Shown here one piece after another: positions 1-46,354 of a stretch of DNA of 46,354 nt; position 1 is the first letter of the stretch; every line of letters starts with the position of its first letter. This stretch comes from Bacteroidales bacterium (GTDB lineage: Bacteria; Bacteroidota; Bacteroidia; Bacteroidales; UBA932). The stretch spans positions 1-46,354 of the forward strand of contig JAGBJY010000039.1 in NCBI GenBank assembly GCA_017934185.1, read 5' to 3'. Under the pieces are notes generated by a model. It ran no database searches. It had not been told where the DNA came from and saw only the letters and a program-made list of their open reading frames with translations. The position numbers were made by a program, and so were the translations under genes.

Positions 1-1749
1 AACCCAGGTGGCGCCGCGGAAACCGTCGCCGATGACATTCTGGACCGCCATGTCAGCGGTGAACTGGGAACCGTCATAGATGTTGGAGGTTTCACGGAAC
101 GGTGAGTCGGTGCCGGAGACGTCGTGGTGATCGCGTCCGAGGACGATGGGGGCGGTGATTTCGCCTTTCCGGATGGCCTCGTTGAAGGCGAGGGCGATCT
201 TCGTGCGGCCTTCACAGTCGGCATAGAGGATGCGGGCCTGGGAGCCGACGACCAGGTGGTTCCGGCCGGCTTCCTCTATCCAGTGGATGTTGTCGCGCAT
301 CTGCCCGGCGATTTCCTCGGGGGCGGTGGCGGCGATTTCGCCGAGGACCTTCACGGCGAGGGCGTCGGACTTGGCCAGATCTTCCGGCTTCTCGCTCATG
401 CACACCCAGCGGAACGGGCCGAACCCGTAATCGAAGTAGAGCGGCCCCATGATGTCCTGTACGTAGGACGGATAGCGGAACGAGCCGTCGGCCTTCAGGA
501 CGTCGGCCCCGGCGCGGGAACTCTCCAGGAGGAAGGCGTTGCCGTAGTCAAAGAAGTACATTCCCTTGTCAGCGAGGCGGTTGATGGCGGCAACGTGACG
601 CCTCAGCGACGCCTGGACGGCCTCTTTGAAGCGCTCCGGCTCCTCGGCCATCATCTTCTTGGACTCCTCGAGGCTGTAACCGACCGGATAGTAACCGCCT
701 GCCCACGGGTTGTGGAGCGACGTCTGGTCCGAACCCAGGTCCACGTGGACACCTTCGTCGGCGAGCCGTTCCCACAGGTCTACGATGTTTCCCACATAGG
801 CGAGGGAGACGACCTCCTTCGCGGCAACCGCCTTACGGATGCGCGGGATAAGTTCGTCCATATCCGTATGGAGTTCATCGACCCAGCCCTGCGCGTAGCG
901 CTTTTCCGCAGCCTTGGGGTTGATTTCGGCCGTGACGCTCACCACGCCGGCAATGTTGCCTGCCTTGGGCTGTGCGCCGGACATGCCGCCGAGTCCCGCC
1001 GTCACGAAGAGCAAGCCGCCGCGGTCATCGCCGTTCAGGCCCTTGGCCTTCAGTTGTTTCCGAGCGGCATTCATCACCGTGATCGTGGTCCCGTGGATGA
1101 TGCCCTGCGGGCCGATGTACATGTAGGAGCCGGCCGTCATCTGGCCGTACTGGCTTACGCCGAGGGCATTGAACCGCTCCCAGTGGTCCGGCTTCGAGTA
1201 GTTCGGAATGACCATGCCGTTGGTGACGATCACCCGCGGCGCATCCTTGTGACTGGGGAAAAGGCCCAGCGGATGGCCGGAGTACATCACGAGGGTCTGC
1301 TCGTCCGTCATCGTGGCCAGGTACTGCATCACCAGGCGGTACTGGGCCCAGTTCTGGAAAATGGCACCGTTTCCGCCGTAGATGATCAGTTCGTGCGGAT
1401 GCTGGGCCACGCGCGGGTCCAGGTTGTTCTGGATCATGGCCATGATGGCCGCCGCCTGCCGGCTCTTGGCGGGGTACTCCTCAATCGGCCTGGCATACAG
1501 TTCATAGGAAGGCCGATACCGATACATATAGATACGGCCGTAAGTCTTGAGTTCTGCGGCGAATTCCGGGGCCAGGGCGGCGTGGAGCTCGGCCGGAAAA
1601 TAGCGCAGGGCGTTCTTCAGGGCCAGTTTTTTCTCCTCCGGCGAAAGGATGTCCTTGCGGCGGGGGGCATGGTTGATGGAGGGGGCGTAGGGTTTTGCCT
1701 CCGGCAGGGTTGCCGGAATACCGGCTAATATTTCTTCTTGAAAGGTCAT
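1..1749 (-). CDS. hutU: Urocanate hydratase, C-terminus cut by window edge
   Basis: Urocanase converts urocanate to imidazolonepropionate with a tightly bound NAD+, the second step of histidine degradation, in the cytoplasm. I translated the minus strand from the ATG at 1747-1749; 583 codons stay open to base 1, so an estimated 80-90 C-terminal residues lie outside (family members are usually about 660 residues in Bacteroidota). Diagnostic stretches include YGGNGAIFQNWAQYRL, TAGSYMYIGPQGIIHGT, TAGLGGMSGAQPKA, DYGNAFLLESSRAG and, near the edge, LGRDHHDVSGTDSPFRET. The start codon overlaps the ftcD stop by 4 bases (ATGA), so the two are translationally coupled. The long open frame on the opposite strand (124-1728) is a GC-driven shadow. 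High confidence. Confidence 0.96.
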   Translation of the reverse strand, partial: MTFQEEILAGIPATLPEAKPYAPSINHAPRRKDILSPEEKKLALKNALRYFPAELHAALAPEFAAELKTYGRIYMYRYRPSYELYARPIEEYPAKSRQAAAIMAMIQNNLDPRVAQHPHELIIYGGNGAIFQNWAQYRLVMQYLATMTDEQTLVMYSGHPLGLFPSHKDAPRVIVTNGMVIPNYSKPDHWERFNALGVSQYGQMTAGSYMYIGPQGIIHGTTITVMNAARKQLKAKGLNGDDRGGLLFVTAGLGGMSGAQPKAGNIAGVVSVTAEINPKAAEKRYAQGWVDELHTDMDELIPRIRKAVAAKEVVSLAYVGNIVDLWERLADEGVHVDLGSDQTSLHNPWAGGYYPVGYSLEESKKMMAEEPERFKEAVQASLRRHVAAINRLADKGMYFFDYGNAFLLESSRAGADVLKADGSFRYPSYVQDIMGPLYFDYGFGPFRWVCMSEKPEDLAKSDALAVKVLGEIAATAPEEIAGQMRDNIHWIEEAGRNHLVVGSQARILYADCEGRTKIALAFNEAIRKGEITAPIVLGRDHHDVSGTDSPFRETSNIYDGSQFTADMAVQNVIGDGFRGATWV

Positions 1750-3395
1750 AGTTCGATGTGGTTATTCACTGCTTCCAGGATTTCGTTTTCAAGCTTTTGG
1801 GCTTCGTCCACAATGGCATCGGCCCTTTGCAGGAGCGGAAGGGCGGGAGTGAGGTCCTTTAGGCCGGCGGCGTTGATGCGGACGTTCAGCCGTGCCCCCT
1901 TGATGCCCGCTACGGCGGCGAGGGCAGCTACCCCTGCGTCCGAGGCCGATGCCGGATTCCCCTCCCGGGCCATTCTGAGGGCCAGCGGAAGGGATTTCAG
2001 GGCGGTTTCCATGGTGCGGAGCGGCACCTGGGCGGCATAGAGCGTGGCTTCCTCCAGCGCCTTGTCGCGCGCAGCTTTCTCCTCTTCAGAGCCCTTGGGC
2101 ATGGAGAATACGCCCATGATGCGGTTGAAGGCGGCGGTGTCCTCGTCCACCAGGCCGAGCAGTTCATCCAGCAGCGCCTGCCCCTGAACAGCTACGTCGG
2201 AAAATTCCTCCCAGCGATGGTCCCAGCCTCTCTTGTGGGCCGATAAGTTGGCTACCATCGTGGCCAGCGCCGCGCCAAAGGCTCCCATGGCGGCCGATAC
2301 GGAACCGCCTCCGGGGGCGGCCGATTCTGCGGCTGTCTCGCGTACAAAACCGTCCAGGCTCAGGTCCACGAGGCCTTTTTTGTCATCGGCAATGAGGTAT
2401 TCGATGACTTTCTCCTTGGCGTTGAAGGGTTTGAGGTCGTCCAGTGACATGGATTTCACCGCAATCTTCACAATCTCCTCCTCGCGGATGCCCAGGGAAC
2501 GCTGCTGCCTGGCCAGGTAGAACTTGCCGGCCTCCATGAGCACCTCTTTGGGGACCAGGCCCACAATCTCGGTGCCGGTGACTTTGAGGCCCCGGGCTGC
2601 GGCGGCGCGGCAAACTTCTTCGTAGGCCACGTGCAGCGGGGTCTGCCGGATGTCCGTGATGTTCATGGACACCTGCGCAATGCCGTATTCGTCAATGTAC
2701 CAGCCGATGGCCTTGCAGCCTTTCAGGGTGCCGGGAATCCAGCATTGCCCGTCTGGGGCCTTCCGGCCTTTTTCCCGTACATCAAAGGCAACGGCCATGG
2801 CGCGGCGGGTAGAGGTGGTATTCAGGTTGAAGTTCACGGCCACAAGGAAGCCGCGGGCGCCCACGTTGCTGGCTCCGGCCTTGGCGGCCATTTCGTCGTA
2901 GGCTCCGCCAAAATCGGGCTTCCGGGCGGGATCGGCCATCTTTTCCGGGAGGGCCTCGTATTCGCCCTCACGGCAGACGGCCAGGTTCTTCCTCTCCGGG
3001 GAGAAGGCGGCGGCTTCGTAGCAGTAGCAGGGGATACCCAGCTCCTTGTACATGCGCTCTGCCAGCTTCCTGGCCAGCGCCGCACATTCTTCCAGGGTGA
3101 TGCCCGTTACCGGGACCAGGGGGAGCACATCGGTGGCGCCGCTGCGGGGATGGGCCCCGTGATGGGTGCGCATGTCAATGAGTTCCTGTGCTTTGGCGGC
3201 GCCCAGAAAGGCGGCTTCGCATACAGGACCGGGTTCTCCCACAAAGGTCACTACCGTGCGGTTGGTGGCTTCGCCGGGGTCTACATCCAGTACACGGATG
3301 CCTTCTACGCTTTTGATGGCAGCTACAATGCTGTCAATGACTGCTGGGTTGCGTCCTTCGCTGAAGTTGGGGACACACTCTATGAGTTGTTTCAT
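1746..3395 (-). CDS. ftcD: Bifunctional glutamate formimidoyltransferase / formimidoyl-THF cyclodeaminase
   Basis: Transfers the formimino group of N-formiminoglutamate to tetrahydrofolate and then deaminates it, ending histidine breakdown with glutamate and 5,10-methenyl-THF. The 549-residue protein has a formiminotransferase part at about 1-300 (MKQLIECVPNFSEGRN start, MRTHHGAHPRSGATDVLPLV) and a cyclodeaminase part at about 340-549 (FVRETAAESAAPGGGSVSAA, the folate-binding GGGS loop). Fused forms are usual in Bacteroidota. It is the first gene of a minus-strand operon with hutU (4-base overlap). A weak -7-like TATCTTAG lies on the minus strand at 3417-3424 and a 12-bp-arm palindrome at 3473-3497 sits further upstream. 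Confidence 0.95.
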   Translation of the reverse strand: MKQLIECVPNFSEGRNPAVIDSIVAAIKSVEGIRVLDVDPGEATNRTVVTFVGEPGPVCEAAFLGAAKAQELIDMRTHHGAHPRSGATDVLPLVPVTGITLEECAALARKLAERMYKELGIPCYCYEAAAFSPERKNLAVCREGEYEALPEKMADPARKPDFGGAYDEMAAKAGASNVGARGFLVAVNFNLNTTSTRRAMAVAFDVREKGRKAPDGQCWIPGTLKGCKAIGWYIDEYGIAQVSMNITDIRQTPLHVAYEEVCRAAAARGLKVTGTEIVGLVPKEVLMEAGKFYLARQQRSLGIREEEIVKIAVKSMSLDDLKPFNAKEKVIEYLIADDKKGLVDLSLDGFVRETAAESAAPGGGSVSAAMGAFGAALATMVANLSAHKRGWDHRWEEFSDVAVQGQALLDELLGLVDEDTAAFNRIMGVFSMPKGSEEEKAARDKALEEATLYAAQVPLRTMETALKSLPLALRMAREGNPASASDAGVAALAAVAGIKGARLNVRINAAGLKDLTPALPLLQRADAIVDEAQKLENEILEAVNNHIEL

Positions 3396-3472
3396 GGTTA
3401 CAGTTTTAATGAGGCACTAAGATACGGATTCTTTCCGAGATAGGCAATACTGTATTTTTTCTGAATTCTCCA

Positions 3473-3497
3473 AATTTTGGCAAGGCTTGCCAAAATT
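3473..3497. promoter_or_regulatory. Perfect palindrome between divergent ftcD and HNH gene
   Basis: Arms AATTTTGGCAAG (3473-3484) and CTTGCCAAAATT (3486-3497) around a single G. It lies between two divergent genes, just upstream of the -33 position of the HNH gene promoter, which fits a repressor or activator operator. No T-run follows, so a terminator is unlikely. The binding protein is unknown. Confidence 0.5.
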
Positions 3498-3528
3498 CGT
3501 CGGAAAGGGGAAAGGCGCCGTATCTTGC
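3496..3528 (+). promoter_or_regulatory. Candidate Bacteroidota promoter for HNH-grpE-dnaJ
   Basis: A -33-like TTCG (3496-3499) and a -7-like TATCTTGC (3521-3528) are 21 bp apart. The same TATCTTGC variant is found ahead of susC (22048) and the GH20 gene (32327). Start of the HNH gene is 18 bases downstream. Confidence 0.45.
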
Positions 3529-3545
3529 GAAAAATTTGATGACGT

Positions 3546-4061
3546 ATGAGTAAAGAACAAAACATTCGTGAACGGCTGTGGCAGGAGACTGCCGGCCATT
3601 GTATCTATTGCGGGCATCCCGTAACGCAGGAAGAAATGAAAGTGGACCACATTGTCCCCAAATCCCTGGGCGGCGGAGACGGATTTGTCAACAAGGTTTG
3701 TGCATGCTCCCGCTGCAATGCCGCCAAGGGGAATCTCATGATGGATGCGTATCTGATAAACTGCATGAGCGAGGGCAAGGAGAACCATTTTAAAAACCGG
3801 GTGAATGCCTTGGTGGAACAGTGCAGGATGTCTCCGGAAAAAGCCAAGCGGCTTTATCCTCTGGAGGAAATGGACTTGGACGGGGATGTGGACGATGATT
3901 TCCTCTTCGATCCGCTACCGCCCCTGCGGGAAGAGTTCTCTCCCAAACTGACAGATTGGCAGGCCCTGCACACGTTGGCAGACATTTTGATAGGAGCCTT
4001 ATCGGCAATTACTAATCATTATGGCAGACAAGAAGAAAAACAATACTACGGACGTTATTGA
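3546..4061 (+). CDS. HNH endonuclease domain protein
   Basis: A 171-residue protein with a zinc-ribbon HNH fold: C19-x-x-C22, VDHIVPKSLGG with D34-H35 as the metal/general-base pair, N49, then C54-x-x-C57-N58 and K61. Such domains cut or nick DNA (or RNA); the target here is unknown. Acidic C-terminal half without a recognisable domain. The ATG at 3546 is 18 bases after the candidate -7 box. The last 41 bases overlap grpE in another frame, so it is the first gene of the grpE-dnaJ operon and translationally coupled to it. This pairing with a heat-shock chaperone operon is not one I know to have a functional explanation. Domain call is firm, role is not. Confidence 0.85.
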   Translation: MSKEQNIRERLWQETAGHCIYCGHPVTQEEMKVDHIVPKSLGGGDGFVNKVCACSRCNAAKGNLMMDAYLINCMSEGKENHFKNRVNALVEQCRMSPEKAKRLYPLEEMDLDGDVDDDFLFDPLPPLREEFSPKLTDWQALHTLADILIGALSAITNHYGRQEEKQYYGRY

Positions 4062-4566
4062 CAGTAAGAAACTTGCGGCGCTGGAAGCCCGGCTGGAAGG
4101 TCTTCAGGAAGAGCTTTCAGAGGCCCGCGAGCAGGCAAAGGCCGCAGAGGAGGCCAAGGCCGATTATCTGCGCCTGATGGCAGAATTCGACACTTTCCGC
4201 CGCCGCACGGCAGAAGAGAAGCTTGCCCTGGTGAGTTCGGCATCGGCCGAGACCATCAAGGGCCTTCTGCCTATTCTGGATGACTGTGAAATAGCCCTCT
4301 CGAACCTGGAAAAGAGCGAAGACAGCGAGGCTGCAAAAGAAGGCACTAAGATGATTTTCAACAAGTTGTCGGCTTATCTCAAAACCAAGGGCCTGGAGCG
4401 GATTGAGGCAAAAGGCGCCGATTTTGACACCGAACTGCACGAGGCCGTAACCACTTTCCCTGCCCCTGCCCAGGAGCAGAAGGGAAAGGTCATTGATGTG
4501 GTACAAACCGGTTATACGCTGGGCGGGAAGGTCCTCCGATACGCAAAAGTAGTTGTGGGAGCATAG
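4021..4566 (+). CDS. grpE: Nucleotide exchange factor GrpE
   Basis: GrpE releases ADP from DnaK in the cytoplasmic Hsp70 cycle. The 181-residue product has the long N-terminal coiled coil (about residues 15-60, rich in Ala/Glu/Lys), the family block [20 protein letters not shown], and a C-terminal beta-wing ending [10 protein letters not shown] and [18 protein letters not shown]. Length is normal. It overlaps the upstream HNH gene by 41 bases and is followed 2 bases later by dnaJ, the usual Bacteroidota order. dnaK itself is not in the window. Confidence 0.96.
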
Positions 4567-4568
4567 TT

Positions 4569-5750
4569 ATGGCAAATAAAAGAGACTACTACGAGGTTCT
4601 GGGCGTTGCCAAGACGGCATCGGCCGACGAGATAAAGAGCGCCTACCGCAAGCTGGCGCTCAAATGGCATCCGGACCGCTGGGTCAATGGTACCGACGCA
4701 GAGAAAAAGACCGCGGAGGACAACTTCAAGGAAGCGGCCGAGGCCTATTCTGTCCTGAGCGACCCTGACAAGCGTGCCAAGTACGACCAATTCGGTTTTG
4801 CCGCAGAGCAAATGGGCGGTGGTGCCGGCGGCTTCGACTTTGGCGGGATGGATATCAACGAATTCCTGCGCAACATCTTCGGCGGCAGCTTCGGCTTCGA
4901 TTTCGGCGGCTTCGGCGGCGGCTTCGGCGGGTCGGCCGATGCCGGACAGCGGGCCCTCCGCGGCCGGGACATCCGCACCAGCGTCAAGCTTACGCTGGAA
5001 GAGATTGCTAACGGCTGTGAGAAGGAAATTTCCCTGGAGCGTGCGCGTCCCTGCCCGGACTGCGGCGGCAAGGGAACCAAGAACGAGTCGGACATCAAAA
5101 CCTGCCCCACCTGTCAAGGGCAGGGGAGGGTGCGCCAGCAAACCCGCAGCCTCTTTGGGATGGGCTATACCATCGGCACCTGCCCGCAGTGCAATGGTGT
5201 GGGCAAAATTGTCACCAATCCCTGCCGGCGTTGCGGCGGAACCGGTCTGGAGCGTCGCCGGGAACTGGTGAAGGTAAAGATTCCCGCCGGCGTGGAAGAC
5301 GGCATGCAAATTACCATCCGCGGGGAAGGGCATGCCGCTCCCCGGGGTGGCCAGAACGGCGATTTGCTGGTGGTAATCAACGAGCAGCCGCATCCTCAGC
5401 TCCAGCGGGACGGGAACAACCTCTTCTATACCCGCATCATTTCCGTGATGGATGCCATGCTGGGGGCGGAGGTCTCTGTCCCTTGCCTGGATGGCAGTTA
5501 TAAGGTGAAAGTGGAACCCGGAACCCAGTCGGGCACCGTAGTGAAACTACGCGGAAAAGGCCTTCCCAGCGTGCAGGGCTATGGCCGCGGTACCGGAGAC
5601 CTGTATGTGAAATTCCAGGTCTGGGTGCCCCACAAACTGTCCCGCCAGGAGAAAGAAACCCTGGAGAAGATGCGTACCAGTTCCAGTTTTACGCCGGACC
5701 TTACGCGGGAAGATAAGAACACCTTTGACACGGTGAAAAATATTTTCTAA
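4569..5750 (+). CDS. dnaJ: Chaperone DnaJ
   Basis: Hsp40 co-chaperone that delivers unfolded clients to DnaK and stimulates its ATPase. 393 residues: J domain at 5-80 with the HPD motif (LKWHPDRW), a Gly/Phe-rich linker (about 87-135), a zinc-finger domain with four CxxCxGxG modules ([32 protein letters not shown]), and the C-terminal client-binding barrels ([39 protein letters not shown]). A type I DnaJ with all features intact. Two bases separate it from grpE. Confidence 0.97.
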
Positions 5751-5764
5751 AAAGTTTGGAAAAA

Positions 5765-5796
5765 TTTTGGTGGTTTGCAAAAAGTTTGTACCTTTG
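5765..5796 (+). promoter_or_regulatory. Promoter of rplS
   Basis: -33 TTTTG (5765-5769) and -7 TACCTTTG (5789-5796) with a 19-bp spacer match the Bacteroidota sigma-ABfr consensus. It leaves a leader of about 60 bases before the rplS start. Confidence 0.75.
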
Positions 5797-5865
5797 CAGT
5801 CCCAAAACAAACGCAACCTCTTGTAAGGAGCCAAACCGCAAAGTTGCACAAAGGATTTAGAAATT

Positions 5866-6234
5866 ATGGATTTGATTAAAATTGCAGAGCAGGCTTTCGA
5901 GAATGGCAAAGCTGCTTCCTACCCGGAGTTCAAGGCCGGTGACACCATCACCGTGACCTACAGAATTAAGGAGGGTGATAAAGAGAGACTTCAGAAGTTC
6001 CGTGGTGTTGTGATCCAGATCAGTGGTCAGGACGCTTTCACCAAAACCTTCACAGTCCGCAAAATAGCCAGCGGCGTGGGTGTAGAAAGAATCTTCCCTT
6101 TCCAGTCTCCGTTCATTGACAGCATTGAGGTTAACAAGTATGGCAAGGTTCGCCGCGCCCGTATCTTCTACCTCCGTGACCTCACCGGTAAGAAAGCACG
6201 TATCCGCGAGAAAGTCTACGTTGCAGAAAAATAA
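5866..6234 (+). CDS. rplS: 50S ribosomal protein L19
   Basis: A 122-residue ribosomal protein of the 30S-50S interface. Family landmarks are [69 protein letters not shown] and [11 protein letters not shown]. Length is typical. It has its own promoter and is followed by tRNA-Arg 26 bases downstream without a promoter or strong terminator in between, so the two are probably co-transcribed. Confidence 0.97.
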
Positions 6235-6260
6235 AGAAGCGGCCTAAGGCCCTTCAAAAT

Positions 6261-6334
6261 GGCTCCATAGCTCAATTGAATAGAGCATTTGACTACGGAT
6301 CAAAAGGTTACAGGTTTGAGTCCTGTTGGAGTCA
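6261..6334 (+). tRNA. tRNA-Arg (anticodon ACG)
   Basis: Cloverleaf drawn by hand: acceptor GGCTCCA/TGGAGTC (one G-U pair at position 2), D stem GCTC/GAGC, anticodon stem TTTGA/TCAAA with loop CTACGGA, five-base variable loop, T stem ACAGG/CCTGT with loop TTTGAGT, discriminator A6334. Anticodon ACG reads CGN arginine codons after deamination to inosine. The 3' CCA is not encoded (ACT follows). Confidence 0.95.
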
Positions 6335-6340
6335 CTAAAA

Positions 6341-6367
6341 AACCAGCTTTTCGGAGCTGGTTTTTTT
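6341..6367 (+). terminator. Intrinsic terminator after tRNA-Arg
   Basis: Stem AACCAGCT (6341-6348) with AGCTGGTT (6355-6362), extendable to a TTCG tetraloop, followed by a run of T (6361-6367). The T-run also supplies the -33 TTTG of the next promoter. Confidence 0.85.
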
Positions 6368-6396
6368 GTGTATAGAGCTGAATTTGGTTATCTTTG
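6365..6396 (+). promoter_or_regulatory. Promoter of the DUF1538/P-II/cysteine desulfidase operon
   Basis: -33 TTTG (6365-6368), 20-bp spacer, -7 TATCTTTG (6389-6396). The start codon of the first gene follows at 6415, giving a leader of roughly 10-12 bases. Confidence 0.7.
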
Positions 6397-6414
6397 TACC
6401 AAGTGTAAAAGCAA

Positions 6415-7977
6415 ATGAAATCTCAGAATCCTATACTTAATGCTGTGCTGGGCCCGCTGAGGGAGAAACTTCGTGAATCACTGACCTCGGTGCTGCCGGT
6501 GAGCCTGCTGGTGCTGGCCCTGTCGGCCACTCCCTGGGTGAATCTTTCCCATCATGAGCTCCTGGTCTTCCTTCTGGCAGCGGGGCTCCTCATTGTGGGC
6601 ATCAGCCTTTTCAATCTGGGGGCCGATATGGCCATGACCCCCATGGGACAGTACATCGGCGAGGGACTCACCAGTTCCAAAAAGATGGGCCTGCTGCTGT
6701 CGGTGGCCTTTGTCATGGGTCTTCTCATTACCATCGCGGAGCCGGACCTGTCGGTGTTGGCCACGCAGGTGAGTGCCATTATGAACGGGACCGTGCTCAT
6801 TGTTACGGTGGGCATCGGCGTGGGCGTGATGCTGCTTCTGGGCGTTGTCAAAATCCTTTTCCACGCAGACCTTACCAGCATCCTTATCTACAGCTATATG
6901 GTACTGTTCTGCCTGGCCGCCCTCCTGATGGATAACAGCGAGGCCTTCCCGCTGCTGTCCATGTGCTTTGATTCCGGCGGCGTTACCACAGGGCCCATTA
7001 CCGTGCCCTTCATCATGGCCCTGGGTGTGGGCATCGCCCTCACGGTGGGTGGCCGGAACGCCAGTGAAAACAGCTTCGGCCTCATTGCCCTTTGCTCAGT
7101 GGGGCCCATTGCGGCTGTGCTTATTCTCTCCATGCTTTCCAGCGGCAACCTGGAATACAAAGTGCCCGATTATTCCATGGATGCCATCCTCTCCGGAGGC
7201 CTGGGCCATGTTTTTGGCCGGGCTATGGCGGATGTGGCCAAGTCGCTGGCGCTCATAGTGGTCTTCTTCTTTATCCTGCAGTTTGCCGTCCTGAAACTGC
7301 CCAAAACCAAAATTCTCCAGATTGTGGTGGGCATTGTGAATGCCTTCATCGGCCTGGTGCTTTTCCTGGCGGCGGTAGAGATGGCTTTTATGCCCATCGG
7401 CTACAAAATAGGCTTGGAACTGGCGCAGACCAGCCCTTTGTATCTCATTGTCTTTGCCTTTATCATCGGCATGGTGGTGGTGCTGGCCGAACCTGCCGTC
7501 CATGTGCTCAATGCCCAGGTCAATGACATTACCGGCGGGGAAGTGAGCCGCAGGCAGATGATGATTGCCCTCTCCGTGGGTGTGGGCGTTTCCATCGGCC
7601 TGTCCGTAATCCGCGTTTATTACGGTTTTTCGCTGCTGTATTACCTCATTCCCGGCTATGTGCTCTCGCTGGGCCTGTCCTTCCTGGTGCCCAAACTGTA
7701 CACGGCCATAGCCTTTGACTCCGGCGGTGTGGCCAGCGGTCCGCTTACTTCCAGTTTCATCTTGCCGCTGGTCATTGGCGCCTGCATGAGTATGCAGGGC
7801 GAATCCAAGGTGATGGAACTGGCCTTCGGGGTGGTGGCCATGGTGGCCATGACCCCGCTCATCACCATCCAAAGCCTGGGCTTCAAGTCCGTGCTTGCTA
7901 CCCGCCGGCGCCGCAATGCCGCTTTCCGGCGCATCCTTGCCAATGCGGCCGAAGATCCCATTATTTATTTTGACTAG
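6415..7977 (+). CDS. DUF1538 polytopic membrane protein (two internal repeats)
   Basis: A 520-residue inner-membrane protein of roughly 12 hydrophobic segments made of two homologous halves. The halves share the motifs AEPDLSVLATQVS (108-120) and AEPAVHVLNAQVN (358-370), and FDSGGVTTGP (185-194) and FDSGGVASGP (434-443), offset by about 250 residues. This matches the DUF1538 family, whose function is unknown; the inverted/duplicated architecture suggests a transporter. It opens a compact operon: 4 bases to a P-II-like gene, a 1-base overlap with a second, and an 8-base overlap with an L-cysteine desulfidase. By analogy with AmtB-GlnK, the P-II-like proteins may gate it. Substrate is inferred only: cysteine, sulfide, ammonium or a related compound. 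Confidence 0.85.
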   Translation: MKSQNPILNAVLGPLREKLRESLTSVLPVSLLVLALSATPWVNLSHHELLVFLLAAGLLIVGISLFNLGADMAMTPMGQYIGEGLTSSKKMGLLLSVAFVMGLLITIAEPDLSVLATQVSAIMNGTVLIVTVGIGVGVMLLLGVVKILFHADLTSILIYSYMVLFCLAALLMDNSEAFPLLSMCFDSGGVTTGPITVPFIMALGVGIALTVGGRNASENSFGLIALCSVGPIAAVLILSMLSSGNLEYKVPDYSMDAILSGGLGHVFGRAMADVAKSLALIVVFFFILQFAVLKLPKTKILQIVVGIVNAFIGLVLFLAAVEMAFMPIGYKIGLELAQTSPLYLIVFAFIIGMVVVLAEPAVHVLNAQVNDITGGEVSRRQMMIALSVGVGVSIGLSVIRVYYGFSLLYYLIPGYVLSLGLSFLVPKLYTAIAFDSGGVASGPLTSSFILPLVIGACMSMQGESKVMELAFGVVAMVAMTPLITIQSLGFKSVLATRRRRNAAFRRILANAAEDPIIYFD

Positions 7978-7981
7978 CGCT

Positions 7982-8350
7982 ATGGCAGAGACAAGAAATA
8001 TAGCTCCCATGAAGCTGGAACTGGTGGTTGCCATTGTCCATACCAACAAGATGGCCTACTATTCCAGCCTCATTCAGGCCCGGCAGGCCAATCTGCAATT
8101 CCGGGTCCCGTGCAAGGGTACAAGCCATCTGATTTTGGATTACCTGGGCCTGGCCGAAAGGCCCAAGAATCTCATTATGAGCGTAGTACGCAGCGACGAA
8201 TCGGCCGAGCTCATCGAGACCCTCAAAGAGCATTTCAAGAAGGGGAAAGACTACAAAGGCGTGGCCTTCACCATCCCTTTCAGCAGCATGATTGGTACGC
8301 TGTCCTATGGTTTTCTAAGCAACGAAAAAAGAGTCAAGGAGGAAGCATAA
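7982..8350 (+). CDS. P-II-like regulator 1
   Basis: A 122-residue small protein with a ferredoxin-like P-II pattern: first strand LELVVAIVHT, central GTSHLILDYLGL, second strand LIMSVVRSDES, and GVAFTIPFSSMIG at the end. P-II proteins are cytoplasmic trimers that sense ATP/ADP and 2-oxoglutarate and bind membrane transporters through a T-loop. The T-loop is divergent and the uridylylation tyrosine of GlnB is not recognisable. I chose the ATG at 7982 (MAETRN) because upstream ATGs lie inside the DUF1538 gene; the internal M10 (MKLELV) is an alternative. Its stop TAA shares one base with the next start. Confidence 0.75.
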   Translation: MAETRNIAPMKLELVVAIVHTNKMAYYSSLIQARQANLQFRVPCKGTSHLILDYLGLAERPKNLIMSVVRSDESAELIETLKEHFKKGKDYKGVAFTIPFSSMIGTLSYGFLSNEKRVKEEA

Positions 8351-8661
8351 TGAATAAGTACGAACTTGTAGTGTGCATTGTGAACTCCGGTTATTCGGAG
8401 AATGTGATGGCCGCAGCCCGCGCTTCGGGGGCCCGTGGCGGCAGCATTGTACGCGGCCGCGGCTCCGCCAATCCGGAGGCCGAGGAATTCTTCAACATTA
8501 CCATCCAGCCGGACAAGGAGGTAGTGCTCATTCTGGTGAGCGCCGATATCAAGGATGAGGTGATGAAGAGCGTGTACAAAAACGCCGGCCTTTCCACCGA
8601 AGGGGTGGGCATTGTATTCTCCCTTCCTGTAGACAAAACTACGCTGGAACTCAATGACTGA
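8350..8661 (+). CDS. P-II-like regulator 2
   Basis: A 103-residue P-II family protein: MNKYELVVCIVNSGYSENV at the start, a T-loop region ARGGSIVRGRGSANPEAEEF (28-47), the strand FFNITIQPDKEVVLILV and the end GLSTEGVGIVFSLPVDKTT. The arrangement is that of GlnB/GlnK but the modified tyrosine and the C-terminal arginine pair that contacts ATP are not seen. ATG at 8350-8352 overlaps the upstream stop (TAATG). Two different P-II-like proteins side by side suggest a heterotypic sensor for the adjacent DUF1538 protein; this is inference. Confidence 0.8.
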   Translation: MNKYELVVCIVNSGYSENVMAAARASGARGGSIVRGRGSANPEAEEFFNITIQPDKEVVLILVSADIKDEVMKSVYKNAGLSTEGVGIVFSLPVDKTTLELND

Positions 8662-9982
8662 CCGGGAGATAATAGCGCTCATCCACCGCGAGGTGAAACC
8701 CGCGCTGGGGTGCACGGAGCCCATCGCCGTAGCCCTGGCCGTGGCCAAAGCCGCAGAGATTATCCACGACAACTGCAGCTGCTGTCCGGAGTTTCGCCTT
8801 AGGGCCGATTTCTCCATCGAGGTGGCCGTAAGCGGCAATATCCTCAAAAACGGCATGGGCGTGGGCATCCCCGGCACCGGCATGGTGGGCCTCCCCGTTG
8901 CGGCCGCCCTGGGCGCTGTCTGCGGCGACTCCTCCAAGGGCCTGGAAGTGCTCTCCGGCCTCAATGCAATTGCCGTAGCGCGCGCTAAAGAGCTGGTATC
9001 CAGCGGAAAAGTCAAAATTTCCGTAGCCGATACAGAGCGCCTTCTCTATGTGAAAGCCACGGTGAGGGCCGGCAGCGGCATTGCCGCCAGCGCCGAGGTA
9101 GACCCTCACGCCTGCGCCGTCATCGAGGACGATCACGACCGCATCGTGGAAACCAGTTTTGCCGACAAGATCCTCATGAGCTCAGAATCGGCCGCCGCTG
9201 CCAAGGAGTATCCGGAAGAAGATTACGACCTGTCCGTCAAGGCCATCTGGGACTTCGCCCGCACCGCCCCCTTCGAGGACATCGCCTTCATCCTGGAAGA
9301 CCGCACGCTGAACCTGGCCCTGGCCAGGGAAGGCCTCAAGGCCGATTATGGCCTCCGCGTGGGGAAAACCATCCGGGAAAACCAGAAGGAAGTGTTTGGC
9401 GACGACTACATGAGTTTTGCCATGGGTATGACGGCCGCCGCCTCCGATGCCCGTATGGCCGGCAGCACGCTTCCCGCCATGTCCAACAGCGGCAGCGGCA
9501 ACCAGGGCATCACCGTGTCCATGCCGGTCATCGCCTATGCCCTCAAATACAATGTGGACGATGAGCGCCTGGCCCGGGCCCTTATCCTGAGCAACCTGGT
9601 GGCCATTCATATCAAGCACTATCTGGGAAAATTATCGGCCCTTTGCGGCTGTGTGGTGGCCTCTACCGGCTCTTCCTGCGGCATTGTGTACCTGGAAGGC
9701 GGCGGTTATGAAGCCATCTGTGCCGCCATCAAGAACATGGCCGGAAACATCACCGGCATGGTGTGCGACGGCGCCAAAGTGGGCTGCGCCATGAAAGTGG
9801 CTTCCGGGGTGTCCTGTGCGGTGCAATCGGCCGTGCTGGCCCTCAGCGGTACCTGCATCCCTTCCACCGACGGCATTGTGGAGGAAGACGTGGAAAAGAC
9901 CATCCGGAACATCGGGGCCATCGGCTCTGCCGGCATGAAGGCCACGGACCGGATGATTCTGGATATTATGCTCTGCAAGTAG
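8654..9982 (+). CDS. cyuA: L-cysteine desulfidase (CyuA/UPF0597 family)
   Basis: Predicted to break L-cysteine into pyruvate, ammonia and hydrogen sulfide using an oxygen-labile [4Fe-4S] cluster, like Methanocaldococcus MJ1025 and E. coli CyuA (YhaM); the fold is related to iron-sulfur L-serine dehydratase alpha. 442 residues with the family blocks VKPALGCTEPIAVALA (cluster cysteine C20), MTAAASDARMAGS, NSGSGNQGITVSMPV, ASTGSSCGIVYLEGGG and GMVCDGAKVGCAMKVASG (further cluster cysteines). Its ATG lies 8 bases inside the P-II gene, so it is coupled to the P-II/DUF1538 unit. It ends 1 base from the convergent cysE. The symbol is given by family. Confidence 0.88.
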   Translation: MTDREIIALIHREVKPALGCTEPIAVALAVAKAAEIIHDNCSCCPEFRLRADFSIEVAVSGNILKNGMGVGIPGTGMVGLPVAAALGAVCGDSSKGLEVLSGLNAIAVARAKELVSSGKVKISVADTERLLYVKATVRAGSGIAASAEVDPHACAVIEDDHDRIVETSFADKILMSSESAAAAKEYPEEDYDLSVKAIWDFARTAPFEDIAFILEDRTLNLALAREGLKADYGLRVGKTIRENQKEVFGDDYMSFAMGMTAAASDARMAGSTLPAMSNSGSGNQGITVSMPVIAYALKYNVDDERLARALILSNLVAIHIKHYLGKLSALCGCVVASTGSSCGIVYLEGGGYEAICAAIKNMAGNITGMVCDGAKVGCAMKVASGVSCAVQSAVLALSGTCIPSTDGIVEEDVEKTIRNIGAIGSAGMKATDRMILDIMLCK

Positions 9983-9983
9983 C

Positions 9984-10718
9984 TCAGATACCGCTCCCGT
10001 CAGAGAAAGACTCCACTGCACGTCCCTGCAAAATGCGGGAATGCTGCGGTACCGAATGGGTGAGCCACACGTTGCCGCCAATGACGGAATGGGTGCCGAT
10101 GGTGATGCGCCCCAGGATGGACGCATTGGAATACACGGTAACCCGGTCTTCCAGGATGGGGTGGCGGGGAAGGTTCATGGGGCGGCCTTCGGTATCGTAG
10201 CGGAAGTTTTTGGCTCCCAGCGTAACGCCCTGATACAGCGTAACATGCTCTCCAATAACGGCGGTTTCTCCAATCACAATGCCCGTCCCGTGGTCTATGG
10301 CAAAATAAGGGCCGATGACCGCGCCGGGATGGATGTCAATGCCCGTGACGTTGTGCGCATATTCCGTGAGCATGCGGGGAATCACCGGCACCCCCAGCCC
10401 CAGCAGCACATGGGCCGAGCGGTAGTACAGCATGGCCGTGACGGCCGGATAGCAGTACACAATTTCCTGGATGCCTTTTTGTGCCGGGTCGTTCTGGGCC
10501 ACGGCCTCTACGTCGGTGATCACCAGACTGCGAATCCGGGGCAGTTCCCCAATGAAAGCCTCTGCGGTGGCGGCGTCGGTGATGGTTTCAAGTTCTGTCC
10601 GGATGGTTTGAAGGGCCAGGGCAGGCTCTGTGTCGCTGTACTCAGGGAACACGTAGTCCTTCACATGCGCCATCAGGGGCTTCAGGTGTTCTACAGTCCG
10701 GTTGAGGGAGAGGTTCAT
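9984..10718 (-). CDS. cysE: Serine O-acetyltransferase
   Basis: Makes O-acetylserine from serine and acetyl-CoA, the first step of cysteine synthesis. 244 residues: a helical N-terminal domain and a left-handed beta-helix of hexapeptide repeats with GIDIHPGAVIGPYFAIDHG (catalytic His region), TGIVIGETAVIGEHVTLYQG and NLPRHPILEDRVTVYSNASI. Start overlaps the cysK stop by 4 bases (ATGA). It faces the cysteine desulfidase gene tail-to-tail with a single base between stops and no terminator visible between them, so transcripts from both sides probably overlap. Confidence 0.95.
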   Translation of the reverse strand: MNLSLNRTVEHLKPLMAHVKDYVFPEYSDTEPALALQTIRTELETITDAATAEAFIGELPRIRSLVITDVEAVAQNDPAQKGIQEIVYCYPAVTAMLYYRSAHVLLGLGVPVIPRMLTEYAHNVTGIDIHPGAVIGPYFAIDHGTGIVIGETAVIGEHVTLYQGVTLGAKNFRYDTEGRPMNLPRHPILEDRVTVYSNASILGRITIGTHSVIGGNVWLTHSVPQHSRILQGRAVESFSDGSGI

Positions 10719-11647
10719 AGCGGATACTCTTCAAAAGCGTAGAGGACGGTGGAGAGGTAACGCTCGCCAGTGTCCGGCAGCAGCGCCACAATCATTTTCC
10801 CTTCGTTCTCCGGGCGGCGGCTCAGGGCCAGGGCTGCGCTGAAGGCCGCGCCGGAGGAAATGCCCACCAGGAGGCCCTCCTTTGCAGCGAGCAGTCGGGA
10901 GCCCCGGATGGCATCGTCATCGGCCACGGGAAGTATTTCGTCCACTACGGAAGGGCTGTAGGTGTCCGGGACAAAGCCGGCGCCGATGCCCTGGATTTTG
11001 TGCTTTCCGGCAATGCCGGTGGAAAGGACGGCCGAGGAAGCGGGCTCCACAGCCACCACTTTCACGCCGGAGTTATGGCGCTTGAGGGCTTTTCCGCTGC
11101 CGCTCACGGTGCCGCCGGTGCCTACGCCGGCCACAAAAATATCTACCTGCCCGTCGGTCTCTTCCCAGATTTCTTCGCCGGTGGTCCTTTCATGCACGGC
11201 GGGGTTGGCGGGATTCACAAACTGTCCCAGAATCACGGCGCCGGGGGTGCTGTCCCTCAGGGCATCGGCCTTGGCAATGGCGCCTTTCATGCCTTCTGCG
11301 CCGGGGGTGAGCACCAGCTGAGCCCCCAGGGCTTTAAGGAGGTTGCGCCGTTCCAGACTCATGGTGTCGGGCATGGTGAGCACCACTTTATAGCCTTTGG
11401 CCGTTCCTACCCAGGCCAGGCCCACACCGGTGTTGCCGCTGGTGGGTTCGATGATGGTGGCGCCGGGGCGCAGGACGCCGCTCTTTTCTGCGTCTTCTAT
11501 CATGGCCAGGGCTATGCGGTCTTTCACGGAGCCGCCGGGATTGAAGTATTCCAGTTTTAGGACGATGCGGGCTTTCTGCCCTTCAAAGCCGCTCACTTCC
11601 AGCAGGGGAGTGCGGCCGATGAGTTGGGTGAGACTCTGATAAATCAT
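10715..11647 (-). CDS. cysK: Cysteine synthase A (O-acetylserine sulfhydrylase)
   Basis: PLP enzyme that makes cysteine from O-acetylserine and sulfide. 310 residues with the PLP lysine in NPGGSVKDR (K42), the substrate loop IEPTSGNTGVGLA, the phosphate-binding glycine loop GVGTGGTVSGSGKAL and the late GISSGAAFSAAL. Operon with cysE (4-base overlap), so the two subunits of the cysteine synthase complex are made together. The start lies only about 17 bases from a hairpin-T-run that follows tRNA-Glu on the same strand, so transcription probably arrives by read-through or from a promoter I cannot see. Confidence 0.96.
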   Translation of the reverse strand: MIYQSLTQLIGRTPLLEVSGFEGQKARIVLKLEYFNPGGSVKDRIALAMIEDAEKSGVLRPGATIIEPTSGNTGVGLAWVGTAKGYKVVLTMPDTMSLERRNLLKALGAQLVLTPGAEGMKGAIAKADALRDSTPGAVILGQFVNPANPAVHERTTGEEIWEETDGQVDIFVAGVGTGGTVSGSGKALKRHNSGVKVVAVEPASSAVLSTGIAGKHKIQGIGAGFVPDTYSPSVVDEILPVADDDAIRGSRLLAAKEGLLVGISSGAAFSAALALSRRPENEGKMIVALLPDTGERYLSTVLYAFEEYPL

Positions 11648-11666
11648 GGTAGTTCGTTTTAAATAA

Positions 11667-11700
11667 AAAACGCCGGAAGAAATGCTTCTCCCGGCGTTTT
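11667..11700 (-). terminator. Hairpin with T-run between tRNA-Glu and cysK
   Basis: On the minus strand AAAACGCCGG (11700-11691) pairs with CCGGCGTTTT (11676-11667), followed by TTT. The first stem base is the last A of the encoded CCA of tRNA-Glu. It looks like the tRNA terminator, and could attenuate transcription into cysK-cysE. Confidence 0.75.
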
Positions 11701-11774
11701 GGTACTGGGTAGGAGAATCGAACTCCTATTGCGAGATTGAGAATCTCGAGTACTAACCGTTATACGAACCCAGC
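11700..11774 (-). tRNA. tRNA-Glu (anticodon CTC), CCA encoded
   Basis: Minus-strand cloverleaf: acceptor GCTGGGT/ACCCAGT (G-U at the first pair), anticodon stem CGAGA/TCTCG with loop TTCTCAA giving anticodon CTC, T stem AGGAG/CTCCT with loop TTCGATT, discriminator A (11703) and an encoded CCA (11702-11700). Confidence 0.93.
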
Positions 11775-11785
11775 GGATGGGATTG

Positions 11786-11816
11786 CAAAGGTACAACAAT
11801 TATTTTATTCTGCAAA
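11786..11816 (-). promoter_or_regulatory. Promoter of tRNA-Glu
   Basis: On the minus strand, -33 TTTG (11816-11813), 19-bp spacer, -7 TACCTTTG (11793-11786), an exact consensus match placed 12 bases before the mature tRNA. It interleaves with the divergent glmM promoter. Confidence 0.75.
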
Positions 11817-11834
11817 TTTTTTTTGCTACCTTCG
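11803..11834 (+). promoter_or_regulatory. Candidate promoter of phosphoglucosamine mutase gene
   Basis: -7-like TACCTTCG (11827-11834) with a weak -33 TTTT (11803-11806), 20 bp apart. It overlaps the -33 region of the opposite-strand tRNA-Glu promoter. Confidence 0.45.
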
Positions 11835-11859
11835 TAATCTGAACTGAAAACCTCAAATT

Positions 11860-13272
11860 ATGACACTCATCAAATCCATTTCCGGTATCCGAGGCACCAT
11901 CGGCGGTGCACCCGGCGATGCCCTTACCCCTGTAGATATCGTAAAATTCACTGCGGCCTATGCTGCAACCCTCCCGCAGCGCAAACCCCAGCCCAATGGG
12001 GAACGCTACAAGATTGTGGTGGGCAAGGACGCCCGCATGTCCGGCGATATGGTGGAACAGTTGGTGGTGGGTACGCTCATCGGCTGCGGAATCGATGTGG
12101 TAAAGTGCGGTTTCGCCTCCACGCCCACAACGGAAATGGCCGTCCTTTTTGCCCAGGCCGATGGCGGCATCATCCTCACCGCCAGCCACAATCCCCGGCA
12201 GTGGAACGCCCTCAAGCTTCTCAATGACAAGGGCGAATTCCTCACCGCCGTGGAAGGCCAGGCCGTGCTGGATTTGGCCGCTGCCGAGGATTTTGACTTT
12301 GCCCAGGTGGATGATCTGGGAACCATTGAGGAAGAAGACTTCACCGACAAGCACCTGGATGCCGTCCTGGCCCTTCCCGCCGTAGACGCAGAGGCCATCA
12401 AGGCCGCCCATTTCACCGTGGTGGTAGATGCCATCAACTCCGTGGGCGGCATTATCATGCCCCGTCTTCTTAAGCGCCTGGGGGTCAAATGCGTAGAGCT
12501 CAACTGCAACCCCACCGGCGACTTCGCCCACAACCCCGAACCCCTGCCCGCCAACCTGGTGGACCTTTGCGAGACGGTGGTAAAGGAAAAGGCCGATTTG
12601 GGCGTTTCCGTAGACCCGGACGTAGACCGCCTGGCCTTCATCTGCGAGAACGGCGAGCCCTTTGTGGAAGAGTATACGCTGGTTTCCGTGGCCGATTATC
12701 TGTGCGAACTGGCCCAGAAAGAGGGCAAGCCCATTGCTACGGTATCCAATCTTTCCAGCACCCGCGCCTTGCGCGACGTGACGGAGAAGCATGGCGGCAA
12801 GTACTATGCTGCGGCCGTGGGCGAGGTGAACGTGACCACCAAGATGCACGAGGTGGGCGCCCTCATCGGCGGCGAAGGCAATGGCGGCGTCATTTATCCC
12901 GCCATCCATGCCGGCCGCGACGCCATGGTAGGCGTGGCCCTGTTCCTCAGTAACCTGGCCCATAAGGGTATGAAGGTGAGTGAGTTAAAGAAAACTTATC
13001 CGCAGTACTACATTGCCAAGAACAAGATTCAGCTCAGCGACAGCGCCCTCATTGAGAAGATCCTGAGTGAACTCAAGGTCATCTACGCCAAGGAGAACAT
13101 CAACGACATAGACGGCGTCAAGATTAACTTCGAGAAGAACAAGACATGGGTGCATCTTCGCAAGTCCAACACAGAACCCATCATCCGCATCTACTCCGAA
13201 GCCTCCACCATGGAAGCCGCCGAGGCCCTTGGCAATGAGGTGATTGCCGTAGCAAAGAAGATTATCGGCTAG
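11860..13272 (+). CDS. glmM: Phosphoglucosamine mutase / phosphohexomutase family
   Basis: Alpha-D-phosphohexomutase, most likely converting glucosamine-6-phosphate to glucosamine-1-phosphate for UDP-GlcNAc and peptidoglycan synthesis. 470 residues in four domains: start SGIRGTIG, catalytic phosphoserine loop ILTASHNPRQWN (S109), metal loop VDPDVDRLA, sugar-specificity loop GGEGNGGVIYP and phosphate loop LRKSNTEPIIRIYSEA. Phosphomannomutase activity cannot be excluded from sequence, although GEGNGG-type loops and the Bacteroidota orthologues favour GlmM. Single gene with its own promoter. Confidence 0.88.
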   Translation: MTLIKSISGIRGTIGGAPGDALTPVDIVKFTAAYAATLPQRKPQPNGERYKIVVGKDARMSGDMVEQLVVGTLIGCGIDVVKCGFASTPTTEMAVLFAQADGGIILTASHNPRQWNALKLLNDKGEFLTAVEGQAVLDLAAAEDFDFAQVDDLGTIEEEDFTDKHLDAVLALPAVDAEAIKAAHFTVVVDAINSVGGIIMPRLLKRLGVKCVELNCNPTGDFAHNPEPLPANLVDLCETVVKEKADLGVSVDPDVDRLAFICENGEPFVEEYTLVSVADYLCELAQKEGKPIATVSNLSSTRALRDVTEKHGGKYYAAAVGEVNVTTKMHEVGALIGGEGNGGVIYPAIHAGRDAMVGVALFLSNLAHKGMKVSELKKTYPQYYIAKNKIQLSDSALIEKILSELKVIYAKENINDIDGVKINFEKNKTWVHLRKSNTEPIIRIYSEASTMEAAEALGNEVIAVAKKIIG

Positions 13273-13292
13273 GCGCTCCCATTTCGCTCAAT

Positions 13293-13348
13293 TATTAAAT
13301 TATCCATTTTGGATTATCCGATTTGGATTATCCAATTTGGATAATTTA
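13293..13348. repeat. Operator-like array of 14-bp repeats before the ATPase gene
   Basis: Tandem 14-mers TTTTGGATTATCCG (13307-13320), ATTTGGATTATCCA (13321-13334), ATTTGGATAATTTA (13335-13348) and a partial left copy (13293-13306). The ends form an 11-bp inverted repeat, TAAATTATCCA (13296-13306) and TGGATAATTTA (13338-13348). The -33 TTTG of the downstream promoter is inside the last copy. Confidence 0.7.
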
Positions 13349-13367
13349 TTTTGTTTACTTACCTTTG
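13336..13367 (+). promoter_or_regulatory. Promoter of the ATPase gene
   Basis: -33 TTTG (13336-13339), 20-bp spacer, -7 TACCTTTG (13360-13367). The -33 element lies within the 14-bp repeat array, so a protein bound there would block or recruit RNA polymerase. Confidence 0.75.
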
Positions 13368-13384
13368 CACAAAATTGACAAGCT

Positions 13385-14638
13385 ATGTCCGACGTGTTGC
13401 AAACCAATCCTTTTTTCACCGGGATTCAAATTCCGGACGAGTATTTCTGTGACAGGCAGAAGGAAACGGAAGATTTGATTGCCCTTGTAAAAAACGGGAA
13501 TAACGTTGTTCTCAAGGCCAAGCGCAGAATCGGCAAATCCAGCCTTATCTTCCATGTTTTCAATCATCGGGCTATTAAGAATGATTTCAATACACTATAT
13601 GTAGACATTTTCGGAACAAAGTCCCTGGCCGATTTTCACCTGACTCTTCAGAATAAGCTGCTTAGCGCTCCTTTTGCAAAATCGGCCAAGATTAGAAGAG
13701 ATTTTGAGGCTGTTCTCAGAAGTCTCAGTTTCTCTTTTGGAGAGTATAATCCTGTGACGGGAGCTATCTCGCTGCCTACAATCGGCACCTCTCCTTCTCA
13801 GCTTCCGCTGCTTCCTATGGAAGATTTGTTCGGATTCCTTGAGAATACGGCTAAACCTAATCTTGTGGTGTTTGACGAGTTTCAGCAGATTCAGTATTAC
13901 CCAGAGAGGATGGCCGCTATCTTGCGTTCTTTCACTCAGAAAATGAACAATACCAAATTCATTTTCTCGGGCAGTTCTTCTCACTTGCTTACAGTGACGT
14001 TCCAAATGGCCAATCAGCCTTTTTACAAAAGTGCCGAATCTTATCAGCTGGGAGAATTGCCGGAGGAAACGTATTATCAGTTTTGTCGGCGGTTATTTAA
14101 AGCCCACGGCAAAGAAATATCAGAAGATGCTGTCCAATTCTTGTATGAGCTCTTCTCAGGAGAAACGGCCCCCATGCAAGAAACTATGAATAGAACCTTT
14201 TCCATAGTTGGTCGGGGGCAAAAGGCCGATATCCAGATTATTAAGGAAGCAGTTAATCAACTTTTGACTGCCAGAGACGCTTCTTTCCGGGAAATCCTGA
14301 ACAGGATAGAGAGAGAAAACGTGAGAAATACACTTTATTGCATTGCTGCGCTTGGCATAGCCGATAACCTGACATCGGCTCCTGTCATCAAGCGATATAA
14401 GCTTAACAGTGCGTCCAGTGTGCAGAAGTCACTTCTGAGTTTGCAGGACGAGAATAGCCCCCTGATAAGAAAGATTGCTAAAGGCGTTTATGTATTAGAA
14501 GACCGCTTGTTTGAGCTTTGGATTGCCAGGGAAGGGAACTATCTGGACTATAAATATGCCGCTGTGCATGATAGATTCGTCAGGCAACATGCGTTGGAAA
14601 ACCCTTCCTTCCATCCCACTGCGCCACTTATTGACTAG
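13385..14638 (+). CDS. AAA/STAND-type ATP-binding protein
   Basis: A 417-residue P-loop ATPase. Walker A is KAKRRIGKSSL (about 39-49), a slightly unusual loop with RRIGKS; Walker B is LVVFDEFQQI, followed by a sensor-1-like FIFSGSSSHLL. After the ATPase core there is a helical region and a C-terminal winged-helix-like part (APVIKRYKLNSASSVQKSLLSL). This is the archaeal-ATPase type of NTPase that is widespread and of unclear role in Bacteroidales. The gene is visibly more AT-rich than its neighbours, which suggests recent transfer. It is preceded by an operator-like array, consistent with autoregulation through the winged helix. It ends 7 bases before the DUF1343-like gene. Confidence 0.8.
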   Translation: MSDVLQTNPFFTGIQIPDEYFCDRQKETEDLIALVKNGNNVVLKAKRRIGKSSLIFHVFNHRAIKNDFNTLYVDIFGTKSLADFHLTLQNKLLSAPFAKSAKIRRDFEAVLRSLSFSFGEYNPVTGAISLPTIGTSPSQLPLLPMEDLFGFLENTAKPNLVVFDEFQQIQYYPERMAAILRSFTQKMNNTKFIFSGSSSHLLTVTFQMANQPFYKSAESYQLGELPEETYYQFCRRLFKAHGKEISEDAVQFLYELFSGETAPMQETMNRTFSIVGRGQKADIQIIKEAVNQLLTARDASFREILNRIERENVRNTLYCIAALGIADNLTSAPVIKRYKLNSASSVQKSLLSLQDENSPLIRKIAKGVYVLEDRLFELWIAREGNYLDYKYAAVHDRFVRQHALENPSFHPTAPLID

Positions 14639-14645
14639 CTTAACC

Positions 14646-15713
14646 ATGTTTTCATTCCGAACAACACCCTTAGAAGACCAGCTGGACCGGACCCTGCGCG
14701 AGGGCCGCATTGGCTGCTTCTGCACCCAGAACTGCTGGGATACGGCCCGCGGCCGGTGGATGTACGACATCTTCCGCGAGCGGGGCAACCTTGTCACCGT
14801 TTTCACTCCCCGCGAAGCGGAACTCACCCCCGGTACTAACCATATTGATTTCCAGGCCGATGCCCTCCGCGGGCTGGACGGCGTGGTGGTGGAAATCCAG
14901 GACGTGGGCGTTCGCTATTCCAACTACACCAAGGACGTGATGCTGCTCATGGAGCAGATGAAAATGCTGGAGGAGGAGGCGCCTTCGCTGTACATCGTAG
15001 ACCATCTCAACCCGTCCGGCAGGGTGGTGGAAGGCAGTATCCCGGCAGTGGCCGGAGAGATGTACGTTCCCAAGGTAGCGCATCGGCACGGACTTACGCT
15101 GGGGGAACTGGTGAACCTGTATGCCAGCGAAATCGGCGCCAAGTTTCCCATCCATGTGATATCGGCCATGGCAACGGACGCCGTGAGGCAGCTCATGCCC
15201 TGGACCATTGCCCCGGCGTCGGACATTCCCGGGCTTTTCAGCTCTTATCTGTACAGCGGAGGAGGGCTTTGGAACAACACCACCATTACGCCGGGAATCG
15301 GCACGGCCCGGCCGTACGAGTATATTGGCGCACCGTTTGTGAAACCCATTCACCCGGAGGAACTTCCGCAGGCTCACGGAGCTCTTCTTCGCCCCTGCTC
15401 CTTTACGCCCGCAGCCGGCCGATACGCCGGGGAGCGCTGCCAGGGCTTCCAGATTATGCTCCTGCCCGGCGAGCCCTACCACAGCCTCCTGCACACCCTC
15501 CACCTCATGCGCTGGTTCCGCGAGCACTACTCGGCCTTCGAGTTCGAGGATGCCTTCTGGACCAAACTGGCCGACCCCGTCCTGGAAGCCTACCTCCGCG
15601 AGGAAATCTCCTTTGACGTGGTGCAGGAGCACGTGAAACTGGAAGAGCAGAAGTGGATCCGCAAAGCCAAGCGCTACCTCCTGTATGACGATGCGCCTTA
15701 CCGCATGAAATAA
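14646..15713 (+). CDS. Divergent DUF1343 (NamZ/GH171-like) protein, no signal peptide
   Basis: DUF1343 includes NamZ, an exo-beta-N-acetylmuramidase acting on peptidoglycan fragments. This 355-residue protein keeps the family blocks in order: EIQDVGVRYSNYT (83-95; usual DIQDVGxRxYTY), IVDHLNPSGRVVEGS (usual DRPNP), the VP-KVAHRHGLTLGEL block, and SGGGLWNNTTITPGIGTARP with YIGAP (usual YPGxxLfEgTN-SeGRGT). It lacks an export signal and the early PEHG block, and has Asn where the family has Glu in the fEgT motif. The ATG at 14646 follows the ATPase stop by 7 bases; upstream in-frame ATGs are inside the ATPase. Recycling of muropeptides in the cytoplasm is possible; so is a changed activity. Confidence 0.7.
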   Translation: MFSFRTTPLEDQLDRTLREGRIGCFCTQNCWDTARGRWMYDIFRERGNLVTVFTPREAELTPGTNHIDFQADALRGLDGVVVEIQDVGVRYSNYTKDVMLLMEQMKMLEEEAPSLYIVDHLNPSGRVVEGSIPAVAGEMYVPKVAHRHGLTLGELVNLYASEIGAKFPIHVISAMATDAVRQLMPWTIAPASDIPGLFSSYLYSGGGLWNNTTITPGIGTARPYEYIGAPFVKPIHPEELPQAHGALLRPCSFTPAAGRYAGERCQGFQIMLLPGEPYHSLLHTLHLMRWFREHYSAFEFEDAFWTKLADPVLEAYLREEISFDVVQEHVKLEEQKWIRKAKRYLLYDDAPYRMK

Positions 15714-15840
15714 GACTGCGCCGTTTCCTTCTCTTGCACCCTTCCCGCAAAGCCCGCGCGCAATGCCGTTTCCGCCAATTCCTCCAGAACCATCCTTTCT
15801 CCCTCATCCTGCTGTACTGAAGCGGTACTGCCTCCCTCTT

Positions 15841-16092
15841 TTGCCGTGTTGACGCGGAATCTGTGTTCTGTGCGCTCCCTTTGTCAACACGGCCGCTGCA
15901 ACTGGCGTAAAGGCCGATTTCTTTGCCGTGTTGACGCGGAATCTGTGTTCTGTGCGTTTCCTTTGTCAACACGGCCGCTGCAACTGGCGTAAAGGCCGAT
16001 TTCTTTGCCGTGTTGACGCAGAATCGGCGTTCTGTGCGCTCCTTTTGTCAACACGGCCGCTGCAACTAGCAGAACGGCCGCTGCAATTGGCG
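15841..16092. repeat. Three 82-bp tandem repeats, each with an 11-bp inverted repeat
   Basis: The gene-free stretch 15714-16160 holds three copies of an 82-bp unit (arms begin at 15843, 15925 and 16007). Each has left arm GCCGTGTTGAC (15843-15853, 15925-15935, 16007-16017) and right arm GTCAACACGGC (15883-15893, 15965-15975, 16047-16057) separated by 29 bases. After each right arm comes CGCTGCAACTGGCG or a variant, and a fourth partial copy of that tail ends the block (16070-16092). The arms are invariant while the 29-base loops differ at several positions. 82 is not a multiple of 3, so the repeat is not coding. The part before it (15714-15840) shows nothing recognisable. Confidence 0.9.
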
Positions 16093-16106
16093 GATTCTGT
16101 AAGGGA

Positions 16107-16139
16107 TTTGCATTTTTTGTGACAAAAGGGTTATATTTG
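16107..16139 (+). promoter_or_regulatory. Promoter of the glycine-rich exported protein
   Basis: -33 TTTG (16107-16110), 21-bp spacer, -7 TATATTTG (16132-16139), right after the repeat block. Leader to the ATG at 16161 is about 15 bases. Confidence 0.65.
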
Positions 16140-16160
16140 TGCGGAATAACTATTGACAAG

Positions 16161-16718
16161 ATGAAAAAACTGCTTCTTTTTCTGCTGCTCAGCGTTTTCT
16201 GCCTGAATGTCAGGGCGCAGTATGTGTCCGGTGCCGGTGAGCTGAGAGACAGTTCCCTAGTGGTGCAGGACAACAACAAGGTAGTGCAGAACAGTTACAA
16301 GGTGCTGCAAGACAGCTACAAGGTGGCCCAAGACTGGCGTACGGCCGGCATTGTCATGACTGCTGCGGGGGGCGCTGTGGGAGTTGCGGGAGGGATGACC
16401 TTCATGCTGGGAACCTTCACTTCCGTGATGGGCGCTACCGCTGGGGCAGTGGGCGGTGCCATTGTGGGGTCTGTTGGCGGAAAGGAGTCCGGCCAGCAGG
16501 CTGCAGGCCAGGCGGCCCAGAACGGGGTAAAGGCCGGAAAACCCTTTATCACCGGCGGTCTCATTGCGGCTGCAGTGGGCCTGAGCACTCTGGCGGCCGG
16601 GATTCCGCTCATTGTGGTGCATAACAGGCGCATGCACAGCATCAAGGAACAGATGTCTGTGGCCGATGTTGCCTTCGGCCCCACCCAGGGCGGCATTGGC
16701 CTCAGCGTACGTTTTTAA
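16161..16718 (+). CDS. Exported protein with heptad repeats and glycine-zipper segments
   Basis: 185 residues, not assigned to a named family. The Sec signal MKKLLLFLLLSVFCLNVRAQ ends in a good signal-peptidase I site. Next come four near-identical seven-residue repeats (VVQDNNK, VVQNSYK, VLQDSYK, VAQDWRT) that would form a short coiled coil. Then two hydrophobic stretches rich in Gly/Ala (GGAVGVAGGMTFMLG and GATAGAVGGAIVGSVGG) resemble glycine-zipper membrane motifs, followed by a third (GGLIAAAVGLSTLAAGIPLIVV) and a soluble tail. I chose the ATG at 16161 since the upstream ATG precedes the promoter's expected start site. It may be a small envelope or outer-membrane-associated oligomer. Confidence 0.75.
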   Translation: MKKLLLFLLLSVFCLNVRAQYVSGAGELRDSSLVVQDNNKVVQNSYKVLQDSYKVAQDWRTAGIVMTAAGGAVGVAGGMTFMLGTFTSVMGATAGAVGGAIVGSVGGKESGQQAAGQAAQNGVKAGKPFITGGLIAAAVGLSTLAAGIPLIVVHNRRMHSIKEQMSVADVAFGPTQGGIGLSVRF

Positions 16719-16729
16719 ACGCGAAAAGA

Positions 16730-16761
16730 TTTGGATTTCATTTTGCAAATCACTATCTTTG
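16730..16761 (+). promoter_or_regulatory. Promoter of rpmE2
   Basis: -33 TTTG (16730-16733), 20-bp spacer, -7 TATCTTTG (16754-16761). Confidence 0.75.
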
Positions 16762-16798
16762 CAGCCCAAAATTGTTAACAATTTAATTTTTACGTAAA

Positions 16799-17050
16799 AT
16801 GAAGAAAGGAACTCATCCCGAAACCTACCGTCTTGTAGCTTTCAAGGATATGTCCAATGACACTGTCTTCGTAACCCGCAGCTGCGCCCCTTCCAAGGAG
16901 AACATCACTGTGGACGGCGTGGAGTACCCGCTGGTAAAGCTGGAAATCTCCAACACCTCCCACCCGTTCTATACCGGTAAGGTAAAGCTCGTGGACACCG
17001 CCGGCCGTGTGGATATGTTCTACCAGAGATACAAGAGCCGCAAGAAATAA
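16799..17050 (+). CDS. rpmE2: 50S ribosomal protein L31 type B
   Basis: 83 residues with the type B pattern MKKGTHPETYRLVAFKDMSN, SHPFYTGKVKLVDTAGRVDMF and a basic tail YKSRKK. The zinc-binding cysteine set of type A L31 is absent (one Cys only), so this is the zinc-independent form often used under zinc limitation. Monocistronic: own promoter upstream and a strong terminator downstream. Confidence 0.95.
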   Translation: MKKGTHPETYRLVAFKDMSNDTVFVTRSCAPSKENITVDGVEYPLVKLEISNTSHPFYTGKVKLVDTAGRVDMFYQRYKSRKK

Positions 17051-17071
17051 TTTTTGCGAATCTGAGGTACA

Positions 17072-17104
17072 AAAAGCGACTTCCCGGTGGGAGGCCGCTT
17101 TTTT
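17072..17104 (+). terminator. Intrinsic terminator after rpmE2
   Basis: AAAAGCG (17072-17078) pairs with CGCTTTT (17096-17102) and CTTCCC (17080-17085) with GGGAGG (17089-17094) around a GGT loop, followed by T residues to 17104. Confidence 0.85.
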
Positions 17105-17128
17105 ATTTGATGCTTTTTTGTATCTTTG
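17098..17128 (+). promoter_or_regulatory. Candidate promoter of the esterase/M64 fusion operon
   Basis: -7 TATCTTTG (17121-17128) is an exact match. The -33 element is a T-rich stretch (17098-17101) that coincides with the terminator T-run of rpmE2. The start codon is 26 bases downstream of the -7 box. Confidence 0.6.
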
Positions 17129-17154
17129 TGCATTAACCACTAACTAACACGCCC

Positions 17155-20076
17155 ATGAAACGCTTCGTGGCCTTTTTTATTATTATCTTTTCCACAGTGC
17201 AGCTCTTCGCTGCCAAGAAAGAACCCGTCAAAGTTTCCTGCGTAGGAAACAGCATCACCTATGGCATGAAACTGGAAAACCGGGAACGGGACGCCTATCC
17301 TTTCCAGCTCCAGCGCCTGCTCGGTGACGGCTACGAGGTTGGTAATTTCGGAAAATCCGGCGCCACGCTGCTGCGCCGCGGCCATCGGCCCTACATGGAG
17401 CAGGAGGAATTCTCTCAGGCCCTGGACTTTGCGGGGGACATCATCGTCATTCATCTGGGCATCAATGATACGGATCCCCGCGACTGGCCCCACTACTCCC
17501 AGGAATTCGTGGAGGATTATCTGGCCCTCATCGACAGCCTCAAGGCGCGAAGCCCGGGGGCGCGCCTTCTCATTGCCAAGATGACGCCCATCGGCCATAC
17601 GCATCCGCGTTTTTTAACCGGTACCAAGCAGTACCACGGAGAAATCCAGGAGGCCATCAAGGAGGTAGTGGAGCGTTCCGGCGCCCAGTACATTGACTTT
17701 TATGAGCCCCTTTATCACTATCCCTGGATGCTGCCGGACGCCGTGCATCCCATTGCCGAGGGTGCCACGTTCCTGGCCAAGGAAGTGTACAGCGCCATCA
17801 CCGGGGACTTTGGCGGCTTGCAGCTGCCCGCCTGGTACAGTGACAACATGGTGCTTCCCCGTGGCAAAGTGTTTACCATCAGCGGAATAGCCAACGCTGG
17901 AGAAAAAGTGCAGCTGAAACTTGCCGGCAAAAAATACACTGCCGTAGCGGGCCCGGATGGAAGGTGGGAAGTGGCCGCAGGCCCTTTCCCGGCCACCCTT
18001 TCCACAGCGCTGGAAGTAAAGGCAGGGAAGAAAAAGCTGAGCTACAAAAATGTAGCCCTCGGAGACCTCTGGCTGTGTTCCGGCCAGTCCAATATGGAGT
18101 TTGAGCTTCGGCAAAGCTCCACCGCAAAAGATGCGGCCGATGCGCGGGACGCCGGCCTTCGTCTCTTTGACATGAAGTGCAATTGGCGCACCGACAACGT
18201 TACCTGGCGCCCTTCGGCCGTAGATTCCGTGCAGCATCTGCAATATTTCCGCCCTACAGCCTGGGCCGCTGCCACGCCCGAAACGGCCTCCCGCTTCAGT
18301 GCCATCGGCTACTATTTCGGGAAAACCCTCCGGGACAGCCTGCAGGTGCCTGTGGGCCTGATTTGCAATGCCGTGGGCGGCTCCACTGCAGAAGCCTGGG
18401 TCGATCGGGAACTTTTGGAAACCCAGTATCCGGAGATCCTCTATGACTGGATGCAGAACAAGGAAATTATGGAGTGGGCGCGCGGGCGCGCACGTAAGAA
18501 CCTTGGCGGGGAAAGCCGACACCCCTACGAGCCCTGCTACCTCTACGAGTCGGCCTTGCTGCCGCTTAAAGACCTTCCCGTAACGGGCGTCCTGTGGTAT
18601 CAGGGCGAATCTAACGCGGAGAATCTGGAAAGCCACGAGAAACTGTTCCCGCTGGTGGTGGATTCCTTCCGCGGTCTCTTTGGACAGGTGCCCTTCTATT
18701 ACTGCCAACTGTCGGAGATGAACCGTCCCACATGGCCGGCTTTCCGCGAGAGTCAGGAAAAACTCCAGAGCTGCCGGCCCCGCCTGGGCATGGTGGTTAC
18801 CAAGGACCTCGGGGAATGGACCGAGGTGCACTACCACAACAAAAAGCCGGCAGGGGAGCGCCTGGCCGCCCTGGCCCTCAACAATTATTACGGGAAGGAG
18901 CGCTTCGAAGACCATTTTGAAGACGGAACCCTGCGCCTGGACTATGTCTTCTGCGGCAATAACCGCAGGCAGGAAATTTACTTCCGCCAGGCCTTCCGTA
19001 CATCGGCCTGGGCAGGCCGGAAGGCCCGCCTTCAGGAGCCGCTGCTGCAAGGAAACGGCCAGGTGCGCGTGCTGGACCCCGTCACCGGCGCCTGCCTCTA
19101 TGCCAACAGCTTCTCTTCCCTCTTCCAGGAGTGGACAGTAACGGAGGAGGCCACCAAGGTGCAGAAAGCCTTTGAGAACAGCTTCCAGGTGCCTTGGCCC
19201 AAACATCCTGTGAATGTGGAAATTACCCTTAGGGACACGCACGGAAAGGTATCGGCCCGCCTTTGCCATCCCATGGATCCGGCGGATATCCTTATCCGGC
19301 CTTTGCAGGAGGGCGGGCTGCCTGTGAGGACGGTGCACGGCGGCGGTGCGCTACAGGATAAGATTGATATTGTGATAGTGGCCGAAGGCTACACGGACAA
19401 GGAGCAGGACAAGTTCTTCCACGATGCTGCCCGTGCGGCCGATGCCCTTTTCTCCCACGAGCCTTTCAAGTCCCGCTCTTCCCAGTTCACCGTGCGGGCG
19501 GTCTTTGCACCATCGGCTCAGAGCGGAGTAAGTGTCCCCCATGACGGGAAATGGCTTTCCACAGCCGCCTCCAGCCATTTTGATACCTTCTACTCCCAGC
19601 GTTACCTCACAACCCAGGCCATCTGGCACCTCTGGGACCTTATCGGCAACGTTCCCTTCGAGCATGTGATTGTACTGGCCAACACCCCCATCTACGGCGG
19701 CGGAGGCATCTACAACAACATCACCATCATGAACAGTGACCATCCCACCTTTGTGCCGGTGCTGGTGCATGAGTTCGGCCACAGTTTCGGCGGCCTGGCC
19801 GATGAGTATTACTACGACGACCATTTTGACACCCAGTACCCCCCCGACACAGAGCCCTGGGAGCCCAATATTACCACTAAGGTGAACTTCGGCGCCAAGT
19901 GGCCCGATTTGGTGGGCCAGGGGGAAGTGGGCCTCTACGAAGGGGGCGGTTACCAGTCCAAGGGCGTTTTCCGCCCCACGCCGGACTGCCGCATGAAAAC
20001 CAACGAATGCCCCAGCTTCTGCCCGGTATGCTATCGTGCTATAGAAGCCATGACCGACTATTACACAACTAAATAA
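17155..20076 (+). CDS. Exported triple-domain SGNH esterase / sialate O-acetylesterase / M64 metallopeptidase
   Basis: A 973-residue exported protein with three hydrolase domains in one uninterrupted frame. After a signal peptide (1-20) comes a GDSL/SGNH domain (about 26-220) with GNSITYG (Ser33), GKSGATL, GIND (Asn104) and DAVHP (Asp195, His198). Second is a sialate O-acetylesterase domain (about 225-640) with LCSGQSNMEF (Ser312), GVLWYQGESN and an Asp/His region GEWTEVHYHNK (His559). Third is an M64_N-like segment and an M64 IgA-type peptidase (about 735-973) with IVAEGYT and zinc site HEFGHSFGGLADE (His872, Glu873, His876, Asp883, Glu884). Two-domain SGNH/SASA esterases (EstA/NanS type) remove O-acetyl groups from sialic acids; addition of M64 is unusual. 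It heads an operon with the sialate lyase, 8 bases upstream of it. Confidence 0.9.
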   Translation: MKRFVAFFIIIFSTVQLFAAKKEPVKVSCVGNSITYGMKLENRERDAYPFQLQRLLGDGYEVGNFGKSGATLLRRGHRPYMEQEEFSQALDFAGDIIVIHLGINDTDPRDWPHYSQEFVEDYLALIDSLKARSPGARLLIAKMTPIGHTHPRFLTGTKQYHGEIQEAIKEVVERSGAQYIDFYEPLYHYPWMLPDAVHPIAEGATFLAKEVYSAITGDFGGLQLPAWYSDNMVLPRGKVFTISGIANAGEKVQLKLAGKKYTAVAGPDGRWEVAAGPFPATLSTALEVKAGKKKLSYKNVALGDLWLCSGQSNMEFELRQSSTAKDAADARDAGLRLFDMKCNWRTDNVTWRPSAVDSVQHLQYFRPTAWAAATPETASRFSAIGYYFGKTLRDSLQVPVGLICNAVGGSTAEAWVDRELLETQYPEILYDWMQNKEIMEWARGRARKNLGGESRHPYEPCYLYESALLPLKDLPVTGVLWYQGESNAENLESHEKLFPLVVDSFRGLFGQVPFYYCQLSEMNRPTWPAFRESQEKLQSCRPRLGMVVTKDLGEWTEVHYHNKKPAGERLAALALNNYYGKERFEDHFEDGTLRLDYVFCGNNRRQEIYFRQAFRTSAWAGRKARLQEPLLQGNGQVRVLDPVTGACLYANSFSSLFQEWTVTEEATKVQKAFENSFQVPWPKHPVNVEITLRDTHGKVSARLCHPMDPADILIRPLQEGGLPVRTVHGGGALQDKIDIVIVAEGYTDKEQDKFFHDAARAADALFSHEPFKSRSSQFTVRAVFAPSAQSGVSVPHDGKWLSTAASSHFDTFYSQRYLTTQAIWHLWDLIGNVPFEHVIVLANTPIYGGGGIYNNITIMNSDHPTFVPVLVHEFGHSFGGLADEYYYDDHFDTQYPPDTEPWEPNITTKVNFGAKWPDLVGQGEVGLYEGGGYQSKGVFRPTPDCRMKTNECPSFCPVCYRAIEAMTDYYTTK

Positions 20077-20084
20077 CAATAACC

Positions 20085-21002
20085 ATGGAAAAAATCATTG
20101 GACTCATTGATGCTCCTTTCACGCCCATGAAACCTAACGGGGACGTGAACCTGGAACCCATTCCCGCCTACGCTGCCATGCTGGCCAAAAACGGCCTCAA
20201 AGGCGTGTTTATCAACGGCTCCTCCGGCGAAGGCTACATGCTCACCACCGAGGAGCGCAAAGCCCTGGCCGAGGCCTGGATCAAGGCGGTTCCCGCCGGC
20301 TTCAAGGTAATTGTGCACGTGGGCAGCTGCTGCCTTCGCGAAAGCGTGGAACTGGCCAAACACGCCGCTGCCATCGGCGCCTGGGGCATCGGGGCCATGG
20401 CTCCGCCCTTCCCCAAGATTGGCCGCATTGAAGAGCTGGTGAAATACTGCGAGGCCATTGCCGGCGCCGCCCCGGAGCTTCCTTTCTATTTCTACCACAT
20501 TCCGGCGTTCAACGGCTGCTTCCTCCCCATGCTGGACCTGCTGAAGGCCGTAGACGGACGCATTCCCAACTTTGCGGGCATCAAGTACACCTTCGAGAGC
20601 CTGTACGAGTACAACCAGTGCCGCCTCTATAAGAACGGCAAGTTTGACATGCTTCACGGTCAGGACGAGACCTATCTCCCGTCCCTTGCCCAGGGCGGTG
20701 CCCAGGGCGGTATCTGCGGCACCACCAACTACAACGGCCGGGAGCAGGTGGCCATTGGCGAGGCCTGGGCTGCCGGAGACCTTGAGAAGGCCCGTGAGCT
20801 GCAGAATTTCTCGCAGGCGGTCATCAACGTCATCTGCAACTTCCGCGGCAACATTGTGGGCGGCAAGCGCATCATGAAGCTCATCGGCCTGGACCTGGGG
20901 CCCAACCGCGTTCCCTGGCGCAACCTCACCGATGAGGAAGAAGCCCAGCTCAAGGCCCAGTTGGAAGAGATCAACTTCTTCTCCCGCTGCAATGTGCTCT
21001 AA
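20085..21002 (+). CDS. nanA: N-acetylneuraminate lyase
   Basis: Class I aldolase that cleaves N-acetylneuraminate to N-acetylmannosamine and pyruvate in the cytoplasm. 305 residues, TIM barrel of the DHDPS/NAL family. The carboxylate loop is INGSSGEGYML (GSSGE, the Neu5Ac-lyase form), Tyr137 is in FYFYHIP and the Schiff-base Lys167 is in FAGIKYT, at nearly the same numbers as E. coli NanA. Context (sialidase, O-acetylesterase, mutarotase, MFS transporter) supports the assignment. It overlaps the next gene by 11 bases if that gene starts at 20992. Confidence 0.93.
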   Translation: MEKIIGLIDAPFTPMKPNGDVNLEPIPAYAAMLAKNGLKGVFINGSSGEGYMLTTEERKALAEAWIKAVPAGFKVIVHVGSCCLRESVELAKHAAAIGAWGIGAMAPPFPKIGRIEELVKYCEAIAGAAPELPFYFYHIPAFNGCFLPMLDLLKAVDGRIPNFAGIKYTFESLYEYNQCRLYKNGKFDMLHGQDETYLPSLAQGGAQGGICGTTNYNGREQVAIGEAWAAGDLEKARELQNFSQAVINVICNFRGNIVGGKRIMKLIGLDLGPNRVPWRNLTDEEEAQLKAQLEEINFFSRCNVL

Positions 21003-22020
21003 ACTCGTTATGGCCGCCGGCATTTTGCTTGCGGCCTCCTGCACCTCTATGAATACCCTCAAGACAACCCAGCTGCCTCCTATCCCGGACGCAGCTTACG
21101 CCAAGGGCGTATCGGCCCCTTTCTGCGGGGTCATCGGCAGTACGCTGGTGGTGGCCGGGGGCGCCAATTTCCCCGACAAAAGTCTTCTCGAAGGCGGTGC
21201 CAAGCGCGTGTATGCCGATATCTGGGCCTTCGACGGCCGACAGTGGACCCGTGCCGGAGCGCTGCCGGATTCTACGGCCTACGGTGCCACGTTCCAAGTG
21301 TCGGACGGCCTGGTAGTGGCCGGCGGCAATGTCTGCGGCGCTGCCACCGACAAAGTATATAAAGTACAACTGGCCGATGGAAAGGCCGTGGTGTCTCCGC
21401 TGCCGCCGCTTCCCGTTCCCATGGAGCAGTGCGGCTGGACCAAGGCGGGCGAAACCCTCTTCCTGGCAGGCCAGGCGGGCGTTTTCTCGTGCAAAGAAGG
21501 GGAGTACCTTTGGCAAAAGATAGCCGATATCCCCGAACCCTTGGTACAGCCCGTTGCCTTTGCCGCCGGCGGAAAACTCTTCCTTTGGGGCGGCTTTAAT
21601 CCTGAGACTCTCCTGGCTCCGGATACCGGCCACTGCCTGGACCTTGAAACCCTTCAGTGGGGCAGCGCCCCCGCCATCCCCGACGGCGGCACCTTTGTGG
21701 GGGCCACAGGGGCCACCCTGCCGGACGGCCGTCTGGTGGTTGTGGGCGGGGTGAACCGCGCCATTTTTGAGCGGGCCCTCCGCAATACCCCTGAGGACAG
21801 GATTCCGTATTTGTCCAAAGAACCGGCCGAATATCAGTTCCGCCGGGAGGTGTTTGCCTTCGATTCCCGGGCACTTCGCTGGGAAAGTCTGGGTAGCTGC
21901 CCGGAGGTGGCCCTGGCCGGTCCCGGCGTGGCTCCAGCCCTCCAGGAAGGCGTTTTTGTGGCCGGCGGGGAATTAAAACCCGGCGTCCGCAGCCCGCTGA
22001 TATTTAAATTATTTTACTAA
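20992..22020 (+). CDS. nanM: N-acetylneuraminate epimerase/mutarotase (NanM-like), lipoprotein
   Basis: Kelch beta-propeller of the cyclically permuted mutarotase family, which speeds anomerisation of released sialic acid. 342 residues; kelch-like blades carry repeated GG motifs (LVVAGGANFPD, LVVAGGNVCG, LFLWGGFNPET, LVVVGGVNRAIF, VFVAGGELKPG). Start at 20992 gives MCSKLVMAAGILLAASC, a lipoprotein signal with a lysine and lipobox LAASC; the ATG at 21010 would leave a signal too short. The start lies 11 bases inside nanA, so the two are coupled. An envelope location is expected, near the transporter. Confidence 0.88.
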   Translation: MCSKLVMAAGILLAASCTSMNTLKTTQLPPIPDAAYAKGVSAPFCGVIGSTLVVAGGANFPDKSLLEGGAKRVYADIWAFDGRQWTRAGALPDSTAYGATFQVSDGLVVAGGNVCGAATDKVYKVQLADGKAVVSPLPPLPVPMEQCGWTKAGETLFLAGQAGVFSCKEGEYLWQKIADIPEPLVQPVAFAAGGKLFLWGGFNPETLLAPDTGHCLDLETLQWGSAPAIPDGGTFVGATGATLPDGRLVVVGGVNRAIFERALRNTPEDRIPYLSKEPAEYQFRREVFAFDSRALRWESLGSCPEVALAGPGVAPALQEGVFVAGGELKPGVRSPLIFKLFY

Positions 22021-22023
22021 ATG

Positions 22024-22055
22024 TTTGGTTTTTGGAAAGATTTTTCATATCTTGC
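22024..22055 (+). promoter_or_regulatory. Candidate promoter of the susC operon
   Basis: -33 TTTG (22024-22027), 20-bp spacer, -7-like TATCTTGC (22048-22055), leaving a leader of about 55 bases before susC. Confidence 0.55.
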
Positions 22056-22116
22056 AAAAAATATACTAAACACTGGACTATACCTAACCTAGTATTAATA
22101 ACTAACCAAAACATCT

Positions 22117-25100
22117 ATGTTCAAATCACTGAAAACAGCAGTTGTCTGCTTGCTTCTCGGCGCGCTTATGCCGCTGGGACTGTATGCACAGAGCAACACC
22201 TGCCGTGGAACCGTGCTGGATCCTAAGGGAGAGCCGGTCATCGGTGCGTCCGTCCTCATCAAGGGGGGGGGCACTTTCTACAGGTGTTGTCACTGAATTT
22301 GACGGAACGTTTGTCCAGCCAAATGCAAAGGTTGGCGACGTGCTGGTCATCTCCTGCATCGGCTACGAGACCGCCGAGGCTGCCTGGAATGGCGGCCCTA
22401 TGAGTGTGGTGCTCCGCGACGATGCCAACATGTTGGAAGAGACGGTGATAACGGCCTATGGCGGCCGCACGCTCCGCTCCAAAATGACCAACTCCATCTC
22501 TACTGTAAAAAAGGAAACCATCGCTTCCGGTATGCATAACCAGGCTGCAGCTTCTCTTGCAGGTGCTGTGGCCGGTCTTGCCGTGCGTCAAACCTCTGGT
22601 GACCCTACCTCTGAGCCCAGCATCGTCCTCCGTGGCGGTACCGGCATCGACGGTTCCGGTTCCCCGCTCGTGATTGTGGACGGCGCCCAGCGCTCTATGG
22701 CCGATATCAACCCCAATGATATTGAGTCCATTGAGGTGATGAAGGACGCCGGTGCAACCGCTATCTATGGTGCCCGTGCTGCCAATGGCGTTATCCTGGT
22801 TACCACCAAACGCGGTGAAGAAGGAACCAGCTCTATCAGTTTCCACATCAAGAATTCCTGGAACTACCTGAATTCCCCGTATGATATTCTGGAATCCGAA
22901 AACTACCTTTACTGGATGCGTGTTGGTACTTGGCGTGCCGGGCACTTGCTTCAAGATGAGAATGGGAAATGGTACGGTTATGGTACTGCCAATGTTTCTG
23001 CGCTGAATGGCGCTCAGGGTTTTGGTATCGGCAACCGTTACTTTGACAACAATGGCAATGTCATCGATGGCCGTGTTTCCAACCTGGGTTCCTGGGGTGT
23101 CTTCTCCGTGGACGAAAATGGCGTTGATGCTTATGGCAACAACCTCAGCTTCCTGCTTTCCAGCAGCGACTGGGGAATGATGGTGGACCCCATTGCCGCA
23201 TTGGCTCAAACAGATGCCAACTATAGTTATACAGGCAGGGGTAACCTTCTTTTCTGGAAGGGTACTACCACCAAGGATATCAATATCAAGAGCCCCGCGC
23301 CTTCCCGCGATTACAGTGTAGACTTCTCCGGAGGTAACAACAAGGGCCGTTATTATGCCTCGTTGGGCTACAACCACACAGAAGGTTCTGCTGTAGATAA
23401 TGATTATAACCGTTTGACTTTTGTTCTTAACGGCGACTATAAAATCCGTAATTGGCTGCACTCCAACAGCTCGTTCAATTACTCCAGGACAGAGCAGACG
23501 CCCATCCTCAACGGCAACTACGCCTACAACTACTTTGCCCGTGCCTGGTTCCTCCCTCCTACCGCCCGCATCTACAATGCAAAGGGAGAGTACAATCCCA
23601 GCCCCCGCAACAGCGTCACCGACAGCCATGTGGGTATTATCAATGAGGCCACTGAATACAAGTACCTGACCAATAAGTTTACCATCTCCCAGGCCTTCAC
23701 TCTGTATTTTACCCCTTGGTTGAATCTGAAAGTGAACGGCAGTTGGTATTATATTGACACTTTCTACGAGTTATTCCGTCACGATTACCTCTACGGACCC
23801 AACCTGACGTCCAAGACCCGTACCAGCTCCAATGAGTATACCAATCAGCTCCGGCAGACTTACAACGCCATTCTGAATTTCAACAAGACGTTTGCCGACA
23901 AGCATAACACCTCCGCCATGCTGGGTATGGAGTATGTGGACGACTGGTACTTCGGATTCAGCGCAGAAGGTAAGAATGCCCCTACCGATGAATTCCAGGA
24001 TTTGGTTCTAACCCGTATCGTGGACGAAGATGGCAACCCTGTTTCCGAGCGGGATATCGACTCCTGGCACAATGGAAACCGTGTACTTTCCTACTTTGGT
24101 AAATTCGATTACGACTACGATTCCAAATATCTGTTCTCTGCTGTATTCCGTTATGACGGTTATTCCCGTCTGGCCAAAGAAAACCGCTGGGGCTTCTTCC
24201 CGGGCGTTTCTGCAGGTTGGGTGCTCTCCAAGGAAGACTTTATGGCTCCCACCCGCGATGTTATCTCCTTCGCCAAGTTGCGCGCTTCCTATGGCGCCAA
24301 CGGTGTATTGGCCAGTTCTATCGGCAACTACACCGTACAGGGAGCTTATGGCAGCACTACTTCCTATGCCGGCGGTACCGCCAACGTGCTCACCACGCTG
24401 CCCAATGCCGGTCTGGTCTGGGAAAAATCATGGACAGCTGAAGGCGGTCTGGATATCAGCTTCTTCCAGAACCGTTTGAATCTGAACCTGACCTATTACA
24501 ACCGTGTTGTGTCTGACAAGATTGCCAGTATCACTACTCCTTCTCATTCCGGTATCACCTCCTTCACTTCCAATAACGGTTCGCTGCGGAACCAGGGTGT
24601 GGAAATCGAACTCTCTGCCAAGATTTTGGATACCAGGGATTTCAAATCCAATCTGCGTCTGACGGCAGCCTACAACAATAATAAGATTCTGAAGCTCCCG
24701 GATAACGGTCTGGAGAAAAACCGCCAGAGTGCCACCCAGGTTTATGTCCCCGGTTCCTACAATCCCGACACGGGAGAAAGTGAGCTCATGTGGGTAGGCG
24801 GTTATCAGGAAGGACAGACCCCTGGAGACATTTACGGTTTCCTTGCAGAAGGCCTTTTCACGGCAGAAGACCTTGCTGATCCTAAGTATGCCTATTGGCA
24901 GGACCGTTCCACCACCTCTACCTTCGGCGTGAGCGCCCCTCCTGTCCTCTACGGACCTGAGGCTTGGAAAGAAGTGATTGCCAACGGTTATCCTACCGCT
25001 TCCAATGGCAACCTTACGGCCCTTCCCATCCAGCCCGGTGACGTGAAGTGGAAAGATGTCAACGGTGACGGAATGATTGACGACTATGACAAGGTAAAAC

Positions 25101-25612
25101 TTGGTAATACCGTTCCCAAGTGGACCGGCGGTTTCACCCTGGATTTCTCCTGGAAGGGTCTCACCCTCACCGGCCGCTTCGACTATGCACTCGGTTACAA
25201 GATTACCGACCTCGCTTCCCCTCAGATTATGGGTGCTGCACAGGGAACCTTCAACACCATCGGTAATGTGACAGAAATGTATGATCCCGCCACCGGTGCC
25301 AACAACGGCAGGTATGGTCAGTACATCTGGGCCGACCAGCTTGGTAAGCGTAACATCTGCCGGGCCTGGAGTTCCATCTTCACTTATGAGGGCTCTTATC
25401 TCTGCGCCCGTGAAATCACTCTTTCTTATTCTATCCCTAAGAATATTCTCAGATATGTGAAGATGGAAAGGGCCAATGTCTTTGTTACAGGCCAGAATCT
25501 GGGTTACCTCACCAAGGCAGGTATGCTCGGTTCTCCTGAATACGGTGCAAGCTACTGGGGTGTTTATACGCTTCCCAGAACCTTCATCGTTGGTGCCAAT
25601 ATCACTTTCTAA
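22117..25612 (+). CDS. SusC-family TonB-dependent transporter, frameshifted at a G9 tract
   Basis: Outer-membrane importer of the SusC/RagA type that works under a SusD lid to bring oligosaccharides or glycopeptides into the periplasm. From ATG 22117 the frame reads a signal peptide (MFKSLKTAVVCLLLGALMPL, then GLYAQ) and a carboxypeptidase-regulatory-like start TCRGTVLDPKGEPVIGASVL, then hits nine G (22263-22271) and stops within 10 codons. The +1 frame continues the same domain (STGVVTEFDGTF), a plug (IVLRGGTGIDGSGSPLVIVD, DIESIEVMKDAGATAIYGAR) and a full barrel to the terminal aromatic FIVGANITF. Removing one G gives an intact protein of about 1164 residues. Either a phase-variable tract or a sequencing error. 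Confidence 0.88.
22263..22271 (+). repeat. Poly-G tract (G9) causing the susC frameshift
   Basis: Nine consecutive G within codons 49-52 of susC. Eight G would keep the signal peptide in frame with the rest of the protein; nine puts them out of frame. Confidence 0.95.
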
Positions 25613-25624
25613 TTGCTGCAAGAT

Positions 25625-27193
25625 ATGAAAAAGATATATTCTATCCTTCTGTTTGCCGGAATGCTGGCACTTTCTTCCTGCAGTCTGGATATGGCTCCGG
25701 TAGATTACAATGCGGCCGGAAACTTCTGGACCAGCGAAGCCAAGGTACAGACCTTCTATAACGGCTTGCTCACTCAGTTGCGTAGTGACTACACATCTCC
25801 GCTCGTCCTGGGTGAATTCCGTGGAAACACCCTCAAGACAGGCTCCTCTATCGAGAACGTGGGCCAACTCTATGATGCCCTCACCATGAACAATCCCATT
25901 GATAAGGACAATCCTCAAACATCCAACTGGAATAGCTATTACAGTCGTATCCTGCAGGTCAACGACCTGATTGACCATCTGGAGAAGGGATGCGAGTTCA
26001 TGGACGATGCAACCCGCAATCTCTACCGCGGCCGCGCTTACGGCCTCAGAGCCTATTACTATTTCATGCTGTACCGCACATACGGCGGCGTTCCCCTTGA
26101 GGAAACCGTTAAGGTGGCTTCCGGCTCGGTAGATGTCAATAATCTTTACCTGGCCCGCAGTACTGCAGAAGAAACGCTCGCTTTTATCAAGGAAGACCTT
26201 GCCCGTAGTGAGGCCGGTTATGGTGCCAACCACGAATTGTCCCGTACCGGCTGGAGCTATTATGCAACGGAAATGCTGAAAGCCCGCGTGTATTTGTGGT
26301 CTGCTAAGGTAACCACCCGTTTTGCCGACAAGAGCGGCGCAGAAACAGGCACACATACAGCAACAGGCAGTACTCAGGAACTGGAAACAGCCAAAGAGGC
26401 CCTTTTGAATATCTATAACAGCCGTCAATTCTCTTTGGAAGAGAACTTTGCGAATATTTTTGCCTATTCCAATAAGGCCGGAAAGGAAATCATTTTGGCC
26501 AACCATTTTGATTACACCGAAGTTACAAACACCTTCCTGGGATGGTTCTCCTATCAGGCCGCCATCTGGTGCAATTCCTTCTACGACGAAGACGGAAACC
26601 TGCTGGGCGACCCTCTGGAACTCTGTGGAACCGGTACTCACCGTGTGGAATATACGGAGGCGTTCGTAAAGTCGTTTGACAAGGCCGATGCCCGCCGTGC
26701 GGCTACTTTCCACGAGTGCTACTCGGCAGCGGGTGTATTCGGCTCTGCCATGATTAAATACATGGGACACCGTGACGGCGATGTCCGCTATGCCGACTCG
26801 GATATGATTCTGATGCGCTATGCCGATGTCCTGCTGAGCCTGGCCGAAGTGGAGAATGCCCTCGGCAACTATGGCAATATCGCAGAATATGTGAATCCCA
26901 TCCGCGAGCGTGCCTACGGCGTAAGCTATACGGCTTTCACTCCCGGCACTTTCGCCGAAAACGAACTTGCCGTCCTCAAGGAACGTGACAAGGAGTTTGT
27001 AGCTGAGGGAACTCGCTGGTTCGACCTCATCCGCATGCAAGACGCTTCCAAACAGCCTCTCGTATTCTCTGCCGATGCTTCCTATGAGGCTTCTCCTGTA
27101 CTCACTCCAGCTGAAACCCATAAACTTCTGTGGCCTATCGATGCCGCTGTTCTGGCTGGTGACGACCTCATTGCCCAGACTTATGGCTATTAA
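25625..27193 (+). CDS. SusD/RagB-family surface lipoprotein
   Basis: Surface glycan-binding lid of the SusC transporter. 522 residues from ATG 25625: lipoprotein signal MKKIYSILLFAGMLALSSCS with lipobox LSSC, then the SusD-like helical TPR scaffold. Landmarks are NFWTSEAKVQTFYNGLL, ARGRAY-type YRGRAYGLRAYYYFMLYRTYG, ILMRYADVLLSLAEVENALG and the C-terminal RWFDLIRM. The start 13 bases after the susC stop is preferred because upstream ATG 25613 adds nothing of a signal. Ligand cannot be read from sequence; context suggests sialylated O-glycans or glycopeptides. Confidence 0.95.
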   Translation: MKKIYSILLFAGMLALSSCSLDMAPVDYNAAGNFWTSEAKVQTFYNGLLTQLRSDYTSPLVLGEFRGNTLKTGSSIENVGQLYDALTMNNPIDKDNPQTSNWNSYYSRILQVNDLIDHLEKGCEFMDDATRNLYRGRAYGLRAYYYFMLYRTYGGVPLEETVKVASGSVDVNNLYLARSTAEETLAFIKEDLARSEAGYGANHELSRTGWSYYATEMLKARVYLWSAKVTTRFADKSGAETGTHTATGSTQELETAKEALLNIYNSRQFSLEENFANIFAYSNKAGKEIILANHFDYTEVTNTFLGWFSYQAAIWCNSFYDEDGNLLGDPLELCGTGTHRVEYTEAFVKSFDKADARRAATFHECYSAAGVFGSAMIKYMGHRDGDVRYADSDMILMRYADVLLSLAEVENALGNYGNIAEYVNPIRERAYGVSYTAFTPGTFAENELAVLKERDKEFVAEGTRWFDLIRMQDASKQPLVFSADASYEASPVLTPAETHKLLWPIDAAVLAGDDLIAQTYGY

Positions 27194-27213
27194 TCAAAAA
27201 AGAAGACTGTCTT

Positions 27214-28698
27214 ATGAATAAGAATATCATTCGTATCCTGACTGTTTCTTTATGTGTATTCGGCCTCTTTTCTTCCTGTGTGAAAGAAAAGAATCCGTAT
27301 GCAAATGAGGCAACACCGGATTTAACCATTGCGGCGCAATCCTCTTCTTTTGAACTGGATCAGGCCGACTTAGAGCTGAATCTTTCCCAGTTCGTCCACA
27401 AAGACCTTGTGATTGAGTTTGATGTGAAGGGAGTCGATCGCGGTGCGCTGGACCTTCCTGAGTCATACTCTTTCCCCGCCGGTACTGTCAAACAAACACT
27501 GCACATCAATGCTTTTTCGGCCAATTTGGACCCGGACGAATACAATGTGGTGATAACTCCTGTTTCCGAGATGGCGAAGGTGGTTTCGTCGCCAATCACA
27601 CTGGCCCTTTCCGTCAAGGATCTGGCATATGTGAACCTGAGCATGACTCCTTTCGATGACGACAAGAAGTCCATTGTAACCATCTCTCTGAGCCGCAGGG
27701 TTTCCGAGGACATCACACTGCCCATAAAGGTGGATGGTACGCCTTCGGATGGCCTTGCCCTGCTTCCGGAAAGTGCCATAACGTATGAGAAATCCATTAA
27801 GATTCCGGCTGGTGAGACCGTAGCCAGGGCAGAGGTGGCACTGGACTTAGACAGCATCGATCCCGGTCTGTATGAATTCATCTATGAGATTGGCTCATAC
27901 AGTGCCAAGGTGCAGGCCGGAGCTAACGCCGTTCTCCGTCAGGCCGTACGCGCCGGTATTGCCCTTAACCGTCATGCATGGCATGATGATTATTGGGATT
28001 TCTATAATGGCAAGATGTACACTTATGGTGGCCTCGGAAGTGGCATTTCCCGCCTGGCAGCCTATTGCTTCAAGAAGACGGAGATGCCTGACCTGGATGA
28101 CAAGGATGCTCTTATTGAGTTTTTCTCCAAGCTGGGAGAGAGCCTGACTGTGGACAATACCTGGGCGGCTCCGGCTACTGTTTCGGATTACATCTGGTTC
28201 CCGGCCAGCATAGCTCCCGACAACAAGGCCAAGACCTATTACTTCCTCATGATTGGCCTGGACGATAAGTGCCGTCCTACCGGAGATTATGACTACTTCG
28301 AGTACATCAATGAAGACGGCCTGGATTTGGTCAAGACATCATGGCGCTTCATCTATTACTATGACTGGTACTATGTCTATCAAACCGGTGTAAAATTCGG
28401 TTTCTATACGGTCCCTGGAGACTATGATATGACGGATGAACTTGCTGTTACTAAAATTCTCAAACAGTATGAGTCTGAGTTGAAGGCAGCAGGGACTCCT
28501 ACCTTCCGTGGAGGAGGTACAACAACGGCCGAGTATGCTTGTTTCGAATTGAGTGCTGCCAATTACACCAGTGCTCCTTATTACAGCTGGAACGGTGAGG
28601 AGTCTTCTACTGACAGCTATCACGCCATCATGATTGGCGTGGAGGCCGACGGCACCGTCACGGGAGAATACAATTATCTCACATTTGACTGGAACTAA
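27214..28698 (+). CDS. Surface lipoprotein downstream of SusD (SusE/F position), unassigned
   Basis: 494 residues. Lipoprotein signal with lipobox FSSC (about residue 22) followed by acidic residues KEKNPYANE. Two Ig-like modules of about 85 residues follow, with strand patterns like DUF1735/BT_3987 domains (FPAGTVKQTLHINAFSANLD; IPAGETVARAEVALDLD). The C-terminal 250 residues are rich in Tyr, Trp and Asp (YYYDWYYVYQTGVKFGFY), which suits a carbohydrate or peptide ligand. I do not recognise that part. The stop TAA shares its last base with the next ATG, tying it to the M64-type peptidase. Likely a surface glycan-binding protein. Confidence 0.7.
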   Translation: MNKNIIRILTVSLCVFGLFSSCVKEKNPYANEATPDLTIAAQSSSFELDQADLELNLSQFVHKDLVIEFDVKGVDRGALDLPESYSFPAGTVKQTLHINAFSANLDPDEYNVVITPVSEMAKVVSSPITLALSVKDLAYVNLSMTPFDDDKKSIVTISLSRRVSEDITLPIKVDGTPSDGLALLPESAITYEKSIKIPAGETVARAEVALDLDSIDPGLYEFIYEIGSYSAKVQAGANAVLRQAVRAGIALNRHAWHDDYWDFYNGKMYTYGGLGSGISRLAAYCFKKTEMPDLDDKDALIEFFSKLGESLTVDNTWAAPATVSDYIWFPASIAPDNKAKTYYFLMIGLDDKCRPTGDYDYFEYINEDGLDLVKTSWRFIYYYDWYYVYQTGVKFGFYTVPGDYDMTDELAVTKILKQYESELKAAGTPTFRGGGTTTAEYACFELSAANYTSAPYYSWNGEESSTDSYHAIMIGVEADGTVTGEYNYLTFDWN

Positions 28699-30599
28699 TG
28701 AACAGAGTATCCATCTTTATTCTGGTAGCAGGAATCCTTCTGGCGGCATGCCAGAAGGATCCGGCTTCCGGAGGCGGGGATGCCAAAGGCATTACCGTAA
28801 AGCTTACAGTCTCTCCGTCTTCTCCCAGGACCGCTTGGGAGTCCGGCGATAAAGTCCGTATGTTTACAACTCCCGCTGACGGCGCTGTGAGCTATGTTGC
28901 CCTATCGACAACATCGTCAGGTCCAAGCGCATCGTTTACTACGTCTTCTACAGTCAAGACTGGTTCGCACTATCGTTTCGTTTTTCCGGATGCTAAAGCT
29001 GATGTAGTGGCTTCTGCCTCCTCTGTATTCGCTTCTGTTCCGGCAAAGCAGACGGCCTATCCCGGATCGGCCGATCCCGCCGCCTGCATTCTGGTCGGAC
29101 AAACGGACGATCTCAAGAAAGAGGTATCCATGATTCCGGCCCCTGCGCTACTTAAGTTCACCCTTTCGGGCGAAGGCGCTTCTGAGGTCAAGAAGATGGA
29201 AATTACCTCCATGGACGGGTACATCCTGGCGGGCGATATCGCCTGGGAGCTTGATATTAACAGCTCCGTGTATCCTAAGGTGCACCACAATAGTGTCCGT
29301 AACCGGGAGCAGCCTTCTTCCACGATCACTCTCTCGGGAACATTTGAGGCAGGAAAGACTTATTACGTTTCTGTTGTTCCCGGCGCTTCCACTTCCGGCC
29401 TTACCCTGAATGTATCGGATGCGGAAGGCAGAACCCAGACCCTTGAGATAGCAGAGCAACTGCGCTTTATCCCGGGCACCCCTTGTGACCTGAAAACTGT
29501 CACGGTAGAGGAATTTGTCGGTGTAAGCGACTTTGCGCCTCGTTTTGTCTACACCAAGGAGGGCGTGAAGCCTTACGTGTTCGTTTTCATGTCGGACGGC
29601 TTTACCGAATCCGAGCGGGATAAGTATACAACTGCTGCCCAGCAGGCTATTGACTACATCTTCTCCGTCCAGCCTTACAAGGGGCTGAAAGAGTATTTTA
29701 GTGCCTATATCTGCTGGACGCCGTCCGAAACCTCTGGCGTAGGAAAACGCTGGAATACTACTTATTCCGGTTCCGGCATGTCCGCCATGATGGCAACCTA
29801 TGGACAGGATGGAAGAAACACCATTTATGAATATGTTGGTGAGCGTTGCCCGGAAGTCCTTGACAAGGTAACTTCCCTGAATAATGTGGGCATTTTCATG
29901 CTCAACAACAACACCAGCTATATCCGTCCGGTCTGCGACTGGGAGAGCAGTGGCCGCTTTGTTACGCCGGTAGGTCTTATCCCCAATACGTCCAGTGGCT
30001 ATTCCCAGTGGTGCTACGGAGGTACCTGGAAAAACTATGATTACCGGGACGGCGTCCGTCATGATCTCTCTCAGGAAGAGCTGATAGCCCTTGGATATGC
30101 TTCCAATGGCCGCAGAAACGGTGATTTCCGGGAAGAGTGCCTGCACGAAGGAGCCGGCCACGGTTTTGGAAGGCTGGGAGACGAGTACTGGACAGAAGGT
30201 AATAAAGCGGCAGCCGGTTATACCGGGCTGGATTATTACCATAATTCCACGCTCCCTACCATGCTCAACATTTCTGCAAACTCTTCGAATCTTCCTTGGG
30301 CTGTATTGAACAACATGCGCGACGAACTCATCAAGAAGGATGCACGCTATGCTCGTATCGGCACATATGAAGGCGCTTACGGTTATGAAACCGGTATCTG
30401 GCGTGCAGAGCAGGTGAGCGTCATGATGGATAACCGTCCGTACTTCTCCACCTGGGAGCGTGCGCTTATCTACATGCGCCTGATGCGTTCCAGCGGTGAA
30501 AATTCCCAGTTTGATGTGCGCAATGAGGCGGATTTGAAGAAGTTCCTTGAGTTTGACGTCGCTAACGAAGGTATCAAAGATTCCACTCGCGACAAATAG
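28698..30599 (+). CDS. M64-type metallopeptidase lipoprotein with fimbrillin-like N-terminus
   Basis: 633 residues. Lipoprotein signal with lipobox LAAC (Cys18). Residues about 30-270 look like fimbrillin-type beta domains (SPRTAWESGDKVRMF; FIPGTPCDLKTVTV). Residues about 285-600 are an M64 IgA-type peptidase: YVFVFMSDGFTESERDKY start and zinc site HEGAGHGFGRLGDE (His483, Glu484, His488, Asp495, Glu496), with the same spacing as the zinc site of the fusion protein at 17155. Expected at the cell surface, cutting glycoprotein near O-glycans; the true substrate is unknown. Overlaps the previous gene by one base. It differs strongly from the other M64 domain, so it is not a recent duplicate. Confidence 0.82.
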   Translation: MNRVSIFILVAGILLAACQKDPASGGGDAKGITVKLTVSPSSPRTAWESGDKVRMFTTPADGAVSYVALSTTSSGPSASFTTSSTVKTGSHYRFVFPDAKADVVASASSVFASVPAKQTAYPGSADPAACILVGQTDDLKKEVSMIPAPALLKFTLSGEGASEVKKMEITSMDGYILAGDIAWELDINSSVYPKVHHNSVRNREQPSSTITLSGTFEAGKTYYVSVVPGASTSGLTLNVSDAEGRTQTLEIAEQLRFIPGTPCDLKTVTVEEFVGVSDFAPRFVYTKEGVKPYVFVFMSDGFTESERDKYTTAAQQAIDYIFSVQPYKGLKEYFSAYICWTPSETSGVGKRWNTTYSGSGMSAMMATYGQDGRNTIYEYVGERCPEVLDKVTSLNNVGIFMLNNNTSYIRPVCDWESSGRFVTPVGLIPNTSSGYSQWCYGGTWKNYDYRDGVRHDLSQEELIALGYASNGRRNGDFREECLHEGAGHGFGRLGDEYWTEGNKAAAGYTGLDYYHNSTLPTMLNISANSSNLPWAVLNNMRDELIKKDARYARIGTYEGAYGYETGIWRAEQVSVMMDNRPYFSTWERALIYMRLMRSSGENSQFDVRNEADLKKFLEFDVANEGIKDSTRDK

Positions 30600-30618
30600 G
30601 ATCTTCCGTTTCTAAACC

Positions 30619-31125
30619 ATGAAAAGACTTATTACGCTAATATCGGTGCTGGGCGGAATGCTTCTCTTGTTCTCGTGTCAGAAAAGCGAAGATGCAACCC
30701 GAGAACAGGTGCATGCTTTCGTCGAGAATCTCCAGTCTGGGAACAGGAATTTTCTCATTTCCTTCTCTGAAGAATGCGGTTTCACAGCGAACTCCATTCC
30801 TTATTTTTTGGAATATGCCGAGGATGAAACGATGGTATTTGCCCAAGCTTCTGCATTATCATCCACTGCAGGATATGTTCCTCTGGGATTGGAAGTGCTT
30901 TGGTATGTGGAAAGTATCCGGACCGGCGGAAATGATAAGATTGGTGGACTGGTTTCCCTGTATCCTGCCATCATATTGAATGATGAACGGCTGGGAGGAG
31001 AGGCATCTGTCTCTGTATTGCCGGAACTTGCCGGCTACTACAAGTCCTGGTGGAAACGGTACGGGAACAATCCTCAATCGGCCGTGCTGCACAATCCCTT
31101 GGAAGGCACCCCCTATCATTGGTAA
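30619..31125 (+). CDS. Small lipoprotein, DUF4943-like
   Basis: 168 residues with a lipoprotein signal (MKRLITLISVLGGMLLLFSC). The pattern ECGFTANSIPYFLEYAEDET, then LGLEVLWYVESIRTGG resembles DUF4943, a Bacteroides family of unknown function; this is from memory of the family pattern. It is the last gene of the susC operon, 19 bases after the M64 gene, and is followed by a terminator. Role unknown. Confidence 0.65.
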   Translation: MKRLITLISVLGGMLLLFSCQKSEDATREQVHAFVENLQSGNRNFLISFSEECGFTANSIPYFLEYAEDETMVFAQASALSSTAGYVPLGLEVLWYVESIRTGGNDKIGGLVSLYPAIILNDERLGGEASVSVLPELAGYYKSWWKRYGNNPQSAVLHNPLEGTPYHW

Positions 31126-31146
31126 AGCGTAATCTGATTGCTTATG

Positions 31147-31178
31147 AGCCCTGGAAGTCCGAACTTCCGGGGCTTTTT
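31147..31178 (+). terminator. Intrinsic terminator ending the susC operon
   Basis: AGCCC (31147-31151) with GGGCT, and GGAAGT (31153-31158) with ACTTCC (31163-31168), then TTTTT. Confidence 0.85.
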
Positions 31179-31348
31179 CTGTAGAGAAATCCTTTAAAAC
31201 GTAAAAATCTACCATCTGGTCACTGTAAAACCACACGATTTTTCAAAGGGCTCTTGACAAACCGCTTTTCTTGGTATATGTTTGCGGTGGTTGTTGGCGC
31301 CCCTCCAACCGCGTTCATCGACATATCGGCACAATCAGAAAATAATTG

Positions 31349-31446
31349 TACTTTTGCGACGTGCAATCTTCTAAGCCCCTTGAGAAAGGGCACTCTAAAG
31401 ATGAAAGCAAGAGTACTGTTCATTTGAGCGGTGCTCTTACTTTTTT
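31349..31446 (+). ncRNA. Candidate small RNA or leader, about 85 nt
   Basis: The gene-free stretch 31179-31517 holds a -7-like TACTTTTG (31349-31356; -33 weak) and, about 50 bases further on, a 15-position hairpin. GCAAGAGTACTGTTC (31407-31421) pairs with GAGCGGTGCTCTTAC (31426-31440) with one mismatch and an ATTT loop, followed by six T. A smaller hairpin (AGCCCCTTGAGAAAGGGC) lies between. A mini-ORF ATG 31401-31427 encodes MKARVLFI and stops in the terminator stem. No gene follows on this strand until 32342, so a free small RNA fits better than an attenuator. The bases before 31349 show nothing clear. Confidence 0.5.
31407..31446 (+). terminator. Strong terminator hairpin of the candidate small RNA
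   Basis: Fifteen-position stem (14 pairs including G-U, one mismatch), four-base loop and a T6 tail, as listed for the small RNA. Confidence 0.8.
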
Positions 31447-31517
31447 ATAGTCAGACACAAGAAAAACGGATGATGTAGTTCTGTTATTCCAATCCAGTGG
31501 TTTATGCTAATAATCCG

Positions 31518-31883
31518 TTACATTCCCAACAGTAGTGCCGGGGCAATGCCTAAGGTTGCGCAGAGCCGCCGTGCAACGCGAAGTGTTGGCTCTGCCCGGC
31601 CGGTTACGTAATCGTTGATGCGGGAAGGGCTCACGCCAATTTCCTGAGCAAGTTGTTTCTGGCTTATGCCTTTTTCTTCAAGCGATAGCTGAATAAGCTG
31701 GGCAGTAGTGGGCTTCCCTATAGGATAATGGACTTTCTCATAGGCAATTACAGCATCGGACATAATGGCCAGTTCAATGGCTGAAGGGTCAGATGCGGGT
31801 GTGTCTTCTCCCACCAGCGGAAGAAGTTCCTCAATGCGATGTAGCGCATATTCGTATCTCATTTTATCCAAATCCTGTTTCAT
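31518..31883 (-). CDS. higA: HigA-type antitoxin, XRE family
   Basis: 121 residues with a C-terminal helix-turn-helix of the Cro/CI type: LIQLSLEEKGISQKQLAQEI, GVSPSRINDYVTGRAEPTLR. In HigBA systems the antitoxin follows the toxin, binds it and represses the operon through this HTH. ATG overlaps the higB stop by 4 bases. The gene is AT-richer than its surroundings, which fits mobile toxin-antitoxin cargo. Confidence 0.85.
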   Translation of the reverse strand: MKQDLDKMRYEYALHRIEELLPLVGEDTPASDPSAIELAIMSDAVIAYEKVHYPIGKPTTAQLIQLSLEEKGISQKQLAQEIGVSPSRINDYVTGRAEPTLRVARRLCATLGIAPALLLGM

Positions 31884-32179
31884 ATTTTTGAAGCATCGAT
31901 TAAATCATACTCTTTATGCGTTCCAACGAAGCGTATAAACACATACCCCATCAGAAACTTTACTACTACCACCAAACGGTACTTATTTCCACGGATGTTG
32001 AATACATAATGCTGGTTGCCCACGGCGTCCACATCCCCGAAGTCGGCCTTCATTTCTGAAAAACTATGCCACTGGGCGTCTTCTGTAATCTCATACCCTC
32101 TTTCTAACGCCGCCTGGGCATCTTCCCTCCCGGGAGTTTCGTAAAACTCTCTCAATTTCTTATGTGAAACAACCCTCAT
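31880..32179 (-). CDS. higB: HigB-type mRNA interferase toxin
   Basis: RelE-like HigB toxin that cuts mRNA on the ribosome. 99 residues; the family blocks are MRVVSHKKLREFYETPG, EMKADFGDVDAVGNQHYVFN, RGNKYRLVVVVKF and VFIRFVGTHKEYDLIDA. I chose ATG 32179; the GTG at 32206 would place the first codons upstream of the -7 box TATCTTTG found on this strand at 32201-32194, so it cannot be the start if that promoter is used. First gene of the higBA operon, on the opposite strand to the flanking sialoglycan genes. Confidence 0.87.
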   Translation of the reverse strand: MRVVSHKKLREFYETPGREDAQAALERGYEITEDAQWHSFSEMKADFGDVDAVGNQHYVFNIRGNKYRLVVVVKFLMGYVFIRFVGTHKEYDLIDASKI

Positions 32180-32193
32180 ACCTAATCTTTTTG

Positions 32194-32223
32194 CAAAGAT
32201 AGACACAAAATCTGAAAATCAAA
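32194..32223 (-). promoter_or_regulatory. Promoter of higBA
   Basis: Minus strand -33 TTTG (32223-32220), 18-bp spacer, -7 TATCTTTG (32201-32194); about 15 bases before the chosen start codon. Confidence 0.65.
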
Positions 32224-32303
32224 ATTTCTAAGTCGTTTTGTTTTGAAATTCAATAATCATGGTGTCTTTGTGACTATCATTATCCTAAATAACCCTGGTC
32301 CTG

Positions 32304-32334
32304 TTGCTTTCATCGGCAAAATTTTGTATCTTGC
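32304..32334 (+). promoter_or_regulatory. Candidate promoter of the GH20-GH33 operon
   Basis: -7-like TATCTTGC (32327-32334) and a -33-like TTG (32304-32306), 20 bp apart; the start codon follows at 32342, so the leader would be very short. Confidence 0.45.
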
Positions 32335-32341
32335 CAAAAGT

Positions 32342-34120
32342 ATGAAAGCGCTTGTCTTCTTCCTGTTTGCCTTGCTGGTTTCCTGCGCTCCTGAGAGCGC
32401 CGCTCCGGCACTGCTTCCGCTTCCCAAGGAAGTGCGGATGGAGGGCGGTTGGGTAAAAGCTGCGGAGCCGGAAGTGGTGTGGGTGGACAGCATTCCCGGG
32501 GCCCGGCTCAATGCCGACGAGGCTTATCGCCTTACGGTGGGGCGCTCCGGCATCAAGGTGGAGGCCGTCACGGAAAAAGGCCGATGGAATGCCCTCCAGA
32601 CCCTTTCCCAGTTAACGCAAAACGGCAAGGTGCCCCGCTGCACCGTCACGGACTGGCCTTCCTTCCGCGTGCGGGGCTGGATGATGGATGTGGGCCGCAC
32701 GTACATTTCCCTGGAAGAAATATACCGGGAGGTGGAGGTTTTCTCCCATTTCAAACTCAATGTTTTCCATCTGCACCTCACGGAAAACGAAGCCTGGCGC
32801 CTGGAGAGCAAGAAGTATCCCCAGCTGAATGCTCCGGAATCCATGTCCCGCCAGCCGGGGCTTTTCTATACGCAGGAGCAGATGCGTGCCCTGGACGCCT
32901 ATTGCCGTGAGCGGGGCGTTACCCTGGTGCCGGAACTGGACATGCCGGGACACAGCCGCGCCTTTGAGCAAACCTTCGGTTTTGGCATGCAAACCCCTGA
33001 AGGACTGGCCGTTGTGAAAGACCTGCTGGCCGAGCTTATGGACGTATTCTCCTCCGAGTACATTCATGTGGGCACGGATGAAGTGCAGTTTACCATGCCC
33101 TCTTTTGTGCCGGAAGTGGTGGCTTTTGTACGCTCGCGGGGCCGCAAGGCCATTTCCTGGAATCCGGGCTGGCAGTACGCCCCCGGAGAAATTGACGCCA
33201 CCCAGCTCTGGAGCTACCGGGGCAAGGCGCAGAGAGGCATTCCGGCCGTAGACTGCCGCCTTCATTATGTGAACCATTTCGACCTTTTCGGGGACATTGT
33301 GGGCCTGCACACCAGCCGCATCTACCGCTCCGATGAAGGCTCCCCGGACCTGGCCGGCTCCATTGTGGCCCTTTGGAACGACCGCTATATTGAAAGCGAA
33401 GCGGAGATTATCCGCAGCAACAATCTCTATGTGGCTGCCCTGGCCCTGGCCGACCGGGCCTGGCGGGGCGGGGGATACCAGTACTTTGACGATTTTGGCA
33501 CCCTCCTTCCGGAGGAGGGCCCTGCCCGGGAAGACTTCCTGGACTTTGAAGGAAGGATGCTTCCGTACCTGGAAGAGCTTCCTACCGGCTATGTTCGGCA
33601 GGGAATGGCCCATTGGGCCCTTTCGCCGGTATACCCCAATGGAGGGGATTTGGAGGCCGTTTTCCCGCCGGAGAAAGGGGCGTGGGAAACGGAACGGATG
33701 GTTTCCGGCAGCGGCATTTACCTCAGGCATGTCTGGGGACCTTCCATTGTTGCGGGCGTGTATCCGGAGCCGAAGCCGAACAGCACGGTTTACGCCCGTG
33801 CACGGGTGTACAGTGAGGTTTCCCAGGAAGTGGGGCTGCTTTTTGAAACCCAGAACCACAGCCGATCGGAGCGGGACTGGGAAGTGCCTGAAGGCCAGTG
33901 GGATTACAGGCACAGCCGCCTCTGGCTCAATGGGGAGGAGCTGCTTCCGCCCGCCCGCACCGTCCGCTTGCAAAAGGGCTGGAACGAAGTGCTGGTGAAA
34001 CTTCCCGTGGGGGCCTTTTCCACCCCCGAAACCCGCCTGGTGAAATGGATGTTCACCTGCGCCTTTACCACCCCGGACGGCCGCCATGCGGCTGAACTCA
34101 AGTACGAAACTAACTTCTAA
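32342..34120 (+). CDS. GH20 beta-N-acetylhexosaminidase, lipoprotein
   Basis: Removes terminal beta-linked GlcNAc or GalNAc by substrate-assisted catalysis. 592 residues from ATG 32342; lipoprotein signal MKALVFFLFALLVSC. A GH20b-like N-terminal domain (24-105) precedes the TIM barrel with RGWMMDVGRTYI (DVGR 116-119), HLHLTENEAWRLE, VPELDMPGHS and the catalytic pair in HVGTDEV (Asp246, Glu247). A C-terminal beta-domain of about 150 residues is unassigned. Upstream in-frame ATG at 32243 lies before the promoter. It begins the third transcription unit of the sialoglycan locus, 8 bases from the sialidase. Confidence 0.92.
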   Translation: MKALVFFLFALLVSCAPESAAPALLPLPKEVRMEGGWVKAAEPEVVWVDSIPGARLNADEAYRLTVGRSGIKVEAVTEKGRWNALQTLSQLTQNGKVPRCTVTDWPSFRVRGWMMDVGRTYISLEEIYREVEVFSHFKLNVFHLHLTENEAWRLESKKYPQLNAPESMSRQPGLFYTQEQMRALDAYCRERGVTLVPELDMPGHSRAFEQTFGFGMQTPEGLAVVKDLLAELMDVFSSEYIHVGTDEVQFTMPSFVPEVVAFVRSRGRKAISWNPGWQYAPGEIDATQLWSYRGKAQRGIPAVDCRLHYVNHFDLFGDIVGLHTSRIYRSDEGSPDLAGSIVALWNDRYIESEAEIIRSNNLYVAALALADRAWRGGGYQYFDDFGTLLPEEGPAREDFLDFEGRMLPYLEELPTGYVRQGMAHWALSPVYPNGGDLEAVFPPEKGAWETERMVSGSGIYLRHVWGPSIVAGVYPEPKPNSTVYARARVYSEVSQEVGLLFETQNHSRSERDWEVPEGQWDYRHSRLWLNGEELLPPARTVRLQKGWNEVLVKLPVGAFSTPETRLVKWMFTCAFTTPDGRHAAELKYETNF

Positions 34121-34128
34121 ATAACACT

Positions 34129-35475
34129 ATGCTCACCCCAATTATTGCTTTTCTTCTGAGTGCGACGCTCCAGGTGCATCACTGGCAAGTGCCGGTGGTG
34201 ATGGATAAGGACGTGGCCGTGGCGGAAGTCACCCTTCCGGACGGCGCTGCGCCCCTCTGGAGCATCAAGGCTTCCGGCCTTCCGTGTGACGCCCTTCGCG
34301 GCGCGTATGTGCGGGACGGACTTCTTTATGTGAGTATCAACGCCGCCAAGGTGCAGGACCTTACCAAGCCTTTTACCCTCAAAGTGAAGGCCAAGGGCTA
34401 TACCGTAGAGGAAAGCGGCGCCCTGGAGCACAGGCTGGCCGTGAAAGTGCGCTCGGCGGGCGATGATGCCGTTGCCGCCTACCGCATCCCGGGCCTGGTC
34501 ACTTCCAAGCAGGGCACGCTCATCGCCACCTACGACATCCGCCACAACAATTCCCGGGACCTGCAGGAAGACGTGGACGTGGGCATCAGCCGCTCCACCG
34601 ACGGCGGCCTCACCTGGGGGCCCATGATTGTGGCCATGGACATGGGCGAATACGGCGGCCTGCCTGAGAACGTGAACGGTATCGGCGACCCTTGCATCCT
34701 GGTGGACGAGGTTACCGGCGACATCCTTCTCTTTGCCGCCTGGGCCCATGGCGGAACGGCCGGAAAAGCGGCCTGGTGGACTGCCGGAAACGGTTTTGAG
34801 CCGGAGTCCACACCCCAGCTCATGATGGTGCGCTCTACCGACGACGGCCTCACGTGGAGCCAGCCCGTGAACCTGACCCGCCAAATCAAACGTCAGGAGT
34901 GGAATTTCACTTTCCAGGGCCCCGGACGCGCCATTACCATGGCCGACGGCACCCTGGTGGTCCCTTTCCAGCACCAGGAAGCCAACCGTACCCCTGCCGC
35001 CGGTATCATGTACTCCAAGGACCGCGGTGCCACCTGGCAGGTGCACGAATATGCCAAGATTAATACCACCGAGTCGCAGGTGGTGGAAGTGGAGCCCGGC
35101 GTGCTGATGCTGAACATGCGCGACAACCGCGGCACCGGCCGTGCCGTGTATGTGACAAAGGATATGGGAGAGACCTGGGAACCGCATGTTTCGGATGCTA
35201 CCCTGGTGGAACCCGTGTGCATGGCCAGCCTTATCAAGTACGGCAACTTGCTCCTTTTCTCCAATCCGTCCCATCCCAAAGACCGCAAGGACATTACCCT
35301 CCAAATCAGTGAGGACGGCGGCGTAACCTGGACCCGGCGCCTTCTTCTGGACGAAGGCCACGGCTGGGGCTATTCCTGCCTTACCCTGATTGACAAAGAC
35401 ACCGTGGGCATCCTTTACGAAAGCTCCCAGGCCCACATGACCTTCCAGGCCGTTAAACTCAGTGACATCCGTTAA
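34129..35475 (+). CDS. nanH: Exo-alpha-sialidase, GH33
   Basis: Releases terminal sialic acid from glycoconjugates, outside the cytoplasm. 448 residues with a short N-terminal signal (MLTPIIAFLLSATLQ), an N-terminal beta domain to about 100, and a six-bladed propeller with YRIP (118-121) and four Asp boxes (STDGGLTWG, STDDGLTWS, SKDRGATWQ, SEDGGVTWT). The nucleophile Tyr is likely that in HGWGYSCLTL. The signal has no early positive charges and is weaker than usual. Operon with GH20 upstream and an MFS transporter 3 bases downstream. Confidence 0.94.
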   Translation: MLTPIIAFLLSATLQVHHWQVPVVMDKDVAVAEVTLPDGAAPLWSIKASGLPCDALRGAYVRDGLLYVSINAAKVQDLTKPFTLKVKAKGYTVEESGALEHRLAVKVRSAGDDAVAAYRIPGLVTSKQGTLIATYDIRHNNSRDLQEDVDVGISRSTDGGLTWGPMIVAMDMGEYGGLPENVNGIGDPCILVDEVTGDILLFAAWAHGGTAGKAAWWTAGNGFEPESTPQLMMVRSTDDGLTWSQPVNLTRQIKRQEWNFTFQGPGRAITMADGTLVVPFQHQEANRTPAAGIMYSKDRGATWQVHEYAKINTTESQVVEVEPGVLMLNMRDNRGTGRAVYVTKDMGETWEPHVSDATLVEPVCMASLIKYGNLLLFSNPSHPKDRKDITLQISEDGGVTWTRRLLLDEGHGWGYSCLTLIDKDTVGILYESSQAHMTFQAVKLSDIR

Positions 35476-35478
35476 CCT

Positions 35479-36723
35479 ATGGCAAACGAAAAAATACAGA
35501 AAATCTATCCTTGGATAGTGGTGGGCCTGCTCTCGGTAGTGGCCTTCCTCAATTATCTGGACCGCCAGATGCTCTCTACCATGCAAACGGCCATCGGGGC
35601 CGATATTGCCGAGCTCCGGCAGGCCCAGAATTTCGGCCGTCTCATGGCCATCTTCCTCTGGGTGTATGCCCTTGTGAGCCCCTTCGCCGGCAGCATCGCC
35701 GACCGCCTGAGCCGCAAATGGCTCATCGTGGGCTCCCTGGGCGTGTGGTCGCTGGTAACCCTCCTGATGGGCCACTGTGAGACCTTCTCCCAGATGTACT
35801 GGCTCCGCGGCCTCATGGGCGTGAGCGAAGCCCTGTACATCCCCTCCAGCCTTTCCCTCATTGCCGATTACCACGCCGGCAAGAGCCGTTCCCTGGCCGT
35901 GGGCCTGCACATGACGGGCCTTTACCTGGGACAGGCTGTGGGCGGTTTCGGGGCCATTTTTGCATCGGCCCTCAGCTGGAGAATGACCTTCCACTGGTTT
36001 GGCATCATCGGCGTGCTGTATGCCGTGGTGCTCATGTTCTGCCTCAAGGAGAAGCGCCAGGCGGCTGCTGTGGCATCCGGCTCTGCTTGTCATTCTGAGC
36101 GCAGCGAAGAATCTCTTTCTATCTTCAAATCCTTTGGCCTCATTTTCTCCAACATCGCCTTCTGGGTCATCCTCTTCTTCTTCGCTTCCACCTCGCTCCC
36201 CGGCTGGGCCACCAAGAACTGGCTGCCCACGCTTTTTGCCCAGCACATTGACGGCGGCATGGCCGTGGCGGGGCCCGTTGCTACCATCACCATTGCGCTG
36301 TCCTCCTTCATCGGTGTCATGGTGGGCGGCCCGCTGTCCGACCGCTGGGTAAAGAAAAACCTCAAGGGACGTGTCTATACCAGCGCCATCGGCCTTGCTA
36401 TGATGATCCCTGCACTGGTGCTCATGGGCCTTGGCAAGGGCCTGGTGCCGGCCGTGGCTTCCGGGCTTATCTTCGGCCTGGGCTACGGGATGTTCGACAC
36501 CAACAACATGCCCATCCTGTGCCAGTTTGTGCCGGGACGCCTGCGGGCAACGGCCTACGGCTTTATGAATATGGTGGGAGTGGCCATGGGTGCCCTCTGC
36601 ACCACGCTGCTGGGTAAAATCCCCAACCTGGGGCTCTCTTTCGCCATCCTCGGCGGCGTCACCGCCCTGGCCCTGGTGCTCCAGCTCACTGTTCTCCGTC
36701 CCACCACCGACGACATGCAATAA
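35479..36723 (+). CDS. nanT: MFS transporter, probable sialic acid permease (NanT type)
   Basis: Major facilitator of 414 residues and about 12 membrane helices. Signature loops are NYLDRQMLSTM in the first helix, SIADRLSRKWLI after helix 2 and DRWVKKNLKGR after helix 8. Bacteroides use an MFS NanT for Neu5Ac uptake across the inner membrane, and the place between sialidase and catabolic enzymes supports this. The central cytoplasmic loop carries ACHSERSEESLS (203-214), encoded by a known kind of short interspersed repeat (36088-36114), inserted in frame. It starts 3 bases after the sialidase stop. Confidence 0.85.
   Translation: MANEKIQKIYPWIVVGLLSVVAFLNYLDRQMLSTMQTAIGADIAELRQAQNFGRLMAIFLWVYALVSPFAGSIADRLSRKWLIVGSLGVWSLVTLLMGHCETFSQMYWLRGLMGVSEALYIPSSLSLIADYHAGKSRSLAVGLHMTGLYLGQAVGGFGAIFASALSWRMTFHWFGIIGVLYAVVLMFCLKEKRQAAAVASGSACHSERSEESLSIFKSFGLIFSNIAFWVILFFFASTSLPGWATKNWLPTLFAQHIDGGMAVAGPVATITIALSSFIGVMVGGPLSDRWVKKNLKGRVYTSAIGLAMMIPALVLMGLGKGLVPAVASGLIFGLGYGMFDTNNMPILCQFVPGRLRATAYGFMNMVGVAMGALCTTLLGKIPNLGLSFAILGGVTALALVLQLTVLRPTTDDMQ
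36088..36114 (+). repeat. Short interspersed CHSERSEES-type repeat inside the MFS gene
   Basis: TGTCATTCTGAGCGCAGCGA and the following AGAATCT reproduce a short dispersed element I recall from Bacteroidota and other genomes, usually TGTCATTCTGAGCGAAGCGA then AGAATCT. Here it is in frame and adds CHSERSEESL to the loop between helices 6 and 7. Confidence 0.75.
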
Positions 36724-36734
36724 CCACAAATCAT

Positions 36735-38108
36735 ATGAAAACACGTATTATCCTTCTAACCTGTGCCGCCCTGGCACTCTTTTCCTGCAAGCAGGCCCAG
36801 CAGGGCCCCATCAAACTTCCTGTCCCTGAGCGTGAAGCGGGCCAGACGGACATGCTTCAGTTTGCCGCCGACCCCATTGCCGATGTCGGTATTGGCGTAG
36901 TGGGCCTTGGCATGCGCGGCGGAGATGCCGTCCAGCGCCTCACCTTTGTGCCCGGCTGCCATGTGGCCGCTGTCTGCGACGTAGAAACCGACCGGGCCGA
37001 AAAGAGCCTGGCGTACCTTCAGGGCAAAGGCCTCACCGCCAATATTTACAGCGGGGAAGAGCTTTCCTACCAGGCCCTCTGCGAAGATCCTTCCGTGGAC
37101 CTGGTGTACATTTGCACCGACTGGATTCACCACGTTCCGGTGGCCCTGTATGCCATGGAACACGGCAAGCACGTGGCCATTGAGGTTCCCTCGGCCGAAA
37201 CCCTGGAGGCCTGCTGGGACCTGGTGAACACCTCTGAGCGTACCCGCAAGCACTGCCTTATCCTGGAGAACTGCTGCTACGACTTCTTTGAGATGACGGC
37301 CCTCACCATGGCCCAGCAGGGCGTTTTTGGTGAGATTATCCATGCCGAAGGGGCCTACAACCACAACCTTGACCCCTTCTGGAAGCAATACTGGGACAAT
37401 TGGCGCCTGGACTTCAACAGCAAGTTCCGCGGCGACCTGTATCCCACCCACGGTTTTGGCCCCGTGTGCCAGGCCCTGAACATTCACCGCGGCGACCGTC
37501 TTACCACCCTGGTGGCCATGGACACCGATCCTTTCAACGGTCCCAAGCACGCCAAGGCCGCCGGTATGGAAGACAAGCCTTTTGCCAACGGTGACGTTAC
37601 CATGACCATGCTGCGCACAGAGAAGGGCAAGACCATTCTCATTGAGCATGACGTACTTACGCCCCGTCCTTACAACCGCATGTACCAATTGGTGGGTACC
37701 GACGGCTATGCCGGCAAGTATCCCGTGGAGGAAGTTTGCCTGCGTCCCGAAGGCGCCGAGAACGTGAACTACCAGAACCTGGGCTATGAGAAGGTGTATC
37801 GCGGACAGAGCCTGGAAGAACTGATGGCCCAGTACCGCAATCCCATCCTTACCCCGGAGCTGGAGGCCCTGGCCAAGGAAGTGGGCGGTCACGGCGGCAT
37901 GGACTTCATCATGGACTACCGCATGGTGTACTGCCTGAACAACGGCCTGCCGCTGGACATGGACGTGTACGACCTGGCCGAATGGTGCTGCGTCACGGAA
38001 CTGTCCCGTATCTCCCTGGAGAACGGCTGCGCACCCGTGGAAGTGCCCGACTTCACCCGCGGCGCCTGGAACCGCATCAACGGATTCTCTTACGCTTTTG
38101 CTGAGTAA
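36735..38108 (+). CDS. GH109-like NAD-dependent glycosidase (Gfo/Idh/MocA fold), lipoprotein
   Basis: 457 residues. Lipoprotein signal MKTRIILLTCAALALFSC, then a Rossmann NAD domain (VGIGVVGLGMRGGDAV, 51-66) and the Gfo/Idh/MocA C-terminal domain. The blocks CLILENCCYDFFEMTAL, GVFGEIIHAEGAY and GDLYPTHGFGPVCQALNIHR are those of GH109, a family with alpha-N-acetylgalactosaminidase activity that uses tightly bound NAD. In this locus it would take GalNAc from Ser/Thr (Tn antigen) after sialidase action. A plain oxidoreductase activity remains possible. Stop overlaps the kinase start by one base. Confidence 0.85.
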   Translation: MKTRIILLTCAALALFSCKQAQQGPIKLPVPEREAGQTDMLQFAADPIADVGIGVVGLGMRGGDAVQRLTFVPGCHVAAVCDVETDRAEKSLAYLQGKGLTANIYSGEELSYQALCEDPSVDLVYICTDWIHHVPVALYAMEHGKHVAIEVPSAETLEACWDLVNTSERTRKHCLILENCCYDFFEMTALTMAQQGVFGEIIHAEGAYNHNLDPFWKQYWDNWRLDFNSKFRGDLYPTHGFGPVCQALNIHRGDRLTTLVAMDTDPFNGPKHAKAAGMEDKPFANGDVTMTMLRTEKGKTILIEHDVLTPRPYNRMYQLVGTDGYAGKYPVEEVCLRPEGAENVNYQNLGYEKVYRGQSLEELMAQYRNPILTPELEALAKEVGGHGGMDFIMDYRMVYCLNNGLPLDMDVYDLAEWCCVTELSRISLENGCAPVEVPDFTRGAWNRINGFSYAFAE

Positions 38109-39166
38109 TGGATACACTGCACATTGCACAGGCTTTTGATATCCAGGGCAACATCCTGGATATCAAGCCATTGGGAAACGGGCTTATCAACGACACCTTC
38201 AAAGTGGTCACGGACGGCCCCGACGACTATGTGCTCCAGCGCATCAACACGGCCATTTTCAAGGACGTGGAGCTGCTGCAGCACAATATTGAGTGTGCCA
38301 CGGCGCATATCCGCAGCAAAGGGGAGCTCACGCTTAATTTTATCCCTTGCAAGGCCACGGGCAAAACCTATTGGACCGACGGCGAAAGCCACTGGCGGGT
38401 TTCCGTGTTCATCAAGGACGCCTTCACCTACGAAACCGTGAATCCGGAGTACTCCTACTATTGCGGCAAGGCTTTCGGCCATTTTGAAGCGCTGCTCGCC
38501 GACATTCCCGACACCCTGGGCGAAACCATCCCGGACTTCCACAACATGGAACTCCGTGCCCGCCAGCTGCGCGAGGCCGTGAAGGCCGATGCTGCCGGAC
38601 GCATGGCCCAGCCCGAAGTGCAGGCCATCCTCAAGGACCTCCTTCCCTTCGGGGAGGAGATGTGCAAGGCGGAGCGCCTGTACCGGGAGGGTGTGCTTCC
38701 CAAACGCATCTGCCACTGCGACACCAAGGTGAACAACATGATGTTTGACGCTTCTGGTAATATCCTCTGTGTCATTGACTTGGATACCCTGATGCCGTCC
38801 TTCGTGTTCTCCGACTTCGGGGATTTCCTGCGCACCGCGGCCAATACCGTGGCCGAGGACGATCCTGCCGTAGAGAAGGTGGATTTCCGGATGGACATCT
38901 TCGAGGCCTTCACCAAAGGCTATCTGGAAAGCGCCAAGGTGTTCCTCACCCCCATCGAGGTGGAGAACCTGCCCTATGCCGCCTGCCTCTTCCCGTACAT
39001 GCAGGCCGTAAGGTTCTTTGCCGATTATATCAACGGCGACACGTACTACAAGATCAAGTACCCGGAGCACAACCTGGTACGCACCCGCAACCAGGTGGCC
39101 CTCTTCCACGCCGCCCTCCAAAAAGTGCCCGCCATGAAAACGTTTATAGCTTCCGTGAAGGAATAA
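38108..39166 (+). CDS. nahK: N-acetylhexosamine 1-kinase-like phosphotransferase
   Basis: 352 residues of the aminoglycoside phosphotransferase/choline kinase fold. Catalytic loop ICHCDTKVNNMMFD and metal loop CVIDLDTLMPS with SDFGDFLRTAANT are those of NahK, which phosphorylates GalNAc, GlcNAc and ManNAc at C1. It starts at the TAATG junction with the GH109-like gene, so it probably handles the released GalNAc (or GlcNAc from GH20). The last 23 bases overlap the convergent permease gene. Sugar choice is inferred. Confidence 0.85.
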   Translation: MDTLHIAQAFDIQGNILDIKPLGNGLINDTFKVVTDGPDDYVLQRINTAIFKDVELLQHNIECATAHIRSKGELTLNFIPCKATGKTYWTDGESHWRVSVFIKDAFTYETVNPEYSYYCGKAFGHFEALLADIPDTLGETIPDFHNMELRARQLREAVKADAAGRMAQPEVQAILKDLLPFGEEMCKAERLYREGVLPKRICHCDTKVNNMMFDASGNILCVIDLDTLMPSFVFSDFGDFLRTAANTVAEDDPAVEKVDFRMDIFEAFTKGYLESAKVFLTPIEVENLPYAACLFPYMQAVRFFADYINGDTYYKIKYPEHNLVRTRNQVALFHAALQKVPAMKTFIASVKE

Positions 39167-40334
39167 AGGCCATCAGAAGCCCAATGAGTGAAACGCCTGC
39201 CACTGTGAGCAGCACATCGGAAAGATGGAGCTCCACAGGGTAGGCGTTAACGATGAAGTTCCCCGGCATGGGAACCAGGCCGAAACGCCCTTGCAGCCAC
39301 ACCAGCAGGCAGCCCAGCACCAGGCCGATGCCCATGCCCAAAAGGCAGGTGAGGAAGCCTTCCAGCACGAAGATGCGGCGGATCAGGCCGTGGGAGGCGC
39401 CCAGGGAGCGGAGCGTTTCCCGGTCTCCTTCTTTCTCGATGACCAGCATCTTGAGGGAACTGTAGATATTGAAGGCCACCAGCAGCACCACAAAGATAAG
39501 GATGAGGTAAATGGCCAGCTTTTCATAGCGCATCATGCGGTACAGGGAGGCGTCCTGCTCGTAACGGTTCAAGACCTTGAATCCGGGCCCCAAGCGTTCT
39601 GCAAGGACTTTTTGTACGGCCTCAGTGCTGCCCGGCGCCGTCCAGACTTCTACGGCCGACACCTCTTTCTCGTACTCCAGCAGATCCCTCAGCACTTCTA
39701 TGGGAACCAGCAGCAGTTTGGCGTCCAGTTCGGCATTTACGGACACCACGCCCGAAGTTTGCACTTTCACGCTGCGGAGCGAAGCGGCCGGATTGGACAG
39801 GGACACCGCTGCTGTGCGGGAAGGGTAGTGGATTTGCAGCGGCGTTACAAAGCGGGGATTCAGGCCCAGGGAGTAGGCCAGGCCGGACCCGGCAATGGCC
39901 TGGGGGAGCGATCCCTTGTGGAGCGCCCAGGTGCCGTCAATGAGGTGCTCTTGGAGCTGCGATTCTTCTTCGGCCACGCTGTCCAGGCCTTTCACACGGG
40001 CCAGGCTCTGGCGGCCTTCATAAGAGAGGAAAACCTGCTCCTCCAGGGTGCTGGACAGGCGCACAATCTCATCGGCCTCCAGCGCCCAGTCAAAGGCGGG
40101 CCCTTCCGGAACAAAGACTTTTCCGCTGGCGGGGCGCACTGTTAAATCGGCCCCGGCATCGGCCAAAGAACCGGCTACCAGGGCGTTAAAACCGTTGAAA
40201 ACGGAGAGGATAATAATGAGGGCCGCCGTGCCGATGGCCATGCCCGCAGCCCCTATCCCCGAAATCATGTTAATGACATTGTACGATTTCTTGGCGAACA
40301 GGTAGCGGAAGGCAATCTTCAGCGGCAGGCTCAC
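39144..40334 (-). CDS. LolC/LolE-type ABC transporter permease
   Basis: 396 residues of the FtsX/LolC family that helps move lipoproteins from the inner membrane. One N-terminal membrane helix (about 20-45), a large periplasmic domain (about 50-275) and three C-terminal helices (about 275-390) are visible, with FRYLFAKKSYNVINMISGIG at the start and VIEKEGDRETLRSLGASHGL in the cytoplasmic loop. No ATPase is encoded nearby, so it must pair with a LolD elsewhere. 4-base overlap with rbfA and 23-base convergent overlap with nahK. Confidence 0.88.
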   Translation of the reverse strand: MSLPLKIAFRYLFAKKSYNVINMISGIGAAGMAIGTAALIIILSVFNGFNALVAGSLADAGADLTVRPASGKVFVPEGPAFDWALEADEIVRLSSTLEEQVFLSYEGRQSLARVKGLDSVAEEESQLQEHLIDGTWALHKGSLPQAIAGSGLAYSLGLNPRFVTPLQIHYPSRTAAVSLSNPAASLRSVKVQTSGVVSVNAELDAKLLLVPIEVLRDLLEYEKEVSAVEVWTAPGSTEAVQKVLAERLGPGFKVLNRYEQDASLYRMMRYEKLAIYLILIFVVLLVAFNIYSSLKMLVIEKEGDRETLRSLGASHGLIRRIFVLEGFLTCLLGMGIGLVLGCLLVWLQGRFGLVPMPGNFIVNAYPVELHLSDVLLTVAGVSLIGLLMAFIPSRKL

Positions 40335-40678
40335 TTTTTCAGAAGTTCATCGATATGCTCTGCATAATCCAGGGAGGTATCCAGGAGGAACACCAGCTCC
40401 GGTACAATGCGGAACTGTTTGGCCACCAGGTGCCCCAGTTCGCCGCGGAGCGCTTTGTTGTTTTCCTGCAGGAGCTGCATCACGGGCCCTTGCTTCTCCG
40501 AAGGGAAAATGCTCACGAACACCTTGGCAACGGACAGGTCCGGGCTCACCCGCACCTCGCTCACCGTTACCATGGCGCCCCCGAAGGCCCCCATGCCCTT
40601 GGCGCGGATAATCTCCGCCAGGTCTTTCTGTATTTCACGTCCCACCTTCAGCTGGCGGGTACTTGCCGGTTTTTCCAT
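40331..40678 (-). CDS. rbfA: Ribosome-binding factor A
   Basis: 115-residue KH-type 30S maturation factor. Matches: TRQLKVGREIQKDLAEIIR at the start, VTVSEVRVSPDLSVAKVFVS in the middle and RIVPELVFLLDTSLDYAEHI near the end. It sits between tyrS (1-base overlap) and the LolC/E gene (4-base overlap) in one operon. Confidence 0.95.
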   Translation of the reverse strand: MEKPASTRQLKVGREIQKDLAEIIRAKGMGAFGGAMVTVSEVRVSPDLSVAKVFVSIFPSEKQGPVMQLLQENNKALRGELGHLVAKQFRIVPELVFLLDTSLDYAEHIDELLKK

Positions 40679-41964
40679 TATTTTACGTTGATAATGAAAT
40701 AGTTCTTCTTGCCCTTCTGGGCCAGGATGTAGTGACCGTTCACAATATCGGCCTCCGTGACCTCGGCGGCAATGTCCGTCACCTTGTCCTTGTTGATGGC
40801 AATGCCATTGCCCTGGACCATCTTGCGGGCTTCGCCCTTGGAAGGGAGGATGGCGGTTTTCACGGCCAGAAGGTCCAGGATGTTGCAGGGAAGGTCGGCT
40901 TTCTGGATGTCGAAGGACGGCACGTCACCGAAAACGGAGAGGAAGGTGCGCTCGTCCAGCTTGCGAAGGGCCTCGGAATTGCCGCTGAAGAGCATCTGGG
41001 AGGCGGCTACGGCGTTGTCGTAGGCATCGCGTCCGTGGCACATCACAGTCACTTCGCGGGCCAGCACCTTCTGCAGTTTGCGCTGTCCGGGGTCCTGGCG
41101 GTGCTCCTCGATGAGGGCCTCAATGGTCTCGCGGTCCAGGAGGGTGAAAATCTTGATGTAGCTCTCGGCGTCGTTATCGGCCACATTGAGCCAGAACTGG
41201 TAGAACTCGTAGGGGGAGGTGCGCTCTGCATCCAACCAGATGTTGCCTTTTTCGGTTTTGCCGAATTTGGTGCCGTCGGCCTTGCGGATGAGGGGGCAGG
41301 TGAGGGCGAAGGCCTCCCCGCCGTCCATGCGGCGGATGAGCTCCGTGCCGGTGGTGATGTTGCCCCACTGGTCACTGCCGCCCAGCTGCAGCACGCAGCC
41401 CTTGTGCTTCCACAGCCAGTAAAAATCGTAGCCCTGCATGAGCTGGTAGCTGAATTCGGTGAAGGACATGCCCTCCGAGGAATCCCTGGAGAGGCGCTTT
41501 TTCACGGAATCCTTGGCCATCATGTAGTTCACGGTGATGTGCTTGCCAATGTCCCGGATGAAATTGATAAAACTGTAGTCTTTCATCCAGTCGTAGTTGT
41601 TCACCAGTTCGGCTTTGTTGGGGGCGTCGGAGTCAAAGTCCAGGAAACGGGAGAGCTGCGCTTTGATTGAGGCTACGTTATGGTTGAGGGTGGCTTCGTC
41701 CAGAAGGTTGCGCTCTGCGCTTTTCATGGAAGGGTCTCCAATCATGCCGGTGGCACCGCCCACCAGGGCGTAGGGCTTGTGGCCGCAGCTTTGGAAATGT
41801 TTGAGAATCATCACGCTCACCAGATGGCCGATGTGCAGGGAATCGGCCGTGGGGTCAATGCCTACGTAGGCGGCCTGGGGGCCTTCCATCAGTTTTTCTT
41901 CCGTTCCGGGCATGATATCCTGGATCATGCCGCGCCACTTGAGTTCTTGAACAAAATTTTTCAT
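40678..41964 (-). CDS. tyrS: Tyrosyl-tRNA synthetase
   Basis: Class I synthetase charging tRNA-Tyr. 428 residues from ATG 41964 ([13 protein letters not shown]); the earlier in-frame ATG (41997) precedes the -7 box. The HIGH motif is in [10 protein letters not shown], the KMSKS counterpart is KFGKTEKG, the tyrosine pocket is in [20 protein letters not shown], and an S4-like RNA-binding segment forms the C-terminus. First gene of the tyrS-rbfA-lolC/E operon. Confidence 0.96.
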
Positions 41965-41984
41965 TGATATACAGTTACAACATG

Positions 41985-42014
41985 CAAAGATAACCAATTT
42001 TTTGCGTACTTTTG
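41985..42014. promoter_or_regulatory. Divergent promoter region, tyrS (-) and M16 gene (+)
   Basis: Minus-strand -7 TATCTTTG (41992-41985) for tyrS; plus-strand -7-like TACTTTTG (42007-42014) for the M16 gene. Neither has a convincing -33 TTTG, and the two core elements lie only 14 bases apart, so they may compete. Confidence 0.55.
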
Positions 42015-42019
42015 TAGTT

Positions 42020-44902
42020 ATGAAAAGATTCTTGGTACTCCTGGCGGCCTCCCTGGTCGCTTTAGCCGCCTGCTCACGCTATGAGTCCGTGAAGGACGAT
42101 CCTATGCAGGTGCAAATTTACACCCTCAAAAACGGGCTCAAGGTTTATATGTCCGTCAATAAGGACGAACCCCGCATCCAGACCTATGTGGCCGTGCGGG
42201 TGGGCGGAAAGGACGACCCGGCCGACAACACCGGCCTGGCCCATTACCTGGAACATATGATGTTCAAGGGAACCCGCCTCCTGGGCACGCAGGATTATGC
42301 CGCGGAGCGTCCCCTGCTGGAAGAGATTGAGGCGCTGTTCGAAGAGTACCGCACCCTTACGGAGCCATCGGCCCGCCTGGCGCTGTATCACAAGATAGAC
42401 TCCGTGAGCTACGAGGCTTCCAAGCTGGCCATTCCCAACGAGTACGACAAACTGATGTCGGTGATTGGCTCCGAGGGCTCCAACGCTTTCACCAGCGAGG
42501 ACGTGACCTGCTACGTGGAAGAAATCCCTTCCAACCAGGTGGAGAATTGGGCCCGTATCCAGGCCGACCGTTTCATGAACTGCGTTTTCCGCGGTTTCCA
42601 CACGGAACTGGAGGCGGTGTACGAAGAAAAGAACATGACCCTGGTGGACGACGATGAAAAGGCCGTGGACGCCCTTAACGCCATGCTTTTCCCGCACCAT
42701 CCCTATGGTACACAGACAGTGATCGGCACGCAGGAGCACCTCAAGAATCCTTCCCTGAAGGCCATCAGGAAGCAGAAGGAAACCTACTATGTGCCCAATA
42801 ACATGGCCATCTGCCTCAGCGGCGACTTTGACCCGGACCAGATGGTGCGCATCATTGAAAAGTATTTCGGCGTGTGGGCCCCCAATCCGGAGGTGCCGGT
42901 GCGGGAAATTGTGCCCGAAAGCCCTGCCGCGCAGCCCCTGGTGGCCGATGTCTGGGGCATGGAGAGTGAGTTTGTGATGATGGGTTGGCGTACGCCCGGC
43001 AATGCCTCTGAAGACGCAGGTTACGCTAATCTGGTGAGCCAGATCCTGAGCAACGGCCTGGCCGGTCTGCTGGATTTGGACGTGGTGCAGGAGCAGAAGG
43101 TCCTGGATGTGGCGGCCATGCCCTATGAGCGCGCCGACTGGGGACTTTTCCTCCTGGAAGGCTATCCGCAGGAGGGGCAGACCCTGCAGGAAGTGCAGGC
43201 CATCCTGCAGGCCGAGGTGGACAAGCTGCGCGCCGGCGATTTCTCCGAAGAGCTGGTGGAGGCCGCCAAGGCCAATTATCGGCTGGCCATGATGAACAGC
43301 CTGGAGAGCAACCGCTCCCGCGCCGGCCTCATGATGAATTCCTTTGTGAACGGCATCTCCTGGAAAGACGAGGTTGCCCGCGTAAAACGCACCCAGCAGC
43401 TTTCCAAGGCCGATATTGTGGCTTGGGCGCAGGCCAACCTCTGTCCGGAAACCTTTGCCGTGGTGTATAAGCACAACGGCCCGGACCCTTCCATCAAGCG
43501 CATCACCGCCCCCAAGATTACGCCCATTGTCACCAACCGCGACAAGCAGAGCGCCTTCCTGCAGGAGATAGCTAATGCTGAAGTAACGCCGCTGGAGCCC
43601 GTTTTCGTAGATTTCGAGAAGGATATGACGGTGGACTCCTGCAAAGGGCTGGAACTGCTGTACAAGCACAACGACAAGAATGACATCGGCTATCTTACTT
43701 TCTGGTATGATCAAGGGGCCGATGCCAATCCCATGCTCAATCTGGCCATGGATTATGTCCGCTATCTGGGCACGCCTGAGAAGAGCGCCAAGGACATTTC
43801 CGTCCAGATGTATTCGCTGGCTTCCAAGTGGTACATGAACGCCAGCAGCAATGTGACCACGCTCTCTATCCAGGGCCTTGGCGAAAACACCGGAAAAATG
43901 CTTGCGCTGTGCCGCCACCTCACGGACAACGCCATCCCAGACGAAGAAATTCTGGCCCAGCTGAAGGCCGATTTGATCCGTTCCCGGGCCGATTCTAAGA
44001 AGCGTCAAGGGGCTTGCAACGCCGCCCTCCAGCGCTACATGATGTACGGGGCCGATTATATCCGCCAGTCCAATCTGACCAACCAGCAGGTGATGGCCCT
44101 GAGCTCGGAAGAGCTCCTGAACTGCCTGCGGGAGTTCATCCTCCATCGGCACAAGATTCTCTACTACGGCCCTGCTTCCCTGGAAGAGGTGAAGCAGATG
44201 ATGGAAGTGCTGGATGTGGAGCGCCTGAAGCCCATGGAAAAGGTGTTCCCGCACAAGGTGCTCACCCAGACGCCGCAGGTACTGGTTTCGGATTACAATT
44301 CCCGCCAGTTCATGTACATGCAGTACTCCAACCGCGGAGAGACGCTCATTGTGGAACAGGCACCGTATATTGAGCTTTTCAATGAGTATTACGGCACCGG
44401 AATGAACTCTATCGTGTTCCAGGAAATGCGGGAATCCAGAGCCCTGGCCTACAGTGCCGGTGCCAACCTGGTGCGTCCCAGCTTTACCAACGACGACTAT
44501 TATTTCCGCGCCACCATTGCCTCCCAGAATGACAAACTGCGTCAGGCGGTAGAGGCTTTCTCGGAGATTATCGAGACCATGCCGGAGTCGCCGGAGAACC
44601 TGGAAATTGCCAAGAGCGCCATCCTGAACAAGATCTGCACGCGGCGGGTGCACGGCCTTTCCGTCCTCTACAACTATCTGCGGGTGAAAGACTTAGGCCT
44701 TACCGTCCCGCGGGAGAAACTCATCTACGACAAGGTGGGGAGCCTGACCATGTTCGATCTGCTTTCCACCCACGAGGAGTGGATTCGCCGCCGCACCTAT
44801 CACTATGCCATCCTGGGCGATGTGAAGGACCTGGATATGGATTTCCTCCGCACCCTGGGCCCCGTGAAAGTGGTAAGCTCCGAAGAAATGTTTGGTTATT
44901 AA
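42020..44902 (+). CDS. M16 family zinc metallopeptidase, lipoprotein
   Basis: 960 residues from ATG 42020 with lipoprotein signal [18 protein letters not shown]. The N-terminal half has the inverted zinc motif H75-Y-L-E78-H79 ([14 protein letters not shown]) and the downstream [15 protein letters not shown] segment that supplies the third ligand. The C-terminal half has the partner fold with an RxxY-type substrate-binding end ([15 protein letters not shown]). Two M16 halves in one chain form the clamshell of pitrilysin-type peptidases that digest peptides inside a chamber. Periplasmic location is expected. It lies 12 bases before the serine hydrolase. Confidence 0.93.
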
Positions 44903-44914
44903 CCTTTTGTCATA

Positions 44915-46054
44915 GTGAAGAATCTGTATTTTGTGTCGGCCCTCCTCCTTGGAGCCCTCCTCTCCTGCCAGAATCCCCAGAAGGAATTCGAAAAGGAAAT
45001 TGAAGCCTACCGTGCCTCTGTCCGGAATCCCGGACTGGCGGTTGCCGTGGTCAAAGATGGTGAAATCGTGTACAGCGCCGGTTTCGGCTCGGCCTCGCTG
45101 GAGGAAGACATTCCCATCGACCCGGAGCGTTCCCTTTTCCGTATTGCCTCCATCTCCAAGAGTTTCAGCGCCACGTCCATGATGCAACTCATTGAAGCCG
45201 GGAAGGTCTCGCTGGATACGGACGCCTCCCAGCTGGCCGGTTTTCCCCTCCGGAACCCCTTGTATCCGGACGTGCCCATTACGCTGGAGATGCTCCTGTC
45301 GCACACTTCCAGCCTCAACGACAGCCAGGGCTATTTCAACTTTGACAGTGTGAATCCGGCCACCAATCCGGACTGGGCCAAGTGCTACAACAGCTACAAG
45401 CCCGGCACCGGCTATGAGTACTGCAACCTGAACTTCAACCTGGCGGGCTCTTTCATCGAGAAACTCTCCGGCGAGCGCTTTGACCAGTACGTGGTGCACC
45501 ATGTGCTGGAGCCGCTGGGCCTCTACGGCGGCTACTGCGTGGATTCGCTGGACGCTTCCCGCTTTGTCAAGCTCTATTATTACGATGAGAAAGAAGACTG
45601 CATGAAGGAATCCGTGGAGGCCTATGCTCCCCGCAGCGAGCGCATTGCCGCCTATCACTTCGGCTATGACACCCCGGTCTTTTCTCCCACCGGCGGCATG
45701 AAGATATCGGCCTGTGACCTGGCGCGTTACATGATGATGCACATGGGCTGGGGCACTTCGCCGAAGGGCGTGACCCTTATCTCCGAGGAGAGTTCCCGCA
45801 GCATGCAGACGCCCCGTTCGGCCGACGAGAACTACGGCCTGGCCCTTCGCGTGCGCGACGACCTCATCCCCGGCCTTACCCTGGTGGGCCACACCGGCGG
45901 CGCCTATGGCCTTCGCAGTGCCATGTTCTGGAGCGAAGACCGCTCCTTCGGCCTTGTGATGATTTCCAGCGGCTCCGACAAAGAAGACGACGATGTCCCC
46001 AGTCAGGTCATCCCCACCGTCCTGCAGCTCATGTACAAGTACTTCTGTCAATAA
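44915..46054 (+). CDS. Serine hydrolase, class C beta-lactamase fold, lipoprotein (GTG start)
   Basis: 379 residues starting at GTG 44915; MKNLYFVSALLLGALLSC is a lipoprotein signal. Catalytic SISK (Ser79, Lys82), the YCN motif (in GYEYCNLNF) and HTGG (VGHTGGAYG) give the full SxxK / YxN / HxG set of the beta-lactamase/transpeptidase-like family, which includes D-aminopeptidases and esterases. True antibiotic resistance is not implied. Probably co-transcribed with the M16 peptidase gene. Confidence 0.9.
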   Translation: MKNLYFVSALLLGALLSCQNPQKEFEKEIEAYRASVRNPGLAVAVVKDGEIVYSAGFGSASLEEDIPIDPERSLFRIASISKSFSATSMMQLIEAGKVSLDTDASQLAGFPLRNPLYPDVPITLEMLLSHTSSLNDSQGYFNFDSVNPATNPDWAKCYNSYKPGTGYEYCNLNFNLAGSFIEKLSGERFDQYVVHHVLEPLGLYGGYCVDSLDASRFVKLYYYDEKEDCMKESVEAYAPRSERIAAYHFGYDTPVFSPTGGMKISACDLARYMMMHMGWGTSPKGVTLISEESSRSMQTPRSADENYGLALRVRDDLIPGLTLVGHTGGAYGLRSAMFWSEDRSFGLVMISSGSDKEDDDVPSQVIPTVLQLMYKYFCQ

Positions 46055-46086
46055 TTTCCGCTCGCTATCTCGTTGAAATATAGTTA

Positions 46087-46133
46087 TTTATGCAAAGTTG
46101 ATACCAATTATTTTGGTATCAACTTTGCATAAA
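46087..46133. repeat. Perfect 21-bp inverted repeat
   Basis: Left arm 46087-46107 (TTTATGCAAAGTTGATACCA plus A) and right arm 46113-46133 are perfect reverse complements around TTATT. No T-run follows. It stands 33 bases after the serine hydrolase stop. It may be a terminator without U-tract, a protein-binding dyad, or the remnant of a mobile element. Confidence 0.85.
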
Positions 46134-46185
46134 TGGCTGACTAATAGGTATTTGCTCTACAATTTTAAGTTTTGGTAAAAAATTA

Positions 46186-46302
46186 TTGCAATTCAATAAA
46201 TTTTTACTATCTTCCCATGTTTGACACTTTGATTTAGTCAGGCAGGGCGAAAGATAAGGCCACAGACCGCTGTAGTGGGCGATTTGTGGCCTTGTTTTTT
46301 TT
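46186..46302 (+). ncRNA. Candidate small RNA, about 80 nt, with terminator
   Basis: No gene is seen from 46055 to the end. A -33-like TTG (46186-46188) and -7-like TATCTTCC (46208-46215) are 19 bp apart. About 40 bases on, AAGGCCACA (46256-46264) pairs with TGTGGCCTT (46285-46293), then T8 (46295-46302). The predicted RNA would run from about 46222 to 46302. Promoter match is moderate. After it, the last 35 bases are purine-rich with a run of seven G. Confidence 0.4.
46256..46302 (+). terminator. Terminator hairpin near window end
   Basis: Nine-bp stem with a 20-base loop and eight T after it. It could end either the candidate small RNA or read-through from the serine hydrolase operon. Confidence 0.7.
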
Positions 46303-46354
46303 CTGACTTTGTAGTAATATGGAGGGGGGGTGAGGAAGGGAGATGAGGGGAAGG

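Follow-up and report, generated by a model that had tools for sequence, protein, structure and literature searches.

P-II proteins are known mainly as sensors of nitrogen and carbon. Their action on a transporter has a precedent in GlnK, which gates the ammonium channel AmtB (PMC3831643 and PMC8395244, in the parts available), and the available part of the latter also describes NifI1 and NifI2, two different P-II proteins whose genes lie within the operon of their target, nitrogenase. CPII and SbtB are P-II-like proteins linked to inorganic carbon. Within the DUF1538 family, UmpAB of Halomonas zhaodongensis was demonstrated by experiment to be a Na+(Li+,K+)/H+ antiporter (PMC5484666), and in the accessible part of PMC13255231, where Pfam families are ranked as predictors of growth pH, DUF1538 stands in the top 20 together with K+ and Na+ transporters. 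The literature searched yielded no description of the regulation of the DUF1538 family and no paper reporting a link between DUF1538 and P-II. The words P-II, PII, GlnB and GlnK do not occur in the UmpAB paper, whereas at the locus described here two P-II-like genes follow DUF1538. This locus shares with GlnK-AmtB a P-II superfamily gene beside that of a presumed target transporter, and with NifI1/NifI2 the presence of two different P-II genes within the operon of the presumed target, but the transporter belongs to another family than AmtB and the target of the NifI proteins is nitrogenase.

Layout of the operon

The window, i.e. the whole stretch of 46,354 nucleotides that was analysed, holds four consecutive plus-strand genes encoding a DUF1538 protein (6415..7977, 520 aa), P-II-like protein A (7982..8350, 122 aa), P-II-like protein B (8350..8661, 103 aa) and CyuA, a predicted [4Fe-4S] L-cysteine desulfidase (8654..9982, 442 aa), the first three being the core genes. 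DUF1538 and A are separated by a gap of +4 bases, the A and B genes overlap by 1 base and the B gene and cyuA by 8 bases, and the ORF coordinates thus reproduce exactly the four-gene operon with junctions of +4, -1 and -8 described in the first-pass annotation. Upstream, ARAGORN placed a tRNA-Arg (acg) gene on the plus strand at 6261..6335, followed by a stem-loop with a T run (6333-6370, inverted-repeat search) that looks like its terminator. A plus-strand match to TTTG-N20-TAnnTTTG, which we take to be the Bacteroidales promoter consensus and hence the promoter of the operon, lies at 6365..6396; the pattern has seven matches in the window against 0.26 expected in shuffled sequences. The direct-repeat search returned short families of two to four copies. 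Beyond the operon, the minus strand carries a cysE-like serine acetyltransferase gene (9984..10718; TIGR01172, 149 bits, below the cut-off of 210.65) and cysK for cysteine synthase A (10715..11647; TIGR01139, 427 bits, above the cut-off). Both lie outside the cassette and converge on cyuA, with 1 base between the stop codons of cyuA and cysE, which confirms the tail-to-tail arrangement noted earlier.

The DUF1538 membrane protein

PF07556 (DUF1538) matched two stretches of the protein with 399 bits (cut-off 22.6), and AEP (residues 108 and 358) and FDSGG (185 and 434) were located in both halves, in agreement with the two motif-bearing repeats recognized at first pass. The protein is also homologous to UmpAB, scoring 165.3 bits with NF041627 (UmpA) and 143.3 bits with NF041628 (UmpB). 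Like UmpAB, it is built of two homologous halves with about seven helices apiece and has conserved acidic motifs, and the match of each half covers almost the full length of the model; unlike UmpAB, it carries the halves in one chain, and these profile matches identify them as distant homologues of UmpA and UmpB that are fused. Membership in the UmpAB equivalogs, with cut-offs of 490 and 500 bits, respectively, was rejected, and scores so far below them indicate a distant clade whose substrate may differ. Six split-type subunits from other lineages likewise score only 78-137 bits against the two models.

The AF2 model of the protein (pLDDT 89.3) has 14 long helices or helix pairs, giving seven TM per homologous half as in UmpAB, and the charge pattern is compatible with 14 TM, inverted halves and two cytoplasmic ends, a reading that assumes TM alternation and is weak at loops 6, 11 and 12. 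Foldseek returned no match of the model to the PDB at E<=0.001 (best E 0.013), so the antiporter fold is without structural support. There were no matches to the DUF1538 profile among PDB sequences, and viral contigs, queried with a single distant UmpB-like protein, yielded no relative. The suggestion that DUF1538 is a transporter is borne out to the extent that it is a transporter-type membrane protein with UmpAB homology, but the substrates suggested with it (cysteine, sulfide or ammonium) are not borne out by the only characterised family members that we found, UmpAB, which swap Na+, Li+ or K+ for H+.

The P-II-like proteins and their linkage to DUF1538

Pfam P-II (PF00543) scored 22.6 bits (E 1.4e-4) on B and 15.5 bits on A, both below the cut-off of 25, and at E<=0.1 it matched all 54 rows of B homologues and 37 of the 61 rows of A homologues. 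Profile comparison by hhalign (98.2%, E 5e-14) revealed that A and B are homologous to each other. The B profile matched P-II chains in the PDB (best E 1.2e-6), and the A profile found no confident match among PDB sequences, the best being an acyl carrier protein at E 0.2. The AF2 model of A (pLDDT 76.6) had P-II structures, CPII and GlnK1, as its best PDB structure matches, with lower-ranked matches to GlnK1, SbtB and CutA1. By profile and by predicted fold, the latter from the model of A only, both proteins fall within the P-II superfamily. They resemble CPII/SbtB in their P-II-like fold, CPII coming first among the matches of the A model, but sequence identity to the listed chains is 9-18% and the A and B genes are paired beside DUF1538.

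The nucleotide-site residues of P-II have been lost from both proteins. The available part of PMC8395244 assigns roles to Lys90 in the ATP site and to Arg101 and Arg103 of the C-loop; the K90 column holds I in 77 of 78 B sequences, 79 of the 80 A sequences have I or V there, and the R101/R103 columns show no conserved Arg in B (K in 10/78 at 103) and are gapped in A. K58 and G89 are retained and F92 mostly so. The T-loop is shortened in B, and A is without one of canonical length. Our results support the earlier claim that the uridylylation tyrosine is absent in the case of B, which has F at the Tyr51 column in the window; in A, the canonical-length T-loop is missing as well, but the column is occupied by the Y of a short helix. 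A canonical GlnB/GlnK-type P-II was rejected for both proteins on the K90, R101/R103 and Tyr51 positions, and in this lack of K90, a conserved C-loop Arg and Tyr51 T-loop chemistry they differ from GlnK of the AmtB system. Our best reading is that A and B are P-II-like regulators of the putative antiporter's own and not GlnB-type nitrogen sensors.

In all 157 loci not cut by a contig end (153 distinct, since five contigs were present twice among 162 loci), P-II domains lie directly downstream of DUF1538 in the same orientation, and the association, which the first-pass annotation had proposed to examine across genomes, proved constant. By sample, P-II lies behind DUF1538 in 29/32 and 20/20 genome and plasmid loci, in 79/80 named loci (the 80 top scorers among at least 583 relatives, hence a sample biased to high scores) and in 29 of the 30 best-scoring loci out of 139 DUF1538 genomes (among 398 sampled) from the phylum of a Clostridia-type relative. 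All five loci without P-II stop at the contig end; the Bacteroidota hits G352 and G276, which scored under the cut-off, and plasmid records H4 and H9 (2/9) were left out. Where the named loci are uncut, A follows DUF1538 in 79/79 and B in 77/77, and over the loci examined the association spans Bacteroidota to Alphaproteobacteria. The genes are also co-inherited among 61 relatives, P-II-like B being encoded by 11 of 12 genomes with DUF1538 vs none of 49 others (Fisher p 3e-11). The next most frequent neighbour family, in a clustering based on longest-ORF calls and not on curated genes, is far behind with 15/130 loci. Smaller neighbour groups, one of 13 loci with an opposite-strand gene near +4.4 kb and one of 10 loci near +2.2 kb, look like within-genus synteny.

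With a transporter-type DUF1538 protein and a P-II pair as its constant partner, P-II control is the natural inference. On balance we lean towards reading the cassette at 6415-8661 as a monovalent-cation/H+ antiporter, in which a UmpA-like and a UmpB-like half are fused, together with a pair of P-II-like regulators dedicated to it, cyuA being a passenger. The DUF1538 protein would work as an exchanger of H+ against a monovalent cation, Na+ and/or K+, along a path formed by two broken helices per half that bear AEP and FDSGG. A and B would combine in a P-II-type oligomer of mixed composition, which would dock on the cytoplasmic face of the antiporter and open or close it; from the linkage alone, we infer that they bind DUF1538 directly. 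Gating may answer a small ligand, bound otherwise than ATP and 2-oxoglutarate are in GlnB/GlnK.

An alternative prompted by the likeness of NH4+ to K+ and by the classical attendance of P-II on ammonium transporters is that the unit exports ammonium by NH4+/H+ exchange. Besides the P-II partnership itself, the presence of K+ among the UmpAB substrates (PMC5484666) and the carriers, which include Acetoanaerobium, Peptoclostridium and many gut MAGs and are in many cases gut or fermenting anaerobes, speak for it; but the GlnK-type ligand residues are lost in A and B, members of the family are likewise present in Methylocystis and Chelativorans, which are Alphaproteobacteria, and the portions of the DUF1538 literature at hand held no ammonium assay. 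We regard ammonium export as unlikely. Improbable to a similar degree is that the P-II pair senses adenylates or c-di-AMP, as PstA/DarA does, with the antiporter as one effector of K+ homeostasis. Going by abstracts, c-di-AMP is a messenger for K+ and PstA its PII-like receptor, and a diadenylate cyclase (DAC) domain was found in 13 of 15 DUF1538 genomes tested, including that of the window; however, 11 of 14 control genomes, all without DUF1538, have it too, so the co-occurrence does not discriminate, two of the 15 show no DAC, and PstA is absent from the PDB sequence matches of A and B.

If the pairing of P-II with the antiporter holds as constantly as it appears, it would place ion and pH balance under the control of P-II signalling, and the A/B pair gives the DUF1538 family a concrete partner and a ligand question. 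A broader scenario, which we offer tentatively, is that DUF1538 has a P-II branch of its own that lost the ATP/2-oxoglutarate chemistry and expanded from one gene to the A/B pair, then to fusions in tandem and to chains of about three domains, as at locus L084 (a possible covalent trimer); many gut anaerobes would then have their sodium/potassium and pH homeostasis governed directly by P-II via a new ligand.

The place of cyuA

CyuA matched PDB 9fsl with E 1.1e-33, and its motifs GCTE (19-22), CGC (331-333) and CDGAKVGC (371-378) supply the three cluster cysteines and the catalytic Glu, whose roles are described in the available part of PMC12647591; as judged from these residues it is in all likelihood a genuine cysteine desulfidase, like E. 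coli and archaeal CyuA. In E. coli, cyuA adjoins the importer gene cyuP, according to the part of the source available, whereas no cyuP was recognized in the operon here. The first-pass annotation had pictured DUF1538 as a transporter of cysteine, sulfide or ammonium under P-II control, which with cyuA forms a cysteine-catabolism module beside cysE-cysK. Three observations fit this picture: cysE-cysK adjoin cyuA; cyuA overlaps the B gene by 8 bases and has no Bacteroidales promoter match just before it, so that in this genome the two are probably on one transcript; and CyuA is somewhat commoner in same-genus genomes with DUF1538 (45/54) than in those without (131/196; p 0.02, uncorrected for kinship and completeness).

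The linkage statistics tell against it. DUF1538 is encoded by 54 of 250 same-genus genomes, 45 of which also encode CyuA, and its position is listed for 35 of these; adjacency was seen in one of the 35, the window genome. The DUF1538 surroundings of G008, G015, G023 and G483, which are among the 10 without a listed position, gave no CyuA hit. Most pairs in the genus lie on different draft contigs, which alone does not exclude adjacency, but 28 same-genus DUF1538 loci (L053, L055-L061 and L159-L178) showed no CyuA over about 1.6 to 6 kb past B, none of the 80 named loci (66 of which extend 1.3 kb or more past the B gene) has an adjoining cyuA, and 20 cyuA regions of relatives have no DUF1538, cysE or cysK nearby. 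Neighbourhood statistics therefore gave no DUF1538-UPF0597 association, the outcome that the first-pass annotation had named as refuting, here for the cysteine part of its proposal, and no conserved desulfidase-transporter linkage of the cyuPA kind; with adjacency confined to the window genome, the conserved cysteine module was rejected for the sample examined. Together with the UmpAB precedent of monovalent cations, this makes the cysteine reading very improbable, and an attractive link to cysteine breakdown is corrected as unsupported.

What belongs with DUF1538 is the P-II-like pair; cyuA does not, and seems to be a local passenger of the operon outside the conserved cassette. Under the antiporter reading favoured above, cyuA would have arrived behind the cassette, an arrangement so far observed in no genome but this one, and would be functionally separate, although it is probably co-transcribed with the cassette and may be translationally coupled to it. 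An error of assembly or binning might be suspected at the junction, since it is found in a single draft genome (85.8% completeness, 4.8% contamination), but an 8-base frame overlap is ordinary for operons and rarely given by a random join, and the junction is internal to a contig of 46 kb that carries the genome's sole cyuA match, which leaves an artefact highly unlikely. At one of the 80 named loci, L232, a cyuA-like frame lies about 4.4 kb off on the opposite strand.

Linkage of DUF1538 to P-II-like genes

The DUF1538 gene (6415-7977, + strand) is followed on the same strand by the genes of two P-II-like proteins, A (7982-8350) and B (8350-8661), and by cyuA (8654-9982); an ORF check bore out the first-pass annotation of these four reading frames, with their coordinates and junctions of +4, -1 and -8 bases. 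A pattern search revealed a Bacteroidales-type promoter match at 6365-6396, 5′ of the operon. The pattern TTTG-N19-21-TAnnTTTG, which we take to be the Bacteroidales promoter consensus, has 7 matches in the window against 0.26 expected (4544, 5766, 6365, 11816, 13336, 16107 and 16730), several of which precede gene starts, including those of rplS, DUF1538 and tRNA-Glu with cysK. A tRNA-Arg gene (6261-6335) lies 5′ of the operon promoter, and a stem-loop with a T run (6333-6370) lies between it and the operon. The host genome is a 2.13 Mb draft, 85.8% complete and 4.8% contaminated.

The HMMs used to scan loci were built from the window proteins together with related sequences. P-II was found downstream of DUF1538 in 29 of 32 loci of a first set, the other three stopping at a contig end, and in 20/20 further same-genus loci. 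In a third set, formed by taking the best 80 from at least 583 named relatives, A stood behind DUF1538 in 79 loci, the remaining one being cut by the contig end, and B was present in 77, two further loci being cut just after A. The median gaps in this set were 9 and 1 bases, and 74/79 (A) and 74/77 (B) were within 30 bases; the larger gaps probably reflect start-codon choice and, in locus L185, a broken frame. The nearest loci among these 80 came from rumen and gut Bacteroidales MAGs, and most of the further ones from Clostridia. A fourth set comprised the 30 best-scoring loci of 139 DUF1538 genomes among 398 from the phylum of a MAG labelled Ruminiclostridium, taken as Bacillota; 29 carried one or two P-II domains and one was cut. 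P-II thus accompanied DUF1538 in 157/157 uncut loci examined, 153 of them distinct.

Genome content followed the same pattern. B (E ≤ 1e-6) was detected in 11 of 61 relatives, all among the 12 with DUF1538 (the locus of the twelfth, G025, is cut at a contig end), and was absent from all 49 relatives without DUF1538; A was found in 10 of the 61, every one a DUF1538 genome. DUF1538 was not found in any of 14 control genomes. Clustering of the neighbours of 130 loci gave no other family near the P-II frequency, the next groups covering 15 loci at scattered offsets and then 13 and 10 loci, the last two probably by within-genus synteny. No DUF1538/P-II link was found in the literature searched, including the DUF1538/UmpAB papers, and we keep the claim to that literature because most subscription papers and all bioRxiv preprints lay outside it; the sole co-mention of DUF1538 and PII found was coincidental, the letters falling within a printed motif.

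Position of cyuA

The first-pass annotation had placed DUF1538 in a cysteine-catabolism module with cyuA, and cyuA did not hold up as a conserved partner. Among 250 genus genomes, DUF1538 was present in 54, CyuA in 176 and both in 45 (tables compared by hand). CyuA positions were listed for 35 of these 45, and the two genes were adjacent only in the window genome; in the other 34 they were on separate contigs or at least about 90 kb from each other (the latter in genomes G003, G482, G487 and G650). Scans of 28 DUF1538 loci of the genus, flanks included, found no CyuA, and the surroundings of 20 CyuA genes were without DUF1538, cysE or cysK, so the adjacency is local. In L232, one of the 80 named loci, a cyuA-like frame lies about 4.4 kb away on the opposite strand. 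CyuA was somewhat commoner with DUF1538 (45/54 vs 131/196 genomes, p 0.02), a co-occurrence not trusted because of kinship and genome incompleteness.

Judged by its sequence, the CyuA of the window is genuine, and its gene is probably co-transcribed with the operon, given the 8-base overlap and the lack of a promoter match ahead of it. It converges with cysE (9984-10718, − strand), one base separating the stop codons (window 9975-9990), and a simple terminator scan called none at this junction; the transcripts for cysteine breakdown and synthesis may therefore overlap.

The P-II-like proteins A and B

Against the Pfam P-II model, B gave an E-value of 1.4e-4 and A one of 0.023, neither reaching the gathering score, and homologue alignments gave P-II matches at E ≤ 0.1 for 54/54 B and 37/61 A. 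Searched against PDB, the B profile matched P-II chains (9p1x, E 1.2e-6; GlnB/GlnK near 1e-4), and the A profile had no confident match to PDB sequences. hhalign related A to B at 98.2%. The AF2 model of A (pLDDT 76.6) has the order beta-alpha-beta-beta-alpha-beta, with the T-loop replaced by a short helix, and its best PDB matches were CPII and GlnK1, then SbtB and CutA1.

Homologues were aligned with three canonical P-II sequences and compared at ligand residues described for GlnK, K58, G89, K90, F92 and R101/R103 (PMC8395244). K58 is retained in 78/78 B and 67/80 A, G89 is invariant in both, and F92 is retained in 77/78 B and 51/80 A. The K90 position holds I in 77/78 B and I or V in 79/80 A; at the R101/R103 columns B has no conserved Arg and A is gapped, two of the three canonical rows themselves having K at 101. 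A and B are therefore P-II-like, but canonical ATP binding by them is unlikely.

The DUF1538 protein and its P-II architectures

Pfam recognizes two DUF1538 repeats in the window protein, and NCBIfam UmpA and UmpB match its first and second halves at 165 and 143 bits, both far under the equivalog cut-offs. Meng et al. 2017 described UmpAB as a pH-dependent Na+(Li+,K+)/H+ antiporter, a hetero-dimer in which both of the homologous seven-TM subunits are required for full function (PMC5484666). A 2026 machine-learning study placed DUF1538 among its 20 highest-ranked Pfam families for predicting growth pH, alongside K+ and Na+ transporters (PMC13255231). The AF2 model (pLDDT 89.3, pTM 0.89, alignment of 63 rows) has 14 long helices, those carrying AEP and FDSGG being broken near these motifs. 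K+R loop counts alternate as expected for cytoplasmic ends on both sides and a second half inverted relative to the first, weakly at loops 6, 11 and 12. As this confident model had no good Foldseek match in PDB (best E 0.013), this family may adopt a transporter fold not yet solved.

Beyond the gene cassette, the P-II association, the UmpAB homology and the residue losses, all of which were observed, we propose that DUF1538 would exchange a monovalent cation for H+, that A and B would assemble into a mixed P-II oligomer at its cytoplasmic face, and that a small ligand would regulate the transporter through them. Precedents for P-II proteins next to their transporter or target are GlnK-AmtB (PMC3831643, PMC8395244), SbtB and the NifI1/NifI2 pair (PMC8395244).

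Gene architectures vary between loci: split UmpA and UmpB occur with one P-II (e.g. L071, L072 and L283) or two, and fused DUF1538 is accompanied either by a pair of P-II genes or by a tandem P-II fusion (L068-L070). Directly behind long DUF1538 genes of other Bacteroidota, one 380-aa frame (L084:6501-7643) contains three P-II domains (50.8, 57.0 and 30.4 bits), and a 400-aa frame (L064:5332-6534), in which two P-II matches were detected, one clear and the other weak, perhaps also has three; both chains are possibly single-chain P-II trimers.

Other P-II genes were also observed. A second P-II-like gene of the window genome (L312:5536-5829, contig C46, − strand; 97 aa, PF00543 28.4 bits) lies directly behind a 1033-aa gene resembling, by eye, an RND-type efflux pump, which looks like another P-II/transporter pairing. 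In two DUF1538-bearing genomes, G673 and G668, a canonical P-II domain forms the C-terminus of an Amt-like ammonium transporter (L267 and L268; Amt assigned by eye), in one frame of about 590-600 aa.
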